A stretch of 47,626 bases of DNA from IMG/VR virus record IMGVR_UViG_3300001848_000368, positions 1 through 47,626 of that record; one strand, written 5' to 3'. This stretch comes from a virus. Under the pieces are notes generated by a model. The model worked only from the letters and a program-made list of their open reading frames with translations. It ran no database searches and was not told where the DNA came from. How positions within the stretch are numbered: the stretch's first letter is position 1; each line of letters opens with the position of its first letter. The position numbers were made by a program, and so were the translations under genes. Of the stretch, positions 1-47,626 are shown piece by piece.

Positions 1-13
1 CATTTTTTTTATT

Positions 14-268
14 TTAATTTGCTATTGCTTCGATTTCAGCGAATGTTTTTAATCCAAGATCTAATACAGCGTCAGCGGTTATTGATTCGTCTCCGCTTTT
101 GAGCTTTTCTTTCATCTGCAAGAATTCTGCTTTTAACGATTCTAGTTTTTGATCAACCATTTTTACCATATCAAGAATTTGAGGCATCGATAATTCTTCG
201 TTAATTTTCTTGCCTTCTTTCAAAAGGGGATTGTTCTTTAAATACTTGTTGTAGTCGAATTGTTTCAT
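14..268 (-). CDS. Small hypothetical phage protein, 84 aa
   Basis: I do not recognise this 84-residue protein. It is charged and predicted mostly helical, with a central heptad-like stretch (about residues 28-60) rich in Lys, Glu and Leu, so a small coiled coil or helical bundle is likely. It has no cysteine, signal peptide or membrane segment. The ATG at 266-268 follows a run of A without a Shine-Dalgarno motif, and an ATATTTAT element lies 18 nt upstream, so it probably has its own promoter. It follows the homing endonuclease gene. An ATG in the same direction at positions 1-3, ten bases beyond its stop, may start another gene outside the window. Confidence 0.6.
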   Translation of the reverse strand: MKQFDYNKYLKNNPLLKEGKKINEELSMPQILDMVKMVDQKLESLKAEFLQMKEKLKSGDESITADAVLDLGLKTFAEIEAIAN

Positions 269-286
269 TTTTTTTTATTTATACTA

Positions 287-294
287 ATAAATAT
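287..294 (-). promoter_or_regulatory. ATATTTAT element upstream of the 84-aa gene
   Basis: Exact sense-strand octamer ATATTTAT followed by T, ending 18 nt before the ATG at 268. It is one of 16 intergenic copies in the same orientation and is read here as a phage promoter core. No start-site data support it. Confidence 0.5.
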
Positions 295-313
295 TATCAT
301 TTTATAGTTAAAA

Positions 314-922
314 CTATTCTTTAGTTTTTTTTAATCCTTTATTCCATGGAATTCGACCTTTCATTTTTTGAATAGTTTCAGGAGATCTTTTCTTTCCTTT
401 TTTTGCATCACTTAGTTTTTTTCTAAGTTCATCTGAAAATTTTTTTCCATAATTAGGATGTTTTTCTCCAGCCATTAGTCCTTTCATTGCTTTTGATGCT
501 TTATCTCTATTTTCTGGTTTATTCCAATACTCGTTGTGACTATCTATTAATTTTTTATACACATCTGGGTCTTTCATAGCTTCTTTAGTTTTTTTACTAA
601 TTTCTAGCTTTTTTTCTTCTGAATGTTTATATCCACTTTCTAATCCTCTTGTTCCACTAAGTCTTTCATTTACTAATTTCCCAGTTCCATGTTTAATAGT
701 CCCATATTTTTTAATATATTCAGATTCTATTTTTAGAGATTCTTCTCTATTTAAATTATCAACTAATATTTCTACAATAAAGCCTCCTGCTTCTTTAACT
801 ACTATTTTCCAATTTTCATTTCTTCTATTTCTAATATCTTCATAAGCCCTTTTTAAAAGACCTTGTCCAATATAAAATACTTCTCCATTATCTTTTCTTT
901 TGTGCTGATAAACTACGTACAT
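314..922 (-). CDS. GIY-YIG homing endonuclease with NUMOD3 DNA-binding motifs
   Basis: This is a free-standing homing endonuclease of the GIY-YIG family (202 aa), which nicks or cuts intron- or gene-free alleles so that its own gene is copied in by repair. The N-terminal nuclease domain (about 1-95) shows YVVYQH and FYIGQG as the GIY and YIG elements, then a basic helix with the conserved Arg (LLKRAYEDIRNRR) and the catalytic Glu in IESEYIKKYG. The C-terminal half holds NUMOD3-type DNA-binding repeats, such as GEKHPNYGKKFSDELR followed by a Lys-rich segment, and ends with WNKGLKKTKE. It lies 24 nt downstream of the DNA polymerase gene, a favoured target neighbourhood, and has its own ATATTTAT element. 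No frameshift or missing motif is seen. Confidence 0.9.
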   Translation of the reverse strand: MYVVYQHKRKDNGEVFYIGQGLLKRAYEDIRNRRNENWKIVVKEAGGFIVEILVDNLNREESLKIESEYIKKYGTIKHGTGKLVNERLSGTRGLESGYKHSEEKKLEISKKTKEAMKDPDVYKKLIDSHNEYWNKPENRDKASKAMKGLMAGEKHPNYGKKFSDELRKKLSDAKKGKKRSPETIQKMKGRIPWNKGLKKTKE

Positions 923-931
923 TGTTTTACA

Positions 932-939
932 ATAAATAT
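932..939 (-). promoter_or_regulatory. ATATTTAT element upstream of the GIY-YIG gene
   Basis: Exact octamer followed by T, only 9 nt before the ATG at 922. If it is a -10-like core, the transcript would be almost leaderless. Confidence 0.45.
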
Positions 940-946
940 GCGGATA

Positions 947-3253
947 TTAGCCATGTCCGTCTCTCCAGTTCTTTGCAATCTCAGGAGGCGCTTTCAATGC
1001 AATACTTAAAGTGGTTGTTGTCTCCATTAATTCTTTAACTAATTGTGCTGCTTCTTGAGCTTTATCATGTTCAACCTCGCAAATAATCTGATCATGAATT
1101 TGAGCGCAAACTTGACCATTAATACCTCTATTTTTAAACTCTCTATTAATTGCTAAAGCAGCTCTATTTACAATAGATGCTGATAGGCCTTGTATCTGCA
1201 CATTTTTTGCGTTGTTAAGACCGTTTATGAAGTCTCTTGAAAGATTCGTAATTTTTTCTTTACCATATCTGTATTCTAACTCTTTCTTTGAGTTCCAATC
1301 TAATAAAGCATTGCCAAGAGTCTCGTAGATTTGTTTTACCTTTGGTAAGTGTCTTATCCTACCTACCTGAGTTTTAACATAACCTAATGTACGTGCGTCA
1401 GTCTCAGAGCGTTCCATCCATTTCTTTAATTCAGGAAATCCATCTAAATAACCATCTACAAGTTTTTTAGCTTCTTTAGTTGGTAGATTTATATTTTTAC
1501 CTAATGCAAAAGCACCCATTCCATAAGGAATACCTAGTGAATAAGCTTTAGCTTTATTTCTCACAGCTGGCGCTAATTTTCTAAGATAGTTGTCAGCTTT
1601 TTTATCTGGCGAGTATTGATTTAATTTTTCTGTTTTGATTGCAATAGTAGAATAGAAATCCCAGTTATTTCTAAAAATATCTTTAAGGCCTTCATCTCCA
1701 CTGACGTGTGCAAAAACGTGTGGCTCGAGTGACTCATAATCGCAATCAATGAATATATTATGCTCATCAGGAATAAAGAATGCTCTTACCATATTGGTAT
1801 ACTCAATAACTATCGGATCATCATCACCCTCTTCTTTTGGTTTTGGTAATTGTTGAGCATCAGATCCGTATCTACCGGAAACGGTGCCATGCTGACGATA
1901 ATAAAAGTAATATCTACCATCTTCCTCACCTTCTAAGAAACGATCAATATACGTTGAACTTATTTTGAGTAATCTATTATAAATTCTCAATGCTTTTGCC
2001 CACTCATGTTTTTCAGATATAGACTCAATAAATCCATCATCAAATTGAGGTTTACCTTTTGCAGTAGTAGATAACGATTTTATACCTAAAGCTCCAAATG
2101 CAATCTCACCCATTTGATCTTTTGATTGGATATTAAAGTACTTTCCATCATTTGCCTCTTTCCACAACTTCACGCAGATTTTAATTATCACATCTTGATC
2201 TAGAAGATTTTGATCTCCAGATTCAAAGAACTTTTTAATAGCTGAATCAGGTAGTTTAGAAATACTTGCTTGATTAATTGAGTATTTGCCAGTCTTTTCA
2301 GATTTAGGAACATCTAGATTATACTCAGCAATTAACATTTGTGCAAATGTGCCTTTGTTATTTACTGGGAAAGATTCCATTGCTTTTACAATAACCCATT
2401 TTTGCACCTCTTCATTTGCTAAAAGAGTTTTCATAACAAGATCAGAATATTTTTTCAATTCTAAAGTTATATTCTGTTTTGCATTTTTAATTAACTCCAC
2501 ATCTAGTCTAACACCTTTCTCTTCCATTGGGATTGTCACCTCTCTGTATAAAGGCATAACCTCATCTTCAAAGAAGAATTGTTCAAGACCCTCTGCTTCT
2601 AATGTCTTGATAAAATGGTTATAAACTCTGAGAGTAAGATCTGTATCTGCTGCAGCATATTTCCCAAGAATTTCAATATCAGCTTTCCAAATTTCATAGT
2701 TTTCTTTTGTTGTGGTTCCACCATTAAGTTTTATTGATTGTTTAAGTTCTATTTGCTCTTCATTTGCTTCAGCTTCCACGTCAAGATCAATATGCTTCTG
2801 AATCATCTTAGCTATCTCCTTCAAACCGAATGGTTTTCCAGATCCAAATCCCGCACCTTCCTCTTTTACTGTGTGTACTAATAACATAGTATCAACATAC
2901 AGACTTGGGAGTAAATTAATTTTATAGAATGCTTTTACAAATCGACAGTCAAATGACGCATTATGCATAATTAATTTCTTGCCAATAAGTAGGTTTATAC
3001 ACTTAACTGCAATATCATGACCCAATTTATCATCTATTTTGGAATCAATTAATTCACCGTCTTTAAAAATCATTGTTGGAAAGTAATAACCTGTACCAGG
3101 TTTTGAACTCACACTGAATCCTATAATTTTACCTTTTCTAGGATTTAGACTATTTGTCTCAGTATCAAATGCAATTAGATCACTTGATTTTATATACGAA
3201 ACCATTTCTGTCAACTTCTCTAAGTTGTCAACTAACACATAACTTTTTTCCAT
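947..3253 (-). CDS. polA: Family A DNA polymerase (PolA) with 3'-5' exonuclease
   Basis: This 768-aa Klenow-like enzyme is probably the main replicative polymerase. The exonuclease domain (about 20-210) keeps Exo I (D30, E32), Exo II (HNASFD, 97-102) and Exo III (Y199-x3-D203), so proofreading should be active. In the polymerase domain TVSGR (457-461) is followed by motif A with D505 (DYESLEPH), motif B R565-x3-K569-x7-Y577-G578 and motif C HDQ (720-722). Three departures from E. coli Pol I stand out: Leu573 at the Phe762 position, Gln722 in place of the Glu of HDE, and His512 in place of the Arg of IELR. There is no N-terminal 5'-3' exonuclease domain; that activity is encoded separately at 7570-8583. 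The leader ends in AAGTTATG, shared with the helicase and SSB genes. Confidence 0.96.
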   Translation of the reverse strand: MEKSYVLVDNLEKLTEMVSYIKSSDLIAFDTETNSLNPRKGKIIGFSVSSKPGTGYYFPTMIFKDGELIDSKIDDKLGHDIAVKCINLLIGKKLIMHNASFDCRFVKAFYKINLLPSLYVDTMLLVHTVKEEGAGFGSGKPFGLKEIAKMIQKHIDLDVEAEANEEQIELKQSIKLNGGTTTKENYEIWKADIEILGKYAAADTDLTLRVYNHFIKTLEAEGLEQFFFEDEVMPLYREVTIPMEEKGVRLDVELIKNAKQNITLELKKYSDLVMKTLLANEEVQKWVIVKAMESFPVNNKGTFAQMLIAEYNLDVPKSEKTGKYSINQASISKLPDSAIKKFFESGDQNLLDQDVIIKICVKLWKEANDGKYFNIQSKDQMGEIAFGALGIKSLSTTAKGKPQFDDGFIESISEKHEWAKALRIYNRLLKISSTYIDRFLEGEEDGRYYFYYRQHGTVSGRYGSDAQQLPKPKEEGDDDPIVIEYTNMVRAFFIPDEHNIFIDCDYESLEPHVFAHVSGDEGLKDIFRNNWDFYSTIAIKTEKLNQYSPDKKADNYLRKLAPAVRNKAKAYSLGIPYGMGAFALGKNINLPTKEAKKLVDGYLDGFPELKKWMERSETDARTLGYVKTQVGRIRHLPKVKQIYETLGNALLDWNSKKELEYRYGKEKITNLSRDFINGLNNAKNVQIQGLSASIVNRAALAINREFKNRGINGQVCAQIHDQIICEVEHDKAQEAAQLVKELMETTTTLSIALKAPPEIAKNWRDGHG

Positions 3254-3270
3254 AACTTATTTTATTTTGA

Positions 3271-3468
3271 TTAATCTTTTTTCTCTTCGTCTTTTTTATA
3301 AGGAAACATCTCATTTAATGTTTCACGTCTTCTTTCACATCCACAATCTTCAAATCCCATTGCTTCAGTTATTTTTTTAACTGCCGTATCTATTTTAAGC
3401 AGGTTTGTAAGATATGCAATACTGTCTCCTAAACCTTCAGACTTTTTCTTGGTTTTCTTGTTCGACAT
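3271..3468 (-). CDS. Small Cys-motif hypothetical protein, 65 aa
   Basis: A 65-residue protein of unknown function. The N-terminus is Lys-rich, the middle is probably helical, and near the end there is a compact motif FEDCGCERRRETLNEMFPY (about 40-58) before a charged tail. I recall similar CGC-x-RR-x-LN-x-x-FPY endings in other small phage proteins, but no function is established. It lies between the membrane-protein gene (32-nt overlap at its start) and polA (17-nt gap), so it is probably cotranscribed with polA. The two cysteines are too few for a classical zinc finger. Confidence 0.7.
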   Translation of the reverse strand: MSNKKTKKKSEGLGDSIAYLTNLLKIDTAVKKITEAMGFEDCGCERRRETLNEMFPYKKDEEKKD

Positions 3469-3652
3469 CTTTCTGTTTTTTTAAATTTATTATTTCAGAA
3501 GCTATATTGATAGTTAGCACATGTATTTGTTTCCAGATACTATCTACTTCAGATTTTAACTTTTCAATAATTCTCCATTGATATATTTGAATTATCATTA
3601 ATACAATAACTATAAAAAAGTAAAAATTTTCCACACTAATCGTAAATGTCAT
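3437..3652 (-). CDS. Small single-pass membrane protein with coiled coil, 71 aa
   Basis: The protein has one clear N-terminal transmembrane segment (about residues 8-26, including FFIVIVLMIIQIYQW), then a Lys/Glu/Ile-rich segment (30-60) that looks like a coiled coil, and a polar tail. The topology fits a small inner-membrane anchor with the helix on one side. Such proteins in phages can be lysis accessories, spanin-like subunits or superinfection-exclusion factors, but nothing here decides between them. The gene overlaps the next by 32 nt and carries an ATATTTAT element 13 nt before its start. Confidence 0.6.
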   Translation of the reverse strand: MTFTISVENFYFFIVIVLMIIQIYQWRIIEKLKSEVDSIWKQIHVLTINIASEIINLKKQKDVEQENQEKV

Positions 3653-3665
3653 ATGCCTTATTTTT

Positions 3666-3673
3666 ATAAATAT
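3666..3673 (-). promoter_or_regulatory. ATATTTAT element upstream of the 71-aa membrane protein
   Basis: Exact octamer followed by A, 13 nt before the ATG at 3652, in the short gap after the DUF5522 gene. It may also drive the 65-aa gene and polA downstream. Confidence 0.5.
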
Positions 3674-3680
3674 AAACCAA

Positions 3681-5779
<2,099 letters not shown>

Positions 5780-5927
5780 AATTGTTTTTATATGTTTAGT
5801 TTTTATAAAATACTATTCTATACCCTTAGTCTAAGCTTATTAGACTAGTCTGTCTCTACATTAAAGAGATTTTTCAATTTTTTTAAAATACTGTAAGGAT
5901 TTTTGAGCTAAAGCTCAGGATACGCAA
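5780..5927 (-). promoter_or_regulatory. Structured leader of the ribonucleotide reductase gene
   Basis: This is the longest non-coding gap in the window. In sense it holds three hairpins in about 90 nt: a TGAGCT/AGCTCA stem (5904-5917), a TCTCT/AGAGA stem with 7-nt loop (5853-5869), and a perfect 7-bp AGTCTAA/TTAGACT stem with 5-nt loop (5828-5846). None has a U-run on its 3' side in sense, so they are not ordinary terminators. An RNA-based control or a processing region is possible. There is no exact ATATTTAT element. I could not find a cobalamin-riboswitch core. Confidence 0.4.
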
Positions 5928-6122
5928 CTACTTTTTTGTAGCAGATGGATTTGAATCGCTTTTACTTATTTTATTGATAACTTCAGTAGTAAGTTTAGTG
6001 TACTGGTTGCTACCTAGACTGTTCAATTGAGCAATCTTATCATTGTATTTAGAAGGAGTTGCTGTAGTTCTCAAGCTATCGCCCTTCTTTGCTTTTTTAA
6101 ATAAGTCAATTATGAAATTCAT
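5928..6122 (-). CDS. Small hypothetical protein, 64 aa
   Basis: A 64-residue Lys/Ser-rich protein with no recognised motif. It opens with a short amphipathic stretch (NFIIDLFKKAKKGD), followed by a polar, probably disordered Ser/Thr/Asn-rich tail. It lies between the helicase gene and the ribonucleotide reductase leader and has an ATATTTAT element 18 nt before its ATG, the main reason for accepting it as a real gene. No function can be proposed. Confidence 0.55.
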   Translation of the reverse strand: MNFIIDLFKKAKKGDSLRTTATPSKYNDKIAQLNSLGSNQYTKLTTEVINKISKSDSNPSATKK

Positions 6123-6140
6123 ATCTTATGGTTTGTATCA

Positions 6141-6148
6141 ATAAATAT
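6141..6148 (-). promoter_or_regulatory. ATATTTAT element upstream of the 64-aa gene
   Basis: Exact octamer followed by T, 18 nt before the ATG at 6122, just after the helicase stop codon. It may also start the transcript carrying the ribonucleotide reductase leader. Confidence 0.5.
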
Positions 6149-6164
6149 ATGGTTTTAAAAAAAA

Positions 6165-7553
6165 TTATAACCCTAATTCAAAAAATTTGGTTTTTAAGTA
6201 TCCCCTCTCATCATTTGAGAAGTTACTGTTTTTAAATCCATTATTCTGGCTTCCTGTATCAAATGTTAATTGATCTTCAGACATCTCGTCTCTATCAATT
6301 TTAATAGATCCATTATGTGTATTGATTTGTGATCCATAAGTCATACCATCAGCTCCAAATCTGTTTTTCATAATATGAATACGGCCAGTTCCATTTACTT
6401 TGTCTTGACGCTTTCTTGAAAGAGACATCGCAAAGTCAGCAATCATAATCTTGTTATAAGATCCAGCAGCTTTATCACCCTCAATCACATCATCTTTTGC
6501 CCCAGCTCTATTTACTTGAGATACTGTCCAGATAGGCATTTTTAATTCTCTTGCCATTCCTTTAATAGCTGTATAAACATCATCAATCTCATCTTTTCTA
6601 TCAGTAGATTTTCTTCTTGAAGATAGAAGATCCACATAGTCTATAATAATAATATCTGGTTTGAATTGTAAATCAGAACATTTTTTAATGTGATTCTCAA
6701 TTGTCTGAGGTGTAGTTTTACCCATTGGAAATTCTTTGATAATTAATTTGCCTCCTAATTTAGATACCACATCATCAATTACTTGTCTGTTTTTAGAGAG
6801 ATTTTGAAAATCTATTCCTGTGAATAAAGCATCATATCTTTTTGCTGTATAGTCAGCAGATAATTCTAATGTGTAATGAGCAACATTCAAACCTCTTTTT
6901 ACAGCTTCTGCTCCTAAATTAACTAGCATCCAACTCTTACCTCCACCTGGATTACCAAAGATGATTCCAAGATCACCTCCACCAAGACCACCCATTAATA
7001 ATTCATTCACATGATCCCATGGAGTTGCTACAGCACCTCTTTCCTCTTCTCTATATCTAGATTCTACATCTTTGTCATATTCATGACCTAGATTTTTATC
7101 TTGACCGGCTTTTAAAGCTTGATCTACTAAAACTCTAATATCCTCATATTGACCTTTGCCAAGTAGATCTACTGAAGTTAACAATGCCTTTTTTAGTTGT
7201 TGATTTCTACAAAAATTACTAAACTCCTGTTCTACATAATTTTGATCTTCATTTGAAGCTTTGTATGCCTCTTTAATTTGATCTACTACACTCACTTTTA
7301 ATACTTCATTGTCAATCTTCTTTACTTCAATTTGAAGATAATCAAGACTTGGTGTTGTATGGAATTTATAATAAAACTTTAAGATTTGTGAAACAATCCA
7401 CTGTGACGACGGATTATCAAACATCTCAGGATATATTACATCATTAATAGTTTGTAAAAACTCTTTGTGCTTAAGTAAACTACTCAAAACCTTAATTTGA
7501 AATCCTGCACCGTAAGCAGTTAGTGTGTTTAGTACCTTTTGTTCATCTTGCAT
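6165..7553 (-). CDS. Replicative DNA helicase, DnaB/T4 gp41 type
   Basis: A hexameric 5'-3' replicative helicase that unwinds the fork. The 462-aa protein has an N-terminal helical domain (about 1-150), then a RecA-like ATPase core. Walker A is GNPGGGKSW (200-208), the catalytic Glu is in TLELS (Glu230), Walker B is IIIIDYVDLL (301-310), and SQVNRAG (345-351) is the DnaB-family motif 3 region. Length is close to T4 gp41 (475 aa). It follows the exonuclease gene with a 16-nt gap, and its leader ends in ATAAGTTATG as in polA. No primase gene is visible nearby, and no primase domain is fused. Confidence 0.92.
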   Translation of the reverse strand: MQDEQKVLNTLTAYGAGFQIKVLSSLLKHKEFLQTINDVIYPEMFDNPSSQWIVSQILKFYYKFHTTPSLDYLQIEVKKIDNEVLKVSVVDQIKEAYKASNEDQNYVEQEFSNFCRNQQLKKALLTSVDLLGKGQYEDIRVLVDQALKAGQDKNLGHEYDKDVESRYREEERGAVATPWDHVNELLMGGLGGGDLGIIFGNPGGGKSWMLVNLGAEAVKRGLNVAHYTLELSADYTAKRYDALFTGIDFQNLSKNRQVIDDVVSKLGGKLIIKEFPMGKTTPQTIENHIKKCSDLQFKPDIIIIDYVDLLSSRRKSTDRKDEIDDVYTAIKGMARELKMPIWTVSQVNRAGAKDDVIEGDKAAGSYNKIMIADFAMSLSRKRQDKVNGTGRIHIMKNRFGADGMTYGSQINTHNGSIKIDRDEMSEDQLTFDTGSQNNGFKNSNFSNDERGYLKTKFFELGL

Positions 7554-7569
7554 AACTTATTTTCTTTTT

Positions 7570-8583
7570 TTATTTATAAAACTTTAATTGATTGAAATTG
7601 TTAAATAACCAGGCTTGAGGATTGTTTATACTATTACCTAAATTATCTTCTGCATACAATTTAAGAAATTCCTGCGAATTCATATCTTTATTTGCTTCAA
7701 GTAGGATAGAATTTATTTCTTCAAGTGATTCTTCTGGGATATTTGGTGATTCTAGATTCATCAATTGTTTATTTATTCCTAATTGATGTTTATAGTTGAT
7801 AATACTTTCATAGTGTTTTCCTTTTTGGTCTTTACATTTTTCTAGTACATCTTCTAATTCTACTTTATTTTTTGTAGATAGCTCAGGGAATAATTTTATA
7901 AGTGTTTTTAATCCAAGTCCTTTTACTCCAGGAACATTATCTCCAGAATCTCCAAGTAGTATTTTTTGAGTTAAAAAGTTTTGAGCAGTAATTCCATATT
8001 CTTCAAGTACTAATTTTTCAGTATAAAACTTCTTTTTAGTTGGTGAAAATACTGTAACTCTATCTGATACCAATTGTAAATAGTCTCTATCAGACGAAAC
8101 TATAAAAACTTCTTTTTCTAATTTACCTGCAATATATCCAATAACATCATCTGCTTCAATCTTATCAATTGAAATTAAATCAACTGGTAAACATTTAAGA
8201 TATTCAATAAGTCGCAATAATTGATTTGTTATTGATTCTGATTCGTCTTCTTTTGAATCAAACATATCCCAATTTGTTACTCTATTACCGCCTCTATTAG
8301 CTTTATATTCTGGATATAGATACCTTTTATTAGTTGATCCACCATGTCCATCAAATACTAGAATCACTCTGGTAGGTTTAACAAGACTTATTGCATAAGA
8401 TAGAGATCTTAAAAATCCAGTCAACCCACCAATGTGATTTCCAGATTGATTCACATGTCTGATAACTGTAAATGATCTAAGAAATGAGTTTAAAGAGTCT
8501 ATTATAAGCACTCTGCTATTTAGAGATAGATCTAACTTCTCATCTTTGAGAGAGTTAAATAGTTCTTTGTATTGTTTATTCAT
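7570..8583 (-). CDS. 5'-3' exonuclease / RNase H (FEN family, T4 Rnh-like)
   Basis: This flap-type 5' nuclease probably removes RNA primers and processes Okazaki fragments, complementing a PolA without this domain. The 337-aa sequence carries the full set of FEN acidic metal ligands: Asp29 (LIIDSLNS), Asp78 (VFDGHGG), Glu143 and Asp145/146 (IEADDVIGY), Asp165 and Asp167 (SSDRDYLQL), and Asp212 and Asp215 in LLGDSGDNVPGVKGLG, the start of the helix-hairpin-helix. Length is similar to T4 Rnh (305 aa). It lies 5 nt after uvsX and just upstream of the helicase gene, so it belongs to the replication operon. Confidence 0.92.
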   Translation of the reverse strand: MNKQYKELFNSLKDEKLDLSLNSRVLIIDSLNSFLRSFTVIRHVNQSGNHIGGLTGFLRSLSYAISLVKPTRVILVFDGHGGSTNKRYLYPEYKANRGGNRVTNWDMFDSKEDESESITNQLLRLIEYLKCLPVDLISIDKIEADDVIGYIAGKLEKEVFIVSSDRDYLQLVSDRVTVFSPTKKKFYTEKLVLEEYGITAQNFLTQKILLGDSGDNVPGVKGLGLKTLIKLFPELSTKNKVELEDVLEKCKDQKGKHYESIINYKHQLGINKQLMNLESPNIPEESLEEINSILLEANKDMNSQEFLKLYAEDNLGNSINNPQAWLFNNFNQLKFYK

Positions 8584-8588
8584 TAGTT

Positions 8589-9668
8589 TTATTCTTCGTT
8601 ATCAAAAATATCAGCTTTAGATGATGAATCTTCAGCCTCTTCTACTACTTCAAATGGACCAGATCCCAATACTTGGCTCCATTCATCTGCGTGTGCAGCT
8701 TTATATTTGTCTAATTCTTTCTTATCATCAAATATAAATCCATGAACTGTCATAATAACTTTTGTTACAGCAGTAACTCCAGTTACGTGATTTTTATCGC
8801 AACTAATCTTTGTTCTTTTTGCAAACTCAACTTCTTTACCACCTTTAGTTGCTTTAATCTTATTAGTTCCTGCAGAAACAATATTACCAAAAGTAATTAC
8901 AAGAGATGCATCAAAATACATTGTATTTCCACCTTTATTACATAGTTTAGGTTGGCTCATAATAGTCTCAGGTTTTGCAACCCACACCTTATTAATAGCA
9001 ACCATAGTATTTGTATAAGGTTGGCTTTCTTTTCTGGATAAGATTATTCTTTGATTAATAAAATTTCCAAATTGTTGACTCATTGCTCCTGCATTCCATT
9101 CATTATTGTTCTTATTTGATTCTATAGAAAGTCTGCATGGAATAGATCCCACCGAATCCCAGAAGAAACATAAATCATATGGCAAGTTACCTCTTTTTTG
9201 CTCGTCTAAAATATCAGCAATAAATGCACTCACATCTTCAATACAATTTAATTTCTCACGATCAACAAAGATAAAAAATCCATTGTAATCAGAAACCACA
9301 CCGTCTTCATCTGCTACTTCATTAAATTGAAGTCCCATTTGTCTAGCATGATCCCAAGACCATTTCATTTCAGAAATAATAAATACAGGTAAGATACCCA
9401 TTTTTTGTGCTGATACAGCAGCCTCTAATAAAGCTGTGGTTTTACCAGTATCAGAATGTCCTCTTAATAGAGTGATATGACCAGTAGGAATACCAGGAAT
9501 TTGTAAAGCATCTTGAAATGCTTTTGATAATGGAATCCATGTTTGATCTTTGAATTTTACAGAAGTAGAACTTAGATTCTTAGACTTTTTAAAATTGTCT
9601 AAGTTGAAACTACCCTTATTTTTTATAGCGTCTGACACGCTTGCGTTAAGCGATTTTGCTTTTGCCAT
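8589..9668 (-). CDS. uvsX: RecA-like recombinase, UvsX type
   Basis: UvsX-type proteins coat single-stranded DNA and drive strand exchange for recombination-dependent replication and repair. The 359-aa protein has Walker A GHSDTGKTT (70-78), a catalytic-type Glu in ISEMKWSW (Glu100), and Walker B DLCFFWDS (165-172, Asp171), followed by an SIPCRL segment as in phage RecA proteins. The C-terminus is acidic, as in RecA/UvsX. Length is near T4 UvsX (391 aa). It follows the SSB gene after a strong hairpin terminator, so its expression may depend on readthrough; no exact ATATTTAT element precedes it. Confidence 0.93.
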   Translation of the reverse strand: MAKAKSLNASVSDAIKNKGSFNLDNFKKSKNLSSTSVKFKDQTWIPLSKAFQDALQIPGIPTGHITLLRGHSDTGKTTALLEAAVSAQKMGILPVFIISEMKWSWDHARQMGLQFNEVADEDGVVSDYNGFFIFVDREKLNCIEDVSAFIADILDEQKRGNLPYDLCFFWDSVGSIPCRLSIESNKNNNEWNAGAMSQQFGNFINQRIILSRKESQPYTNTMVAINKVWVAKPETIMSQPKLCNKGGNTMYFDASLVITFGNIVSAGTNKIKATKGGKEVEFAKRTKISCDKNHVTGVTAVTKVIMTVHGFIFDDKKELDKYKAAHADEWSQVLGSGPFEVVEEAEDSSSKADIFDNEE

Positions 9669-9680
9669 ATTGTAACTTGT

Positions 9681-9714
9681 TTTAAAAAATCCCCCTCTCG
9701 ATTAGGAGAGGGAG
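9681..9714 (-). terminator. Intrinsic terminator after the SSB gene
   Basis: In sense, a 7-bp CCCTCTC/GAGAGGG stem with a 6-nt loop (9693-9712) is followed by GGATTTTTT. It lies between the SSB stop (9723) and the uvsX start (9668), so it may reduce uvsX transcription relative to the abundant SSB. Confidence 0.8.
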
Positions 9715-9722
9715 ACGAGTTT

Positions 9723-10535
9723 TTAGAAATCAGAGAATAAATCATCGATTTTAGAATCGATATTTGACTTCTGAGTGTTGAGAGAGTACTTTGCCTCTGG
9801 TTTTTCCCATGGCAAATCTGATGGTCCGTCATTTTTTACTTCTACTGAATCAGCATGTTCTTTAATTTCCTCTTCTGGGTTTAGATGAGCAAATAAAGCA
9901 GACTTCATCTCTTCGTAAGTAAATCTTTTGAACAATGTTGTTGGGTCAGGTTGTGTTTCTAACCATAACTTAACTTTATCAGCATCTTCTGATAGAGGAG
10001 TTATTTTTGTTCTTACACGAACTGTAGATGTGTTAAACATTAAACCAGTTGTTTCTTTTCCAGAGGTTTCAACAGTGATGTCTCTACCTTGGATTGGATC
10101 AGTGTAATCTCCAACATCTTCATCTTCAACCAAAGAAAGTAAGTCCATGTAGACTTGCTTACCAAATTCCCAAAGACGAACACCTTTGTCTTCCTCCCCT
10201 CTTACGATGACAGGTACAAATACTCTCAACTTTGGTTCTAGTTTTTTAGCAAGACTCCAATCCTCTTTTTCTTTGCTTTTTCTAAGGCCTTGTGCAAATT
10301 CAACAATAGGATCTTTTTCTCCAAAACTAATGGGTGATACCATCATTTTGTTTCCGATTCCATAGTGAATAAAAATTTCTCTAAACGGATTCTGTCTAGT
10401 ATAGGCAGAAGGCACAATTCGAATAGAGTGTTTTCCTACAGTTGGTTTCCAGATAGTGAGGCTAAAGTCCTTCTTTTGCCCACCACGCGGATTCTGTAAC
10501 GCGGATAGTCGCGATTTGAGTGCTGTTAAATCCAT
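9723..10535 (-). CDS. Single-stranded DNA-binding protein, T4 gp32-like
   Basis: It binds and protects single-stranded DNA at the fork. The 270-aa protein has a basic N-terminus (about 1-40), a central OB-like core with WKPTVGKHSIRIVPSAY and a FREIFIHYG segment, and a C-terminal acidic domain ending in IDDLFSDF, the sort of tail used to recruit partners. It contains no cysteine at all, so it lacks the zinc site of T4 gp32. Its order, SSB then UvsX then exonuclease then helicase, supports the assignment. The leader ends in TTAAGTTATG and a strong terminator follows the gene, fitting high expression. Confidence 0.85.
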   Translation of the reverse strand: MDLTALKSRLSALQNPRGGQKKDFSLTIWKPTVGKHSIRIVPSAYTRQNPFREIFIHYGIGNKMMVSPISFGEKDPIVEFAQGLRKSKEKEDWSLAKKLEPKLRVFVPVIVRGEEDKGVRLWEFGKQVYMDLLSLVEDEDVGDYTDPIQGRDITVETSGKETTGLMFNTSTVRVRTKITPLSEDADKVKLWLETQPDPTTLFKRFTYEEMKSALFAHLNPEEEIKEHADSVEVKNDGPSDLPWEKPEAKYSLNTQKSNIDSKIDDLFSDF

Positions 10536-10589
10536 AACTTAATTGTTTTTTTTAAAAATAATAAAATATAACCAAATAAAAAAATTAAT

Positions 10590-11018
10590 CTATACAGTGA
10601 TAATTTTGTGAATTAATGTGTTTAGTTTTCTGAGATTTGTTCCTTGGGTTAATAACACACTATTTTGATAGTCTCTCCAAGGTATTGGGAAAGTTGAATC
10701 AAGAACTCCCTCATTCATCGATTTAATCAAGATGTTTAAGGCATTAATTGTATAAAGAGTATTAGTCTCTTTTTTTCTATGAAGTAGAATTGTATTTTCC
10801 AGAATACGAACGGATTTACCCTCTTCTGGTTCTATATTATAAGTGCATATATATTCTTCTGATTCTGGTGAAGCTAACACAAAGATCTTACGATAAAGAA
10901 TCTTGTACTCTTTATTTATTTCATGCAAACATATATCCAAATCTTCTTTGGCGCAAAATGTAGCAAATAATTTATTACTCATGAAATCCGATGTTAGATC
11001 TATTAATTGTTCTTCCAT
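10590..11018 (-). CDS. Hypothetical protein in the replication cluster, 142 aa
   Basis: I do not recognise this 142-residue protein. It is mixed alpha/beta, opens with an acidic stretch, and ends in WRDYQNSVLLTQGTNLRKL, a helix-rich tail. It has no nuclease, ATPase or zinc motif. It sits between the divergent polymerase-like gene and the SSB gene and has its own ATATTTAT element 16 nt upstream. An accessory role in replication or late transcription would fit the position but is only a guess. Confidence 0.65.
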   Translation of the reverse strand: MEEQLIDLTSDFMSNKLFATFCAKEDLDICLHEINKEYKILYRKIFVLASPESEEYICTYNIEPEEGKSVRILENTILLHRKKETNTLYTINALNILIKSMNEGVLDSTFPIPWRDYQNSVLLTQGTNLRKLNTLIHKIITV

Positions 11019-11034
11019 AACCTGTTATTTGTTT

Positions 11035-11042
11035 ATAAATAT
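11035..11042 (-). promoter_or_regulatory. ATATTTAT element upstream of the 142-aa gene
   Basis: Exact octamer followed by A, 16 nt before the ATG at 11018. It is the only exact copy in the 8.1 kb between 12.3 kb and 6.2 kb, and may drive part of the replication cluster. Confidence 0.5.
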
Positions 11043-11052
11043 CTTCTTTTTA

Positions 11053-12348
11053 TTAGAAAGCATATGTTTTACCATATTTGTGTTTTACAATCATATTACC
11101 TTCTTGTAATATATTTTTAATGTTTGTTAATGTGTCTTTTCCATCTTCAATTGAAAAATCAAAAAGAAAAGAATCGTATGTTATTAATATTAATTCTGTT
11201 GATTTGTCTTTTAAATAGTCTACTAAAGAGTTAATCTTTGTGATATTCTCTTTAGTTTCCATATTTTGTACTATGTAATTAAACAACCTTAATTTATTCA
11301 TATTATCAGACTTCTTTATAAGTCTCCCCGTTGGTAATAGAGTACCACCAAATGTATTATATTTTTTCCATTCTTTATCAATATAACTATCAAGTGAGGC
11401 AAAAAAGTCAATATTTTTATATTTTTCTTCAACTCCACCATATAATTGGCGAAAAGTAATCTCTTTTGACTTTTTATACTCTTCCTCAGAAAGCTCATCT
11501 TTTTCAAAGTATAATTTTCCAAGTGTCAAGTGCATAGATTCATCAGAACACTCAAAATTTATTAATTTTGCGATTAATCTTAAATGATATGCATCAAAGT
11601 CAAATTCGACTAAAAGATCATTTTTTGGTAAAAAACACTCTCTAAATTCTTTGTCTTTTGGTATAGCTAAGAAATTGATGCCATTAAACGCATTTGTGGG
11701 CCTTCCTGTGGTATTATATAGATTATATGTCCCATATATAAGATCGCCGCTTATTGAGTACTCAGGCGCGTTAGGTTGATATTTTTGAAAGAATAGACTC
11801 TTATCTATTTTTATTCCTTTTTCTTCAACACATTTATAAGCACTAATAAGATCATCTTCTTTTTCAGTCTCAGTTTCTAATTCTAAAAGATTTTTTACTT
11901 TGAAAAAAAGACACTCACATTTCTCGTAGTGTTTGCTGATAGGGATAAACTTATTAATTGATTTATCAACTCCATGTTTTATATAATAATCTCTGTGTAA
12001 AGTGGTATCGCAATCAAACTCATCAAATTTACCAGCTTGATTAATGTTAATAAATTGAACATCAATACAATTTTTTATATCTAGAAAATATGAATGATAT
12101 TTTTTATCTAATAGGTAAACTTTCTGGTGGGAATTTATAAAGTCTTGAATTTTGCTTAGATCTAAGTTAAATCCTTCACAATGATCTACTACAAAGATAT
12201 ATCCCTTACTAAAGTTATTATAATATATTAAAGAGGTTGTTGATAGTTTTGGATGGAACTTATCGTTCCCAGATATTACCTGAATAAAACAGGATTGTTC
12301 TGGCTGCAGTTGAGCCAATTGATTAACATCTTCTATTACAAAATACAT
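11053..12348 (-). CDS. Divergent second family A DNA polymerase-like protein, 431 aa
   Basis: This protein keeps the skeleton of a Pol I polymerase domain but is highly diverged. TTGRPTN (213-219) matches the TxxGR element, DFDAYHLR (250-257) aligns with motif A DYSQIELR, K295-x3-F299-x3-Y303-G304 matches the second half of motif B, and ITYDSF (389-394) matches motif C. Both metal-binding aspartates (Asp250, Asp392) remain, but Glu710, Arg754, His881 and Glu883 equivalents are His255, Tyr291, Tyr391 and Ser393. The first 150 residues look like a degenerate exonuclease fold without the DxE motif. It could be an active specialised polymerase, a structural replication factor, or a paralogue losing function. 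It is intact and lies just upstream of the SSB block. Confidence 0.75.
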   Translation of the reverse strand: MYFVIEDVNQLAQLQPEQSCFIQVISGNDKFHPKLSTTSLIYYNNFSKGYIFVVDHCEGFNLDLSKIQDFINSHQKVYLLDKKYHSYFLDIKNCIDVQFININQAGKFDEFDCDTTLHRDYYIKHGVDKSINKFIPISKHYEKCECLFFKVKNLLELETETEKEDDLISAYKCVEEKGIKIDKSLFFQKYQPNAPEYSISGDLIYGTYNLYNTTGRPTNAFNGINFLAIPKDKEFRECFLPKNDLLVEFDFDAYHLRLIAKLINFECSDESMHLTLGKLYFEKDELSEEEYKKSKEITFRQLYGGVEEKYKNIDFFASLDSYIDKEWKKYNTFGGTLLPTGRLIKKSDNMNKLRLFNYIVQNMETKENITKINSLVDYLKDKSTELILITYDSFLFDFSIEDGKDTLTNIKNILQEGNMIVKHKYGKTYAF

Positions 12349-12402
12349 AACCTTTTAATTTAAACACAAAATAATCAATATAAATGAGATATAAAAAAAT
12401 AT

Positions 12403-13050
12403 CTATTCAGTGGGTTTAGCAAATTTAGCATAATCTCCTGCAATAAAATCTTTTATTCCAATAAAAGTCTTATTTGCTTGTTCTACCAATCTCTCATTTG
12501 TATCTATAATTCCAGCTCTTATATCATACTGGGAAATTCTTTTTTGGTGTAGAGGTCCTGTTATTTTCCAAAATAACTCTTGAGTTTGCCAAAATGATAT
12601 ATCATAATTAACAGTGCCATTTTTAATACCAGCATATTCTTCAGGAGATATTTCAATCACATAACCAGGTATATTTATCTTTTTTGTAAAGTATCTAACA
12701 ATATTACCTTTTGCATAATCAGAATCTATAGGAAATGGAAAGTATGATACTGGCATATCCCTCATCTCTGTAGTTTTCGAATTTACTACTTTTATATTTG
12801 ATTTTTTAGCTATTTGGTTTTTTAAAGATTGTGGTAAAGGTAAGGTATTTATATAGTTTGAATTATTATATATTGGTATAGGAGTTAATAATTCATTTTT
12901 TCCTATAATTGGATTAGCTCCTGTAAATGCTTTACCATCAAATGTCATATAATATTTACCTTTATATGGTTTTCCATTTAAACTATATTCAGTTCCATCT
13001 GTATTTTTATTTGGCTTTATTTTTGATTGTGGATAATATCTTAATGCCAT
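12403..13050 (-). CDS. Hypothetical protein downstream of the hub gene, 215 aa
   Basis: I do not recognise a family. The 215-residue protein opens with repeated Tyr/Lys-rich strands (YYPQSKIKPN, GKPYKGKYYMTFDGK) that look like a small beta domain, followed by a mixed region with ISPEEYAGIKNG and a helical C-terminus. It lies 13 nt after the giant hub gene and is probably cotranscribed with it, so a baseplate or tail-associated role is the simplest guess. There is no signal peptide or membrane segment. Confidence 0.65.
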   Translation of the reverse strand: MALRYYPQSKIKPNKNTDGTEYSLNGKPYKGKYYMTFDGKAFTGANPIIGKNELLTPIPIYNNSNYINTLPLPQSLKNQIAKKSNIKVVNSKTTEMRDMPVSYFPFPIDSDYAKGNIVRYFTKKINIPGYVIEISPEEYAGIKNGTVNYDISFWQTQELFWKITGPLHQKRISQYDIRAGIIDTNERLVEQANKTFIGIKDFIAGDYAKFAKPTE

Positions 13051-13063
13051 ATATTATATTTTT

Positions 13064-16000
13064 TTATGTGCTAAATATAGTGTCTCCTATTACAAATCCC
13101 CCTCTATTTTTTAATTCTTGTATATAACCAGGATTAGTTCCTGGACCATAAGCTTTTAGATCATTTGAGGTAAAATTAACAATATTTTTTGGAACAGTAC
13201 TTAATATATTAGTTGCTGCTCCATATATAGATTGGGCATCATTAGATCCTGGTCCGTCAATAAAATTCTTACTGGGTTTATGTCCATCAGCTGCAGTACC
13301 TGTTACAGATTGAAATTGATTTTTCTCTCTTAAAACTTCTGATACTGTTTTTGATTTATTTCTTGCTCTATTTAATAATGTAGCCATTACATAAGCCCTC
13401 TCTTTTTGATTATTGCTTGCCTCAGCATAAGTTCCTGCTACTAATTCTGTAAATTCTGTATCACTAATTGATCTACCTAAATATGCTTCTACAGCAGTTT
13501 TTGCTTCTGTATTATTTGCAGTAAAGTTTGTATTTGATCCATTATTAGTACTAGAATCTTGTGGATTTATTACTATAAAACTACCACTTGATAATTGTTG
13601 TATATTATAAGAAGACTCACCTGGTATAAACTGATCTTCATCTTTTAAATACATCATATTTGCTTTAACTTCAGTAGTCCACGTATTTGTTTGTATTGTA
13701 TTAGATAGTCCTGTAATAACAAATCCTATTCTACCTTTACTTGATCCATCTTCAAAACTTTTATAATATGTTCTAGGTATTAAATCACTTGGTAATGTAA
13801 ATGCATGCCCAATTGCAAATCCTGAGATTCCGTCTGTGGAAAAATTAACAGAAAGAGGTATCATTGCTGAGGCTTTTGTGCCTTCATTTTCACCTTTTCT
13901 GCTATTCATCCTATCTATATAGTAATTAGTCGCTTGAGATATGTTTTCTACATTAGGAGCAGTTGTTTGTAAATTATTTTGAACAAAAGTATTAAACATA
14001 TTTGCAGCTGCAATATCTGAATCAGATCTTTCAACTTTTCCTTTTGTAGTATCTTTTGAACCACTTGCAGAACTAGCTCCTATTGATAGCATTTGTATTT
14101 TAAATCTATCTATATAGTTTTTATTATAATGTCCAAAAGGAGTTGCATCTGTAGAATTATTAGATTTTATATCTGAATTTGCAGATATTGCTAACATATT
14201 ACCTAATTTACTGCTAACCTCAGTTCTTATATCTAAAGATTTTGCAATAGAGTATTTTCCAAATAAAGGAATATCTGATGTGGTTGCTTTATGAGCTCTA
14301 ACCTCTCCTGCTGCCATAGGAGTTATCTGATCATCAACTATATACAAACAATTAGAATAATCATTATACCCTAATCTAAATAAGTTAATATTACCTGTAA
14401 ATTTATTTAAATCTGTAATTAGTTGCTGTAAAAAATCATTTAGCTTTACAGTATGATTCTCATCATTAGTTGTAAAATTTTTACATAGAGATAATATATA
14501 ATCTATATTAACTAATATATTCATTATTTTTCCTCTGTATGCATCACCATTTTTAGGATCAATTCCTTTAAACTCAGGTAATTGTCCAGATAAAAAGTCT
14601 TGCGTTTGCGGAGTAAATAATGGTGTCCCATCAGCGCTACCACTTGCTGGTGCTATTTTATTTCCAACTATTACTTTTGGATCAAATAAAGTAGCATATT
14701 CTGAATCTGTCCCTCTAAATTGAATTAGAAATTTAAATACATCAGTTGACATGTGTAAAGGGTCAGATAAACAGAAGTTAGTTTCTGGATTAAAATCTAT
14801 ATAAATTATTGGCACTTGTTGATTCTTATCAACACTTAAACCTTCTTTTGAATCATACATGATACACATATGATTTAAGATCATTAACAAAAAACCTAAA
14901 TTTATATAGACTGGGTGATTTATATCTACATCTTTTACTATGGATTGATTGACTGTGTATGGTACTACATATGCTTTTAATAATTCTTTAAATTCTACTT
15001 GTGGAATTTCTAGTCCATTATTAGGCCCACTAGGTTTTGCCATTAAGTTGCTATTAAATCCATAGCTAGCATAAACATTACATATTTCTTTATTTGTTTT
15101 TAACTTAGTTTCATCTATATTACTAAGATCGGCCTTTTTTTTATCTGAATCTTTGTCTATAAGATCACCTATTATATCAGAAAAAATACCATTTTGAAAT
15201 AATTGTTTTGTAAAATTAATTTCATCTGCTAATTTAACTACTATTACACTATCTAAATTTTCAGCTAATCCAGTTTTATTTATAGAGTGTAATTGGATAG
15301 TTCTTAAAAAGAATTCTAGGCCTGAATTATATTTAACGGCTTCTTCTGCTTGTATTGCAGATAAATCTAATGGCGGAGGTGGAGGATCTGGTGGAGTCTG
15401 TCCTGCACTTGCTGCTGCCGCCTCATCTTGTAATTTTTTCTGATATTGCTTATAATCTGAAAATGGTAAATCTGTTATTGGTATTACTTTACTAATATAG
15501 CTAGAGTCATATAACTCTATCATAAAATCAATAGGTTCAGCAACAGCTTCTCTTTTTGTACTAGTAGATGTTATTCCCGCTGTATTTGTTATACTTTTTT
15601 TATCTTCACTAAGTACAATTCCATTATTAATAGTTCCTTTTAAATAAAAAATACTGCAATTTCCTTGATTAGATTTTGCATAAGCACTTGAAATATCTTC
15701 TAATGTACCATTTCCTTTTCTTGCTTTTAACATATTAGTTTTACTAGTATCAATAACAAATCCAATTTTTGCTCCACTAAAATCGTATTGTGAATCTGGG
15801 GCCATTGGATCTAAAAATGAATCTATAAAATGTTTTAACATTACGATCCCTTCTTCATCTTTATAATCAGACTTTATATCTAAATTATTTTTATATCTTA
15901 AATATATAACAAATTCTCTTTTTACTCCAGCAACTGGTTCATCATAATATGGAGCAACCCAATCATAACCTTTACGTTTAAATCCTGAATTAATTGCAAA

Positions 16001-17350
16001 TGTTTTATTTAAATATACTGGGGAATATACAGTCTCATATTGGGACATTTGTACATAATCTGATCTTGATTTATCTGTATATTTTGTGAAATATTTTAAA
16101 CTTTTTGCAAATAAATTTCTATCTAGAGTCATTGTTTGGACAGTACCTACCAGCGAACTATCCCAGTCTCCAGGATATATATTAACTCCACCAAATCTTG
16201 TCATCCAAGCCACATCTGTTCCTTTGCCTGGATCTTTACCAATAATTATACCATCAGTTTTACCTTGTATATTTTTATGTAAAATTTCAGGAACTTTTGC
16301 GCCTTCTATTTCAATAGTATTTTTAAATACTTTATTTTGAATTAAGAAATCTACTAATGTTTGTCCTGGATATGTAGTTGGCTGGTTTGGGTTATTTTGC
16401 TGGTTTTCTTTGTCTTTTTTTAATTTCTCTTCTCTTGCTTTTTGTCTTATTAATTCCTCAGCTGTTTTTACTAATTGTTCTATTTCTGATTTTAAAAGAG
16501 GTGGTAGCGTTTGAGATTGATTTATTTTAATAGACTCAGCTAATGATCCTAAACTAATTAATTTAATACTACAATCATACCCACCTTCTTGATTAAATGA
16601 AAAATTAAAAGTAGTACACATTCCAAGCATAGCATCATAATTACCTTGACTATCTGCTATTTTCTTTGAAATCTTTCTTAGTAAAGCTTCTTTATTATCA
16701 ATTTTAAATGGATCTATTTGATCAAGATCTAAAGTAACTAATCTTTCAGAATTATTTTTATCATAATCTATTTTATAATAAACTGATTGTCCCCATTCTA
16801 AAAACATTGTATAACCCATTTTAAAATATAAAGCATCAATTACATCTAATTGCTCTTTATCCCATACTTTAAAATTAATTGTTGCAGATCTTATAGACCC
16901 TAATTTACCTAATGTTTCTATTTTAACATCAGTAATACCAGGCATTGGTCTATATCCTCTATTTTGAATTTCAACATTTCCAAGAGGTGAGTATGCAGAA
17001 TTATTAGATCCTATTCCAGATCTTAATTTATACTCATGTTTTTGGTTACTTTCATCATAATACGACGTTCCAGCAAATAGTACGAATTTTTTTGCTAATG
17101 AATCAGGATCTTTTAAATCTAATGTTGGAAAATAAGTTTGAAAATACTTTAATTCATCTGAATCATTAATTTTAATAGACGATACTAATCTTACCCAACA
17201 AGATTTATTTGTTAGATATATTATATTTTCATTATCTCTTTGATCTAGTGAATTTTTTTTAGATCTAAGATCTATTTGATCCCTAAGTTCAACTGGTAAT
17301 GCAACTCCTAATACATTAGAAATCTTATTACTCATCATTTCATCTGGCAT
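13064..17350 (-). CDS. Giant baseplate hub protein fused to a cell-wall hydrolase domain, 1428 aa
   Basis: This is probably the central tail hub, combining roles T4 splits between gp27 and gp5. The N-terminal part contains VKIETLGKLGSIRSATINF and an LDVIDALYFKMGYTMFLEWG segment typical of hub proteins. A later region (about 1185-1250) with GFAIGHAFTLPSDLIPRTYY and VITGLSNTIQTNTW resembles the second hub half. A Pro-rich linker lies near 650. The last 150 residues (about 1280-1428) resemble the SleB/Hydrolase_2 family: AGTYAEAS, a VMATLLNRAR helix and NQFQSVTG. It would locally digest peptidoglycan at injection. It follows the LysM-like gene with a 2-nt gap. The hub assignment rests on pattern and position; the hydrolase is more secure. 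Confidence 0.75.
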   Translation of the reverse strand: MPDEMMSNKISNVLGVALPVELRDQIDLRSKKNSLDQRDNENIIYLTNKSCWVRLVSSIKINDSDELKYFQTYFPTLDLKDPDSLAKKFVLFAGTSYYDESNQKHEYKLRSGIGSNNSAYSPLGNVEIQNRGYRPMPGITDVKIETLGKLGSIRSATINFKVWDKEQLDVIDALYFKMGYTMFLEWGQSVYYKIDYDKNNSERLVTLDLDQIDPFKIDNKEALLRKISKKIADSQGNYDAMLGMCTTFNFSFNQEGGYDCSIKLISLGSLAESIKINQSQTLPPLLKSEIEQLVKTAEELIRQKAREEKLKKDKENQQNNPNQPTTYPGQTLVDFLIQNKVFKNTIEIEGAKVPEILHKNIQGKTDGIIIGKDPGKGTDVAWMTRFGGVNIYPGDWDSSLVGTVQTMTLDRNLFAKSLKYFTKYTDKSRSDYVQMSQYETVYSPVYLNKTFAINSGFKRKGYDWVAPYYDEPVAGVKREFVIYLRYKNNLDIKSDYKDEEGIVMLKHFIDSFLDPMAPDSQYDFSGAKIGFVIDTSKTNMLKARKGNGTLEDISSAYAKSNQGNCSIFYLKGTINNGIVLSEDKKSITNTAGITSTSTKREAVAEPIDFMIELYDSSYISKVIPITDLPFSDYKQYQKKLQDEAAAASAGQTPPDPPPPPLDLSAIQAEEAVKYNSGLEFFLRTIQLHSINKTGLAENLDSVIVVKLADEINFTKQLFQNGIFSDIIGDLIDKDSDKKKADLSNIDETKLKTNKEICNVYASYGFNSNLMAKPSGPNNGLEIPQVEFKELLKAYVVPYTVNQSIVKDVDINHPVYINLGFLLMILNHMCIMYDSKEGLSVDKNQQVPIIYIDFNPETNFCLSDPLHMSTDVFKFLIQFRGTDSEYATLFDPKVIVGNKIAPASGSADGTPLFTPQTQDFLSGQLPEFKGIDPKNGDAYRGKIMNILVNIDYILSLCKNFTTNDENHTVKLNDFLQQLITDLNKFTGNINLFRLGYNDYSNCLYIVDDQITPMAAGEVRAHKATTSDIPLFGKYSIAKSLDIRTEVSSKLGNMLAISANSDIKSNNSTDATPFGHYNKNYIDRFKIQMLSIGASSASGSKDTTKGKVERSDSDIAAANMFNTFVQNNLQTTAPNVENISQATNYYIDRMNSRKGENEGTKASAMIPLSVNFSTDGISGFAIGHAFTLPSDLIPRTYYKSFEDGSSKGRIGFVITGLSNTIQTNTWTTEVKANMMYLKDEDQFIPGESSYNIQQLSSGSFIVINPQDSSTNNGSNTNFTANNTEAKTAVEAYLGRSISDTEFTELVAGTYAEASNNQKERAYVMATLLNRARNKSKTVSEVLREKNQFQSVTGTAADGHKPSKNFIDGPGSNDAQSIYGAATNILSTVPKNIVNFTSNDLKAYGPGTNPGYIQELKNRGGFVIGDTIFST

Positions 17351-17352
17351 AA

Positions 17353-17661
17353 CTATCTAACTCTATTTATTGATTGATAATTGTTAATTACACTTTGAAT
17401 ATTTGCTGGTATTCTTAATTGCATTCCTATAGGCGGAACTAAAGAATCCCCAGGTAAATTATTAGCCGATGATATTATCCAGTATAAATTACTATCTTGA
17501 TAAAAATCATATGCTAATAAATCTAATCTATCCCCTAATACTGTTATTACATAATGATCATCAGCAGTTACTGGGATATCGGGATATATATTATTTACGT
17601 AATAAACACTCCCTGTTTGATTAGATTTTTGTTTTTGTATATTTTGGTATCTATAAAACAT
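17353..17661 (-). CDS. LysM-like baseplate protein (gp53 / tail protein X type), 102 aa
   Basis: A single LysM-like module fills residues about 35-85: YVITVLGDRLDLLAYDFYQD, then LYWIISSANN and a PPIGMQLRIP ending. This is the pattern of tail protein X and of the core of T4 gp53, which stabilise the hub-to-wedge or hub-to-tube junction. The domain probably mediates protein contact within the baseplate and need not bind cell wall. It overlaps the preceding gene by 11 nt and is followed after 2 nt by the giant hub gene, so the three are a tightly coupled baseplate block. Confidence 0.75.
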   Translation of the reverse strand: MFYRYQNIQKQKSNQTGSVYYVNNIYPDIPVTADDHYVITVLGDRLDLLAYDFYQDSNLYWIISSANNLPGDSLVPPIGMQLRIPANIQSVINNYQSINRVR

Positions 17662-19336
17662 TGTTAGCTATTATTTTTGATCCTTTTTTTCCTCCTATAG
17701 ATCTTGAAGGAAGTTCTGATAATATTGGCTTAAATGTAACTGCAACCTCTAAAATATGTGGTACTTGTTTTCCTTCTGTTATTTCCCAAGGAGAAGTTTG
17801 ATCTATTGTTACATTTACACTATCTAAAATACCAGGCACTCTATATAAATAATCACCTATTGTTAATTTAACTATAGGAGCTCTCATAAAAGAAGTACTC
17901 ATTGCATAATCAGGATATACTTGAGAGATTAACCAGTTCAGTTTATCATAAGTTGGATATAACTCATTTTCAGATCCTATAGCAATTTTGAAACTAAACG
18001 ATATAGATCTATCAAATCCTTGATATGTATAAAAGTTTTCACCTCTACCCATATATTTAAAACCATTCCATTGAGCAGTATTAGAATCTGTTATAGATGA
18101 TAAATAAGCTCTAAAAAATAAAAAATTTGTATCTTCAACTATAGGACCTTTTTTATCTTCTCCAGCTGATCTATCATTACTTATGCACTCAAAAATAAAT
18201 TTAATTATATCATCAGTTCCTTCATCAGTAGGTAAATCATATGCAAGACTTGATGTTACAGTATTTGTTATTACCCCTAAACTATTCATTTTATCTACTC
18301 TACGATCAAAGAATCTAAAATCTATTTTTTCTGAGTCTATTAAATCCCAATTACTTCCAGGAAGTTTTCTATTTTTAGGAAAGTTATCTATGCCTAATCT
18401 AAAATCTCCATAATTAGTAATAAGTCCGTCTGAATCAATTCTACTTCTTTGTTGTTCCATTAATTTAGTATATGTCATAGCTAAATTACTCATAGGAACT
18501 CCTGTTCCTACTTCACTTGGAAGAGTATCTCTATCTATAGCCTGGCTAGTATCAGAATCTACTGCTCTTTTTATAGTGGTTGTTCCTAATCCATATACTG
18601 ATCCTGGTCCTGTTAAATATTGAAATAAAATATCCCTATTTAAAGAGATTCCTAATTTATTAACATTTACTATATTACTAACATCTCCTATTTTTGTATA
18701 TTGGTTTGAAGAAGATTTTTGTCTTAATTTTAGACTAGCTAAAACTAATAATCTATTAGATTCTTGAACTTCTTTTGGAAGCATATCTTTTTCTGCGCCA
18801 ACTACATCTTTATAATATTTGTCTAAAGGATTATATGGAAGTATCCCGTTTCTTTGAAAATGTATACCAGTGCCTTCTAAACCCACTTGAGCTAATGTAT
18901 TTTTACCTCCATTATAAACTTTAGTATTTTGAATTAGTCCAGGTATTTTCTGAGATCTTAATGAGAATATAGTATCTCCTGTTTGTATTTTTGGATTAGA
19001 TAATTGAAGTCCTTCTTGTTTTAATAAAAACATTTGGCCTCTAACATCAGTTGTTAAGAATTTTTTTATTCTTTCTTTATCAAGATCTCCAGATGGTGTA
19101 ACTGTTCCAGTTTGCATATCAAATGATGATGCGCCACCGCGTATAGGAAAATCTAAACTAGTTCTATTTGTTGAATAGTAGTTTCTAAACTTAGGATCTA
19201 TTCCAGATTGATCAATTGGAAATTGAATATATGGAAGGCCAGAATCACCACCACCTGGTCTATCACTTCCAAATTGTTTAGTTTTAGACTCAAATTTAAA
19301 TTGTGAGGGATCTGCTAATAAATCTATTAAAGGCAT
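17651..19336 (-). CDS. Baseplate/tail-tube initiator protein, gp48/gp54-like
   Basis: A 561-aa structural protein. Its C-terminal 120 residues (about 430-550) carry a pattern seen in phage tube-cap and baseplate proteins: YPTYDKLNWLISQVYPDY, MRAPIVKLTIGDYLYRVPG, ILDSVNVTIDQTSPWEI and a final ILEVAVTFKPI. This resembles the tube-like fold of T4 gp48 and gp54, which cap the hub and start tube polymerisation. The N-terminal part is Gly/Ser-rich and unassigned. Position between tape measure and LysM-like gene agrees. Choosing between gp48 and gp54 is not possible from sequence alone. Confidence 0.6.
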   Translation of the reverse strand: MPLIDLLADPSQFKFESKTKQFGSDRPGGGDSGLPYIQFPIDQSGIDPKFRNYYSTNRTSLDFPIRGGASSFDMQTGTVTPSGDLDKERIKKFLTTDVRGQMFLLKQEGLQLSNPKIQTGDTIFSLRSQKIPGLIQNTKVYNGGKNTLAQVGLEGTGIHFQRNGILPYNPLDKYYKDVVGAEKDMLPKEVQESNRLLVLASLKLRQKSSSNQYTKIGDVSNIVNVNKLGISLNRDILFQYLTGPGSVYGLGTTTIKRAVDSDTSQAIDRDTLPSEVGTGVPMSNLAMTYTKLMEQQRSRIDSDGLITNYGDFRLGIDNFPKNRKLPGSNWDLIDSEKIDFRFFDRRVDKMNSLGVITNTVTSSLAYDLPTDEGTDDIIKFIFECISNDRSAGEDKKGPIVEDTNFLFFRAYLSSITDSNTAQWNGFKYMGRGENFYTYQGFDRSISFSFKIAIGSENELYPTYDKLNWLISQVYPDYAMSTSFMRAPIVKLTIGDYLYRVPGILDSVNVTIDQTSPWEITEGKQVPHILEVAVTFKPILSELPSRSIGGKKGSKIIANNVL

Positions 19337-19346
19337 TTAATTTTAT

Positions 19347-21770
19347 TTAAGTCAATTTTGAATTATCTATACTCATTCCAGAATCAGATTTTATAGTGGT
19401 TTCTATTTCTGTACCTTTTATTCCATTATTAATTACTTGATTATGAACAGAAATCTTACCTCTATCTACAGATTTTCCTGTATTTGCCATCATGTTTGAA
19501 GGTTGCATTGTAGCAGCTACAGTCGATTTTGCTGAAGCTTCTCCAACACCTGAACCTCCACCTATTGAAAGACCTCCAAGATTTGCTGATCTTATCCTGT
19601 CTCCTGCTCCTTCTACCATCTCAATCATCCCTTCTGGAATATCAACTCCTGGTATATAATCTAAGAAATTCATTAATCCTCCTATTACAGTTCCCATAAC
19701 AGAAACAATATCAGCAAAAACATCTTTCACCTTATTAACTATAGCCATAATATTTTCAGGTTTAGATAAAAAAGTTATTGCTCTATCAATAAATTTTGAT
19801 ATTCCAGTATTTGCAACTAAATCGGCAAATGATTGTTTAATTTTATCTATAAAACCTGATAGTTTTTCTGATGCTGTTGATGTTACATATTTTTGATAGG
19901 CTTCTTCACTTCCTAATTTATTAATGGCTTCTTGCTCTCTGCCTTGCTGTCTTAATAAATCAACTTTTTCTTGTAAATCTTTTGTATCTTTTGCACCAAA
20001 TTTAGAAAGCATTTCTTGATTTTTTAACATATCAGCCATCTGATCTCTACTCATGCCCATACTACCAGCAAAGGCTTCAGCGGCAATCCTATTCATTTTT
20101 AGAAAATCTGCTGATGTACCTACTTGTTTTGTTATTTCAGACGCTGCACCAGCTATATCATTATTTAAAAATAATTCTCTAGCTTTAGATAAATTTATCT
20201 CTTTACCAGTAAGTAGTTGTGCTTCAAATTCTTTTGATATACTTCCTTCAAAATCTAAGAAAGAATCAGCCATAGAATCAACCTGTTTCAGATCTAAACC
20301 TAACGCTTTTGTAGCTAGTGCGGCATTAGTTATTTTTTGAGGATATTTTGCAAATTCTAATCCTAAAACACCACCCAAACTAGTTAATTCTTTTAATGTT
20401 TTCTGGAATGGGAAAGCTATTCCTGTGACTTTTTGAAAACCAGCAATTTGTTTAGCGACTCCTCCTGCAATATTTTTTACATTTGCTCCAGTAATTGTAC
20501 TTGCTGTTGCTAATCCACCCAATACATCATCTTCAAGACCAGCAAACTCTTTTAATTGATGTAAAGTCTCTAAATTATCATTACTCAACTTGTTATTTAT
20601 TCCAAGTTGTTTAGTCATTAAAAGATGAGTTTCAAAAAGTTTTTGTGAATTAAGACCAGCCTCTCCAGATTTTGTAGCAAAGTTACTAAATTCATTATTT
20701 AATCTTAATGACTCATCAGCACTAAGACCAAGTTCCCTACCCATTTTTTGGATATGGGATTGAGCACCAACTGCAAAATCAACTAAGCCAGCAAATCCAT
20801 CCATTATACCGGCTATAAGGCCACCAACCATTGGGATTTGGCTAACTAGTCCTGATACATGTGATGTTAAATCGCTAATTGCTGAGGTAGAATGCTCACT
20901 CATGCCTTTTACAGCACTTCCTGTTTTAGCAAAAGCACCTCCTATTTTATCAAATGCGGCTGATGTGGCTTTCCAAGCAGCAGCAAATACTAATGGATCT
21001 TTAAGTATTTCTCCTAAAGCTCCCATACTAGCTCTACCTAAAGCTTTTAATTTATCTCCAAATGTAAATTTCTTACCCTCCTCATTTAATTTTCTAGCAC
21101 TCTCAACCATATCCTCTTGGAAACTCTCTCCTACTCCAATTTTATCTGCTAAAAATTTAAAAGCTGCTCCTGTAAAACCTACTTCTTTTCTGAGTTTCTT
21201 TTCAAAATCTAATTGCCCTTCCTGTTTACTGATGATTTCATTATTTAGTTCGTCAGTCTTTAGTGCCTGTGCGTATGCTAATTGATCAATATTTAATAAA
21301 GATTCTTCTTGCTGCAATCTTTTTTCTGCAGCAGCAATCATATTCTCAAAATGTTTTATTTGGCCAACTGCACCGGTTTTTTGAGCTCTTAATAAATCTT
21401 TTTCTGTTTGATCTCTTTTTTGTAACGCATCTAAATAGCTTTTTGTAGATTGTTTTTGGCTATCTGAGAGATTTTTTTCAAGATCAGCTATCTTTTTAGA
21501 ATTTAGATATTGATCTTCTTTAGTAGTTTTAATTTGTTTTTCAATCTCTTTTATATTAATACTAGATCTAGTTATAGAAGCTAATTTAGCTTCCATTTTA
21601 TCATAAGTTTTTAGTGTCTTATCTAGATCTCTTACGGAGTCTTTTAATATATCTCTATAATCACCCTGAAGTTTTAATACGGCTTTTAACGCCTCTAATT
21701 GATCTTTAGCCTGTTTTTGGCTTTGGCTAGATCCTTGATTACCTCCTGGTGGTGTAGGTGTTGCTGCCAT
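19347..21770 (-). CDS. Tail tape measure protein
   Basis: The 807-aa protein determines tail length and is expelled before DNA. The N-terminal 200 residues are strongly coiled-coil (Lys/Glu/Gln/Leu-rich heptads). The middle is hydrophobic and Gly/Ala-rich (about 240-340, for example GGLIAGIMDGFAGLVDFAVG), typical of segments that enter the membrane. A further hydrophobic helix pair occurs near 680-710, and the tail is Gly/Ser-rich. It follows the gp26-like and 85-aa genes, the classical position. It is longer than T4 gp29 (590 aa), suggesting a longer tail (about 120 nm if 0.15 nm per residue). An ATATTTAT element lies 17 nt upstream. Confidence 0.85.
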   Translation of the reverse strand: MAATPTPPGGNQGSSQSQKQAKDQLEALKAVLKLQGDYRDILKDSVRDLDKTLKTYDKMEAKLASITRSSINIKEIEKQIKTTKEDQYLNSKKIADLEKNLSDSQKQSTKSYLDALQKRDQTEKDLLRAQKTGAVGQIKHFENMIAAAEKRLQQEESLLNIDQLAYAQALKTDELNNEIISKQEGQLDFEKKLRKEVGFTGAAFKFLADKIGVGESFQEDMVESARKLNEEGKKFTFGDKLKALGRASMGALGEILKDPLVFAAAWKATSAAFDKIGGAFAKTGSAVKGMSEHSTSAISDLTSHVSGLVSQIPMVGGLIAGIMDGFAGLVDFAVGAQSHIQKMGRELGLSADESLRLNNEFSNFATKSGEAGLNSQKLFETHLLMTKQLGINNKLSNDNLETLHQLKEFAGLEDDVLGGLATASTITGANVKNIAGGVAKQIAGFQKVTGIAFPFQKTLKELTSLGGVLGLEFAKYPQKITNAALATKALGLDLKQVDSMADSFLDFEGSISKEFEAQLLTGKEINLSKARELFLNNDIAGAASEITKQVGTSADFLKMNRIAAEAFAGSMGMSRDQMADMLKNQEMLSKFGAKDTKDLQEKVDLLRQQGREQEAINKLGSEEAYQKYVTSTASEKLSGFIDKIKQSFADLVANTGISKFIDRAITFLSKPENIMAIVNKVKDVFADIVSVMGTVIGGLMNFLDYIPGVDIPEGMIEMVEGAGDRIRSANLGGLSIGGGSGVGEASAKSTVAATMQPSNMMANTGKSVDRGKISVHNQVINNGIKGTEIETTIKSDSGMSIDNSKLT

Positions 21771-21787
21771 GTATACTATTTATACAA

Positions 21788-21795
21788 ATAAATAT
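21788..21795 (-). promoter_or_regulatory. ATATTTAT element upstream of the tape measure gene
   Basis: Exact octamer followed by T, 17 nt before the ATG at 21770, in the gap after the 85-aa gene. Confidence 0.5.
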
Positions 21796-21804
21796 GCTTA
21801 ATTA

Positions 21805-22062
21805 CTATTTCTTTGATTTTACTTGAGAAACAAATGGTTTGTCCTGACTTAATTTATTTACATGGTCTGGTATATTGAATTTCTTAGGATCTGAGTTCTC
21901 TGTTATCTTCTTATTTTGCTCATTTCTTAATTCATCTACCTTTTCAAGATATTCTTTAATTTTCTTTAAATTAAATTTTCTTTTAGGTATATCCATATTC
22001 CAAACCTCAGAATAAGTGAACCCACCACCACCATGGTAAGTGAGTTCAAAAACTTCTGTCAT
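21805..22062 (-). CDS. Tail assembly chaperone-like protein, 85 aa, possibly made by frameshift
   Basis: The 85-residue ORF begins with an FELTYHGGGGFTYSEVWNM segment, then a helix rich in Lys/Arg/Leu and a polar tail. It sits between the gp26-like gene and the tape measure, where long-tailed phages carry paired tail-assembly chaperone ORFs. It starts 10 nt after the stop of the upstream gene, but its reading frame stays open back through that stop, so a +1 slip at CCC GGG (22085-22090) would make an extended fusion protein. No Shine-Dalgarno precedes its own ATG. Either a separate gene or the frameshifted tail of the upstream gene is possible. Confidence 0.65.
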   Translation of the reverse strand: MTEVFELTYHGGGGFTYSEVWNMDIPKRKFNLKKIKEYLEKVDELRNEQNKKITENSDPKKFNIPDHVNKLSQDKPFVSQVKSKK

Positions 22063-22072
22063 AAATGCGGCT

Positions 22073-22843
22073 CTATACTCCGCTCCCGGGAAAGAAAAAG
22101 TCCACGGTCATTGGTAGATCCATTTCCACTTCTTGACCATCTTTAGTTGTGAAGTTGATTGTCATATCCACATCTGGATTGACTGTTGCTATAAATTTTC
22201 TTAATTCAATTGCATCTCTAGAAAGTAAATATCCTTGATCAATAAAATCTCTTACAGTTTTTACAGAATATTCACCATTAATAGAAATGATTTGGTGTTT
22301 TAATCTTGTGGTTACTAAACCAGCGTCTTGACCAACCATCTTCTTCATACCTTTAATCTCTTCATCAATCTTTTTATCATCTCCTACTGTTAGTAATTTA
22401 AATGTAACCACATTTTTTGAATAAGGTAGAGTAAACTCAAATTCATTTTTTCCAGTGAATTTAGAAAAATCTACTGTTTTATACTTTAAATCTTGAAGAT
22501 CTATTGTAATAGTCTCTTCCTCATCATTATTACTTGGATTTTTATACTTAAATGTATAATCTTTTCCATACGCTAATATTCTAGCGGCAATTAAAAGACC
22601 ATTTCTATCTCCAATTATTAGATCTTCATAAGGAACATCTGATTTGATTAGAGATTTTAACATTCTTTCTATTGCAACACCTTGACGAAGTAAATTAACA
22701 TTTGTAAGGATGTCTTCCTCTTTTGCTGTCATATACTTCATTTCAATTTTACCACTTGATAGTGGACTTGCTTTATCATAAATCTTACCTTGAGAAGGTA
22801 GATCTATTTGTTCTGTTGGAACCGTAAACTTTTGTTCTGCCAT
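22073..22843 (-). CDS. T4 gp26-like baseplate hub assembly protein
   Basis: The 256-aa protein matches the family of T4 baseplate proteins typified by gp26 (PF12322): LPSQGKIYDK near the start, EMKYMTAKEEDILTN (about 34-48), an IERMLKSLI helix and a RDGLL-like NGLLIAARILAYG segment, ending in MTVDFFFPG. Proteins of this type act in hub assembly or as tail chaperones. It follows the tube gene after a strong terminator and has its own ATATTTAT element 18 nt upstream. The stop lies shortly after a possible slippery CCC GGG. It is somewhat longer than T4 gp26 (208 aa). Confidence 0.75.
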   Translation of the reverse strand: MAEQKFTVPTEQIDLPSQGKIYDKASPLSSGKIEMKYMTAKEEDILTNVNLLRQGVAIERMLKSLIKSDVPYEDLIIGDRNGLLIAARILAYGKDYTFKYKNPSNNDEEETITIDLQDLKYKTVDFSKFTGKNEFEFTLPYSKNVVTFKLLTVGDDKKIDEEIKGMKKMVGQDAGLVTTRLKHQIISINGEYSVKTVRDFIDQGYLLSRDAIELRKFIATVNPDVDMTINFTTKDGQEVEMDLPMTVDFFFPGSGV

Positions 22844-22861
22844 AAATTATTTCTTTTATAT

Positions 22862-22869
22862 ATAAATAT
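22862..22869 (-). promoter_or_regulatory. ATATTTAT element between the tube terminator and the gp26-like gene
   Basis: Exact octamer followed by A, 18 nt before the ATG at 22843 and 30 nt beyond the tube-gene terminator. The terminator-element-gene order supports promoter function. Confidence 0.6.
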
Positions 22870-22891
22870 ACAACATTAAAGTTTCTAAAAT

Positions 22892-22915
22892 AAAAAAACC
22901 TTCCAAGTGGAAGGC
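22892..22915 (-). terminator. Intrinsic terminator after the tail tube gene
   Basis: In sense, a perfect 6-bp stem CCTTCC/GGAAGG with a 4-nt loop (22899-22914) is followed by TTTTTTTA. It lies 28 nt after the tube stop codon. Confidence 0.88.
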
Positions 22916-22942
22916 TTTATTTTTAATTTTTTTATATTTCTA

Positions 22943-23428
22943 CTAGTAGTTCAAAATACAGTAATCCATTCCGATTGACATTGTCAATTCTGTAGGATCT
23001 GCACTTGACCAATCGTAAGATCCGAAAGCGGCTTCTTTAATGAATGCTCCTTTGATAATCCACTCTGATACAACGTCACCTACTGGACCAATGATTGATA
23101 GATTCAAATCTTTCTTATAGAAATCAGAGTATCCATCTCTACCTGTTACAGATTCGTGGTGTAAACGTACCCACTCCATTACTGCTTGTTGACCTGAGGG
23201 AGATATTGGATTATAAAGAGAAAGGCTCATGTCTTTCCATTCTGCCTTGCCTTTTAGCTTACGATACACATTCATGTGTTCAATCTTGATCTCATTCAAA
23301 GTGATACCTGGGGCATCAGCTTTTTTAATCAAGTAAGATGGTATACCGTCTATATACATAATGAACCTGTTATTAGTTGTGGGTTCAAATGCTGTAAACA
23401 TTATTTCATTAGGGTCCAATACTGGCAT
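22943..23428 (-). CDS. Tail tube protein, T4 gp19-like
   Basis: It forms the inner tube of the contractile tail. The 161-aa length is almost the same as T4 gp19 (163 aa). Recognisable features are an N-terminal NNRFIMYIDG strand, ADAPGITLNEIKIEH leading into MNVYRKLKG, the WKDMSLSLYNP strand, a MEWVRLHHESVTGRDGYSD loop region, and the closing ELTMSIGMDYCIL strand, matching the pattern of the tube fold. It follows sheath and the acidic protein, and is insulated by an ATATTTAT element before it and an intrinsic terminator after it, fitting high late expression. Confidence 0.9.
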   Translation of the reverse strand: MPVLDPNEIMFTAFEPTTNNRFIMYIDGIPSYLIKKADAPGITLNEIKIEHMNVYRKLKGKAEWKDMSLSLYNPISPSGQQAVMEWVRLHHESVTGRDGYSDFYKKDLNLSIIGPVGDVVSEWIIKGAFIKEAAFGSYDWSSADPTELTMSIGMDYCILNY

Positions 23429-23450
23429 GTTATATTAATTTAATTCTTTT

Positions 23451-23458
23451 ATAAATAT
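23451..23458 (-). promoter_or_regulatory. ATATTTAT element upstream of the tail tube gene
   Basis: Exact octamer followed by A, 22 nt before the ATG at 23428. Confidence 0.55.
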
Positions 23459-23467
23459 TGTGTTTTA

Positions 23468-23911
23468 TTATTCTTCATCATCTTCTTCCTCTTCCTCATC
23501 ATCCTCTTCATCATCTTCTTCTTTACTTTCATCTTTCATAGACTTTTTAGCTTCGTCCTTCATTGGTTTTTTAGCCTCATCTTTTACAGGTTTCTTAGCC
23601 TCATCTTCCTCTTCTTTTTTACCTTCATCTTCTTCGCCTTCCTCTTCTTCTTTTTTACCAGTTAAAAGCTTCATTGCCTCTTCTAATGCAGCTAATCTTT
23701 CTTCTACTGTTTTTTCTTCTTTTTCTTCAGTGGATTTAGCTTTTGGAGCGCTAGAAGTTTTAGGCGCAGATGAAGTAGAATAGCTTTTCTCTTTTACTGT
23801 GGTTGCACCAGGCATTCCAAAGTTTGCTGCTTCTTTAATCATTAACTGCTTTTTTACACTCTCGTATAAGTGAGCAGGTACTTTAATTCTTATTCTTGTA
23901 TTATCATTCAT
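23468..23911 (-). CDS. Acidic low-complexity protein between sheath and tube, 147 aa
   Basis: The first 30 residues are ordered-looking (RIRIKVPAHLYESVKKQL, then a Lys/Ala helix), followed by a Ser/Lys/Pro linker and a short helix ERLAALEEAMKLLTG. The rest is extremely charged: four near-copies of an 8-residue unit (DEAKKP[VM]K, degrading to DESKEED) and a final run of Asp and Glu. No known domain. Its placement between the sheath and tube genes, which are adjacent in T4, suggests a tail-assembly factor, perhaps a chaperone or a scaffold-like polyanion, but this is inference. The opposite strand is open only because GAA/GAT repeats read as Ser codons. Confidence 0.75.
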   Translation of the reverse strand: MNDNTRIRIKVPAHLYESVKKQLMIKEAANFGMPGATTVKEKSYSTSSAPKTSSAPKAKSTEEKEEKTVEERLAALEEAMKLLTGKKEEEEGEEDEGKKEEEDEAKKPVKDEAKKPMKDEAKKSMKDESKEEDDEEDDEEEEEDDEE

Positions 23912-23937
23912 AGTTTTTGTTTTCTATCGTTTAGTTA

Positions 23938-26034
23938 TTATGCTCCAAATGATGCTCCAGTTGGCAAGATGTTGAAATCTAATTGAATAAATTCAGCAGT
24001 TCTTGTTGGTTGTAAGTAGATAGATCCAACTAATTGGTTTCTATCAATTACATCAGGAGTATTATTTGTTTCGTCCATTACCACTTGGAAAGCGTATAGA
24101 CCTTGCTTTTGTTGTACAAATTCCAAATAAGGATTAACTTGATTTAAGAACTTATTACGAGTGATTGTTGTATTAGGTTCAAATACTAATGTCTCAGAAA
24201 TTTGTTTAATATATCTCTTAAGAGAAATTAATAATCTTCTAACATTTACTCTATCCAAAGCAGATGCTTTAGCTTGCAATGTTTTTTGACCATAGATCAC
24301 TGTACCAACTCCTGGGAATGTTGCAATAGGATTTACTTTTCCTGTATACAAGAAGTTTCTATCTGTTACGCTTAATCTTCTTTCTGGTTGTAATACTGTT
24401 GACATACCACCTCTATTAAGACCTGCAGGCGCAAACCATTCAGCAGAGATTTTATCATTATATTCATAGATAGCAGGAACTAAAGTTGAAGGTGGAACAA
24501 AGTTTAATTTTCCAGTTTCACGACTTCTAACCTGTACCCATGGCCAGTATGTTGCAGCATATGAATTATCATATGATGTTGCTTGTGTTGTTGTTTCAGT
24601 CATAGATGCGCCATATCCAACCATATCTACTACTGAGATATTATCTCCTCTTGTTTGTGATAATAATATCAAAGAGTTGATTGTTGCGGGAGCATTTTGA
24701 TTTGTAAGACCAGGAGCAAATATTACATTAAAATCATAAGCATCTTGGTTGCCCAATAAACTGATTGCTTGTGAATAATCTGCGCCATAAACACCTTGAA
24801 TATTTGTTATAGGTAAGCTATAATCAGCAGTTATTGAAGGAATATCAGTAAACATATTTAATGGAGCTTGTCCATAAGTTCCCCAAATATCTCCTAATGC
24901 GCCATTGAATGCACCATCAAATGGTCCAGTACCAACTTGTGGAATTGATGCAGTATATTGAGATTGTACTTGTCCTGCTGGATTAAAGTAATTTGGAGTC
25001 GGTTTATATACTTCACTAACTCTTACATATCTTGACTTATTAGCATAAGATCCAGAATATTGTAAGTATGTATTTCCAAACTCATCAACTGAAACAGTTT
25101 TTGTTTGATCTCCAATTATATATCCAATATAATTATTTTGATTTGGATCTAAAGACATATTATTCCATGTCTCAAGAACAGTTTTACTGTTATTATAGTC
25201 ATCACCTCTTCTGATAACTAAACTGAATGTACCAGTTGCAGTATCAGCCGCTGTAATTTCCCAACGAATATTAGAAGATGAACCAGAAGCTAATAATCCA
25301 GTTACTGATCCTTGGTAATAATTATTCATTACATTACCAACGCTAAGTGTTTCTAATTCAAATGCATAATCAGGATCTACTCCACCTGAGAAGTTTACAG
25401 CTCCATCATAGTCATATGTCCAAGTATCACCAATTACTCCCATTTGAGTGGCAGTAAATGTTATACTATTAGTTCCTGAGATTGCTGCTGTTAATCCAAC
25501 AATACTTGAAACACTATTAACTTTATTGATAATATTATATATTGTAGCTAAATCACTGGTTCCTACTTGTACATAGTAATCAGGATCTACATCAGGTTGC
25601 AATGTAGTAACTGTATTAAATGAATATATTGTTCCTGCTCCTAATTGTACATCAAAATAATCACCATCAGTCAAAGGTAATTCAGAAAGCTCTGCAGTAT
25701 AAGTAGATCTAGCTCCTACATTTGATATTCCTGAGGTTGCATGGGTATAAGAACCAGAAGCAACTCTAGTTACTAAAAGAGAATTTCCACCTTGTTCAAA
25801 ATAATTTAAAGCGGCCATACTAGTTAAATACTCATAAGTAGTGCCACCTGAAATAAATGAAGCTCCAAATACAGCTTTGTATTCAGAATATGATGTGATA
25901 TAGGTTGGAATGTTTACTGGTCCAGTTACTGTTGGTCCGATAAGGGCAGCTCCTGCTGCGAGTGGTCCTTGGGTTATTTGACTCAGGTCATTTTCATTCA
26001 AAAATACACCGGGTGATATTAATGTTTCAGCCAT
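23938..26034 (-). CDS. Contractile tail sheath protein, T4 gp18-like
   Basis: The outer sheath that contracts to drive the tube through the envelope. The 698-aa protein (T4 gp18 is 659 aa) starts with SPGVFLNENDLSQITQGP and AALIGPTVTGPVNIPTYITS, the conserved N-terminal sheath pattern, and includes SYSEYKAVFGA. The C-terminal third shows the sheath core: AATYWPWVQVRSRETGK, NDKISAEWFAPAG, NPIATFPGVGTVIYGQKT, RVNVRRLLISLKRYI and QFNxx-like ending QLDFNILPTGASFG. The middle (about 100-350) is a larger, variable surface insertion rich in Ser/Thr/Gly. An ATATTTAT element lies 35 nt upstream. Confidence 0.96.
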   Translation of the reverse strand: MAETLISPGVFLNENDLSQITQGPLAAGAALIGPTVTGPVNIPTYITSYSEYKAVFGASFISGGTTYEYLTSMAALNYFEQGGNSLLVTRVASGSYTHATSGISNVGARSTYTAELSELPLTDGDYFDVQLGAGTIYSFNTVTTLQPDVDPDYYVQVGTSDLATIYNIINKVNSVSSIVGLTAAISGTNSITFTATQMGVIGDTWTYDYDGAVNFSGGVDPDYAFELETLSVGNVMNNYYQGSVTGLLASGSSSNIRWEITAADTATGTFSLVIRRGDDYNNSKTVLETWNNMSLDPNQNNYIGYIIGDQTKTVSVDEFGNTYLQYSGSYANKSRYVRVSEVYKPTPNYFNPAGQVQSQYTASIPQVGTGPFDGAFNGALGDIWGTYGQAPLNMFTDIPSITADYSLPITNIQGVYGADYSQAISLLGNQDAYDFNVIFAPGLTNQNAPATINSLILLSQTRGDNISVVDMVGYGASMTETTTQATSYDNSYAATYWPWVQVRSRETGKLNFVPPSTLVPAIYEYNDKISAEWFAPAGLNRGGMSTVLQPERRLSVTDRNFLYTGKVNPIATFPGVGTVIYGQKTLQAKASALDRVNVRRLLISLKRYIKQISETLVFEPNTTITRNKFLNQVNPYLEFVQQKQGLYAFQVVMDETNNTPDVIDRNQLVGSIYLQPTRTAEFIQLDFNILPTGASFGA

Positions 26035-26069
26035 GTTTTTTATATTAATTTATTGTTTTGGATCTGATA

Positions 26070-26077
26070 ATAAATAT
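26070..26077 (-). promoter_or_regulatory. ATATTTAT element upstream of the sheath gene
   Basis: Exact octamer followed by T, 35 nt before the ATG at 26034. Confidence 0.5.
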
Positions 26078-26098
26078 CGCCACTTTGGTCAAAAAATT

Positions 26099-26335
26099 TT
26101 AATTAAATTCCCCAGTTTCAATATTTATTGTAACATCTCCGTATTTAGTTTTTAAATCTTGAAAGAGACTAACTTCTTGTTTTTTTACTTCAAAAATTCT
26201 ACTTTTTTGCAACTCTATTTCATTTTCTAGTATAATCTTATTATAAGATAACTCTCCTAAAATAGATGCAATTTCAATACTTGTTTGTTTAATAGTATTA
26301 ATTCTTGATAATTCTTCTTCTGTAATTTTTCCCAT
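26099..26335 (-). CDS. Small coiled-coil protein, 78 aa
   Basis: A 78-residue, mostly helical protein: regular Leu/Ile heptads from about residue 8 to 65 predict a long coiled coil, ending with a short beta-like DVTINIETGEFN tail. No family is assigned. It lies between the 99-aa membrane protein gene and the sheath gene, and an ATATTTAT element lies 25 nt upstream. Small helical proteins of this kind are common among phage virion genes, and a structural or chaperone role is possible. Confidence 0.65.
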   Translation of the reverse strand: MGKITEEELSRINTIKQTSIEIASILGELSYNKIILENEIELQKSRIFEVKKQEVSLFQDLKTKYGDVTINIETGEFN

Positions 26336-26360
26336 AACGGTTTTAATTTGTAACTTTTAT

Positions 26361-26368
26361 ATAAATAT
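26361..26368 (-). promoter_or_regulatory. ATATTTAT element upstream of the 78-aa gene
   Basis: Exact octamer followed by A, 25 nt before the ATG at 26335. Confidence 0.5.
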
Positions 26369-26391
26369 TAGATAAATTATGTAATATAAAA

Positions 26392-26691
26392 CTATTTAGT
26401 CTTATTTGCATCCATTTTTTTTGTTTGTTGATTATCAACATTTTTTTTCTTGTGATATTTTCTTTTTTTTGGTGGTTTATTAGTATTAACAAACTCTTGT
26501 GGTTTTATCACTTCTATTGATTCAACAAAATCAGGAAGTTCTATTTCAGTAACAGGTGATTCTAATTTTACATCATCTGGTTGAACTATTTCAGATACTT
26601 GTTCTTTTTTGATTTGATTTACTTTTGGATAAAATTTAATAATAGCAATTGCTACTACTGTTACTACTAGGATTGCGATAATAATTGACAT
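26392..26691 (-). CDS. Small N-terminally anchored membrane protein, 99 aa
   Basis: Residues about 2-21 (IIIAILVVTVVAIAIIKFY) form one strong transmembrane segment right at the N-terminus with no cleavage site. It is followed by an acidic Pro/Val/Glu-rich middle (30-70) and a very basic C-terminus (KKRKYHKKK then Lys/Gln/Asn). No function is recognised. It may be a phage inner-membrane protein used in lysis or host modification. It lies between the glycine-rich adhesin genes and the tail genes and has its own ATATTTAT element 17 nt upstream, so it is probably expressed separately. Confidence 0.65.
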   Translation of the reverse strand: MSIIIAILVVTVVAIAIIKFYPKVNQIKKEQVSEIVQPDDVKLESPVTEIELPDFVESIEVIKPQEFVNTNKPPKKRKYHKKKNVDNQQTKKMDANKTK

Positions 26692-26708
26692 AATTTTTGT
26701 GTTTATTT

Positions 26709-26716
26709 ATAAATAT
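26709..26716 (-). promoter_or_regulatory. ATATTTAT element upstream of the 99-aa gene
   Basis: Exact octamer followed by A, 17 nt before the ATG at 26691. Confidence 0.5.
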
Positions 26717-26744
26717 ATAGAAATAAAGAAAAAGTACTTTATTT

Positions 26745-27611
26745 TTAAAAAGTTGCTATAATAACAAGACCGTCTCCTCCTTTGCCACCTACACCTCCTG
26801 TTCCGTTATAAGCAGCACCTCCACCTCCACCACCTGATCCAAATGCTCCATCTCCTCCTTTACCTCCATTTCCAGCATTTTGATTAAATGATCCTCCTCC
26901 ACTACCTCCAGTTGAAAAGAAAGGTTTCCATGAAATATAACTTTGTCCTGCTATAGCAGTTCCTGTTGTAACAGCTGCTGATTGTAGTAATGGGCTAAAT
27001 GTGGTCGCTAGTATAGCATTTGCTATTACACCTGTCGATGAGTTAGCATTTCCTCCATTTGATCCAACACTTGTTATTGTACTAGTTAGTGGAGTTACAT
27101 CAACTGCTCCAGCAGATGCTAAACCTGCTGTTGATATAAAGGTTCCTAAGCTTAATAATCCAGCGGCTGTTGCAGTTGCTGCTGTTTCACCTGTATTAGT
27201 TGCTGTACCTGCAGCAGCTGCTGTTCCTGAAGTGCATACTAAATTCATAACTGTTGCTGAACTCGCTACTATAGATACAAAACTTCTATTACCTCCACTA
27301 CTCTGACCCGCGCCTGCTGCTCCTCCTGCTCCTCCGGGTCCTGGTTGAATATATAAAATATCAGGTAGAACGTTAGCAGGAAATAAAGCTCTTGTTACTG
27401 CTCCACTTGTACCTCCTCCACCGCCTACATATGATGAAGCTCCACCAGTTCCACTTTGTCCTCCACTACCACCAGCTCCTCCACCAATACACATCATCCA
27501 AATAAAATTACATTTTCTTGGTTTTTGCCATGTTTGCCAAGCTGTTGTACCATTAGCATAGAATGTCCATACGTTATCTGATTGACCTGGTATATGTGAT
27601 ATATCTAGCAT
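26745..27611 (-). CDS. Glycine-rich adhesin-like protein, copy 3 of 3
   Basis: A 288-aa protein whose N-terminal strand region (WTFYANGTTAWQTWQKPRK, then a CIGGGAGGSGG motif) and Gly-rich tracts match the glycine-rich domain found in phage receptor-binding tips. Gly-rich segments at about 55-95 and 235-280 end in GGKGGDGLVIIATF. Such domains probably form polyglycine-II bundles whose loops contact receptors, as in the T-even gp38 adhesins. It is the last of three tandem paralogues and differs from the others mainly in the central Ala/Thr-rich section. The gap to copy 2 is 4 nt. Confidence 0.8.
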   Translation of the reverse strand: MLDISHIPGQSDNVWTFYANGTTAWQTWQKPRKCNFIWMMCIGGGAGGSGGQSGTGGASSYVGGGGGTSGAVTRALFPANVLPDILYIQPGPGGAGGAAGAGQSSGGNRSFVSIVASSATVMNLVCTSGTAAAAGTATNTGETAATATAAGLLSLGTFISTAGLASAGAVDVTPLTSTITSVGSNGGNANSSTGVIANAILATTFSPLLQSAAVTTGTAIAGQSYISWKPFFSTGGSGGGSFNQNAGNGGKGGDGAFGSGGGGGGAAYNGTGGVGGKGGDGLVIIATF

Positions 27612-27615
27612 ATTA

Positions 27616-28482
27616 TTAAAAACTTGTTGTTATGATTATTATTCCGTCGCCACCTCTTCCGCCATTACCTGCTGATGTTGTACCTGCACCACCACCTCCA
27701 CCACCACATCCATAAGCTGCATCTCCTCCTTTGCCTCCAGTTGTACCACCGCCTCCTCCAGTACCTCCCATAAAACCTAGTATAGGTTTATATAGAATTA
27801 TTCCATCTTTTCCATTACCATTTGTTCCACCTCCAGCTAAAGAAGGAAAAGGTCCTGCTCCCGTTATACTACTTCCTCCTGAAGTTCCTCCACCTCCAAC
27901 TCCAGAACAAAAAATATTTGTTACAGTTGGTGATCCGACACCTCCCGCTGTACCTCCTTGGTTTCCACTTAATCCTCCTACTAATGTAAATGATCCTAAG
28001 TTAGCTAATGTCATATTAGCAATAGTTGCTACTGTTTCACCTATGCCAGCACCTCCTCCTGCAGCTCCTGTTCCTGCTCCTCCTCCACTTGCTGTTACAT
28101 TTCCTGACGCCACAAATATGTTTGATGCATTTGTAGAATCTGGGTATACTGTAACAAATGATCTTGATCCAGCTCCTCCAGCTGTAGCAGGATTACCTCC
28201 TATTCCTCCAGCTCCACCAGGTCCACACTGTACGTATAAAATATCAGGTAATATAGAGGCTTGAAAATTTGCTCTAGCTAAAGCACCAGTACCACCTCCA
28301 CCACCAGCTCCTTTTGTACCAGATCCTGTTAAAAATCCTCCACCACCACCAGCACCTCCTCCAAGACAGAATATATTTACAAATTTAGCACCACGTGGTT
28401 TTTGCCAAGTTACCCATGTACCACCCGTAGTAAATACTTGTACGTTGCTATTTTGATTTTGAAAATATCTTAAGTCTAACAT
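27616..28482 (-). CDS. Glycine-rich adhesin-like protein, copy 2 of 3
   Basis: A 288-aa paralogue of its neighbours, with VFTTGGTWVTWQKPRGAKF leading to FCLGGGAGGGGG and ending in GGRGGDGIIIITTSF. The Gly content is higher than in copy 3, and gaps between Gly tracts carry short Asn/Thr/Ser loops. Probably a tip adhesin or decoration protein; the three copies may bind different surface receptors or form a hetero-oligomer. The gap to copy 1 is 2 nt. The Pro-rich reverse strand reading is a shadow. Confidence 0.8.
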   Translation of the reverse strand: MLDLRYFQNQNSNVQVFTTGGTWVTWQKPRGAKFVNIFCLGGGAGGGGGFLTGSGTKGAGGGGGTGALARANFQASILPDILYVQCGPGGAGGIGGNPATAGGAGSRSFVTVYPDSTNASNIFVASGNVTASGGGAGTGAAGGGAGIGETVATIANMTLANLGSFTLVGGLSGNQGGTAGGVGSPTVTNIFCSGVGGGGTSGGSSITGAGPFPSLAGGGTNGNGKDGIILYKPILGFMGGTGGGGGTTGGKGGDAAYGCGGGGGGAGTTSAGNGGRGGDGIIIITTSF

Positions 28483-28484
28483 AG

Positions 28485-29387
28485 TTAGAATATTGTTGTT
28501 ATTATTACTAAACCATCTCCTCCTCTACCTCCATTACCTCCTCTACCACCTTGTAAACCACATCCTCCTCCAGCACCACCACATCCATACCATCCATCTC
28601 CTCCTTTACCTCCATTGCCTGTTAAATTTCCTCCTCCTCCACTACCTCCGGTTCCACAAAGAGGTGCCATACTACCATATCCATCTTTTCCTGCTCCACC
28701 TCCTACTGCTCCACCATCTAACTGTGTTAATAAAATTGCACTAGCGGATACAACAGTTCCTCCTGCAGTTTGTGAATTTGCAGGTTTACTACCACCACCG
28801 CATCCTGGAGTTGTTAACATTGTTGCTAATGCTGATGTTCCTGTATTTTGAGCAGCTCCTGCTATTCCTGCTATAATATTGAATATTCCTAATAATGTGA
28901 ATGGACTTGATGTTGTAGCCCAAGCTGTTTGAGCTACTGTAGCAGCTCCGGTAGGGTTACCTACAGCTGGGTTAGTGTTTCCTGATTGAGCGATTACTCC
29001 TATTGCATTAGTTGAAGGTGATATTGCTACATAGCTTAATCCTCCTTGTGTGCCTGCTGCTCCGTTTCCTGCTGTAGATGATCCTATCCCTCCTGGTCCA
29101 CCTACTCCTACAAATACGTATAAAATATCTGGTAGTAAAAATGCTGGGTAATAGCCTCTGAAATATCCAGAATTGCCACCACCACCCCCTCCATTACCAC
29201 CTGTTGCAGCAACATTAGCACCTCCTCCTGCTCCTGGTGATCCACCTCCTAAGCAAAATATTTGTATAAATTTAGCACCACGTGGTTTTATCCATGTTTG
29301 CCAAGTTGCTGTTGATGCTGATGATCCAGCAGCGTAAAATATACGAGTATCTTGTTTTGTATTTGGTATAAACGAAATATCTAACAT
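28485..29387 (-). CDS. Glycine-rich adhesin-like protein, copy 1 of 3
   Basis: A 300-aa paralogue, first in transcription order, with a slightly longer N-terminus (RIFYAAGSSASTATWQTW then IKPRGAKF) and FCLGGGSPGAGGG; it ends in GGRGGDGLVIITTIF. The conserved ends and variable centre are what duplication followed by divergence of a receptor-binding protein would give. Its leader ends in GAAAGTTATG. It lies 14 nt after the 62-aa gene. Copy numbers refer only to this window. Confidence 0.8.
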   Translation of the reverse strand: MLDISFIPNTKQDTRIFYAAGSSASTATWQTWIKPRGAKFIQIFCLGGGSPGAGGGANVAATGGNGGGGGGNSGYFRGYYPAFLLPDILYVFVGVGGPGGIGSSTAGNGAAGTQGGLSYVAISPSTNAIGVIAQSGNTNPAVGNPTGAATVAQTAWATTSSPFTLLGIFNIIAGIAGAAQNTGTSALATMLTTPGCGGGSKPANSQTAGGTVVSASAILLTQLDGGAVGGGAGKDGYGSMAPLCGTGGSGGGGNLTGNGGKGGDGWYGCGGAGGGCGLQGGRGGNGGRGGDGLVIITTIF

Positions 29388-29401
29388 AACTTTCTACACT
29401 T

Positions 29402-29590
29402 TTAAGGTTGTTGTTGAGCACATGGAGGTAGTGGTGGATTTCCATCGACCATAGAACATGATGATAGTGTTATTGGATTGCAATTTTCATCTACCATTCC
29501 TATAAGTTCGTTTATTTCATCTTTATAAATTGCGTAATATTTTATTGTACTTTCTGGGTTTAAATCGTCTTTTATTAACATATATCTCAT
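29402..29590 (-). CDS. Small hypothetical protein, 62 aa
   Basis: A 62-residue protein with a short beta-like N-terminal half (YYAIYKDEINELIGMVDE) and a Pro/Cys-rich end (CSMVDGNPPLPPCAQQQP). It has three cysteines, Cys48 being in the middle part. No family is recognised. It lies between the 142-aa virion-like gene and the glycine-rich adhesins, and the ATG follows an AAGTTA motif, AAGTTAACTATG. A small tail-tip accessory is the simplest contextual guess. Confidence 0.55.
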   Translation of the reverse strand: MRYMLIKDDLNPESTIKYYAIYKDEINELIGMVDENCNPITLSSCSMVDGNPPLPPCAQQQP

Positions 29591-29605
29591 AGTTAACTTA
29601 TTTTA

Positions 29606-30034
29606 TTATTGAGGAATATAAGAACCACCTATTGCTGATGCGTACCATCCACCACCTGCTGCCTGTACTGTACCTAGTGTAACTAAGAGTTGATAACCTG
29701 CAGGTAAAGCTATATTCATAGGTAGTTCATAAGTTGTAGTTGCAGCTGTTTGAGTTGCTGTTGTTGCTGCTAATGTTATTTCATCAAATAATACGTTGTT
29801 AGCAGACCCAGTAGTACTACCTCCATTATTAATAAACACACGAGCTACTGTTGCTGTTGCAGAACCAGATGCTTTAAATCTAACTCTTTGTACAAAGCTA
29901 CCTGAGGCACCTGCTGTAAATAATGATGCTGTTGTACCTGTTGTACAATCATAGGTTGTATTAGCTGATGTTAAGATTGTTGTAAATCCTATCTGTCCTG
30001 CTCCTGAATAAATTGGTGATGTATTAACTGCCAT
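29606..30034 (-). CDS. Small beta-sandwich virion or fibre protein, 142 aa
   Basis: The 142-aa protein is rich in Ala, Thr, Gly and Ser, with alternating strands throughout: TYDCTTGTTASLFTAG, RVRFKASGSATATVARVFIN, a NNGGSTTGS loop and LPAGYQLLVTLGT. The pattern of strands and an IN-NGG loop is common in small phage surface proteins (decoration or receptor-binding), where it is predicted to form a jelly-roll-like fold. It lies next to the mini-fibre gene in the fibre cluster, and has an ATATTTAT element 17 nt upstream. Confidence 0.65.
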   Translation of the reverse strand: MAVNTSPIYSGAGQIGFTTILTSANTTYDCTTGTTASLFTAGASGSFVQRVRFKASGSATATVARVFINNGGSTTGSANNVLFDEITLAATTATQTAATTTYELPMNIALPAGYQLLVTLGTVQAAGGGWYASAIGGSYIPQ

Positions 30035-30051
30035 TGTTTATTGTTTTGTAT

Positions 30052-30059
30052 ATAAATAT
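30052..30059 (-). promoter_or_regulatory. ATATTTAT element upstream of the 142-aa virion-like gene
   Basis: Exact octamer followed by A, 17 nt before the ATG at 30034. Confidence 0.5.
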
Positions 30060-30061
30060 AT

Positions 30062-30277
30062 TTAAAATAAGTTTGAAATACCTGTGTTAACTGCTACAAC
30101 TTGTCCCAATGTAGTACCTCCACTTCCTGCTGTCAGCGCATACGATGCTGTTGTAGCATAGGATGCAGTACCAAATAATGACCCAGTTATGCCTGCTGAT
30201 ACATTTAATGAACCAGTTACAGTAGCTGAGCCCGTTACTACAAATGATCCTGTTATGGTTGGTTGAAATATTTTCAT
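30062..30277 (-). CDS. Mini tail-fibre-like protein, 71 aa
   Basis: A 71-residue protein built from the modules of its large neighbour: ITGSFVVTGSATVTGSL, then GSLFGTASYATTASYALTAG. It starts 10 nt after the end of the 1968-aa fibre gene and reads like one fibre module with its own start codon. It could be a genuine small fibre subunit, or a remnant of a duplicated or recombined fibre gene kept as an open frame. No catalytic or binding motif is present. Confidence 0.6.
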   Translation of the reverse strand: MKIFQPTITGSFVVTGSATVTGSLNVSAGITGSLFGTASYATTASYALTAGSGGTTLGQVVAVNTGISNLF

Positions 30278-30287
30278 CTTTTTATTT

Positions 30288-33200
30288 TTATCCTATGTAT
30301 GCTACTGAAAAGTTATCGTTACCGTCAAATGAAATCTGCCCAACTGCTACTACCATTCTAAGTGTATCTCCAGCTGCTAAATACGAAATAGTACTACCAC
30401 CGGCATGATTCATACTAGTATTTGAGTTATATTCAACCATTACCTGAGGAGTTCCATCAGGGCTTGGTGATATTGTTGTGTTATTTTTGTATACTATAAG
30501 CTGTGATATTGTTCCTAAGCTATTTGAATTTGTTCTACACACAACACATACTTGATATAGTCCTGAGATTGGTGCGGTGAAGACTCCTGTTGTATTATTA
30601 TAGTAGCTACCTTGATTGTAATCTACTGTTGTTTTACTGCCTGATAAGTACGATATTGCTGTCGTACCTCCTCCATTACCAGTCACTCTAAATGCAGGTC
30701 TATTTGGCATTGTTATTGATCCAGTAGTAAGTGTAAGTGATCCAGTACTTATTGTAACAGCTTGACTTAGTGGATTAAGATAGCTTGCAGTTGTTGCATA
30801 TGAAGCTGATACTGCGTTTAGCACATAGCTTGCTGTAGTGGCGTAAGACGCTGATACTGCGTTTGATATGTAACTTGCAGTTGTAGCATACGATGCTGAT
30901 ATGGCATTTACAAGTGATGTTGTACCTCCTAGCGTTGCGATAGCATACCCACTTTCATTTGTTGGGAATGTTATTGTTGCTGTATTAGCATCTGTTAGTA
31001 CTATGCTTTGCGGTATTGTTTGATTCCAGCTTGAATCGTATGTTTGAACTACAACACCTTTATTACCTAAACCGTGTACAAATGTCCAAGTGGATTGATT
31101 TGAAAATGATGCTGTTATATTTGCGCCTGCTGCTGACGTTGAGTTAATTGTTACAGCTCCTATCCCGGTTGTAGGCGATATTGATATACCTGTACCTGCT
31201 ACAATTTGAGTTACACCTCCGTTTGCTGCGTATGATGATGTTAAAGCATATGATGCACTTGTAACTGTACCTACTATAGCAGATGCTGTTACATATGAAG
31301 CTGTAAGAGCATTACTAGCCCAACTAGCTGTTCCTTGTAGTGAACCTGTAAAAGATGTTGCTGTAACTGAGCCTGTTGCTACTACATTACCGTTAAACAC
31401 AGATGTTCCAGAAACATACAAGGATCCTGATACACTTGGTCCATTTATAGCTATCCTATATCCTAAATCAGTTGCACTTTGGGAGGATTGAAAAACAAAA
31501 TTACCACTGCTAGTAAACATTGTAGCTACTACAGTATTACTAGTTGAACCAGATGCAAACTTTAAATCAGTTGTATTTGGTAAAATTGTATTTATAAGAA
31601 TGGATGAACCATACATTGTTGAGCTAGCTCTAAACGTACCATTTACATCGAGAGTTATGTTGTTAGCTGGTATTTTACCTATTCCAACCAAATTATTAGC
31701 TCCATCAACATATAACGTGTTGCTATCAATATTTAAGATACCAGTACCACTTCCCAAACTCATTGTCGCTGCGTTTAGGGTAATAGAGTCTGTTGTAGCA
31801 TCCCCCATAGTTACGTTGCCTGAAACTATCAAGTTACCTCTTACAGTAAAGTTGTCAGCCGTAGATGCAGTTGTAGCAAATGACGAGCTTATTGCATTTA
31901 AAACGTACGATGCTGTTTGAGCATTTACCGCATTTGATGCACTAACCGGTGTTCCATTTATCCAAGTACCACCACTATATACTAGGGCTTGGTTGGTAGT
32001 TGGCGATGTAATTGATACATCAGATAAGTCAGTTAATCGAGTAGTAAAGGTTGTTGCACCACTAGATCCAGCTGTATTTCTAAATATACCTGATTGTACT
32101 ATAACACAATCGTTTGTATTTGTTAAATCAGTAGCACCTCCATTTACAAGCAAATAAGCTACAAACACATATTGGTGTGCTGTATAAACTGCTTCGTTAA
32201 ATGGATCTGATGCTAAGTTCGCTCTTGCGTCTGCTATGTTGTTGTAGGTTTTTTGTCCGTAATAAACGTGTACTCTACCCGTAAATGGATTAAAGAATAC
32301 TCTTTGAATTGTAAAACTACCGCCACCCACATTACTTAATGTACCATTACCATTTTGATCGTATTTAGTAGGATCTACTACTGTGTAAAATGATCCACCA
32401 TTATTATCTGTTGTGAAGGTACTACCACTTCTATAAACACGAGCTATTGATGCTGTATTATATGCTGATGTTGATTTATGAGATATATTTTGTGGGTCTT
32501 GTTGATAAAATCCACCTAATATAAATGATTCACCAGCACCAACATTTAATCTTAATGTGCCTGTTTGACCTGTAACTGTTAAACCAGTTACTTTTAATGG
32601 ACCGAAGGTTTCAATAAAATCAAATGCTTGATTGGTTATATTATATGCTGTATAAACATTGTTAGCAACACTGGTGATAATATCTCTACCGGTATGGTTA
32701 ACCATTCCTAATGGAATAGATTGTGCATATTGATCGTTGGTGAAGAATGTATCATCTTGAGATTGAGCTACACCATTACTATCAATATAAATGTATGTAG
32801 CTTGTGATGATGTTACTCTACCACCTAACTTTATAGATTGAGATGGCCATGTAACGTATTGTATTATAGGACTTATTTCTGATCCAGTGCTAGCGTTGTA
32901 GTTTACTATTATACCTGAGCCTGATGATATGGATGCTGTTGTGCTGCTATAAGATAAGGCTCCACCATATAATAATCCAGTCTGCAGTGCTCCTTCTACC
33001 CACTTCCACTTAACCAAATTACCATCTTGTCTAATATACAGATCGTATCCTAGTGATGTGTTTGATGAGCTTTGGAATAAGAAGGATGATGATATAAAGG
33101 TATTACCTAATGAGCTTGGATCGGTTGTTGGATCTAGCCGTATTGCCCCTGATACTACTACACCTTGATTAAGTGTATTAACATATGATGCTGTTAAAGC

Positions 33201-36194
33201 GTATGATGAACTTACTGCTTGTGAAGCACTTATTGCCCAACTAGCTGTACCAAATAAACTCCCTGTTATGCTATTAGCATTTAATGAACCCGTTACTGTT
33301 ACCCCACTACCGCTAACTAATAGGCTACCGGTTATTACAGCACTGCCTGAGAATGGAAATCCAGCTCCACCTCCACCAAATGCTGATGACGCTGTGTAAT
33401 AGAGTTTACCAGTTGCTGTATCAATTGTTACTACATTTGATTGTGGTAAGGTTGGTAGATTATCTAAATATAAACTATCAGCTCTTACGTGTATTGATCC
33501 TCCTTCTAAATTGATATATTGATTACCTGCATTGGATATGTAAATATCACCACTATTTAATGAAAATCCTCCACCATTTAGTGAGTCTATTAGTGTGTAT
33601 TGGTTACCCGCAAAATCTAAATATAAACCAGCATCTTGACTACTACCACCAAAATAATATTTTGTTTTTATAATACTATTACCATCATCAACTATTAATT
33701 TAGTTCCATTTACTCCATCATTAACATCACCTATTGTTACTGTTCCTCCACTAGCATTATCCAATGTGAAATAAGTATTATTTCCTGTTAATAGATTTAC
33801 TTTATCTCCACCATTAATTGTTGCTACTTGGCTGCTAATTGATGCTGTACCGTTTGTAGTTATTTCTACTTTTCCAACACCAAATCCATCATTTCCTGTA
33901 GCAGTTATATTAGCAGTTTGTTGTCCTGTGCCACTATTATCTAATCTAGCTGCTAAGGCTATTGAGGTGGGAAGTGCATATAAAAATGAACTGCTATAAA
34001 AGCCTAATGTTGAAAGTAGTGTTTGTTGAGTATTTCCATCAATTAAAAGTGGAGTATTATAATCAAAATTAGATGGATCTTGATATTTAGTTGATAATAT
34101 ACTTCCTGTCTGATAAAGCATACTACTTGTTAATGTAGTAGCTCCTGACCATAACGGAATATAATTTGTTGTGCCTCCTTGTATATTGGTCGATATTGTT
34201 GCATATGACGCAGTTCCTTGTAATGAGCCAGTTATTGATGTTGCTGTTAGGTTTGGTACAGTTAATCTATCTGTACTTGGATTGTATAATAAATTACTTC
34301 CACCGTCCGTATAAGTCTGTAGATACCCATTTGCTCCAGATGGAGCGAATACTACACTGTAATCTTGATTAGTATTTGAGTTCTGTGTTAGTACTAAACC
34401 GGCAAGGCTGGCATTATTTGCATTTACGGCTCTAGATGCAGAAACTGCGTATGAGCTACTTAGTGTGTATGAGGCACTTAAAGCATAGCTAGATGATAGT
34501 GAATATGATGCGCTAGTAGCATATGATGAGCTTAATGCATAGCTAGCAGAGGTAGCTTGAGATGAACTTAATGCGTATGAACTAGATAAGCTATAACTAC
34601 TGCTCAATGCATATGATGAACTTACTGAATAAGAACTACTTATTGCATTGCTGCTTGACATAGCATACGAAGCAGATGTGACTGTTCCGGTTATTGCTGA
34701 TGATGTAATATAGGATGCTGTTATAGCATTTTGAGCCCAACTTGCAGTACCGTACAAACTACCTGTTATACTAGGTGCATTTAACGAACCAGTTATTTGC
34801 TGACTACCAGATATAACAACTGTACCTATCAGCGTTTGTGTATTGGTTACACTATTACCAAATATGTTTGATCCGCTTGAGTAGATTACTGAAGCAGATT
34901 CGTATGTTACATTTAGGAAAGCTACAGATGCTGTGCCGTTTACAATCACATCTCCGTTTATAGTACCCCCTGTTAGCGGTAAATATCCTGGTGCGTAAGA
35001 AGCTGTAGTAGCGTTTTGAGAATAGCTTGCAGTTCCTAATAATGACCCTGTGATACCATAATTAAATAAAGCACCACCACCGTTTTGTAAAACCATATTA
35101 TTAGATGACCCTACAGAACTAAAATTTAATACCCCAACACTATATACAATCGATGCCCCACTGCTCGCCCAATATAACCCAGCATTTGTACCACCAAAGT
35201 ACATGCTCTGATCGTTGCCTGGTGCACCAACGGTTAGAGTTCCACGAGTCTGCACTGTACCGCTGTCACCTATTGCAACGTTAATAGCACTATTATTCTG
35301 ATTATTTATGTTTAGCCCATTCAAACCAGTATATAGGAATAGTACATCTCCACCTACTGCAAGCATTTTTTGTCCGCTTTGATTCGTGTTTATTACGCCG
35401 TCTGTAAAAACATACTTATTTGCTTGTACGGTAGTTGTGATATTAACTACTCCGTCCGATTTTAAAATTAGCGGTGAGTATCCTAAAGCTGTATTATAAA
35501 AATCTAACTGATTGATTGCTGTGCCATCTGCATTTATATCATTTAATATTGACCAAACAGCTGGCGTTGTGTTGCTACCAAGTACAATCATGTTCGATTG
35601 ATTGCCTGCTGTATTTCTATTTCGTAAATATAGTGTATTTCTATTTCCTCCAATCGCTGATTGATTGCCGTATAGTATTACCGATCCTGTGTTAATCAAT
35701 ACTTGATTGAGTGGATTAACGTAGGATGCTGTGTCTGATGCTACTGCATTGCTTGCCCAACTTGCTGTACCTATTAAGTTACCTACAAATGATCCAGTGA
35801 ATGAGCCTGTATTGTATGAAGCAGTAAATGCGTTGAAGGATGCTGTCGTTGTATAGCCAGTTAAATCTATTGTAGGTACATTCAATGCATAAGATGCAGT
35901 TATGGCATAAGAAGAACTTATAGCCCAGCTCGATGTACCCTCTAAATTTCCTAGAAAAGATCCCGTATTATAGGATGCTGTAAAAGCATTGAATGATGAT
36001 GTAGTTACAAAAGAACCTGTATCTAATGCCCCTAATCCAATTGGTATAACTTCCTCTCCATTTGATCCGCTTTTTTTCATAAAAGCAAGACCGTCATACG
36101 TGTTTAATGCAATTTCACCAAAATCTATTGATTCTGTAGTTGGTATTTTACCCGGTACGCTACTACGGCGTAATTTGAGAAATTGGTTAGACAT
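30288..36194 (-). CDS. Long tail fibre protein with repeats and C1q-like end, 1968 aa
   Basis: The largest gene here. The N-terminus (LKLRRSSVPGKIPTTESIDF, GEIALNTYDGLAFMKKSG) matches fibre proteins that attach to the baseplate or tail. The body has at least seven copies of the module G[SN]LxGT[AS]S[WY] followed by Ala/Ser/Tyr hexapeptides, a run of 14 hexapeptides at residues 509-592, and three 15-residue repeats near 1763-1807. The last 135 residues resemble a C1q/TNF-like trimeric head: TTGVFTAPISGLYQV, ISYLAAGDTLRMVV and a final FSVAYIG. It is probably a trimeric fibre that binds the host with the C-terminal head. An ATATTTAT element lies 57 nt upstream. Confidence 0.88.
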   Translation of the reverse strand: MSNQFLKLRRSSVPGKIPTTESIDFGEIALNTYDGLAFMKKSGSNGEEVIPIGLGALDTGSFVTTSSFNAFTASYNTGSFLGNLEGTSSWAISSSYAITASYALNVPTIDLTGYTTTASFNAFTASYNTGSFTGSFVGNLIGTASWASNAVASDTASYVNPLNQVLINTGSVILYGNQSAIGGNRNTLYLRNRNTAGNQSNMIVLGSNTTPAVWSILNDINADGTAINQLDFYNTALGYSPLILKSDGVVNITTTVQANKYVFTDGVINTNQSGQKMLAVGGDVLFLYTGLNGLNINNQNNSAINVAIGDSGTVQTRGTLTVGAPGNDQSMYFGGTNAGLYWASSGASIVYSVGVLNFSSVGSSNNMVLQNGGGALFNYGITGSLLGTASYSQNATTASYAPGYLPLTGGTINGDVIVNGTASVAFLNVTYESASVIYSSGSNIFGNSVTNTQTLIGTVVISGSQQITGSLNAPSITGSLYGTASWAQNAITASYITSSAITGTVTSASYAMSSSNAISSSYSVSSSYALSSSYSLSSSYALSSSQATSASYALSSSYATSASYSLSSSYALSASYTLSSSYAVSASRAVNANNASLAGLVLTQNSNTNQDYSVVFAPSGANGYLQTYTDGGSNLLYNPSTDRLTVPNLTATSITGSLQGTASYATISTNIQGGTTNYIPLWSGATTLTSSMLYQTGSILSTKYQDPSNFDYNTPLLIDGNTQQTLLSTLGFYSSSFLYALPTSIALAARLDNSGTGQQTANITATGNDGFGVGKVEITTNGTASISSQVATINGGDKVNLLTGNNTYFTLDNASGGTVTIGDVNDGVNGTKLIVDDGNSIIKTKYYFGGSSQDAGLYLDFAGNQYTLIDSLNGGGFSLNSGDIYISNAGNQYINLEGGSIHVRADSLYLDNLPTLPQSNVVTIDTATGKLYYTASSAFGGGGAGFPFSGSAVITGSLLVSGSGVTVTGSLNANSITGSLFGTASWAISASQAVSSSYALTASYVNTLNQGVVVSGAIRLDPTTDPSSLGNTFISSSFLFQSSSNTSLGYDLYIRQDGNLVKWKWVEGALQTGLLYGGALSYSSTTASISSGSGIIVNYNASTGSEISPIIQYVTWPSQSIKLGGRVTSSQATYIYIDSNGVAQSQDDTFFTNDQYAQSIPLGMVNHTGRDIITSVANNVYTAYNITNQAFDFIETFGPLKVTGLTVTGQTGTLRLNVGAGESFILGGFYQQDPQNISHKSTSAYNTASIARVYRSGSTFTTDNNGGSFYTVVDPTKYDQNGNGTLSNVGGGSFTIQRVFFNPFTGRVHVYYGQKTYNNIADARANLASDPFNEAVYTAHQYVFVAYLLVNGGATDLTNTNDCVIVQSGIFRNTAGSSGATTFTTRLTDLSDVSITSPTTNQALVYSGGTWINGTPVSASNAVNAQTASYVLNAISSSFATTASTADNFTVRGNLIVSGNVTMGDATTDSITLNAATMSLGSGTGILNIDSNTLYVDGANNLVGIGKIPANNITLDVNGTFRASSTMYGSSILINTILPNTTDLKFASGSTSNTVVATMFTSSGNFVFQSSQSATDLGYRIAINGPSVSGSLYVSGTSVFNGNVVATGSVTATSFTGSLQGTASWASNALTASYVTASAIVGTVTSASYALTSSYAANGGVTQIVAGTGISISPTTGIGAVTINSTSAAGANITASFSNQSTWTFVHGLGNKGVVVQTYDSSWNQTIPQSIVLTDANTATITFPTNESGYAIATLGGTTSLVNAISASYATTASYISNAVSASYATTASYVLNAVSASYATTASYLNPLSQAVTISTGSLTLTTGSITMPNRPAFRVTGNGGGTTAISYLSGSKTTVDYNQGSYYNNTTGVFTAPISGLYQVCVVCRTNSNSLGTISQLIVYKNNTTISPSPDGTPQVMVEYNSNTSMNHAGGSTISYLAAGDTLRMVVAVGQISFDGNDNFSVAYIG
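30774..30908 (-). repeat. Three tandem 45-bp repeats in the fibre gene
   Basis: Exactly 3 x 45 bp, encoding near-identical 15-residue units NA[IV]SASYATTASY plus two variable residues, just before the C1q-like head. Repeat number could vary by slippage or recombination without a frameshift. Confidence 0.85.
34419..34670 (-). repeat. Fourteen tandem 18-bp hexapeptide repeats in the fibre gene
   Basis: A 252-bp run of 14 units of 18 bp encodes residues 509-592 as S[YNQR][AS]x[S][SA]-type hexapeptides (SYALSS is the commonest; the last unit is diverged). The regular Tyr spacing suggests a beta-solenoid or fibrous shaft. Confidence 0.9.
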
Positions 36195-36251
36195 ATGTCT
36201 GTATGGAGATTTAGTATTTACTAAATAAATTGTAAGCTATATAGCTCTATA

Positions 36252-36259
36252 ATAAATAT
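36252..36259 (-). promoter_or_regulatory. ATATTTAT element upstream of the long fibre gene
   Basis: Exact octamer followed by T, 57 nt before the ATG at 36194, just past the stop of the PA14 gene. It is the longest element-to-start distance seen. A 12-bp palindrome AGCTATATAGCT (36235-36246) lies between. Confidence 0.4.
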
Positions 36260-36262
36260 CTA

Positions 36263-38398
36263 CTAATTATACACTCTTATTTCTATTGGTGTATTATCTA
36301 ATTGATTATTTCTTGACCCATCTAAAGTAATACCAGTTAGTATAACTATTTCATCAGCATTATACCGATAGATATATGAAATATAACCATCAGATATACC
36401 ATTATAATTCATTGTTATCATACACCATGTTTTATCAGAGAATAAACTATCTGAAAATATTGAATAATACCCAGTATTATTATATTGAAACCAAACATCA
36501 CCAATAGTATTTTCTAATACTGTTACTACTGGAGCTCCTGTGTTATAGTATAATTCACTTGTTCCCCAACTATTTGGAGTAGTTCCTGTTGCTACAAACC
36601 ATGTACCTTCATTATTATTAGGAGCACCAACATTTGTAAAATCTCCGCTACTAGGAGCTGAAATATTATATGTACGACCTATAACTAATTCTCCTGATGT
36701 TATATTAACATCACTGCTCCCACCACTTTGTGTTAATAAAGCTGTATAAACTTTATAAGGTCTTAAATCACCTGATACATTATTTAATGTTAATGAGCCT
36801 GATATGTTTACGCTGCCAGTCATTACCGGATCAATACTCGGTAAAGCATTCCAAGGTGTTCTTTTCCAAATAGCTCCAGTTGATGGTAATCCAGTTGGAT
36901 AAGACTCGTACATTGTTAGTGTTAGGTGATTATCGTCGTATGACCAAGCTGTATTATCGACAGAACATAACCAACCATCCCCGTTTGGTGCTGGTGCTGG
37001 TCCTTGTCCACCAAACCAAACACTCTCACTTGTAAGCTGTCTTACTGCTGTTGTATCGTCAATAAAATACCAACCAGTTTGTGGCGCTAAAGTTCCTCCA
37101 CTTTCTTCCGAAGGTCCTGTTTGTAACCATGATGTTCCTGGGTCGTGGTATCCGTTCCAGTAAGTAACCCCTCTGTCGTATACGTGTGTTACTATAGGAG
37201 CTACAAAATCTTCTGTGCAATAGTAAACGTAGTCGTTATCGAACGCTACCATTCCTTTTTTATCACCAGTTGATCCTGATGGGAAGTTGTTAGGTGTTTT
37301 ACTTGGTATAATTGTTGATCCTGATAGTAATGTTGATCCTGATACACTTAAGGAATTAATTATACTTACCCCAGAACTTGATATTTGTAAAATTGGGCTG
37401 AAGTAATCAGCATTTGCGTATATATTAATTGGAGTGTCTACTTCATTTCCTATGTAACTTTCACCACTGTCTCCTATCCATCCTGCAAATACGGATTGAG
37501 TTACGTTGTAGGTATCGTTATATAACCCAAATGCCCAAGGAGCGTCATTTTCTCCATGAATACTTAAAATATAGTCTTGACTTCCTGTCATTACAAGTGA
37601 CCCTACACTGCCGCTTACACCTAAGCTACCAGTAATGATTAAATCAACATTACCTCCTCCATAGCTATACCACTCGTCGGGTACAATAGTCCAACTCATA
37701 CTACCTGTTTTGTAGTATAGAGTTACAAAATCGCCTCCGCTCACTTCTTGAAATCTAACAACTAAAGGATGTCTACCTGCTGATAATACTATCGGAGTTT
37801 GATTTCCTCCTGGTCCGCTATTTCCACCATGTCCACCATACCAGTCTGCTACTAAAGTATTGTCTATAAAAGCATCTGAAGCATCGTCACTATCTAAACC
37901 AAAAGTATAAGTATCGCTTGTTGGCACTGTTAAGTATCCTTCAAATTTTAATGCATAATAATCTGAGTTACGAGAAATATTATCTATATTTGGGTAAACA
38001 GACTGTGTTATAATTGGACAAGCGGCAAATAATGTATCAAAATCACCTGCATTATCTACATATCCACCATAGTAACCATTTGTATTGTAAGCTGTTGTTA
38101 ATATACCTGGATTAGCTCCACTTCCTAATTTTACTTCACTACCTGCATCATATTGAATACCTAAATTAGTATCTGTCCATTGAGTACCATTTTCAGCATA
38201 CACTGCGGTTGCTGCTATAGAAGCTGAGGTTGCATAACTAGCGGATATAGATGTTGTAGCGCTACTAGCTATACTAGCTGATGTAGCATAGGATGCTGTA
38301 CCAGCTACAGCTATTGTACTTGGTATAGTTCCAGTACCATCTAGTTGTGCAAACCCATAGGGTTGATTTGCTTTATCTAAAGTGATGATTTGTTTCAT
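36263..38398 (-). CDS. Tail fibre/adhesin with PA14-like domain, 711 aa
   Basis: The N-terminal 65 residues contain the fibre linker type seen in neighbouring genes (GTASYATSASIASS, SISASYATSAS). Residues about 100-245 resemble a PA14 carbohydrate-binding domain: LKFEGYLTVPTSDTYTFGLD, DDASDAFIDN, GRHPLVVRFQEVSGGDFVTLYYK. The rest (about 250-711) is beta-rich, with a GSTGDKKGMVAFDNDYVYYC segment, Gly/Ser/Thr strands and Trp/Tyr-rich parts, and has no assigned domain. A host-glycan binding role at the cell surface is likely. Its ATG shares one base with the stop codon of the 59-aa gene (TAATG), indicating translational coupling. Confidence 0.78.
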   Translation of the reverse strand: MKQIITLDKANQPYGFAQLDGTGTIPSTIAVAGTASYATSASIASSATTSISASYATSASIAATAVYAENGTQWTDTNLGIQYDAGSEVKLGSGANPGILTTAYNTNGYYGGYVDNAGDFDTLFAACPIITQSVYPNIDNISRNSDYYALKFEGYLTVPTSDTYTFGLDSDDASDAFIDNTLVADWYGGHGGNSGPGGNQTPIVLSAGRHPLVVRFQEVSGGDFVTLYYKTGSMSWTIVPDEWYSYGGGNVDLIITGSLGVSGSVGSLVMTGSQDYILSIHGENDAPWAFGLYNDTYNVTQSVFAGWIGDSGESYIGNEVDTPINIYANADYFSPILQISSSGVSIINSLSVSGSTLLSGSTIIPSKTPNNFPSGSTGDKKGMVAFDNDYVYYCTEDFVAPIVTHVYDRGVTYWNGYHDPGTSWLQTGPSEESGGTLAPQTGWYFIDDTTAVRQLTSESVWFGGQGPAPAPNGDGWLCSVDNTAWSYDDNHLTLTMYESYPTGLPSTGAIWKRTPWNALPSIDPVMTGSVNISGSLTLNNVSGDLRPYKVYTALLTQSGGSSDVNITSGELVIGRTYNISAPSSGDFTNVGAPNNNEGTWFVATGTTPNSWGTSELYYNTGAPVVTVLENTIGDVWFQYNNTGYYSIFSDSLFSDKTWCMITMNYNGISDGYISYIYRYNADEIVILTGITLDGSRNNQLDNTPIEIRVYN

Positions 38399-38577
38399 TA
38401 TGCGTCTATTTCAACGATGTCGTATGCTTTGTATGTTTTTAACAATTTGCCTTTTGTTTCATGGAATTGTTTCCAAGAAAATTCAGTAGCTTGTTTTTCA
38501 TCATCAGTCCAAGTATCCTGTTCTAAATTAACAAGGTATTTGTTATCTGTTCCGCGTTGTATTTTTTTCTTATTCAT
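38398..38577 (-). CDS. Small protein between two fibre genes, 59 aa
   Basis: A 60-codon frame (59 aa plus stop) that the 60-aa length cut-off hides. It starts NKKKIQRGTDNKYLVNLEQD and continues with a DDEKQATEFSWKQF helix and a YKAYDIVEIDA strand. It fills the whole 182-nt gap between two fibre genes, with a 3-nt gap to the upstream gene and TAATG overlap with the downstream one, so it is almost certainly translated. No family is recognised. Position between fibres recalls fibre assembly chaperones, but it is shorter than those known, and no homology is seen. Confidence 0.75.
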   Translation of the reverse strand: MNKKKIQRGTDNKYLVNLEQDTWTDDEKQATEFSWKQFHETKGKLLKTYKAYDIVEIDA

Positions 38578-38580
38578 ATA

Positions 38581-40983
38581 TTATATGTTTGCGTAGAATC
38601 CGTTATTTTGATTAGTTGACGTCATAGTAGCTCCATTAAATAATGCATTAGAATTATTACTTTCATCATTATTCATTGTAAAATTGGTTATTGTACTTTG
38701 ATTACTTAATGAGTTGTATAAAATATAATCTAAGCCAGCTGATCCGTTTATATTATTAATGCTAGATTGGTTACCTAGTGAGTTATAAGCTATTTGGCTA
38801 TTACCTCCCATAGTTGTGTCATTAATACTAGAGTTATTTTTTAAATCATTTCCTACTATAGCAGCATATCCTATAACGTTATTGTATATATTACTTTGAT
38901 TGCTTAATGTATTAGAATACAAATAACCATTACCTGGGCTATCAGCTGGGTCTAATGTCATACTGTACATGGAGCTATTTGCTGTTAATTTATTTGCTTC
39001 AGCATAGCTACTACTATACATTATTATGCTATACACACTACTGTCCATTTCGATTGAATTAGCGTAGAAAGCAGAATTACTATCTAATGTACAACTATAT
39101 AATCCACTATCACCTGCTATTGTATTTGCTTGTATATAGCTACCTGTAGTTAAGTTATTACTATTTATATAACTTGAATCAGTTACTGTGTTTTGCCTAA
39201 AATATGAATTATAGTAGAGGTTATTACTTTCAATAGTACTATCATTAGCTACTGTATTCTCAACTATAAAACAGCCATTTTCAATTAGAGTATTGCTGTT
39301 TATAGATGAGTTATTTGTTATAGTATTCTTTCCAATTTCACCACCACTAATTAAGGTATTATTATTTATAAAAGATTCACCTGTTAAAGTGTTGCTATAT
39401 AAGTTACTACCTGTCATTTCGTTACTGTAGATACCACTATAGTTAGATAGGTTGTTTTGGTAGATACTACTATTTAACATGTTATTGTAATCACCAATGT
39501 AGCCTTCTGATGTTAGACTATTGTTTTCGATAGTTGAACTATATAAATTATTACCTCCAATCCAACCGTATGAATCTAAAGTATTATCTTCAATACGTGA
39601 ATAGTTTCTTAAGTAGTTATTATCATCTCCAATAGTTGCATCTTGAAGTTTATTATACCTAATAACGCTATAATCAAACAAATAGTTATCTCCAATATAA
39701 GAATCTTCAGATATAGTATTATACTGTATATCTCCTCTGATTATAGCATTATTACTTAAATCAGAATTTTGTTCTATAACATTGTGTCTGATACTACCAT
39801 AATCTGATCCAAACATGTTGCCAAAACCTGAATCGTTTAATATGTTGTTTTCTATACCAAAGCCATCTCCAGAAAAGAAACAACTATACATACCTGAATC
39901 ATATATAGTATTGTATTCCATATAGCCATAATCTTCAAACCTGATGTCATATGCCATATAAGAGTTCTCAATAGTATTATTAACACAATACAAACCTCTA
40001 AAATTAAGGAAACCTTCTACTGTACTAGCTTTAATAGTATTACCCATAAATCCAGTAGAGTCATCTAAATTTTCATTATATTCATATTCATTACCCCATG
40101 GGAACAATGGTATGCTTCTAGATTCCATCCAATTCCATTGTGCAAATGTTTGTTCAACGATATTACCTGCTTTATCTTTTCTCATTGTGATAAAGTCATT
40201 TTCTACATCATATTCAATCTCGTCCCAAACTACATTGTAATCAGTTTCATTATAAGGAATTTCATCCCAATCATCCTCATTTAAAATATATATATATGGG
40301 GACCAACCGACATTTCCTGTTTTATTAATCCACATTTTTCCTCCCCAAACTACTTTAGAACTACCCGAAATAAATGTTGGTATTTCAATTAGTGGGTCTG
40401 GATCTAGTAGAATCTCAGCTGTGGCTCCACTGTAACTACCTGTGATACTTAATGATCCTGACCATTGTTCATAGGTATTAGGTACTATATATTGCCACCC
40501 ACCATCATAAAAGAATTGATTGTTATGTACTGGGTATCCTTCGTTTCCGTTATTATTTGTAACATACTCTCCTCCTTGGAATGATCCACTTAAATTAGTA
40601 AGATAAAATCTAACATATGGTGACCATATATTATTTCCAAGAACAGATTTATCGTATTTTGGATTATAGAATTTACCTACACCTCTTGGATTGTAAGATC
40701 CAGTTGATGTTGCTTGAACTATAACGTCAACACCTCCATTAACTAATCCATGATTATCGTCAGCACCTTGAAGGTAGTATAATGTACCTGGTGCTAAGGT
40801 TCCCATATCACGCATTTGGAAAAATGCATTTGGTGTAGTAGGTACTATTCCACCTCCAATAGCAGATCCTGATTGATCTTGGATAGAGATTGCTCCTTGG
40901 TCTGTAATTCCGAATATAACTTTGCTTATATCTGACGCTGCAGGTAATGTGGCTTGTTTGACTAATTCAATGTAGCTTGGCAT
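38581..40983 (-). CDS. Tail spike/fibre with undecapeptide repeats, 800 aa
   Basis: Residues 1-300 form a beta-rich head with an SDISKVIFGITDQGAISIQD strand, Trp-rich stretches and a GSLSITGSYSGATAEILLD segment. From about 315 to 770 the sequence is a run of roughly 11-residue units with consensus S-x-[IL]-x-x-N-x-[LI]-x-x-[NDS], for example SSINSNTLIEN and STIESNNLYYN. The N ladders and aliphatic alternation point to a parallel beta-helix or beta-roll with Asn stacks. This is probably a receptor-binding spike or a long fibre segment; whether it is enzymatic is unknown. No catalytic signature is seen. Confidence 0.78.
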   Translation of the reverse strand: MPSYIELVKQATLPAASDISKVIFGITDQGAISIQDQSGSAIGGGIVPTTPNAFFQMRDMGTLAPGTLYYLQGADDNHGLVNGGVDVIVQATSTGSYNPRGVGKFYNPKYDKSVLGNNIWSPYVRFYLTNLSGSFQGGEYVTNNNGNEGYPVHNNQFFYDGGWQYIVPNTYEQWSGSLSITGSYSGATAEILLDPDPLIEIPTFISGSSKVVWGGKMWINKTGNVGWSPYIYILNEDDWDEIPYNETDYNVVWDEIEYDVENDFITMRKDKAGNIVEQTFAQWNWMESRSIPLFPWGNEYEYNENLDDSTGFMGNTIKASTVEGFLNFRGLYCVNNTIENSYMAYDIRFEDYGYMEYNTIYDSGMYSCFFSGDGFGIENNILNDSGFGNMFGSDYGSIRHNVIEQNSDLSNNAIIRGDIQYNTISEDSYIGDNYLFDYSVIRYNKLQDATIGDDNNYLRNYSRIEDNTLDSYGWIGGNNLYSSTIENNSLTSEGYIGDYNNMLNSSIYQNNLSNYSGIYSNEMTGSNLYSNTLTGESFINNNTLISGGEIGKNTITNNSSINSNTLIENGCFIVENTVANDSTIESNNLYYNSYFRQNTVTDSSYINSNNLTTGSYIQANTIAGDSGLYSCTLDSNSAFYANSIEMDSSVYSIIMYSSSYAEANKLTANSSMYSMTLDPADSPGNGYLYSNTLSNQSNIYNNVIGYAAIVGNDLKNNSSINDTTMGGNSQIAYNSLGNQSSINNINGSAGLDYILYNSLSNQSTITNFTMNNDESNNSNALFNGATMTSTNQNNGFYANI
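38675..40040 (-). repeat. Degenerate 33-bp (11-residue) repeat array in the 800-aa fibre gene
   Basis: About 30 to 40 units of 33 bp are recognisable at protein level but diverged at DNA level. The periodic residues are Ser/Asn in position 1, Ile/Leu in position 3, Asn in position 6 and Leu/Ile in position 8. Boundaries are approximate. Confidence 0.7.
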
Positions 40984-41001
40984 GTTTTTATTTTTATTTT
41001 A

Positions 41002-41484
41002 TTATTCTATTATTCCAGGACCTACTATAGATCCACTGTTATATAATCCTCCATCGATATGGATAGTTCCGCTCACTATAAGCGATCCACTATTACGTAG
41101 ATCTCCTAAAACATAATATTCAGCATTCTCTTCTACAATAAATATATTATTAGATAATACTAATAAATTTCCAGGGTTAAGAATACTTTCGTATTGTTTA
41201 ATCGTATTAATTCCAAATGTTCTATTATATGAAAATGGCACTTCTATTACACTCCCACTAATTACTGGAATACCATTTACCATCAAAGACCCTGTTAAAT
41301 TTATAGTTCCTCCAACAGATAGTGATCCACTAACAGTAACACCATCATTTGTTAAATATAAACCAGAAGGATTGCCAGCGCCATCTGTTATAGATTGTGA
41401 AACGTTAGATATTTGACCATTATCATTAACTTTTAATAATGATAAATAAGTATCTTTAATTTGTTGGCCGGTTAATGATGACAT
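41002..41484 (-). CDS. Small fibre-type virion protein, 160 aa
   Basis: A 160-aa protein with the fibre-like repeat language: GVTVSGSLSVGGTINLTGSL, NSGSLIVSGTIHIDGG and YNSGSIVGPG, strands separated by Gly/Ser turns that suggest a short beta-helix. The N-terminus (SLTGQQIKDTYLSLLKVNDNG) resembles the attachment ends of phage surface proteins. It lies between the 100-aa protein and the 800-aa spike and has an ATATTTAT element 20 nt upstream. It also contains, inside the coding region at 41138-41145, one further ATATTTAT octamer. Confidence 0.65.
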   Translation of the reverse strand: MSSLTGQQIKDTYLSLLKVNDNGQISNVSQSITDGAGNPSGLYLTNDGVTVSGSLSVGGTINLTGSLMVNGIPVISGSVIEVPFSYNRTFGINTIKQYESILNPGNLLVLSNNIFIVEENAEYYVLGDLRNSGSLIVSGTIHIDGGLYNSGSIVGPGIIE

Positions 41485-41504
41485 TTTCTATTTTTATATC
41501 TATT

Positions 41505-41512
41505 ATAAATAT
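41505..41512 (-). promoter_or_regulatory. ATATTTAT element upstream of the 160-aa gene
   Basis: Exact octamer followed by A, 20 nt before the ATG at 41484. It probably starts transcription of the fibre cluster. Confidence 0.5.
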
Positions 41513-41815
41513 TTAATATTCTCCTAAATCTATAGTGTTAAAACTACCACTATCTCCAAATGTATTAACTCCGTCAATAGTAATGGTTCCAACATTATAA
41601 GTACTTTGTGTAACTTCTACTGATCCTGATATTACAAAGTCTGGTATTCCTATTCTTGTTCCATCCCAATTACCAAATGAGTCTTCCCATTGATTTGTTA
41701 TATTATTCCATATTTGATTTGCAGTAGGAATTTTAGATCCACTAAGAATTAATTGATCTAATTCTTCATTGTAATGTAAATTTGATAGGACTTGTTTTAA
41801 TTTTAATCTTGACAT
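41513..41815 (-). CDS. Small virion-like protein, 100 aa
   Basis: A 100-aa protein with an N-terminal helix (SRLKLKQVLSNLHYNEEL), followed by an ISGSVEVTQSTYNVGTITID strand region of the fibre type. It starts 1 nt after the gp15-like gene stop and is followed by the 160-aa gene and the fibre cluster. A connector or fibre-attachment role would fit its position but is unproven. There is no enzyme signature. Confidence 0.6.
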   Translation of the reverse strand: MSRLKLKQVLSNLHYNEELDQLILSGSKIPTANQIWNNITNQWEDSFGNWDGTRIGIPDFVISGSVEVTQSTYNVGTITIDGVNTFGDSGSFNTIDLGEY

Positions 41816-41816
41816 T

Positions 41817-43064
41817 TTATAAAAATTTTCCTATACCAGTTATTATATCGCTTTGTTCAAAACTATATTGTAGTAATGTAGGATCTATAACTAATGTAGA
41901 CACTCCATTAGATTGCGTAAAACTAACTATTGCAGTTTTTTCTATAAATTGACCATTACAGAAAAATGTAAAGCTATCAACAGATGTTGCAGGTAATCCG
42001 CTTGGAGCAGATAGCCAAGGTCCAAATACTACAGTTGTCGGATTTACAAAAGTTCCTGTTAATTCTTTATTTGTATTAATATAGAGTATCACATCTGATG
42101 GTACATTAGTGATATTATTAATAATATTTCTAGAATCAGAAGCCACAATATTTGATAATTTTTTACCAGGTTGTTGATTTTGATTTGCTACAAATTGTTC
42201 TGAGCTAGTGGCTGTTTCTAATCCAAATACTATATTAGCCGCACTAAATACTCTGTTTACTGATGCAAGGGATTTATTCATAACATCAGGAATTAAATAT
42301 CCATTTAATGTTAGTGTAAAACTATTTTTAACTAATCTGTCCTCTCCAACTTCTAGAGTTAAATTATCTTGGAATGATTCAATAGAACTATAAAATTGGA
42401 ATCTATTAGGATCTCCCCAATAAGATCTAGAAGCAAAATTAAGAGCTTCAATTATCTTATCCATTTGTTCCATAAAATGAGTCCAAACAATACAAGAATA
42501 TTCTACAGTAACATAATCTGGTGTGACTGCAACTACGTATTCTTTTTCTGGTGCTCTACTATTTACAACATTAAAGTTACTATAAACATTTCTTCTATTA
42601 AAAGACTTTTCAAATACTTGAACATTTTTAACAGTGTTTCCATCTAATTTATTTCCCAGACCCCTATTTTGTGTGAGATTAGTCCTTTTAAACATTAATA
42701 GTGGAGCCATTAGTTTCCCATTTCTATCTCTATAGTATCCATCAGCTTGTACACTTTTCCAATTCTCTGCATTCCCATAAATTATTGGCACATCAACTTT
42801 AGTATTATTTTGTACCACAGATAATTTTAAAATCTCAGTAAAATAGTAATTTACAGCCTCATTAATATCTTTTAAGCCTATAGAAAAATCTTTATCAATA
42901 TCATCTTTTAATGATATTTCAAGTGCTCTATTTTGTTCTGGTTGCCCTGCTTTAAACTCTTCAGAGAATATTTGATTTGGATTCCCTGTTTTTGGATCGT
43001 AGGGTACTACCAATTTATTCATAAATTCTCTCCTATTTTGAGGACGTACCGTTTGTATGCTCAT
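41817..43064 (-). CDS. Tail terminator/sheath stabiliser, T4 gp15-like
   Basis: The 415-aa protein matches T4 gp15 in order and pattern, although it is longer (T4 gp15 is 272 aa). Corresponding segments are VDVPIIYGNAENWKSVQADG (T4: RVPITYASKEHFMMKL), VEYSCIVWTHFMEQMDKIIE (T4: MIYELSIFTRYEDDMFQIVE) and NSFTLTLNGYLIPD (T4: IEWSLTFEVNGWMYPP). The extra length is mostly a C-terminal extension with SFTFFCNGQFIEKTAIVSF. This protein caps the tail end and joins it to the neck. It overlaps the gp14-like gene by one base (TAATG). Confidence 0.78.
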   Translation of the reverse strand: MSIQTVRPQNRREFMNKLVVPYDPKTGNPNQIFSEEFKAGQPEQNRALEISLKDDIDKDFSIGLKDINEAVNYYFTEILKLSVVQNNTKVDVPIIYGNAENWKSVQADGYYRDRNGKLMAPLLMFKRTNLTQNRGLGNKLDGNTVKNVQVFEKSFNRRNVYSNFNVVNSRAPEKEYVVAVTPDYVTVEYSCIVWTHFMEQMDKIIEALNFASRSYWGDPNRFQFYSSIESFQDNLTLEVGEDRLVKNSFTLTLNGYLIPDVMNKSLASVNRVFSAANIVFGLETATSSEQFVANQNQQPGKKLSNIVASDSRNIINNITNVPSDVILYINTNKELTGTFVNPTTVVFGPWLSAPSGLPATSVDSFTFFCNGQFIEKTAIVSFTQSNGVSTLVIDPTLLQYSFEQSDIITGIGKFL

Positions 43065-43555
43065 TATAGTCTATTTTGATTAATACCTAACGCGTCTGGG
43101 CTAGCGTAATGGCACGTTAATATAATTGAATATGAAGATCCAAAGTTTTCTAAACCCTCGGAATAAGCATAATCAGAATCCTTTCCAAGGATTAATTGAT
43201 TTTGATTAACATTATCTACTAAGTAATATAATTCATTATACATTACTACATCTCCCACTTCAGGAACCACATTTGCATCTGATAAGTGATCTTTTAAGAA
43301 TCTAAAAGTAACAGGTCTTGATACATCTGTTCCAAAGTCTCCTGAAGCAAATGAAAAATCCCCTCTTTCAATAAGGCAATTTAATAAAACTGGTCCTATA
43401 TAATATTTCTCTAATCCTTCACCGTAAACATTTTTATCTGTGTCTTGTAACATTATTTTATAATATCCGCACTCTTGAGAAATAATATTTTCTACCAACT
43501 CTCTTGATATTCCTTTAAATGTACCTATATCATTTTTACTACCAAATAATGCCAT
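43064..43555 (-). CDS. Neck protein, T4 gp14-like
   Basis: The 163-aa protein includes an EYYIGPVLLNCLIERGDFSF-like segment and PEVGDVVMYNELYYLVDNVN, which resembles T4 gp14 ([25 protein letters not shown]) in position and pattern. It is shorter than T4 gp14 (256 aa) and lacks the long C-terminal part. Gene order, gp13-like, gp14-like and gp15-like, supports the assignment. It forms part of the head-to-tail connector. One base overlaps the downstream gene and 1 nt separates it from the upstream gene. Confidence 0.6.
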   Translation of the reverse strand: MALFGSKNDIGTFKGISRELVENIISQECGYYKIMLQDTDKNVYGEGLEKYYIGPVLLNCLIERGDFSFASGDFGTDVSRPVTFRFLKDHLSDANVVPEVGDVVMYNELYYLVDNVNQNQLILGKDSDYAYSEGLENFGSSYSIILTCHYASPDALGINQNRL

Positions 43556-43556
43556 T

Positions 43557-44723
43557 TTATCCTATATAAATTAAAAGTGGGACTTTGCTTAATGTGTCTG
43601 TCATAGATGTTTCTTCAGATTGCTTTCTCTCTAATTGAGCTTGTCTAGTCATATCGGCTAAATCCGTTCTAAGTTTTTCTCTTAGAGTGTTTTGCATATC
43701 TTTTCCTTTTGCTATTAGATCTCCACCATTTAATGTGGCTTCAGCACCAGGAATAGGTACAGTACTATATTTTCCTCTAATTAATCCAAGCAATTCAGAA
43801 GCAAGAGCTAATGTATATTCATAGATCCACTGCTTTCCTGGTTGGTTAATTTGTGAATATGTTATATTATTATATGGAACATTAGATGGATTTGTTATTA
43901 AATCTGTACTACCACTATATGGACTAGTAGTCAAAGCATTAGACATCTCGCTTTTCTTAGCATATTGAATATACAAAGGCACTCCATCAATTTCCGGTTT
44001 GGGGAATATTCTTAGTTTATTATTTATTAATTCAAAAGTAAATGCTGATCTTCTAACTTGATTTGACATTTCAATCTCTTGAATTCTTTGAATATCCCAA
44101 TAAACTGGGAATAGAGTGAAGTTTAATCCTGGTGAATAACTAGCCCAACCAAAATTTTCAGTTGCACCTTGATAGTTTATTGACCCTCCTATATATGGAT
44201 CATAGTATTGATTAATAGCTGGATTTCCTTCATAAAAAATTCTTTTTACTTCTATTCTATCTCCAGGTTGTATTATACTACTACTAACTCCCCAATCTTG
44301 TAAATCATAAACTTGTTGGCCGTTCATTAAAGTGATTGATCCAGTATACCATTCAGTATATCCACCTACACCAGCCTCTGCTCCATAAGCCTCTGCTAAA
44401 GTGACAATACTATTTAAACTTGGCACTATTACTTGATTATTTAAAGTAGATCCTGTTGGAGATCCTATTAAACTCAAGAAATTATCTTTTATAGCTAATT
44501 GATAAAGCTCTTCTGAATAGACAGATATTGCTTCTTCAAAACATGCATAGATATTTAAATCTTGTAATTCCACATCCATAACAGGATAACCTAATTTTCT
44601 AGCTACATAATTAGCTACTTTAGGTCCATCAGCCTGGAAAATTGGATCGCTATCATAAAAGCCAAATGGAGTTAATCCAGATATTGGCATTGGGGTTCCA
44701 TTATATATTAAGGGATTAGCCAT
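43557..44723 (-). CDS. Neck protein, T4 gp13-like
   Basis: The 388-aa protein starts with a helical segment KVANYVARKLGYPVMDVELQ DLNIYACFEEAISVYSEELYQ (split here into two runs, about 36-76), the pattern I associate with phage neck and connector proteins such as gp13. The central part is beta-rich and the last 60 residues are helical and charged (NTLREKLRTDLADMTRQAQL). T4 gp13 is 309 aa. The assignment rests on the helix pattern and order just upstream of gp14/gp15-like genes. It lies 7 nt after the PhoH-like gene. Confidence 0.6.
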   Translation of the reverse strand: MANPLIYNGTPMPISGLTPFGFYDSDPIFQADGPKVANYVARKLGYPVMDVELQDLNIYACFEEAISVYSEELYQLAIKDNFLSLIGSPTGSTLNNQVIVPSLNSIVTLAEAYGAEAGVGGYTEWYTGSITLMNGQQVYDLQDWGVSSSIIQPGDRIEVKRIFYEGNPAINQYYDPYIGGSINYQGATENFGWASYSPGLNFTLFPVYWDIQRIQEIEMSNQVRRSAFTFELINNKLRIFPKPEIDGVPLYIQYAKKSEMSNALTTSPYSGSTDLITNPSNVPYNNITYSQINQPGKQWIYEYTLALASELLGLIRGKYSTVPIPGAEATLNGGDLIAKGKDMQNTLREKLRTDLADMTRQAQLERKQSEETSMTDTLSKVPLLIYIG

Positions 44724-44730
44724 TTATTAT

Positions 44731-45381
44731 TTATTTATTATATTCCCAATCAAGTATTTTACCAACTAGATCAGATCTATGGTTATGTTTTAATTTAATA
44801 TATTTAATCTCTTCTATTTTTTTACTTAGTTCTATAATATAAGACAGACCATTATAAGGATCTTTAATATCTTTTTGCTCGTTATCTCCATTAATGATAA
44901 TTCTACCATTCTTACCTAATCTAGTTAATATAGCAAGCATTTCTGATTTTGTAAGATTCTGAGCCTCTTCTACAACTAATACATCATCAATTGTTTTTCC
45001 TCTAATAAATTGAACTGGTAATGCTTCAACTTTATTATCTTTTATATACTCTTCTATTTTAACTTTATCATAACATTTAATTAAATTCTCCTGAAAAGCT
45101 TCTAAATAAGGATTAAATTTTTCATCTAAAGAACCAGGTAAAAAACCTAATGAATGTCCAACCTCAACTGCTGCTCTGGTTATTTGTATCTTTTCATACT
45201 GTTTTTTAAATAAAAAGTCTAATGCTGTTTGCGCACTTACTAAACTCTTACCACACCCTGCTCTACCTGTTATAACCACTATTTGATTTTCAATTATTAA
45301 CCGTTTTGCCTCTTTCTGTTCCTCATTTAATTGGATTTTGTACTTTATTTCGTTCTTTAAAACTTTTTTTGGCTTTTCCAT
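44731..45381 (-). CDS. phoH: PhoH-like ATPase
   Basis: A 216-aa PhoH-family ATPase. Walker A is GRAGCGKS (39-46), a Lys-rich segment leads to RAAVEVGHSLGFLPGSLDEK (69-88), the conserved PhoH motif, and Walker B is VVEEAQN (136-142), where the usual first Asp is Glu. The last part carries RIIINGDNEQ and HNHRSDLVGKI. PhoH is common in marine phages; its role in infection is unclear, although RNA-related functions have been proposed for the family. It lies between capsid and neck genes, preceded by a terminator and an ATATTTAT element 30 nt upstream. Confidence 0.92.
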   Translation of the reverse strand: MEKPKKVLKNEIKYKIQLNEEQKEAKRLIIENQIVVITGRAGCGKSLVSAQTALDFLFKKQYEKIQITRAAVEVGHSLGFLPGSLDEKFNPYLEAFQENLIKCYDKVKIEEYIKDNKVEALPVQFIRGKTIDDVLVVEEAQNLTKSEMLAILTRLGKNGRIIINGDNEQKDIKDPYNGLSYIIELSKKIEEIKYIKLKHNHRSDLVGKILDWEYNK

Positions 45382-45411
45382 AAATTAATTTTTTGTGAAG
45401 AACTATTTAGA

Positions 45412-45419
45412 ATAAATAT
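45412..45419 (-). promoter_or_regulatory. ATATTTAT element between the 92-aa gene terminator and phoH
   Basis: Exact octamer followed by T, 30 nt before the ATG at 45381 and 22 nt beyond the hairpin terminator of the 92-aa gene. Confidence 0.6.
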
Positions 45420-45433
45420 CCAATTAGTTGAAA

Positions 45434-45461
45434 TAAAAATAGCCCGGTTTAATTACCAGGC
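45434..45461 (-). terminator. Intrinsic terminator after the 92-aa gene
   Basis: In sense RNA a 7-bp stem GCCTGGT/ACCGGGC (one G-U pair) with a 6-nt loop (45442-45461) is followed by TATTTTTATTT. The mismatch on the opposite strand means it is stable mainly as minus-strand RNA, which fits the gene direction. Confidence 0.78.
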
Positions 45462-45484
45462 CATTAATTTACTTATTTTTTATT

Positions 45485-45763
45485 TTATCTAGTCTGTGGA
45501 TACGCGTAAGATCCAGAATATATAATTGCAATACCAGTGGATTGAGTTACTTCAGTTATACTTCCATATACCCCAACTCCAGCTGTAAATGATACATTAG
45601 CTAATCTATTACTACCACTTAAATTTGAAATAACTACTGTTGCAGTTGTGTTTGTTACTGGATAATACCAAAAAGCATCACAAGACTTTGTTATAGAACC
45701 ACTTAAAATGGCTCCACCGTTTAAACCATATGGATCTTTTAATCCGTCTACTAATTCAGGCAT
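45485..45763 (-). CDS. Small capsid-region protein, 92 aa
   Basis: The 92-residue protein is beta-rich (TNTTATVVISNLSGSNRLANV, split from a VGVYGSITEVTQSTG strand region), with one Cys and a C-terminal YSGSYAYPQTR. It sits between the major capsid and PhoH genes and is bracketed by its own ATATTTAT element and its own terminator, so it is made from a short monocistronic transcript, as would suit an abundant product. A capsid decoration or vertex protein is an attractive guess, but no homology is recognised. Confidence 0.65.
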   Translation of the reverse strand: MPELVDGLKDPYGLNGGAILSGSITKSCDAFWYYPVTNTTATVVISNLSGSNRLANVSFTAGVGVYGSITEVTQSTGIAIIYSGSYAYPQTR

Positions 45764-45777
45764 ATTTTTATTTTATT

Positions 45778-45785
45778 ATAAATAT
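45778..45785 (-). promoter_or_regulatory. ATATTTAT element between the capsid terminator and the 92-aa gene
   Basis: Exact octamer followed by A, 14 nt before the ATG at 45763 and 17 nt beyond the capsid terminator. It is the clearest terminator-element-gene arrangement. Confidence 0.65.
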
Positions 45786-45795
45786 TGAAATAAAT

Positions 45796-45820
45796 AAAAA
45801 AAGCCCAACCTGAGTTGGGC
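45796..45820 (-). terminator. Intrinsic terminator after the major capsid gene
   Basis: In sense, a perfect 7-bp stem GCCCAAC/GTTGGGC with a 4-nt loop (45803-45820) is followed by seven U residues. It lies 25 nt after the capsid stop codon and should insulate strong capsid transcription. Confidence 0.93.
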
Positions 45821-45844
45821 CTTTATTTTGTATCTAGGTTAAAA

Positions 45845-47521
45845 TTAGATAATGTTTAAATCAGATACTAACACCTTACCATAGAACTCTGGACGAACCA
45901 TAGTCATTGCGTAACGAGTCATGATACCTTTTCTAGGAGTGAAGGTATTAGGATCGTACACAAGAGGAGTCATGATCAAAGGTACATATGGAGAGTAAAC
46001 AGCACCACATTCCAAGAACTGAGTTCCACGGAAGCCCATCAAGATAACATTTTCAGTCATGTATGGGTTTTTGTATACTTTATAACGACTGTTCAAAGAA
46101 CCAATCTTTTGAACACCGAATGCATACTTCATAGTATCTGCTGCTCCATCAGTATCAGCTGCAAATCCAGGAATTGATTCCAAGATAGTAGCTACTGCAG
46201 GAGAAACAACCATAAAGTTAGCACCTCCACGTAAAGTACGTTGATGAATGATATTAGATACTTTTTGTAATTTAATACCAATAGTTTGGAACCATGTCAT
46301 TTGGTTATAGAAAGCTCCAGCAGTATTAGTAGTAAATGCAGTACCTGTAGTATTGATTTGTTGACCTATTTTAGCAGACCATACTTCTGTAGTTGCTGCA
46401 TTTTGAATCAACATATCCATTACTTCTAAGTCGATCTCTAAAGATACGTGCTCAGACAATAGACCAGTCAATTCAGCTTCAGCATCAAGTGCGTGGTAAG
46501 CATTAAGATCTTGAGCAAATTCTGGAGTCCATTGTGCTTTTAACTTACGAGTTTTAGCAGAAATTGTTTGACTCTTCATTGCAACATTGATCTCAGGGAT
46601 AGTTATTGAACTAGCTCCGTTTGCAGTTGAATATGCATTAGGCATTGAAGGAGTGTTTGTACGATCTTCAAAATCACCACGACTATTAAAGTCAGTTTCT
46701 TTGTTATAGAAGATAGTAGCAGATCCAGTCAAAGTAGCTAATGAGCTTGCTGAACTTGTTACATAGAAATAGATGTCTGTACCAACTACTTTTGTGAAAG
46801 CAGGAAGAACGTTAGTAGTAGTAAACGCTGCATTAGCAGAACCACTAAGTTCAAATGCTCTAACACCTAATGTGTTATATCCAGGAATTGCAGAAAGAGG
46901 ATAAGCCAAACGAGCAATTGTACCTAAAGAAGCAGATACAGATGCATCAAAATTCAATTCATCCCAAGTAGCAGGAACTGAGCAATTAGCTTTTGTAGGA
47001 GTTGTAGATGCAGAGAACAAGTTCAATGAATAATTGAATTGACCAGCACCATAAAGACCACCAGCAGCAGCATTACCGAAGTTTGCAGTTGCAGTACCAT
47101 ATACTGAATTTCCTTTAGCAAAATCAGGATTACCATCAGTACCGTATTGGAAATCCAAGAAGAATACCAATCCAGCAGGTAAATTCATAGGTTGAACAGA
47201 AACGAATTCTTTAGCAGCGATTTGACCGAAGATCTTACGAACTAAAGGTAAAGCTACACCAGCCCATTGTTCACCACCAGCGTTAGTCCATGTAGAACCA
47301 CCACTTGCATTGATACCAGAGTTTGTGTTTGAAGATTCAATAACCAATTGTTTTGCTTGGTTCTCAAGGATCATAGCCATTTGTGAACGACCATTATCAT
47401 CAAGACCTTCAAGCAGACCAGATTTTGCCCACTTTTTTGTAAGTTTAGAGGCAACACTAAACTGGTCAGAGTATGCTGTTTGAGCAGACTCATTTAGTAA
47501 AGATTGTACTAAGTTTGCCAT
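45845..47521 (-). CDS. Major capsid protein, T4 gp23-like
   Basis: The main shell protein (558 aa; T4 gp23 is 521 aa). Key segments are WAGVALPLVRKIFG (86-99) and SVQPMNLPAGLVFFLDFQYG (108-127), corresponding to the conserved gp23 segment around QPMNGPTGLIF. Later parts include AQDLNAYHALDAEAELTGLL, HVSLEIDLEVMDMLI and the C-terminal TRYAMTMVRPEFYGKVLVSD. The HK97-like fold is expected. The first 60 residues, helical and charged, may be a propeptide removed by the prohead protease as in T4, but no site is proved. The gene is followed by the strongest terminator in the window. Confidence 0.95.
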   Translation of the reverse strand: MANLVQSLLNESAQTAYSDQFSVASKLTKKWAKSGLLEGLDDNGRSQMAMILENQAKQLVIESSNTNSGINASGGSTWTNAGGEQWAGVALPLVRKIFGQIAAKEFVSVQPMNLPAGLVFFLDFQYGTDGNPDFAKGNSVYGTATANFGNAAAGGLYGAGQFNYSLNLFSASTTPTKANCSVPATWDELNFDASVSASLGTIARLAYPLSAIPGYNTLGVRAFELSGSANAAFTTTNVLPAFTKVVGTDIYFYVTSSASSLATLTGSATIFYNKETDFNSRGDFEDRTNTPSMPNAYSTANGASSITIPEINVAMKSQTISAKTRKLKAQWTPEFAQDLNAYHALDAEAELTGLLSEHVSLEIDLEVMDMLIQNAATTEVWSAKIGQQINTTGTAFTTNTAGAFYNQMTWFQTIGIKLQKVSNIIHQRTLRGGANFMVVSPAVATILESIPGFAADTDGAADTMKYAFGVQKIGSLNSRYKVYKNPYMTENVILMGFRGTQFLECGAVYSPYVPLIMTPLVYDPNTFTPRKGIMTRYAMTMVRPEFYGKVLVSDLNII

Positions 47522-47551
47522 TTTTTTAAATGTTTGATTTGTTTTTTAAAA

Positions 47552-47626
47552 TTATTTTATACCAGCAATTTTTTGCCATCTGCTAACAAAATTGTCAGCT
47601 TCAACAATTACTTTTTTAGGAGCAAC
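47552..47626 (-). CDS. C-terminal end of an upstream gene, possibly prohead scaffold
   Basis: Only the last 24 codons and the TAA stop are inside the window; they read VAPKKVIVEADNFVSRW then QKIAGIK. The frame is open to the window edge. In T4-type phages the gene just upstream of the capsid gene encodes the prohead core scaffold (gp22), so this may be its C-terminus, but the fragment is too short to recognise. Confidence 0.6.
   Translation of the reverse strand, partial: VAPKKVIVEADNFVSRWQKIAGIK

Follow-up and report, generated by a model that had tools for sequence, protein, structure and literature searches.

The closest described system is divPolA1, a family of diverged family A DNA polymerases named by Yutin et al. 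2024 (Virol J 21:200; PMC11348598), which the passages of that paper devoted to it report in 14 phages, Flavobacterium phage immuto included. According to these passages, phages with divPolA1 also encode a regular polymerase (PolA, PolB or PolC), and the gene lies in a conserved replication neighbourhood. The protein keeps the palm residues and has a truncated thumb and an inactive exonuclease; the authors infer that polymerase activity is retained (PMC11348598). Below we report the analysis of a gene of this type, called F1 here, in a viral stretch of 47,626 nucleotides, which as a whole is called the window (IMG/VR virus record IMGVR_UViG_3300001848_000368, positions 1 to 47,626).

F1 lies at positions 11053..12348 on the minus strand and encodes a small family A polymerase homologue of 431 aa, assigned to the divPolA1 type by alignment, AlphaFold, Foldseek and the literature. 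A first-pass annotation, made from the sequence alone, had given exactly these coordinates, though the frame is open on the minus strand only. By tblastn the window protein is 36.9% identical over 99% to immuto gp001 (MW353175-7; E=4e-76). Taken by itself, the 431-aa protein has no match in Pfam, matches PHROG weakly (phrog 15971 'DNA polymerase I', E=5.5e-4), and as a single query finds nothing in the PDB sequence search, for which reason a family profile was needed. Based on an alignment of 96 non-redundant F1 relatives (A1), this profile matches Klenow at E=5e-4. Pfam DNA_pol_A (PF00476) is matched by 37 of the 96 members at E<=0.01, the best at 7e-13, and the immuto relative, at 43.9 bits, is above the cut-off of 34.3. 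The AlphaFold2 model built from A1 has a pLDDT of 93.4 and a pTM of 0.90; its best Foldseek matches in the PDB are family A polymerases, with the apicoplast polymerase at E=5e-21 and Klenow 1d8y at a query TM of 0.75, and viral PolAs are also among the matches. On the whole, F1 is a diverged family A polymerase with homology beyond chance, and the earlier assignment to the Pol I family is borne out by the family profile search and by AlphaFold and Foldseek alike.

The window F1 is also a member of divPolA1, the family already named in the cited passages of Yutin et al. 2024. It is homologous to the immuto protein over its full length, is accompanied by a second, regular polymerase, and has replication genes downstream; its thumb is truncated, its exonuclease aspartates are replaced, and the palm residues D250/K295/Y303/Q361/D392 are present. 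Two PolA genes in a T4-type phage had been called unusual in the first-pass annotation: a second PolA-type gene is indeed present, but the situation is the one already reported as divPolA1 in those passages.

The domains and active-site residues were assigned on an alignment with E. coli Klenow, T7, HMO-2011, Staphylococcus phage G15, Microbacterium phage Alakazam and the window's own PolA; all features given here are on the minus strand. In the exonuclease-like N-terminal domain (residues 1-145; 11914..12348) the catalytic residues of DxE, exo II and exo III are absent: the lack of DxE agrees with what had been noted before, LDKK stands at the exo II position, and the exo III region is missing altogether. 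Conserved in this domain are N28, H32, H56, K82, K83 and D96. The thumb is reduced to a remnant in the alignment and the AlphaFold model (residues 161-211; 11716..11868), with about 95 residues missing between ExxGxxID at the thumb start and the hairpin preceding TxxGRP; residues 191 to 232 of the model contain no helix, and a complete family A thumb is not present. The fingers are shortened by about 14 residues after motif B. These thumb and fingers deletions, as well as the exo II and exo III losses, had been missed earlier and are seen in the alignment.

The polymerase motifs follow in the usual order of the alignment, starting with TTGRP (residues 213-217; 11698..11712) and motif A, DFDAYHLR (residues 250-257; 11578..11601), where D250 is the catalytic D705 and H255 takes the place of the steric gate E710. 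Motif B, YKKSKEITFRQLYG (residues 291-304; 11437..11478), has Y291 at R754, K295 at K758, F299 at F762 and Y303 at Y766; the helix Q motif, NYIVQNMETKEN (residues 357-368; 11245..11280), contains the N845/Q849 equivalents and the invariant E364, T365 and N368; and motif C, YDSFLFD (residues 391-397; 11158..11178), carries D392, the catalytic D882. The alignment thereby confirms the residue assignments made from the sequence alone, including T214/R216/P217, Y303-G304 (Y766-G767), N357/Q361 (N845/Q849), Y391 (H881) and S393 (E883). Neither Glu710 nor Arg754 of family A is retained, His and Tyr standing in their places. Among the supporting-residue changes claimed at first, E710 to His, R754 to Tyr and H881 to Tyr are unusual, while E883 to Ser is ordinary, HDS being present in three of the other phage PolAs aligned.

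Among 244 complete F1 relatives, D250, K295, F299, Y303, G304, Q361 and E364 are identical in all (244/244), and D392 is present in 243, the remaining one having an alignment gap, so that both catalytic aspartates are kept in close relatives as had been claimed. The unusual residues are equally uniform, with D252, H255 and Y291 in 244/244 and Y391 in 243. The reading frame is intact in all complete copies, and the median pairwise dN/dS within the three F1 clades, obtained by a simple counting method, is 0.065, 0.072 and 0.103. Since the unusual residues are uniform and these values mean strong purifying selection, F1 is not degenerating, and the word 'degenerate' used for it at first is misleading. 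The first-pass reading had been made to depend on a palm, fingers and thumb fold and on the two aspartates in close relatives; fold, aspartates and context hold, except that the thumb is strongly truncated.

Two more distant contigs, L307 and L308 (= L312), were reached via the companion gene F8 described below. They have at the same locus a short polymerase with canonical E710, R754 and HDS, and with a similarly short thumb. In L307 (7859-9076) and L312 (10010-11227) this short PolA is followed by a 279-aa gene and then by F8. The distant relative L311 keeps H255 and Y391, with Gln at D252 and apparently also at Y291. The core common to the close relatives and the distant L304, L311, L307 and L308 consists of D705, K758, F762, Y766, Q849 and D882. 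L310 and L311 are labelled as bacterial MAGs (one 'Rickettsiaceae') yet carry gp53-like, hub, divPolA1 and F8 genes, and are probably phage contigs binned with bacteria.

Scans of viral contigs give 396 confirmed stretches with the window query, 109 with the Mel-JY01 query and 312 with the immuto query, overlaps retained, and no relative with the copy of LR756508. Counting convincing matches only, the annotated phage records with F1 are four of immuto, Microcystis phage Mel-JY01 and the 484-kb LR756508. The clade of the window F1 is a separate one, for which the searched collection contains no isolate; the window copy and immuto are about 37% identical. As the first-pass annotation had stated, the window also encodes a full-length PolA with a 3'-5' exonuclease, the presumed replicase (947..3253, minus strand; Pfam E=5e-68), which in the alignment retains E710 and R754 and has the look of an intact polymerase. 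The position equivalent to 762 is occupied by Leu (AKAYSLGIPYG), the residue associated with the virioplankton 'Leu762' clades. Directly adjoining it is a GIY-YIG/homing-endonuclease-like gene at 314-922 on the minus strand (phrog_314, E=1.3e-10).

The regular polymerase differs between the clades, the comparison covering PolA and PolB. In the large genomes of the window clade and of the immuto clade it is a full PolA, with PolB absent, and one immuto-clade fragment has the small polymerase only; Mel-JY01, LR756508 and those large Mel-JY01-clade contigs in which a regular polymerase is detectable carry PolB, without a further PolA above the cut-off. The family B matches span two open frames in LR756508 (260623-266900) and contig G010 (53555-55532), perhaps by an intron, a split gene or a frameshift. 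In a PolB phage of the lineage gp44 is found near gp43, and a search for gp44 in two PolA genomes gave no match. Because the carriers have either PolA or PolB, F1 did not split off from the PolA of its own phage. A recent duplication of that gene was rejected, PolB phages carrying F1 too; profile comparison of the two also yields no meaningful match (probability 0.4%), which is weak evidence given the low-diversity profile. The early suggestion of a subfunctionalised polymerase or a polymerase-derived replication factor thus stands as to the factor (fold, aspartates, context), but not as to a copy of the own PolA.

F1 is located upstream of a T4-like replication cluster on the same strand. After a gap of 34 nt comes F8, 142 aa and of no known family or fold (10590..11018), then a gp32-like single-strand DNA binding protein (9723..10535; Pfam gp32 E=6e-11) and, by Pfam and PHROG, a UvsX/RecA-like recombinase (8589..9668), a 5'-3' exonuclease of RNase H type (7570..8583) and a gp41/DnaB-like replicative helicase (6165..7553). 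The order gp53-like, hub, F6, F1, F8, gp32, UvsX/RecA, exonuclease, gp41 is common to PolA and PolB phages, apart from a few loci in which F8 was not scored as an ORF. A single A/B split suffices for each of the three gene trees (F1, gp41, exonuclease), an indication of one A/B change that is limited by the long branches and by the lack of a known root. Only the PolB clade (L166 and relatives) has inserted genes between F8 and gp32, namely F11, F12, F20 and F26.

The companion F8 follows F1 in each of the 159 loci that extend far enough to be tested (at least 2.5 kb downstream), and when F8 is searched first, F1 is upstream in all 61 loci having at least 1.5 kb upstream. General synteny contributes to this linkage, since most loci come from one lineage. 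F8 is restricted to the six phage records that also have F1, whereas relatives of gp41 and gp32 are far more widespread. It is highly conserved (HRKKExNTLYTINALN in alignment A3) and its model is confident (pLDDT 89); the model has no match among PDB folds at E <= 0.001, and the sequence has no reliable match in Pfam or PDB. F8 as a gp59 or gp33 was rejected, hhalign showing no similarity.

Taking sequence and model together, we suggest, with a probability of about 0.58, that F1 is an accessory polymerase recruited by partners in recombination-coupled replication, and it would be an old one in a T4-like phage lineage. The two-metal aspartates and the residues K758, F762, Y766 and Q849 are kept, and F1 therefore probably still adds nucleotides on a template; as the duplex-gripping thumb is largely gone and proofreading is lost, it should be distributive, error-prone when alone, and placed on DNA by a partner. 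The likeliest partners would be the adjacent F8, gp32 and the UvsX recombinase. Its job may be short synthesis at recombination intermediates or gaps, e.g. at the 3' end of a D-loop, after which the main polymerase would take over. In this proposal catalysis is argued from the conserved active-site core, recruitment from the linked genes and the missing thumb, and the replication step from the neighbours gp32, UvsX and gp41; like these three, the substrate is something we infer.

What speaks against an accessory polymerase is that E710, R754 and H881 are all replaced in the window's lineage. In Pol I these residues help in dNTP binding, sugar selection and primer seating, and the loss of R754 is strongly inhibitory in Klenow; moreover, a thumb so short may fail to hold the primer terminus. 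Because the three are lost together, two other readings keep some weight. F1 could be a catalytically dead polymerase fold serving as a scaffold, e.g. for helicase loading or for holding gp32 or UvsX at forks, in the place of gp59/gp33. The same replacements together with the absent thumb and exonuclease would fit this, as would the position of the locus next to gp32, which matches T4 genes 59 and 33, and phmmer with single T4 queries finds no gp59/gp33 homologue in three genomes of the lineage, which is weak evidence for absence. However, the aspartates should disappear from a family whose polymerases are dead, and these, with K758, F762, Y766 and Q849, are kept in the complete relatives and in L304, L311, L307 and L308, so we consider a scaffold unlikely. 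F1 could also polymerise ribonucleotides as a primer-making, primer-extending or transcription enzyme, a reading prompted by the uniform His in place of Glu710, the steric gate against ribonucleotides in Pol I (PMC13228545), H255 being invariant in 244/244 relatives; an RNA polymerase role is raised in the cited passages of Yutin et al. for the other family, divPolA2 (PMC11348598). On the other hand, His is not small, F762 and Y766 are retained, and each of the three genomes examined has a DnaG-type primase, by which F1 as a primase replacement was rejected; the ribonucleotide reading is decidedly improbable. Motif C in the form YDS/YDA was set aside as a sign of an RNA polymerase, since HDS is common in ordinary phage DNA polymerases.

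It is very improbable that F1 is the actual replicative core with the full PolA or PolB doing repair. The point made in the passages of Yutin et al. (PMC11348598), that F1 and not the regular polymerase sits in the conserved replication cluster, agrees with such a role, but F1 has neither thumb nor proofreading, the gp44 clamp loader is kept near gp43 in the PolB phage, and the large genomes of the PolA clades have the full-length polymerase. A decaying remnant, for which the shortness relative to Pol I and the lost motifs could be taken, is already refuted by the intact frame, dN/dS of 0.07-0.10 and residues invariant over hundreds of contigs. Tentatively, F8 might also be the second, obligate subunit of a nucleotidyltransferase whose other subunit is divPolA1; F8 would then replace the thumb, and the His/Tyr/Tyr site would have a shifted substrate (sugar or primer end) relative to the canonical orthologue that a few phages still have at this locus (L307, L312); we regard this as doubtful.

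Overall, divPolA1 occurs widely among aquatic phages and remains tied to the gp32-recombinase-helicase cluster under a family A or a family B replicase, and is therefore a stable component of the replication genes. The window F1 agrees with divPolA1 (immuto gp001) in full-length homology, extra polymerase, neighbourhood, thumb, dead exonuclease and palm, with no essential difference except for its separate clade. Added here are the F8 companion and the two same-locus orthologues with canonical residues; the passages of Yutin et al. 2024 (PMC11348598) contain no mention of these orthologues, of F8 or of the uniform H255/Y291/Y391. As described there by the authors, divPolA2 of barbaviruses is similarly an extra diverged PolA beside a regular PolB and has no usable 3'-5' exonuclease, but is set apart by an unrelated N-terminal domain and a variable neighbourhood, unlike the exonuclease-like domain and fixed locus of F1. 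T4 gp59/gp33 resemble the pair F1 and F8 in lying beside gene 32 in a T4-like cluster, and differ from F8 in sequence and from F1 in that the latter has a polymerase fold. If a polymerase works, or is useful, with almost no thumb, it would put to the test how much of the right hand is required, a question which the canonical-residue orthologues and F8 make directly testable. Compared with E. coli Klenow and T7 gp5, F1 has the same fold, motif order and residues D705, K758, Y766, Q849 and D882, with Phe at F762 as in E. coli and Tyr there in T7, while it differs by a thumb about 95 and fingers about 14 residues shorter, a dead exonuclease, and the replacement of E710, R754 and H881.
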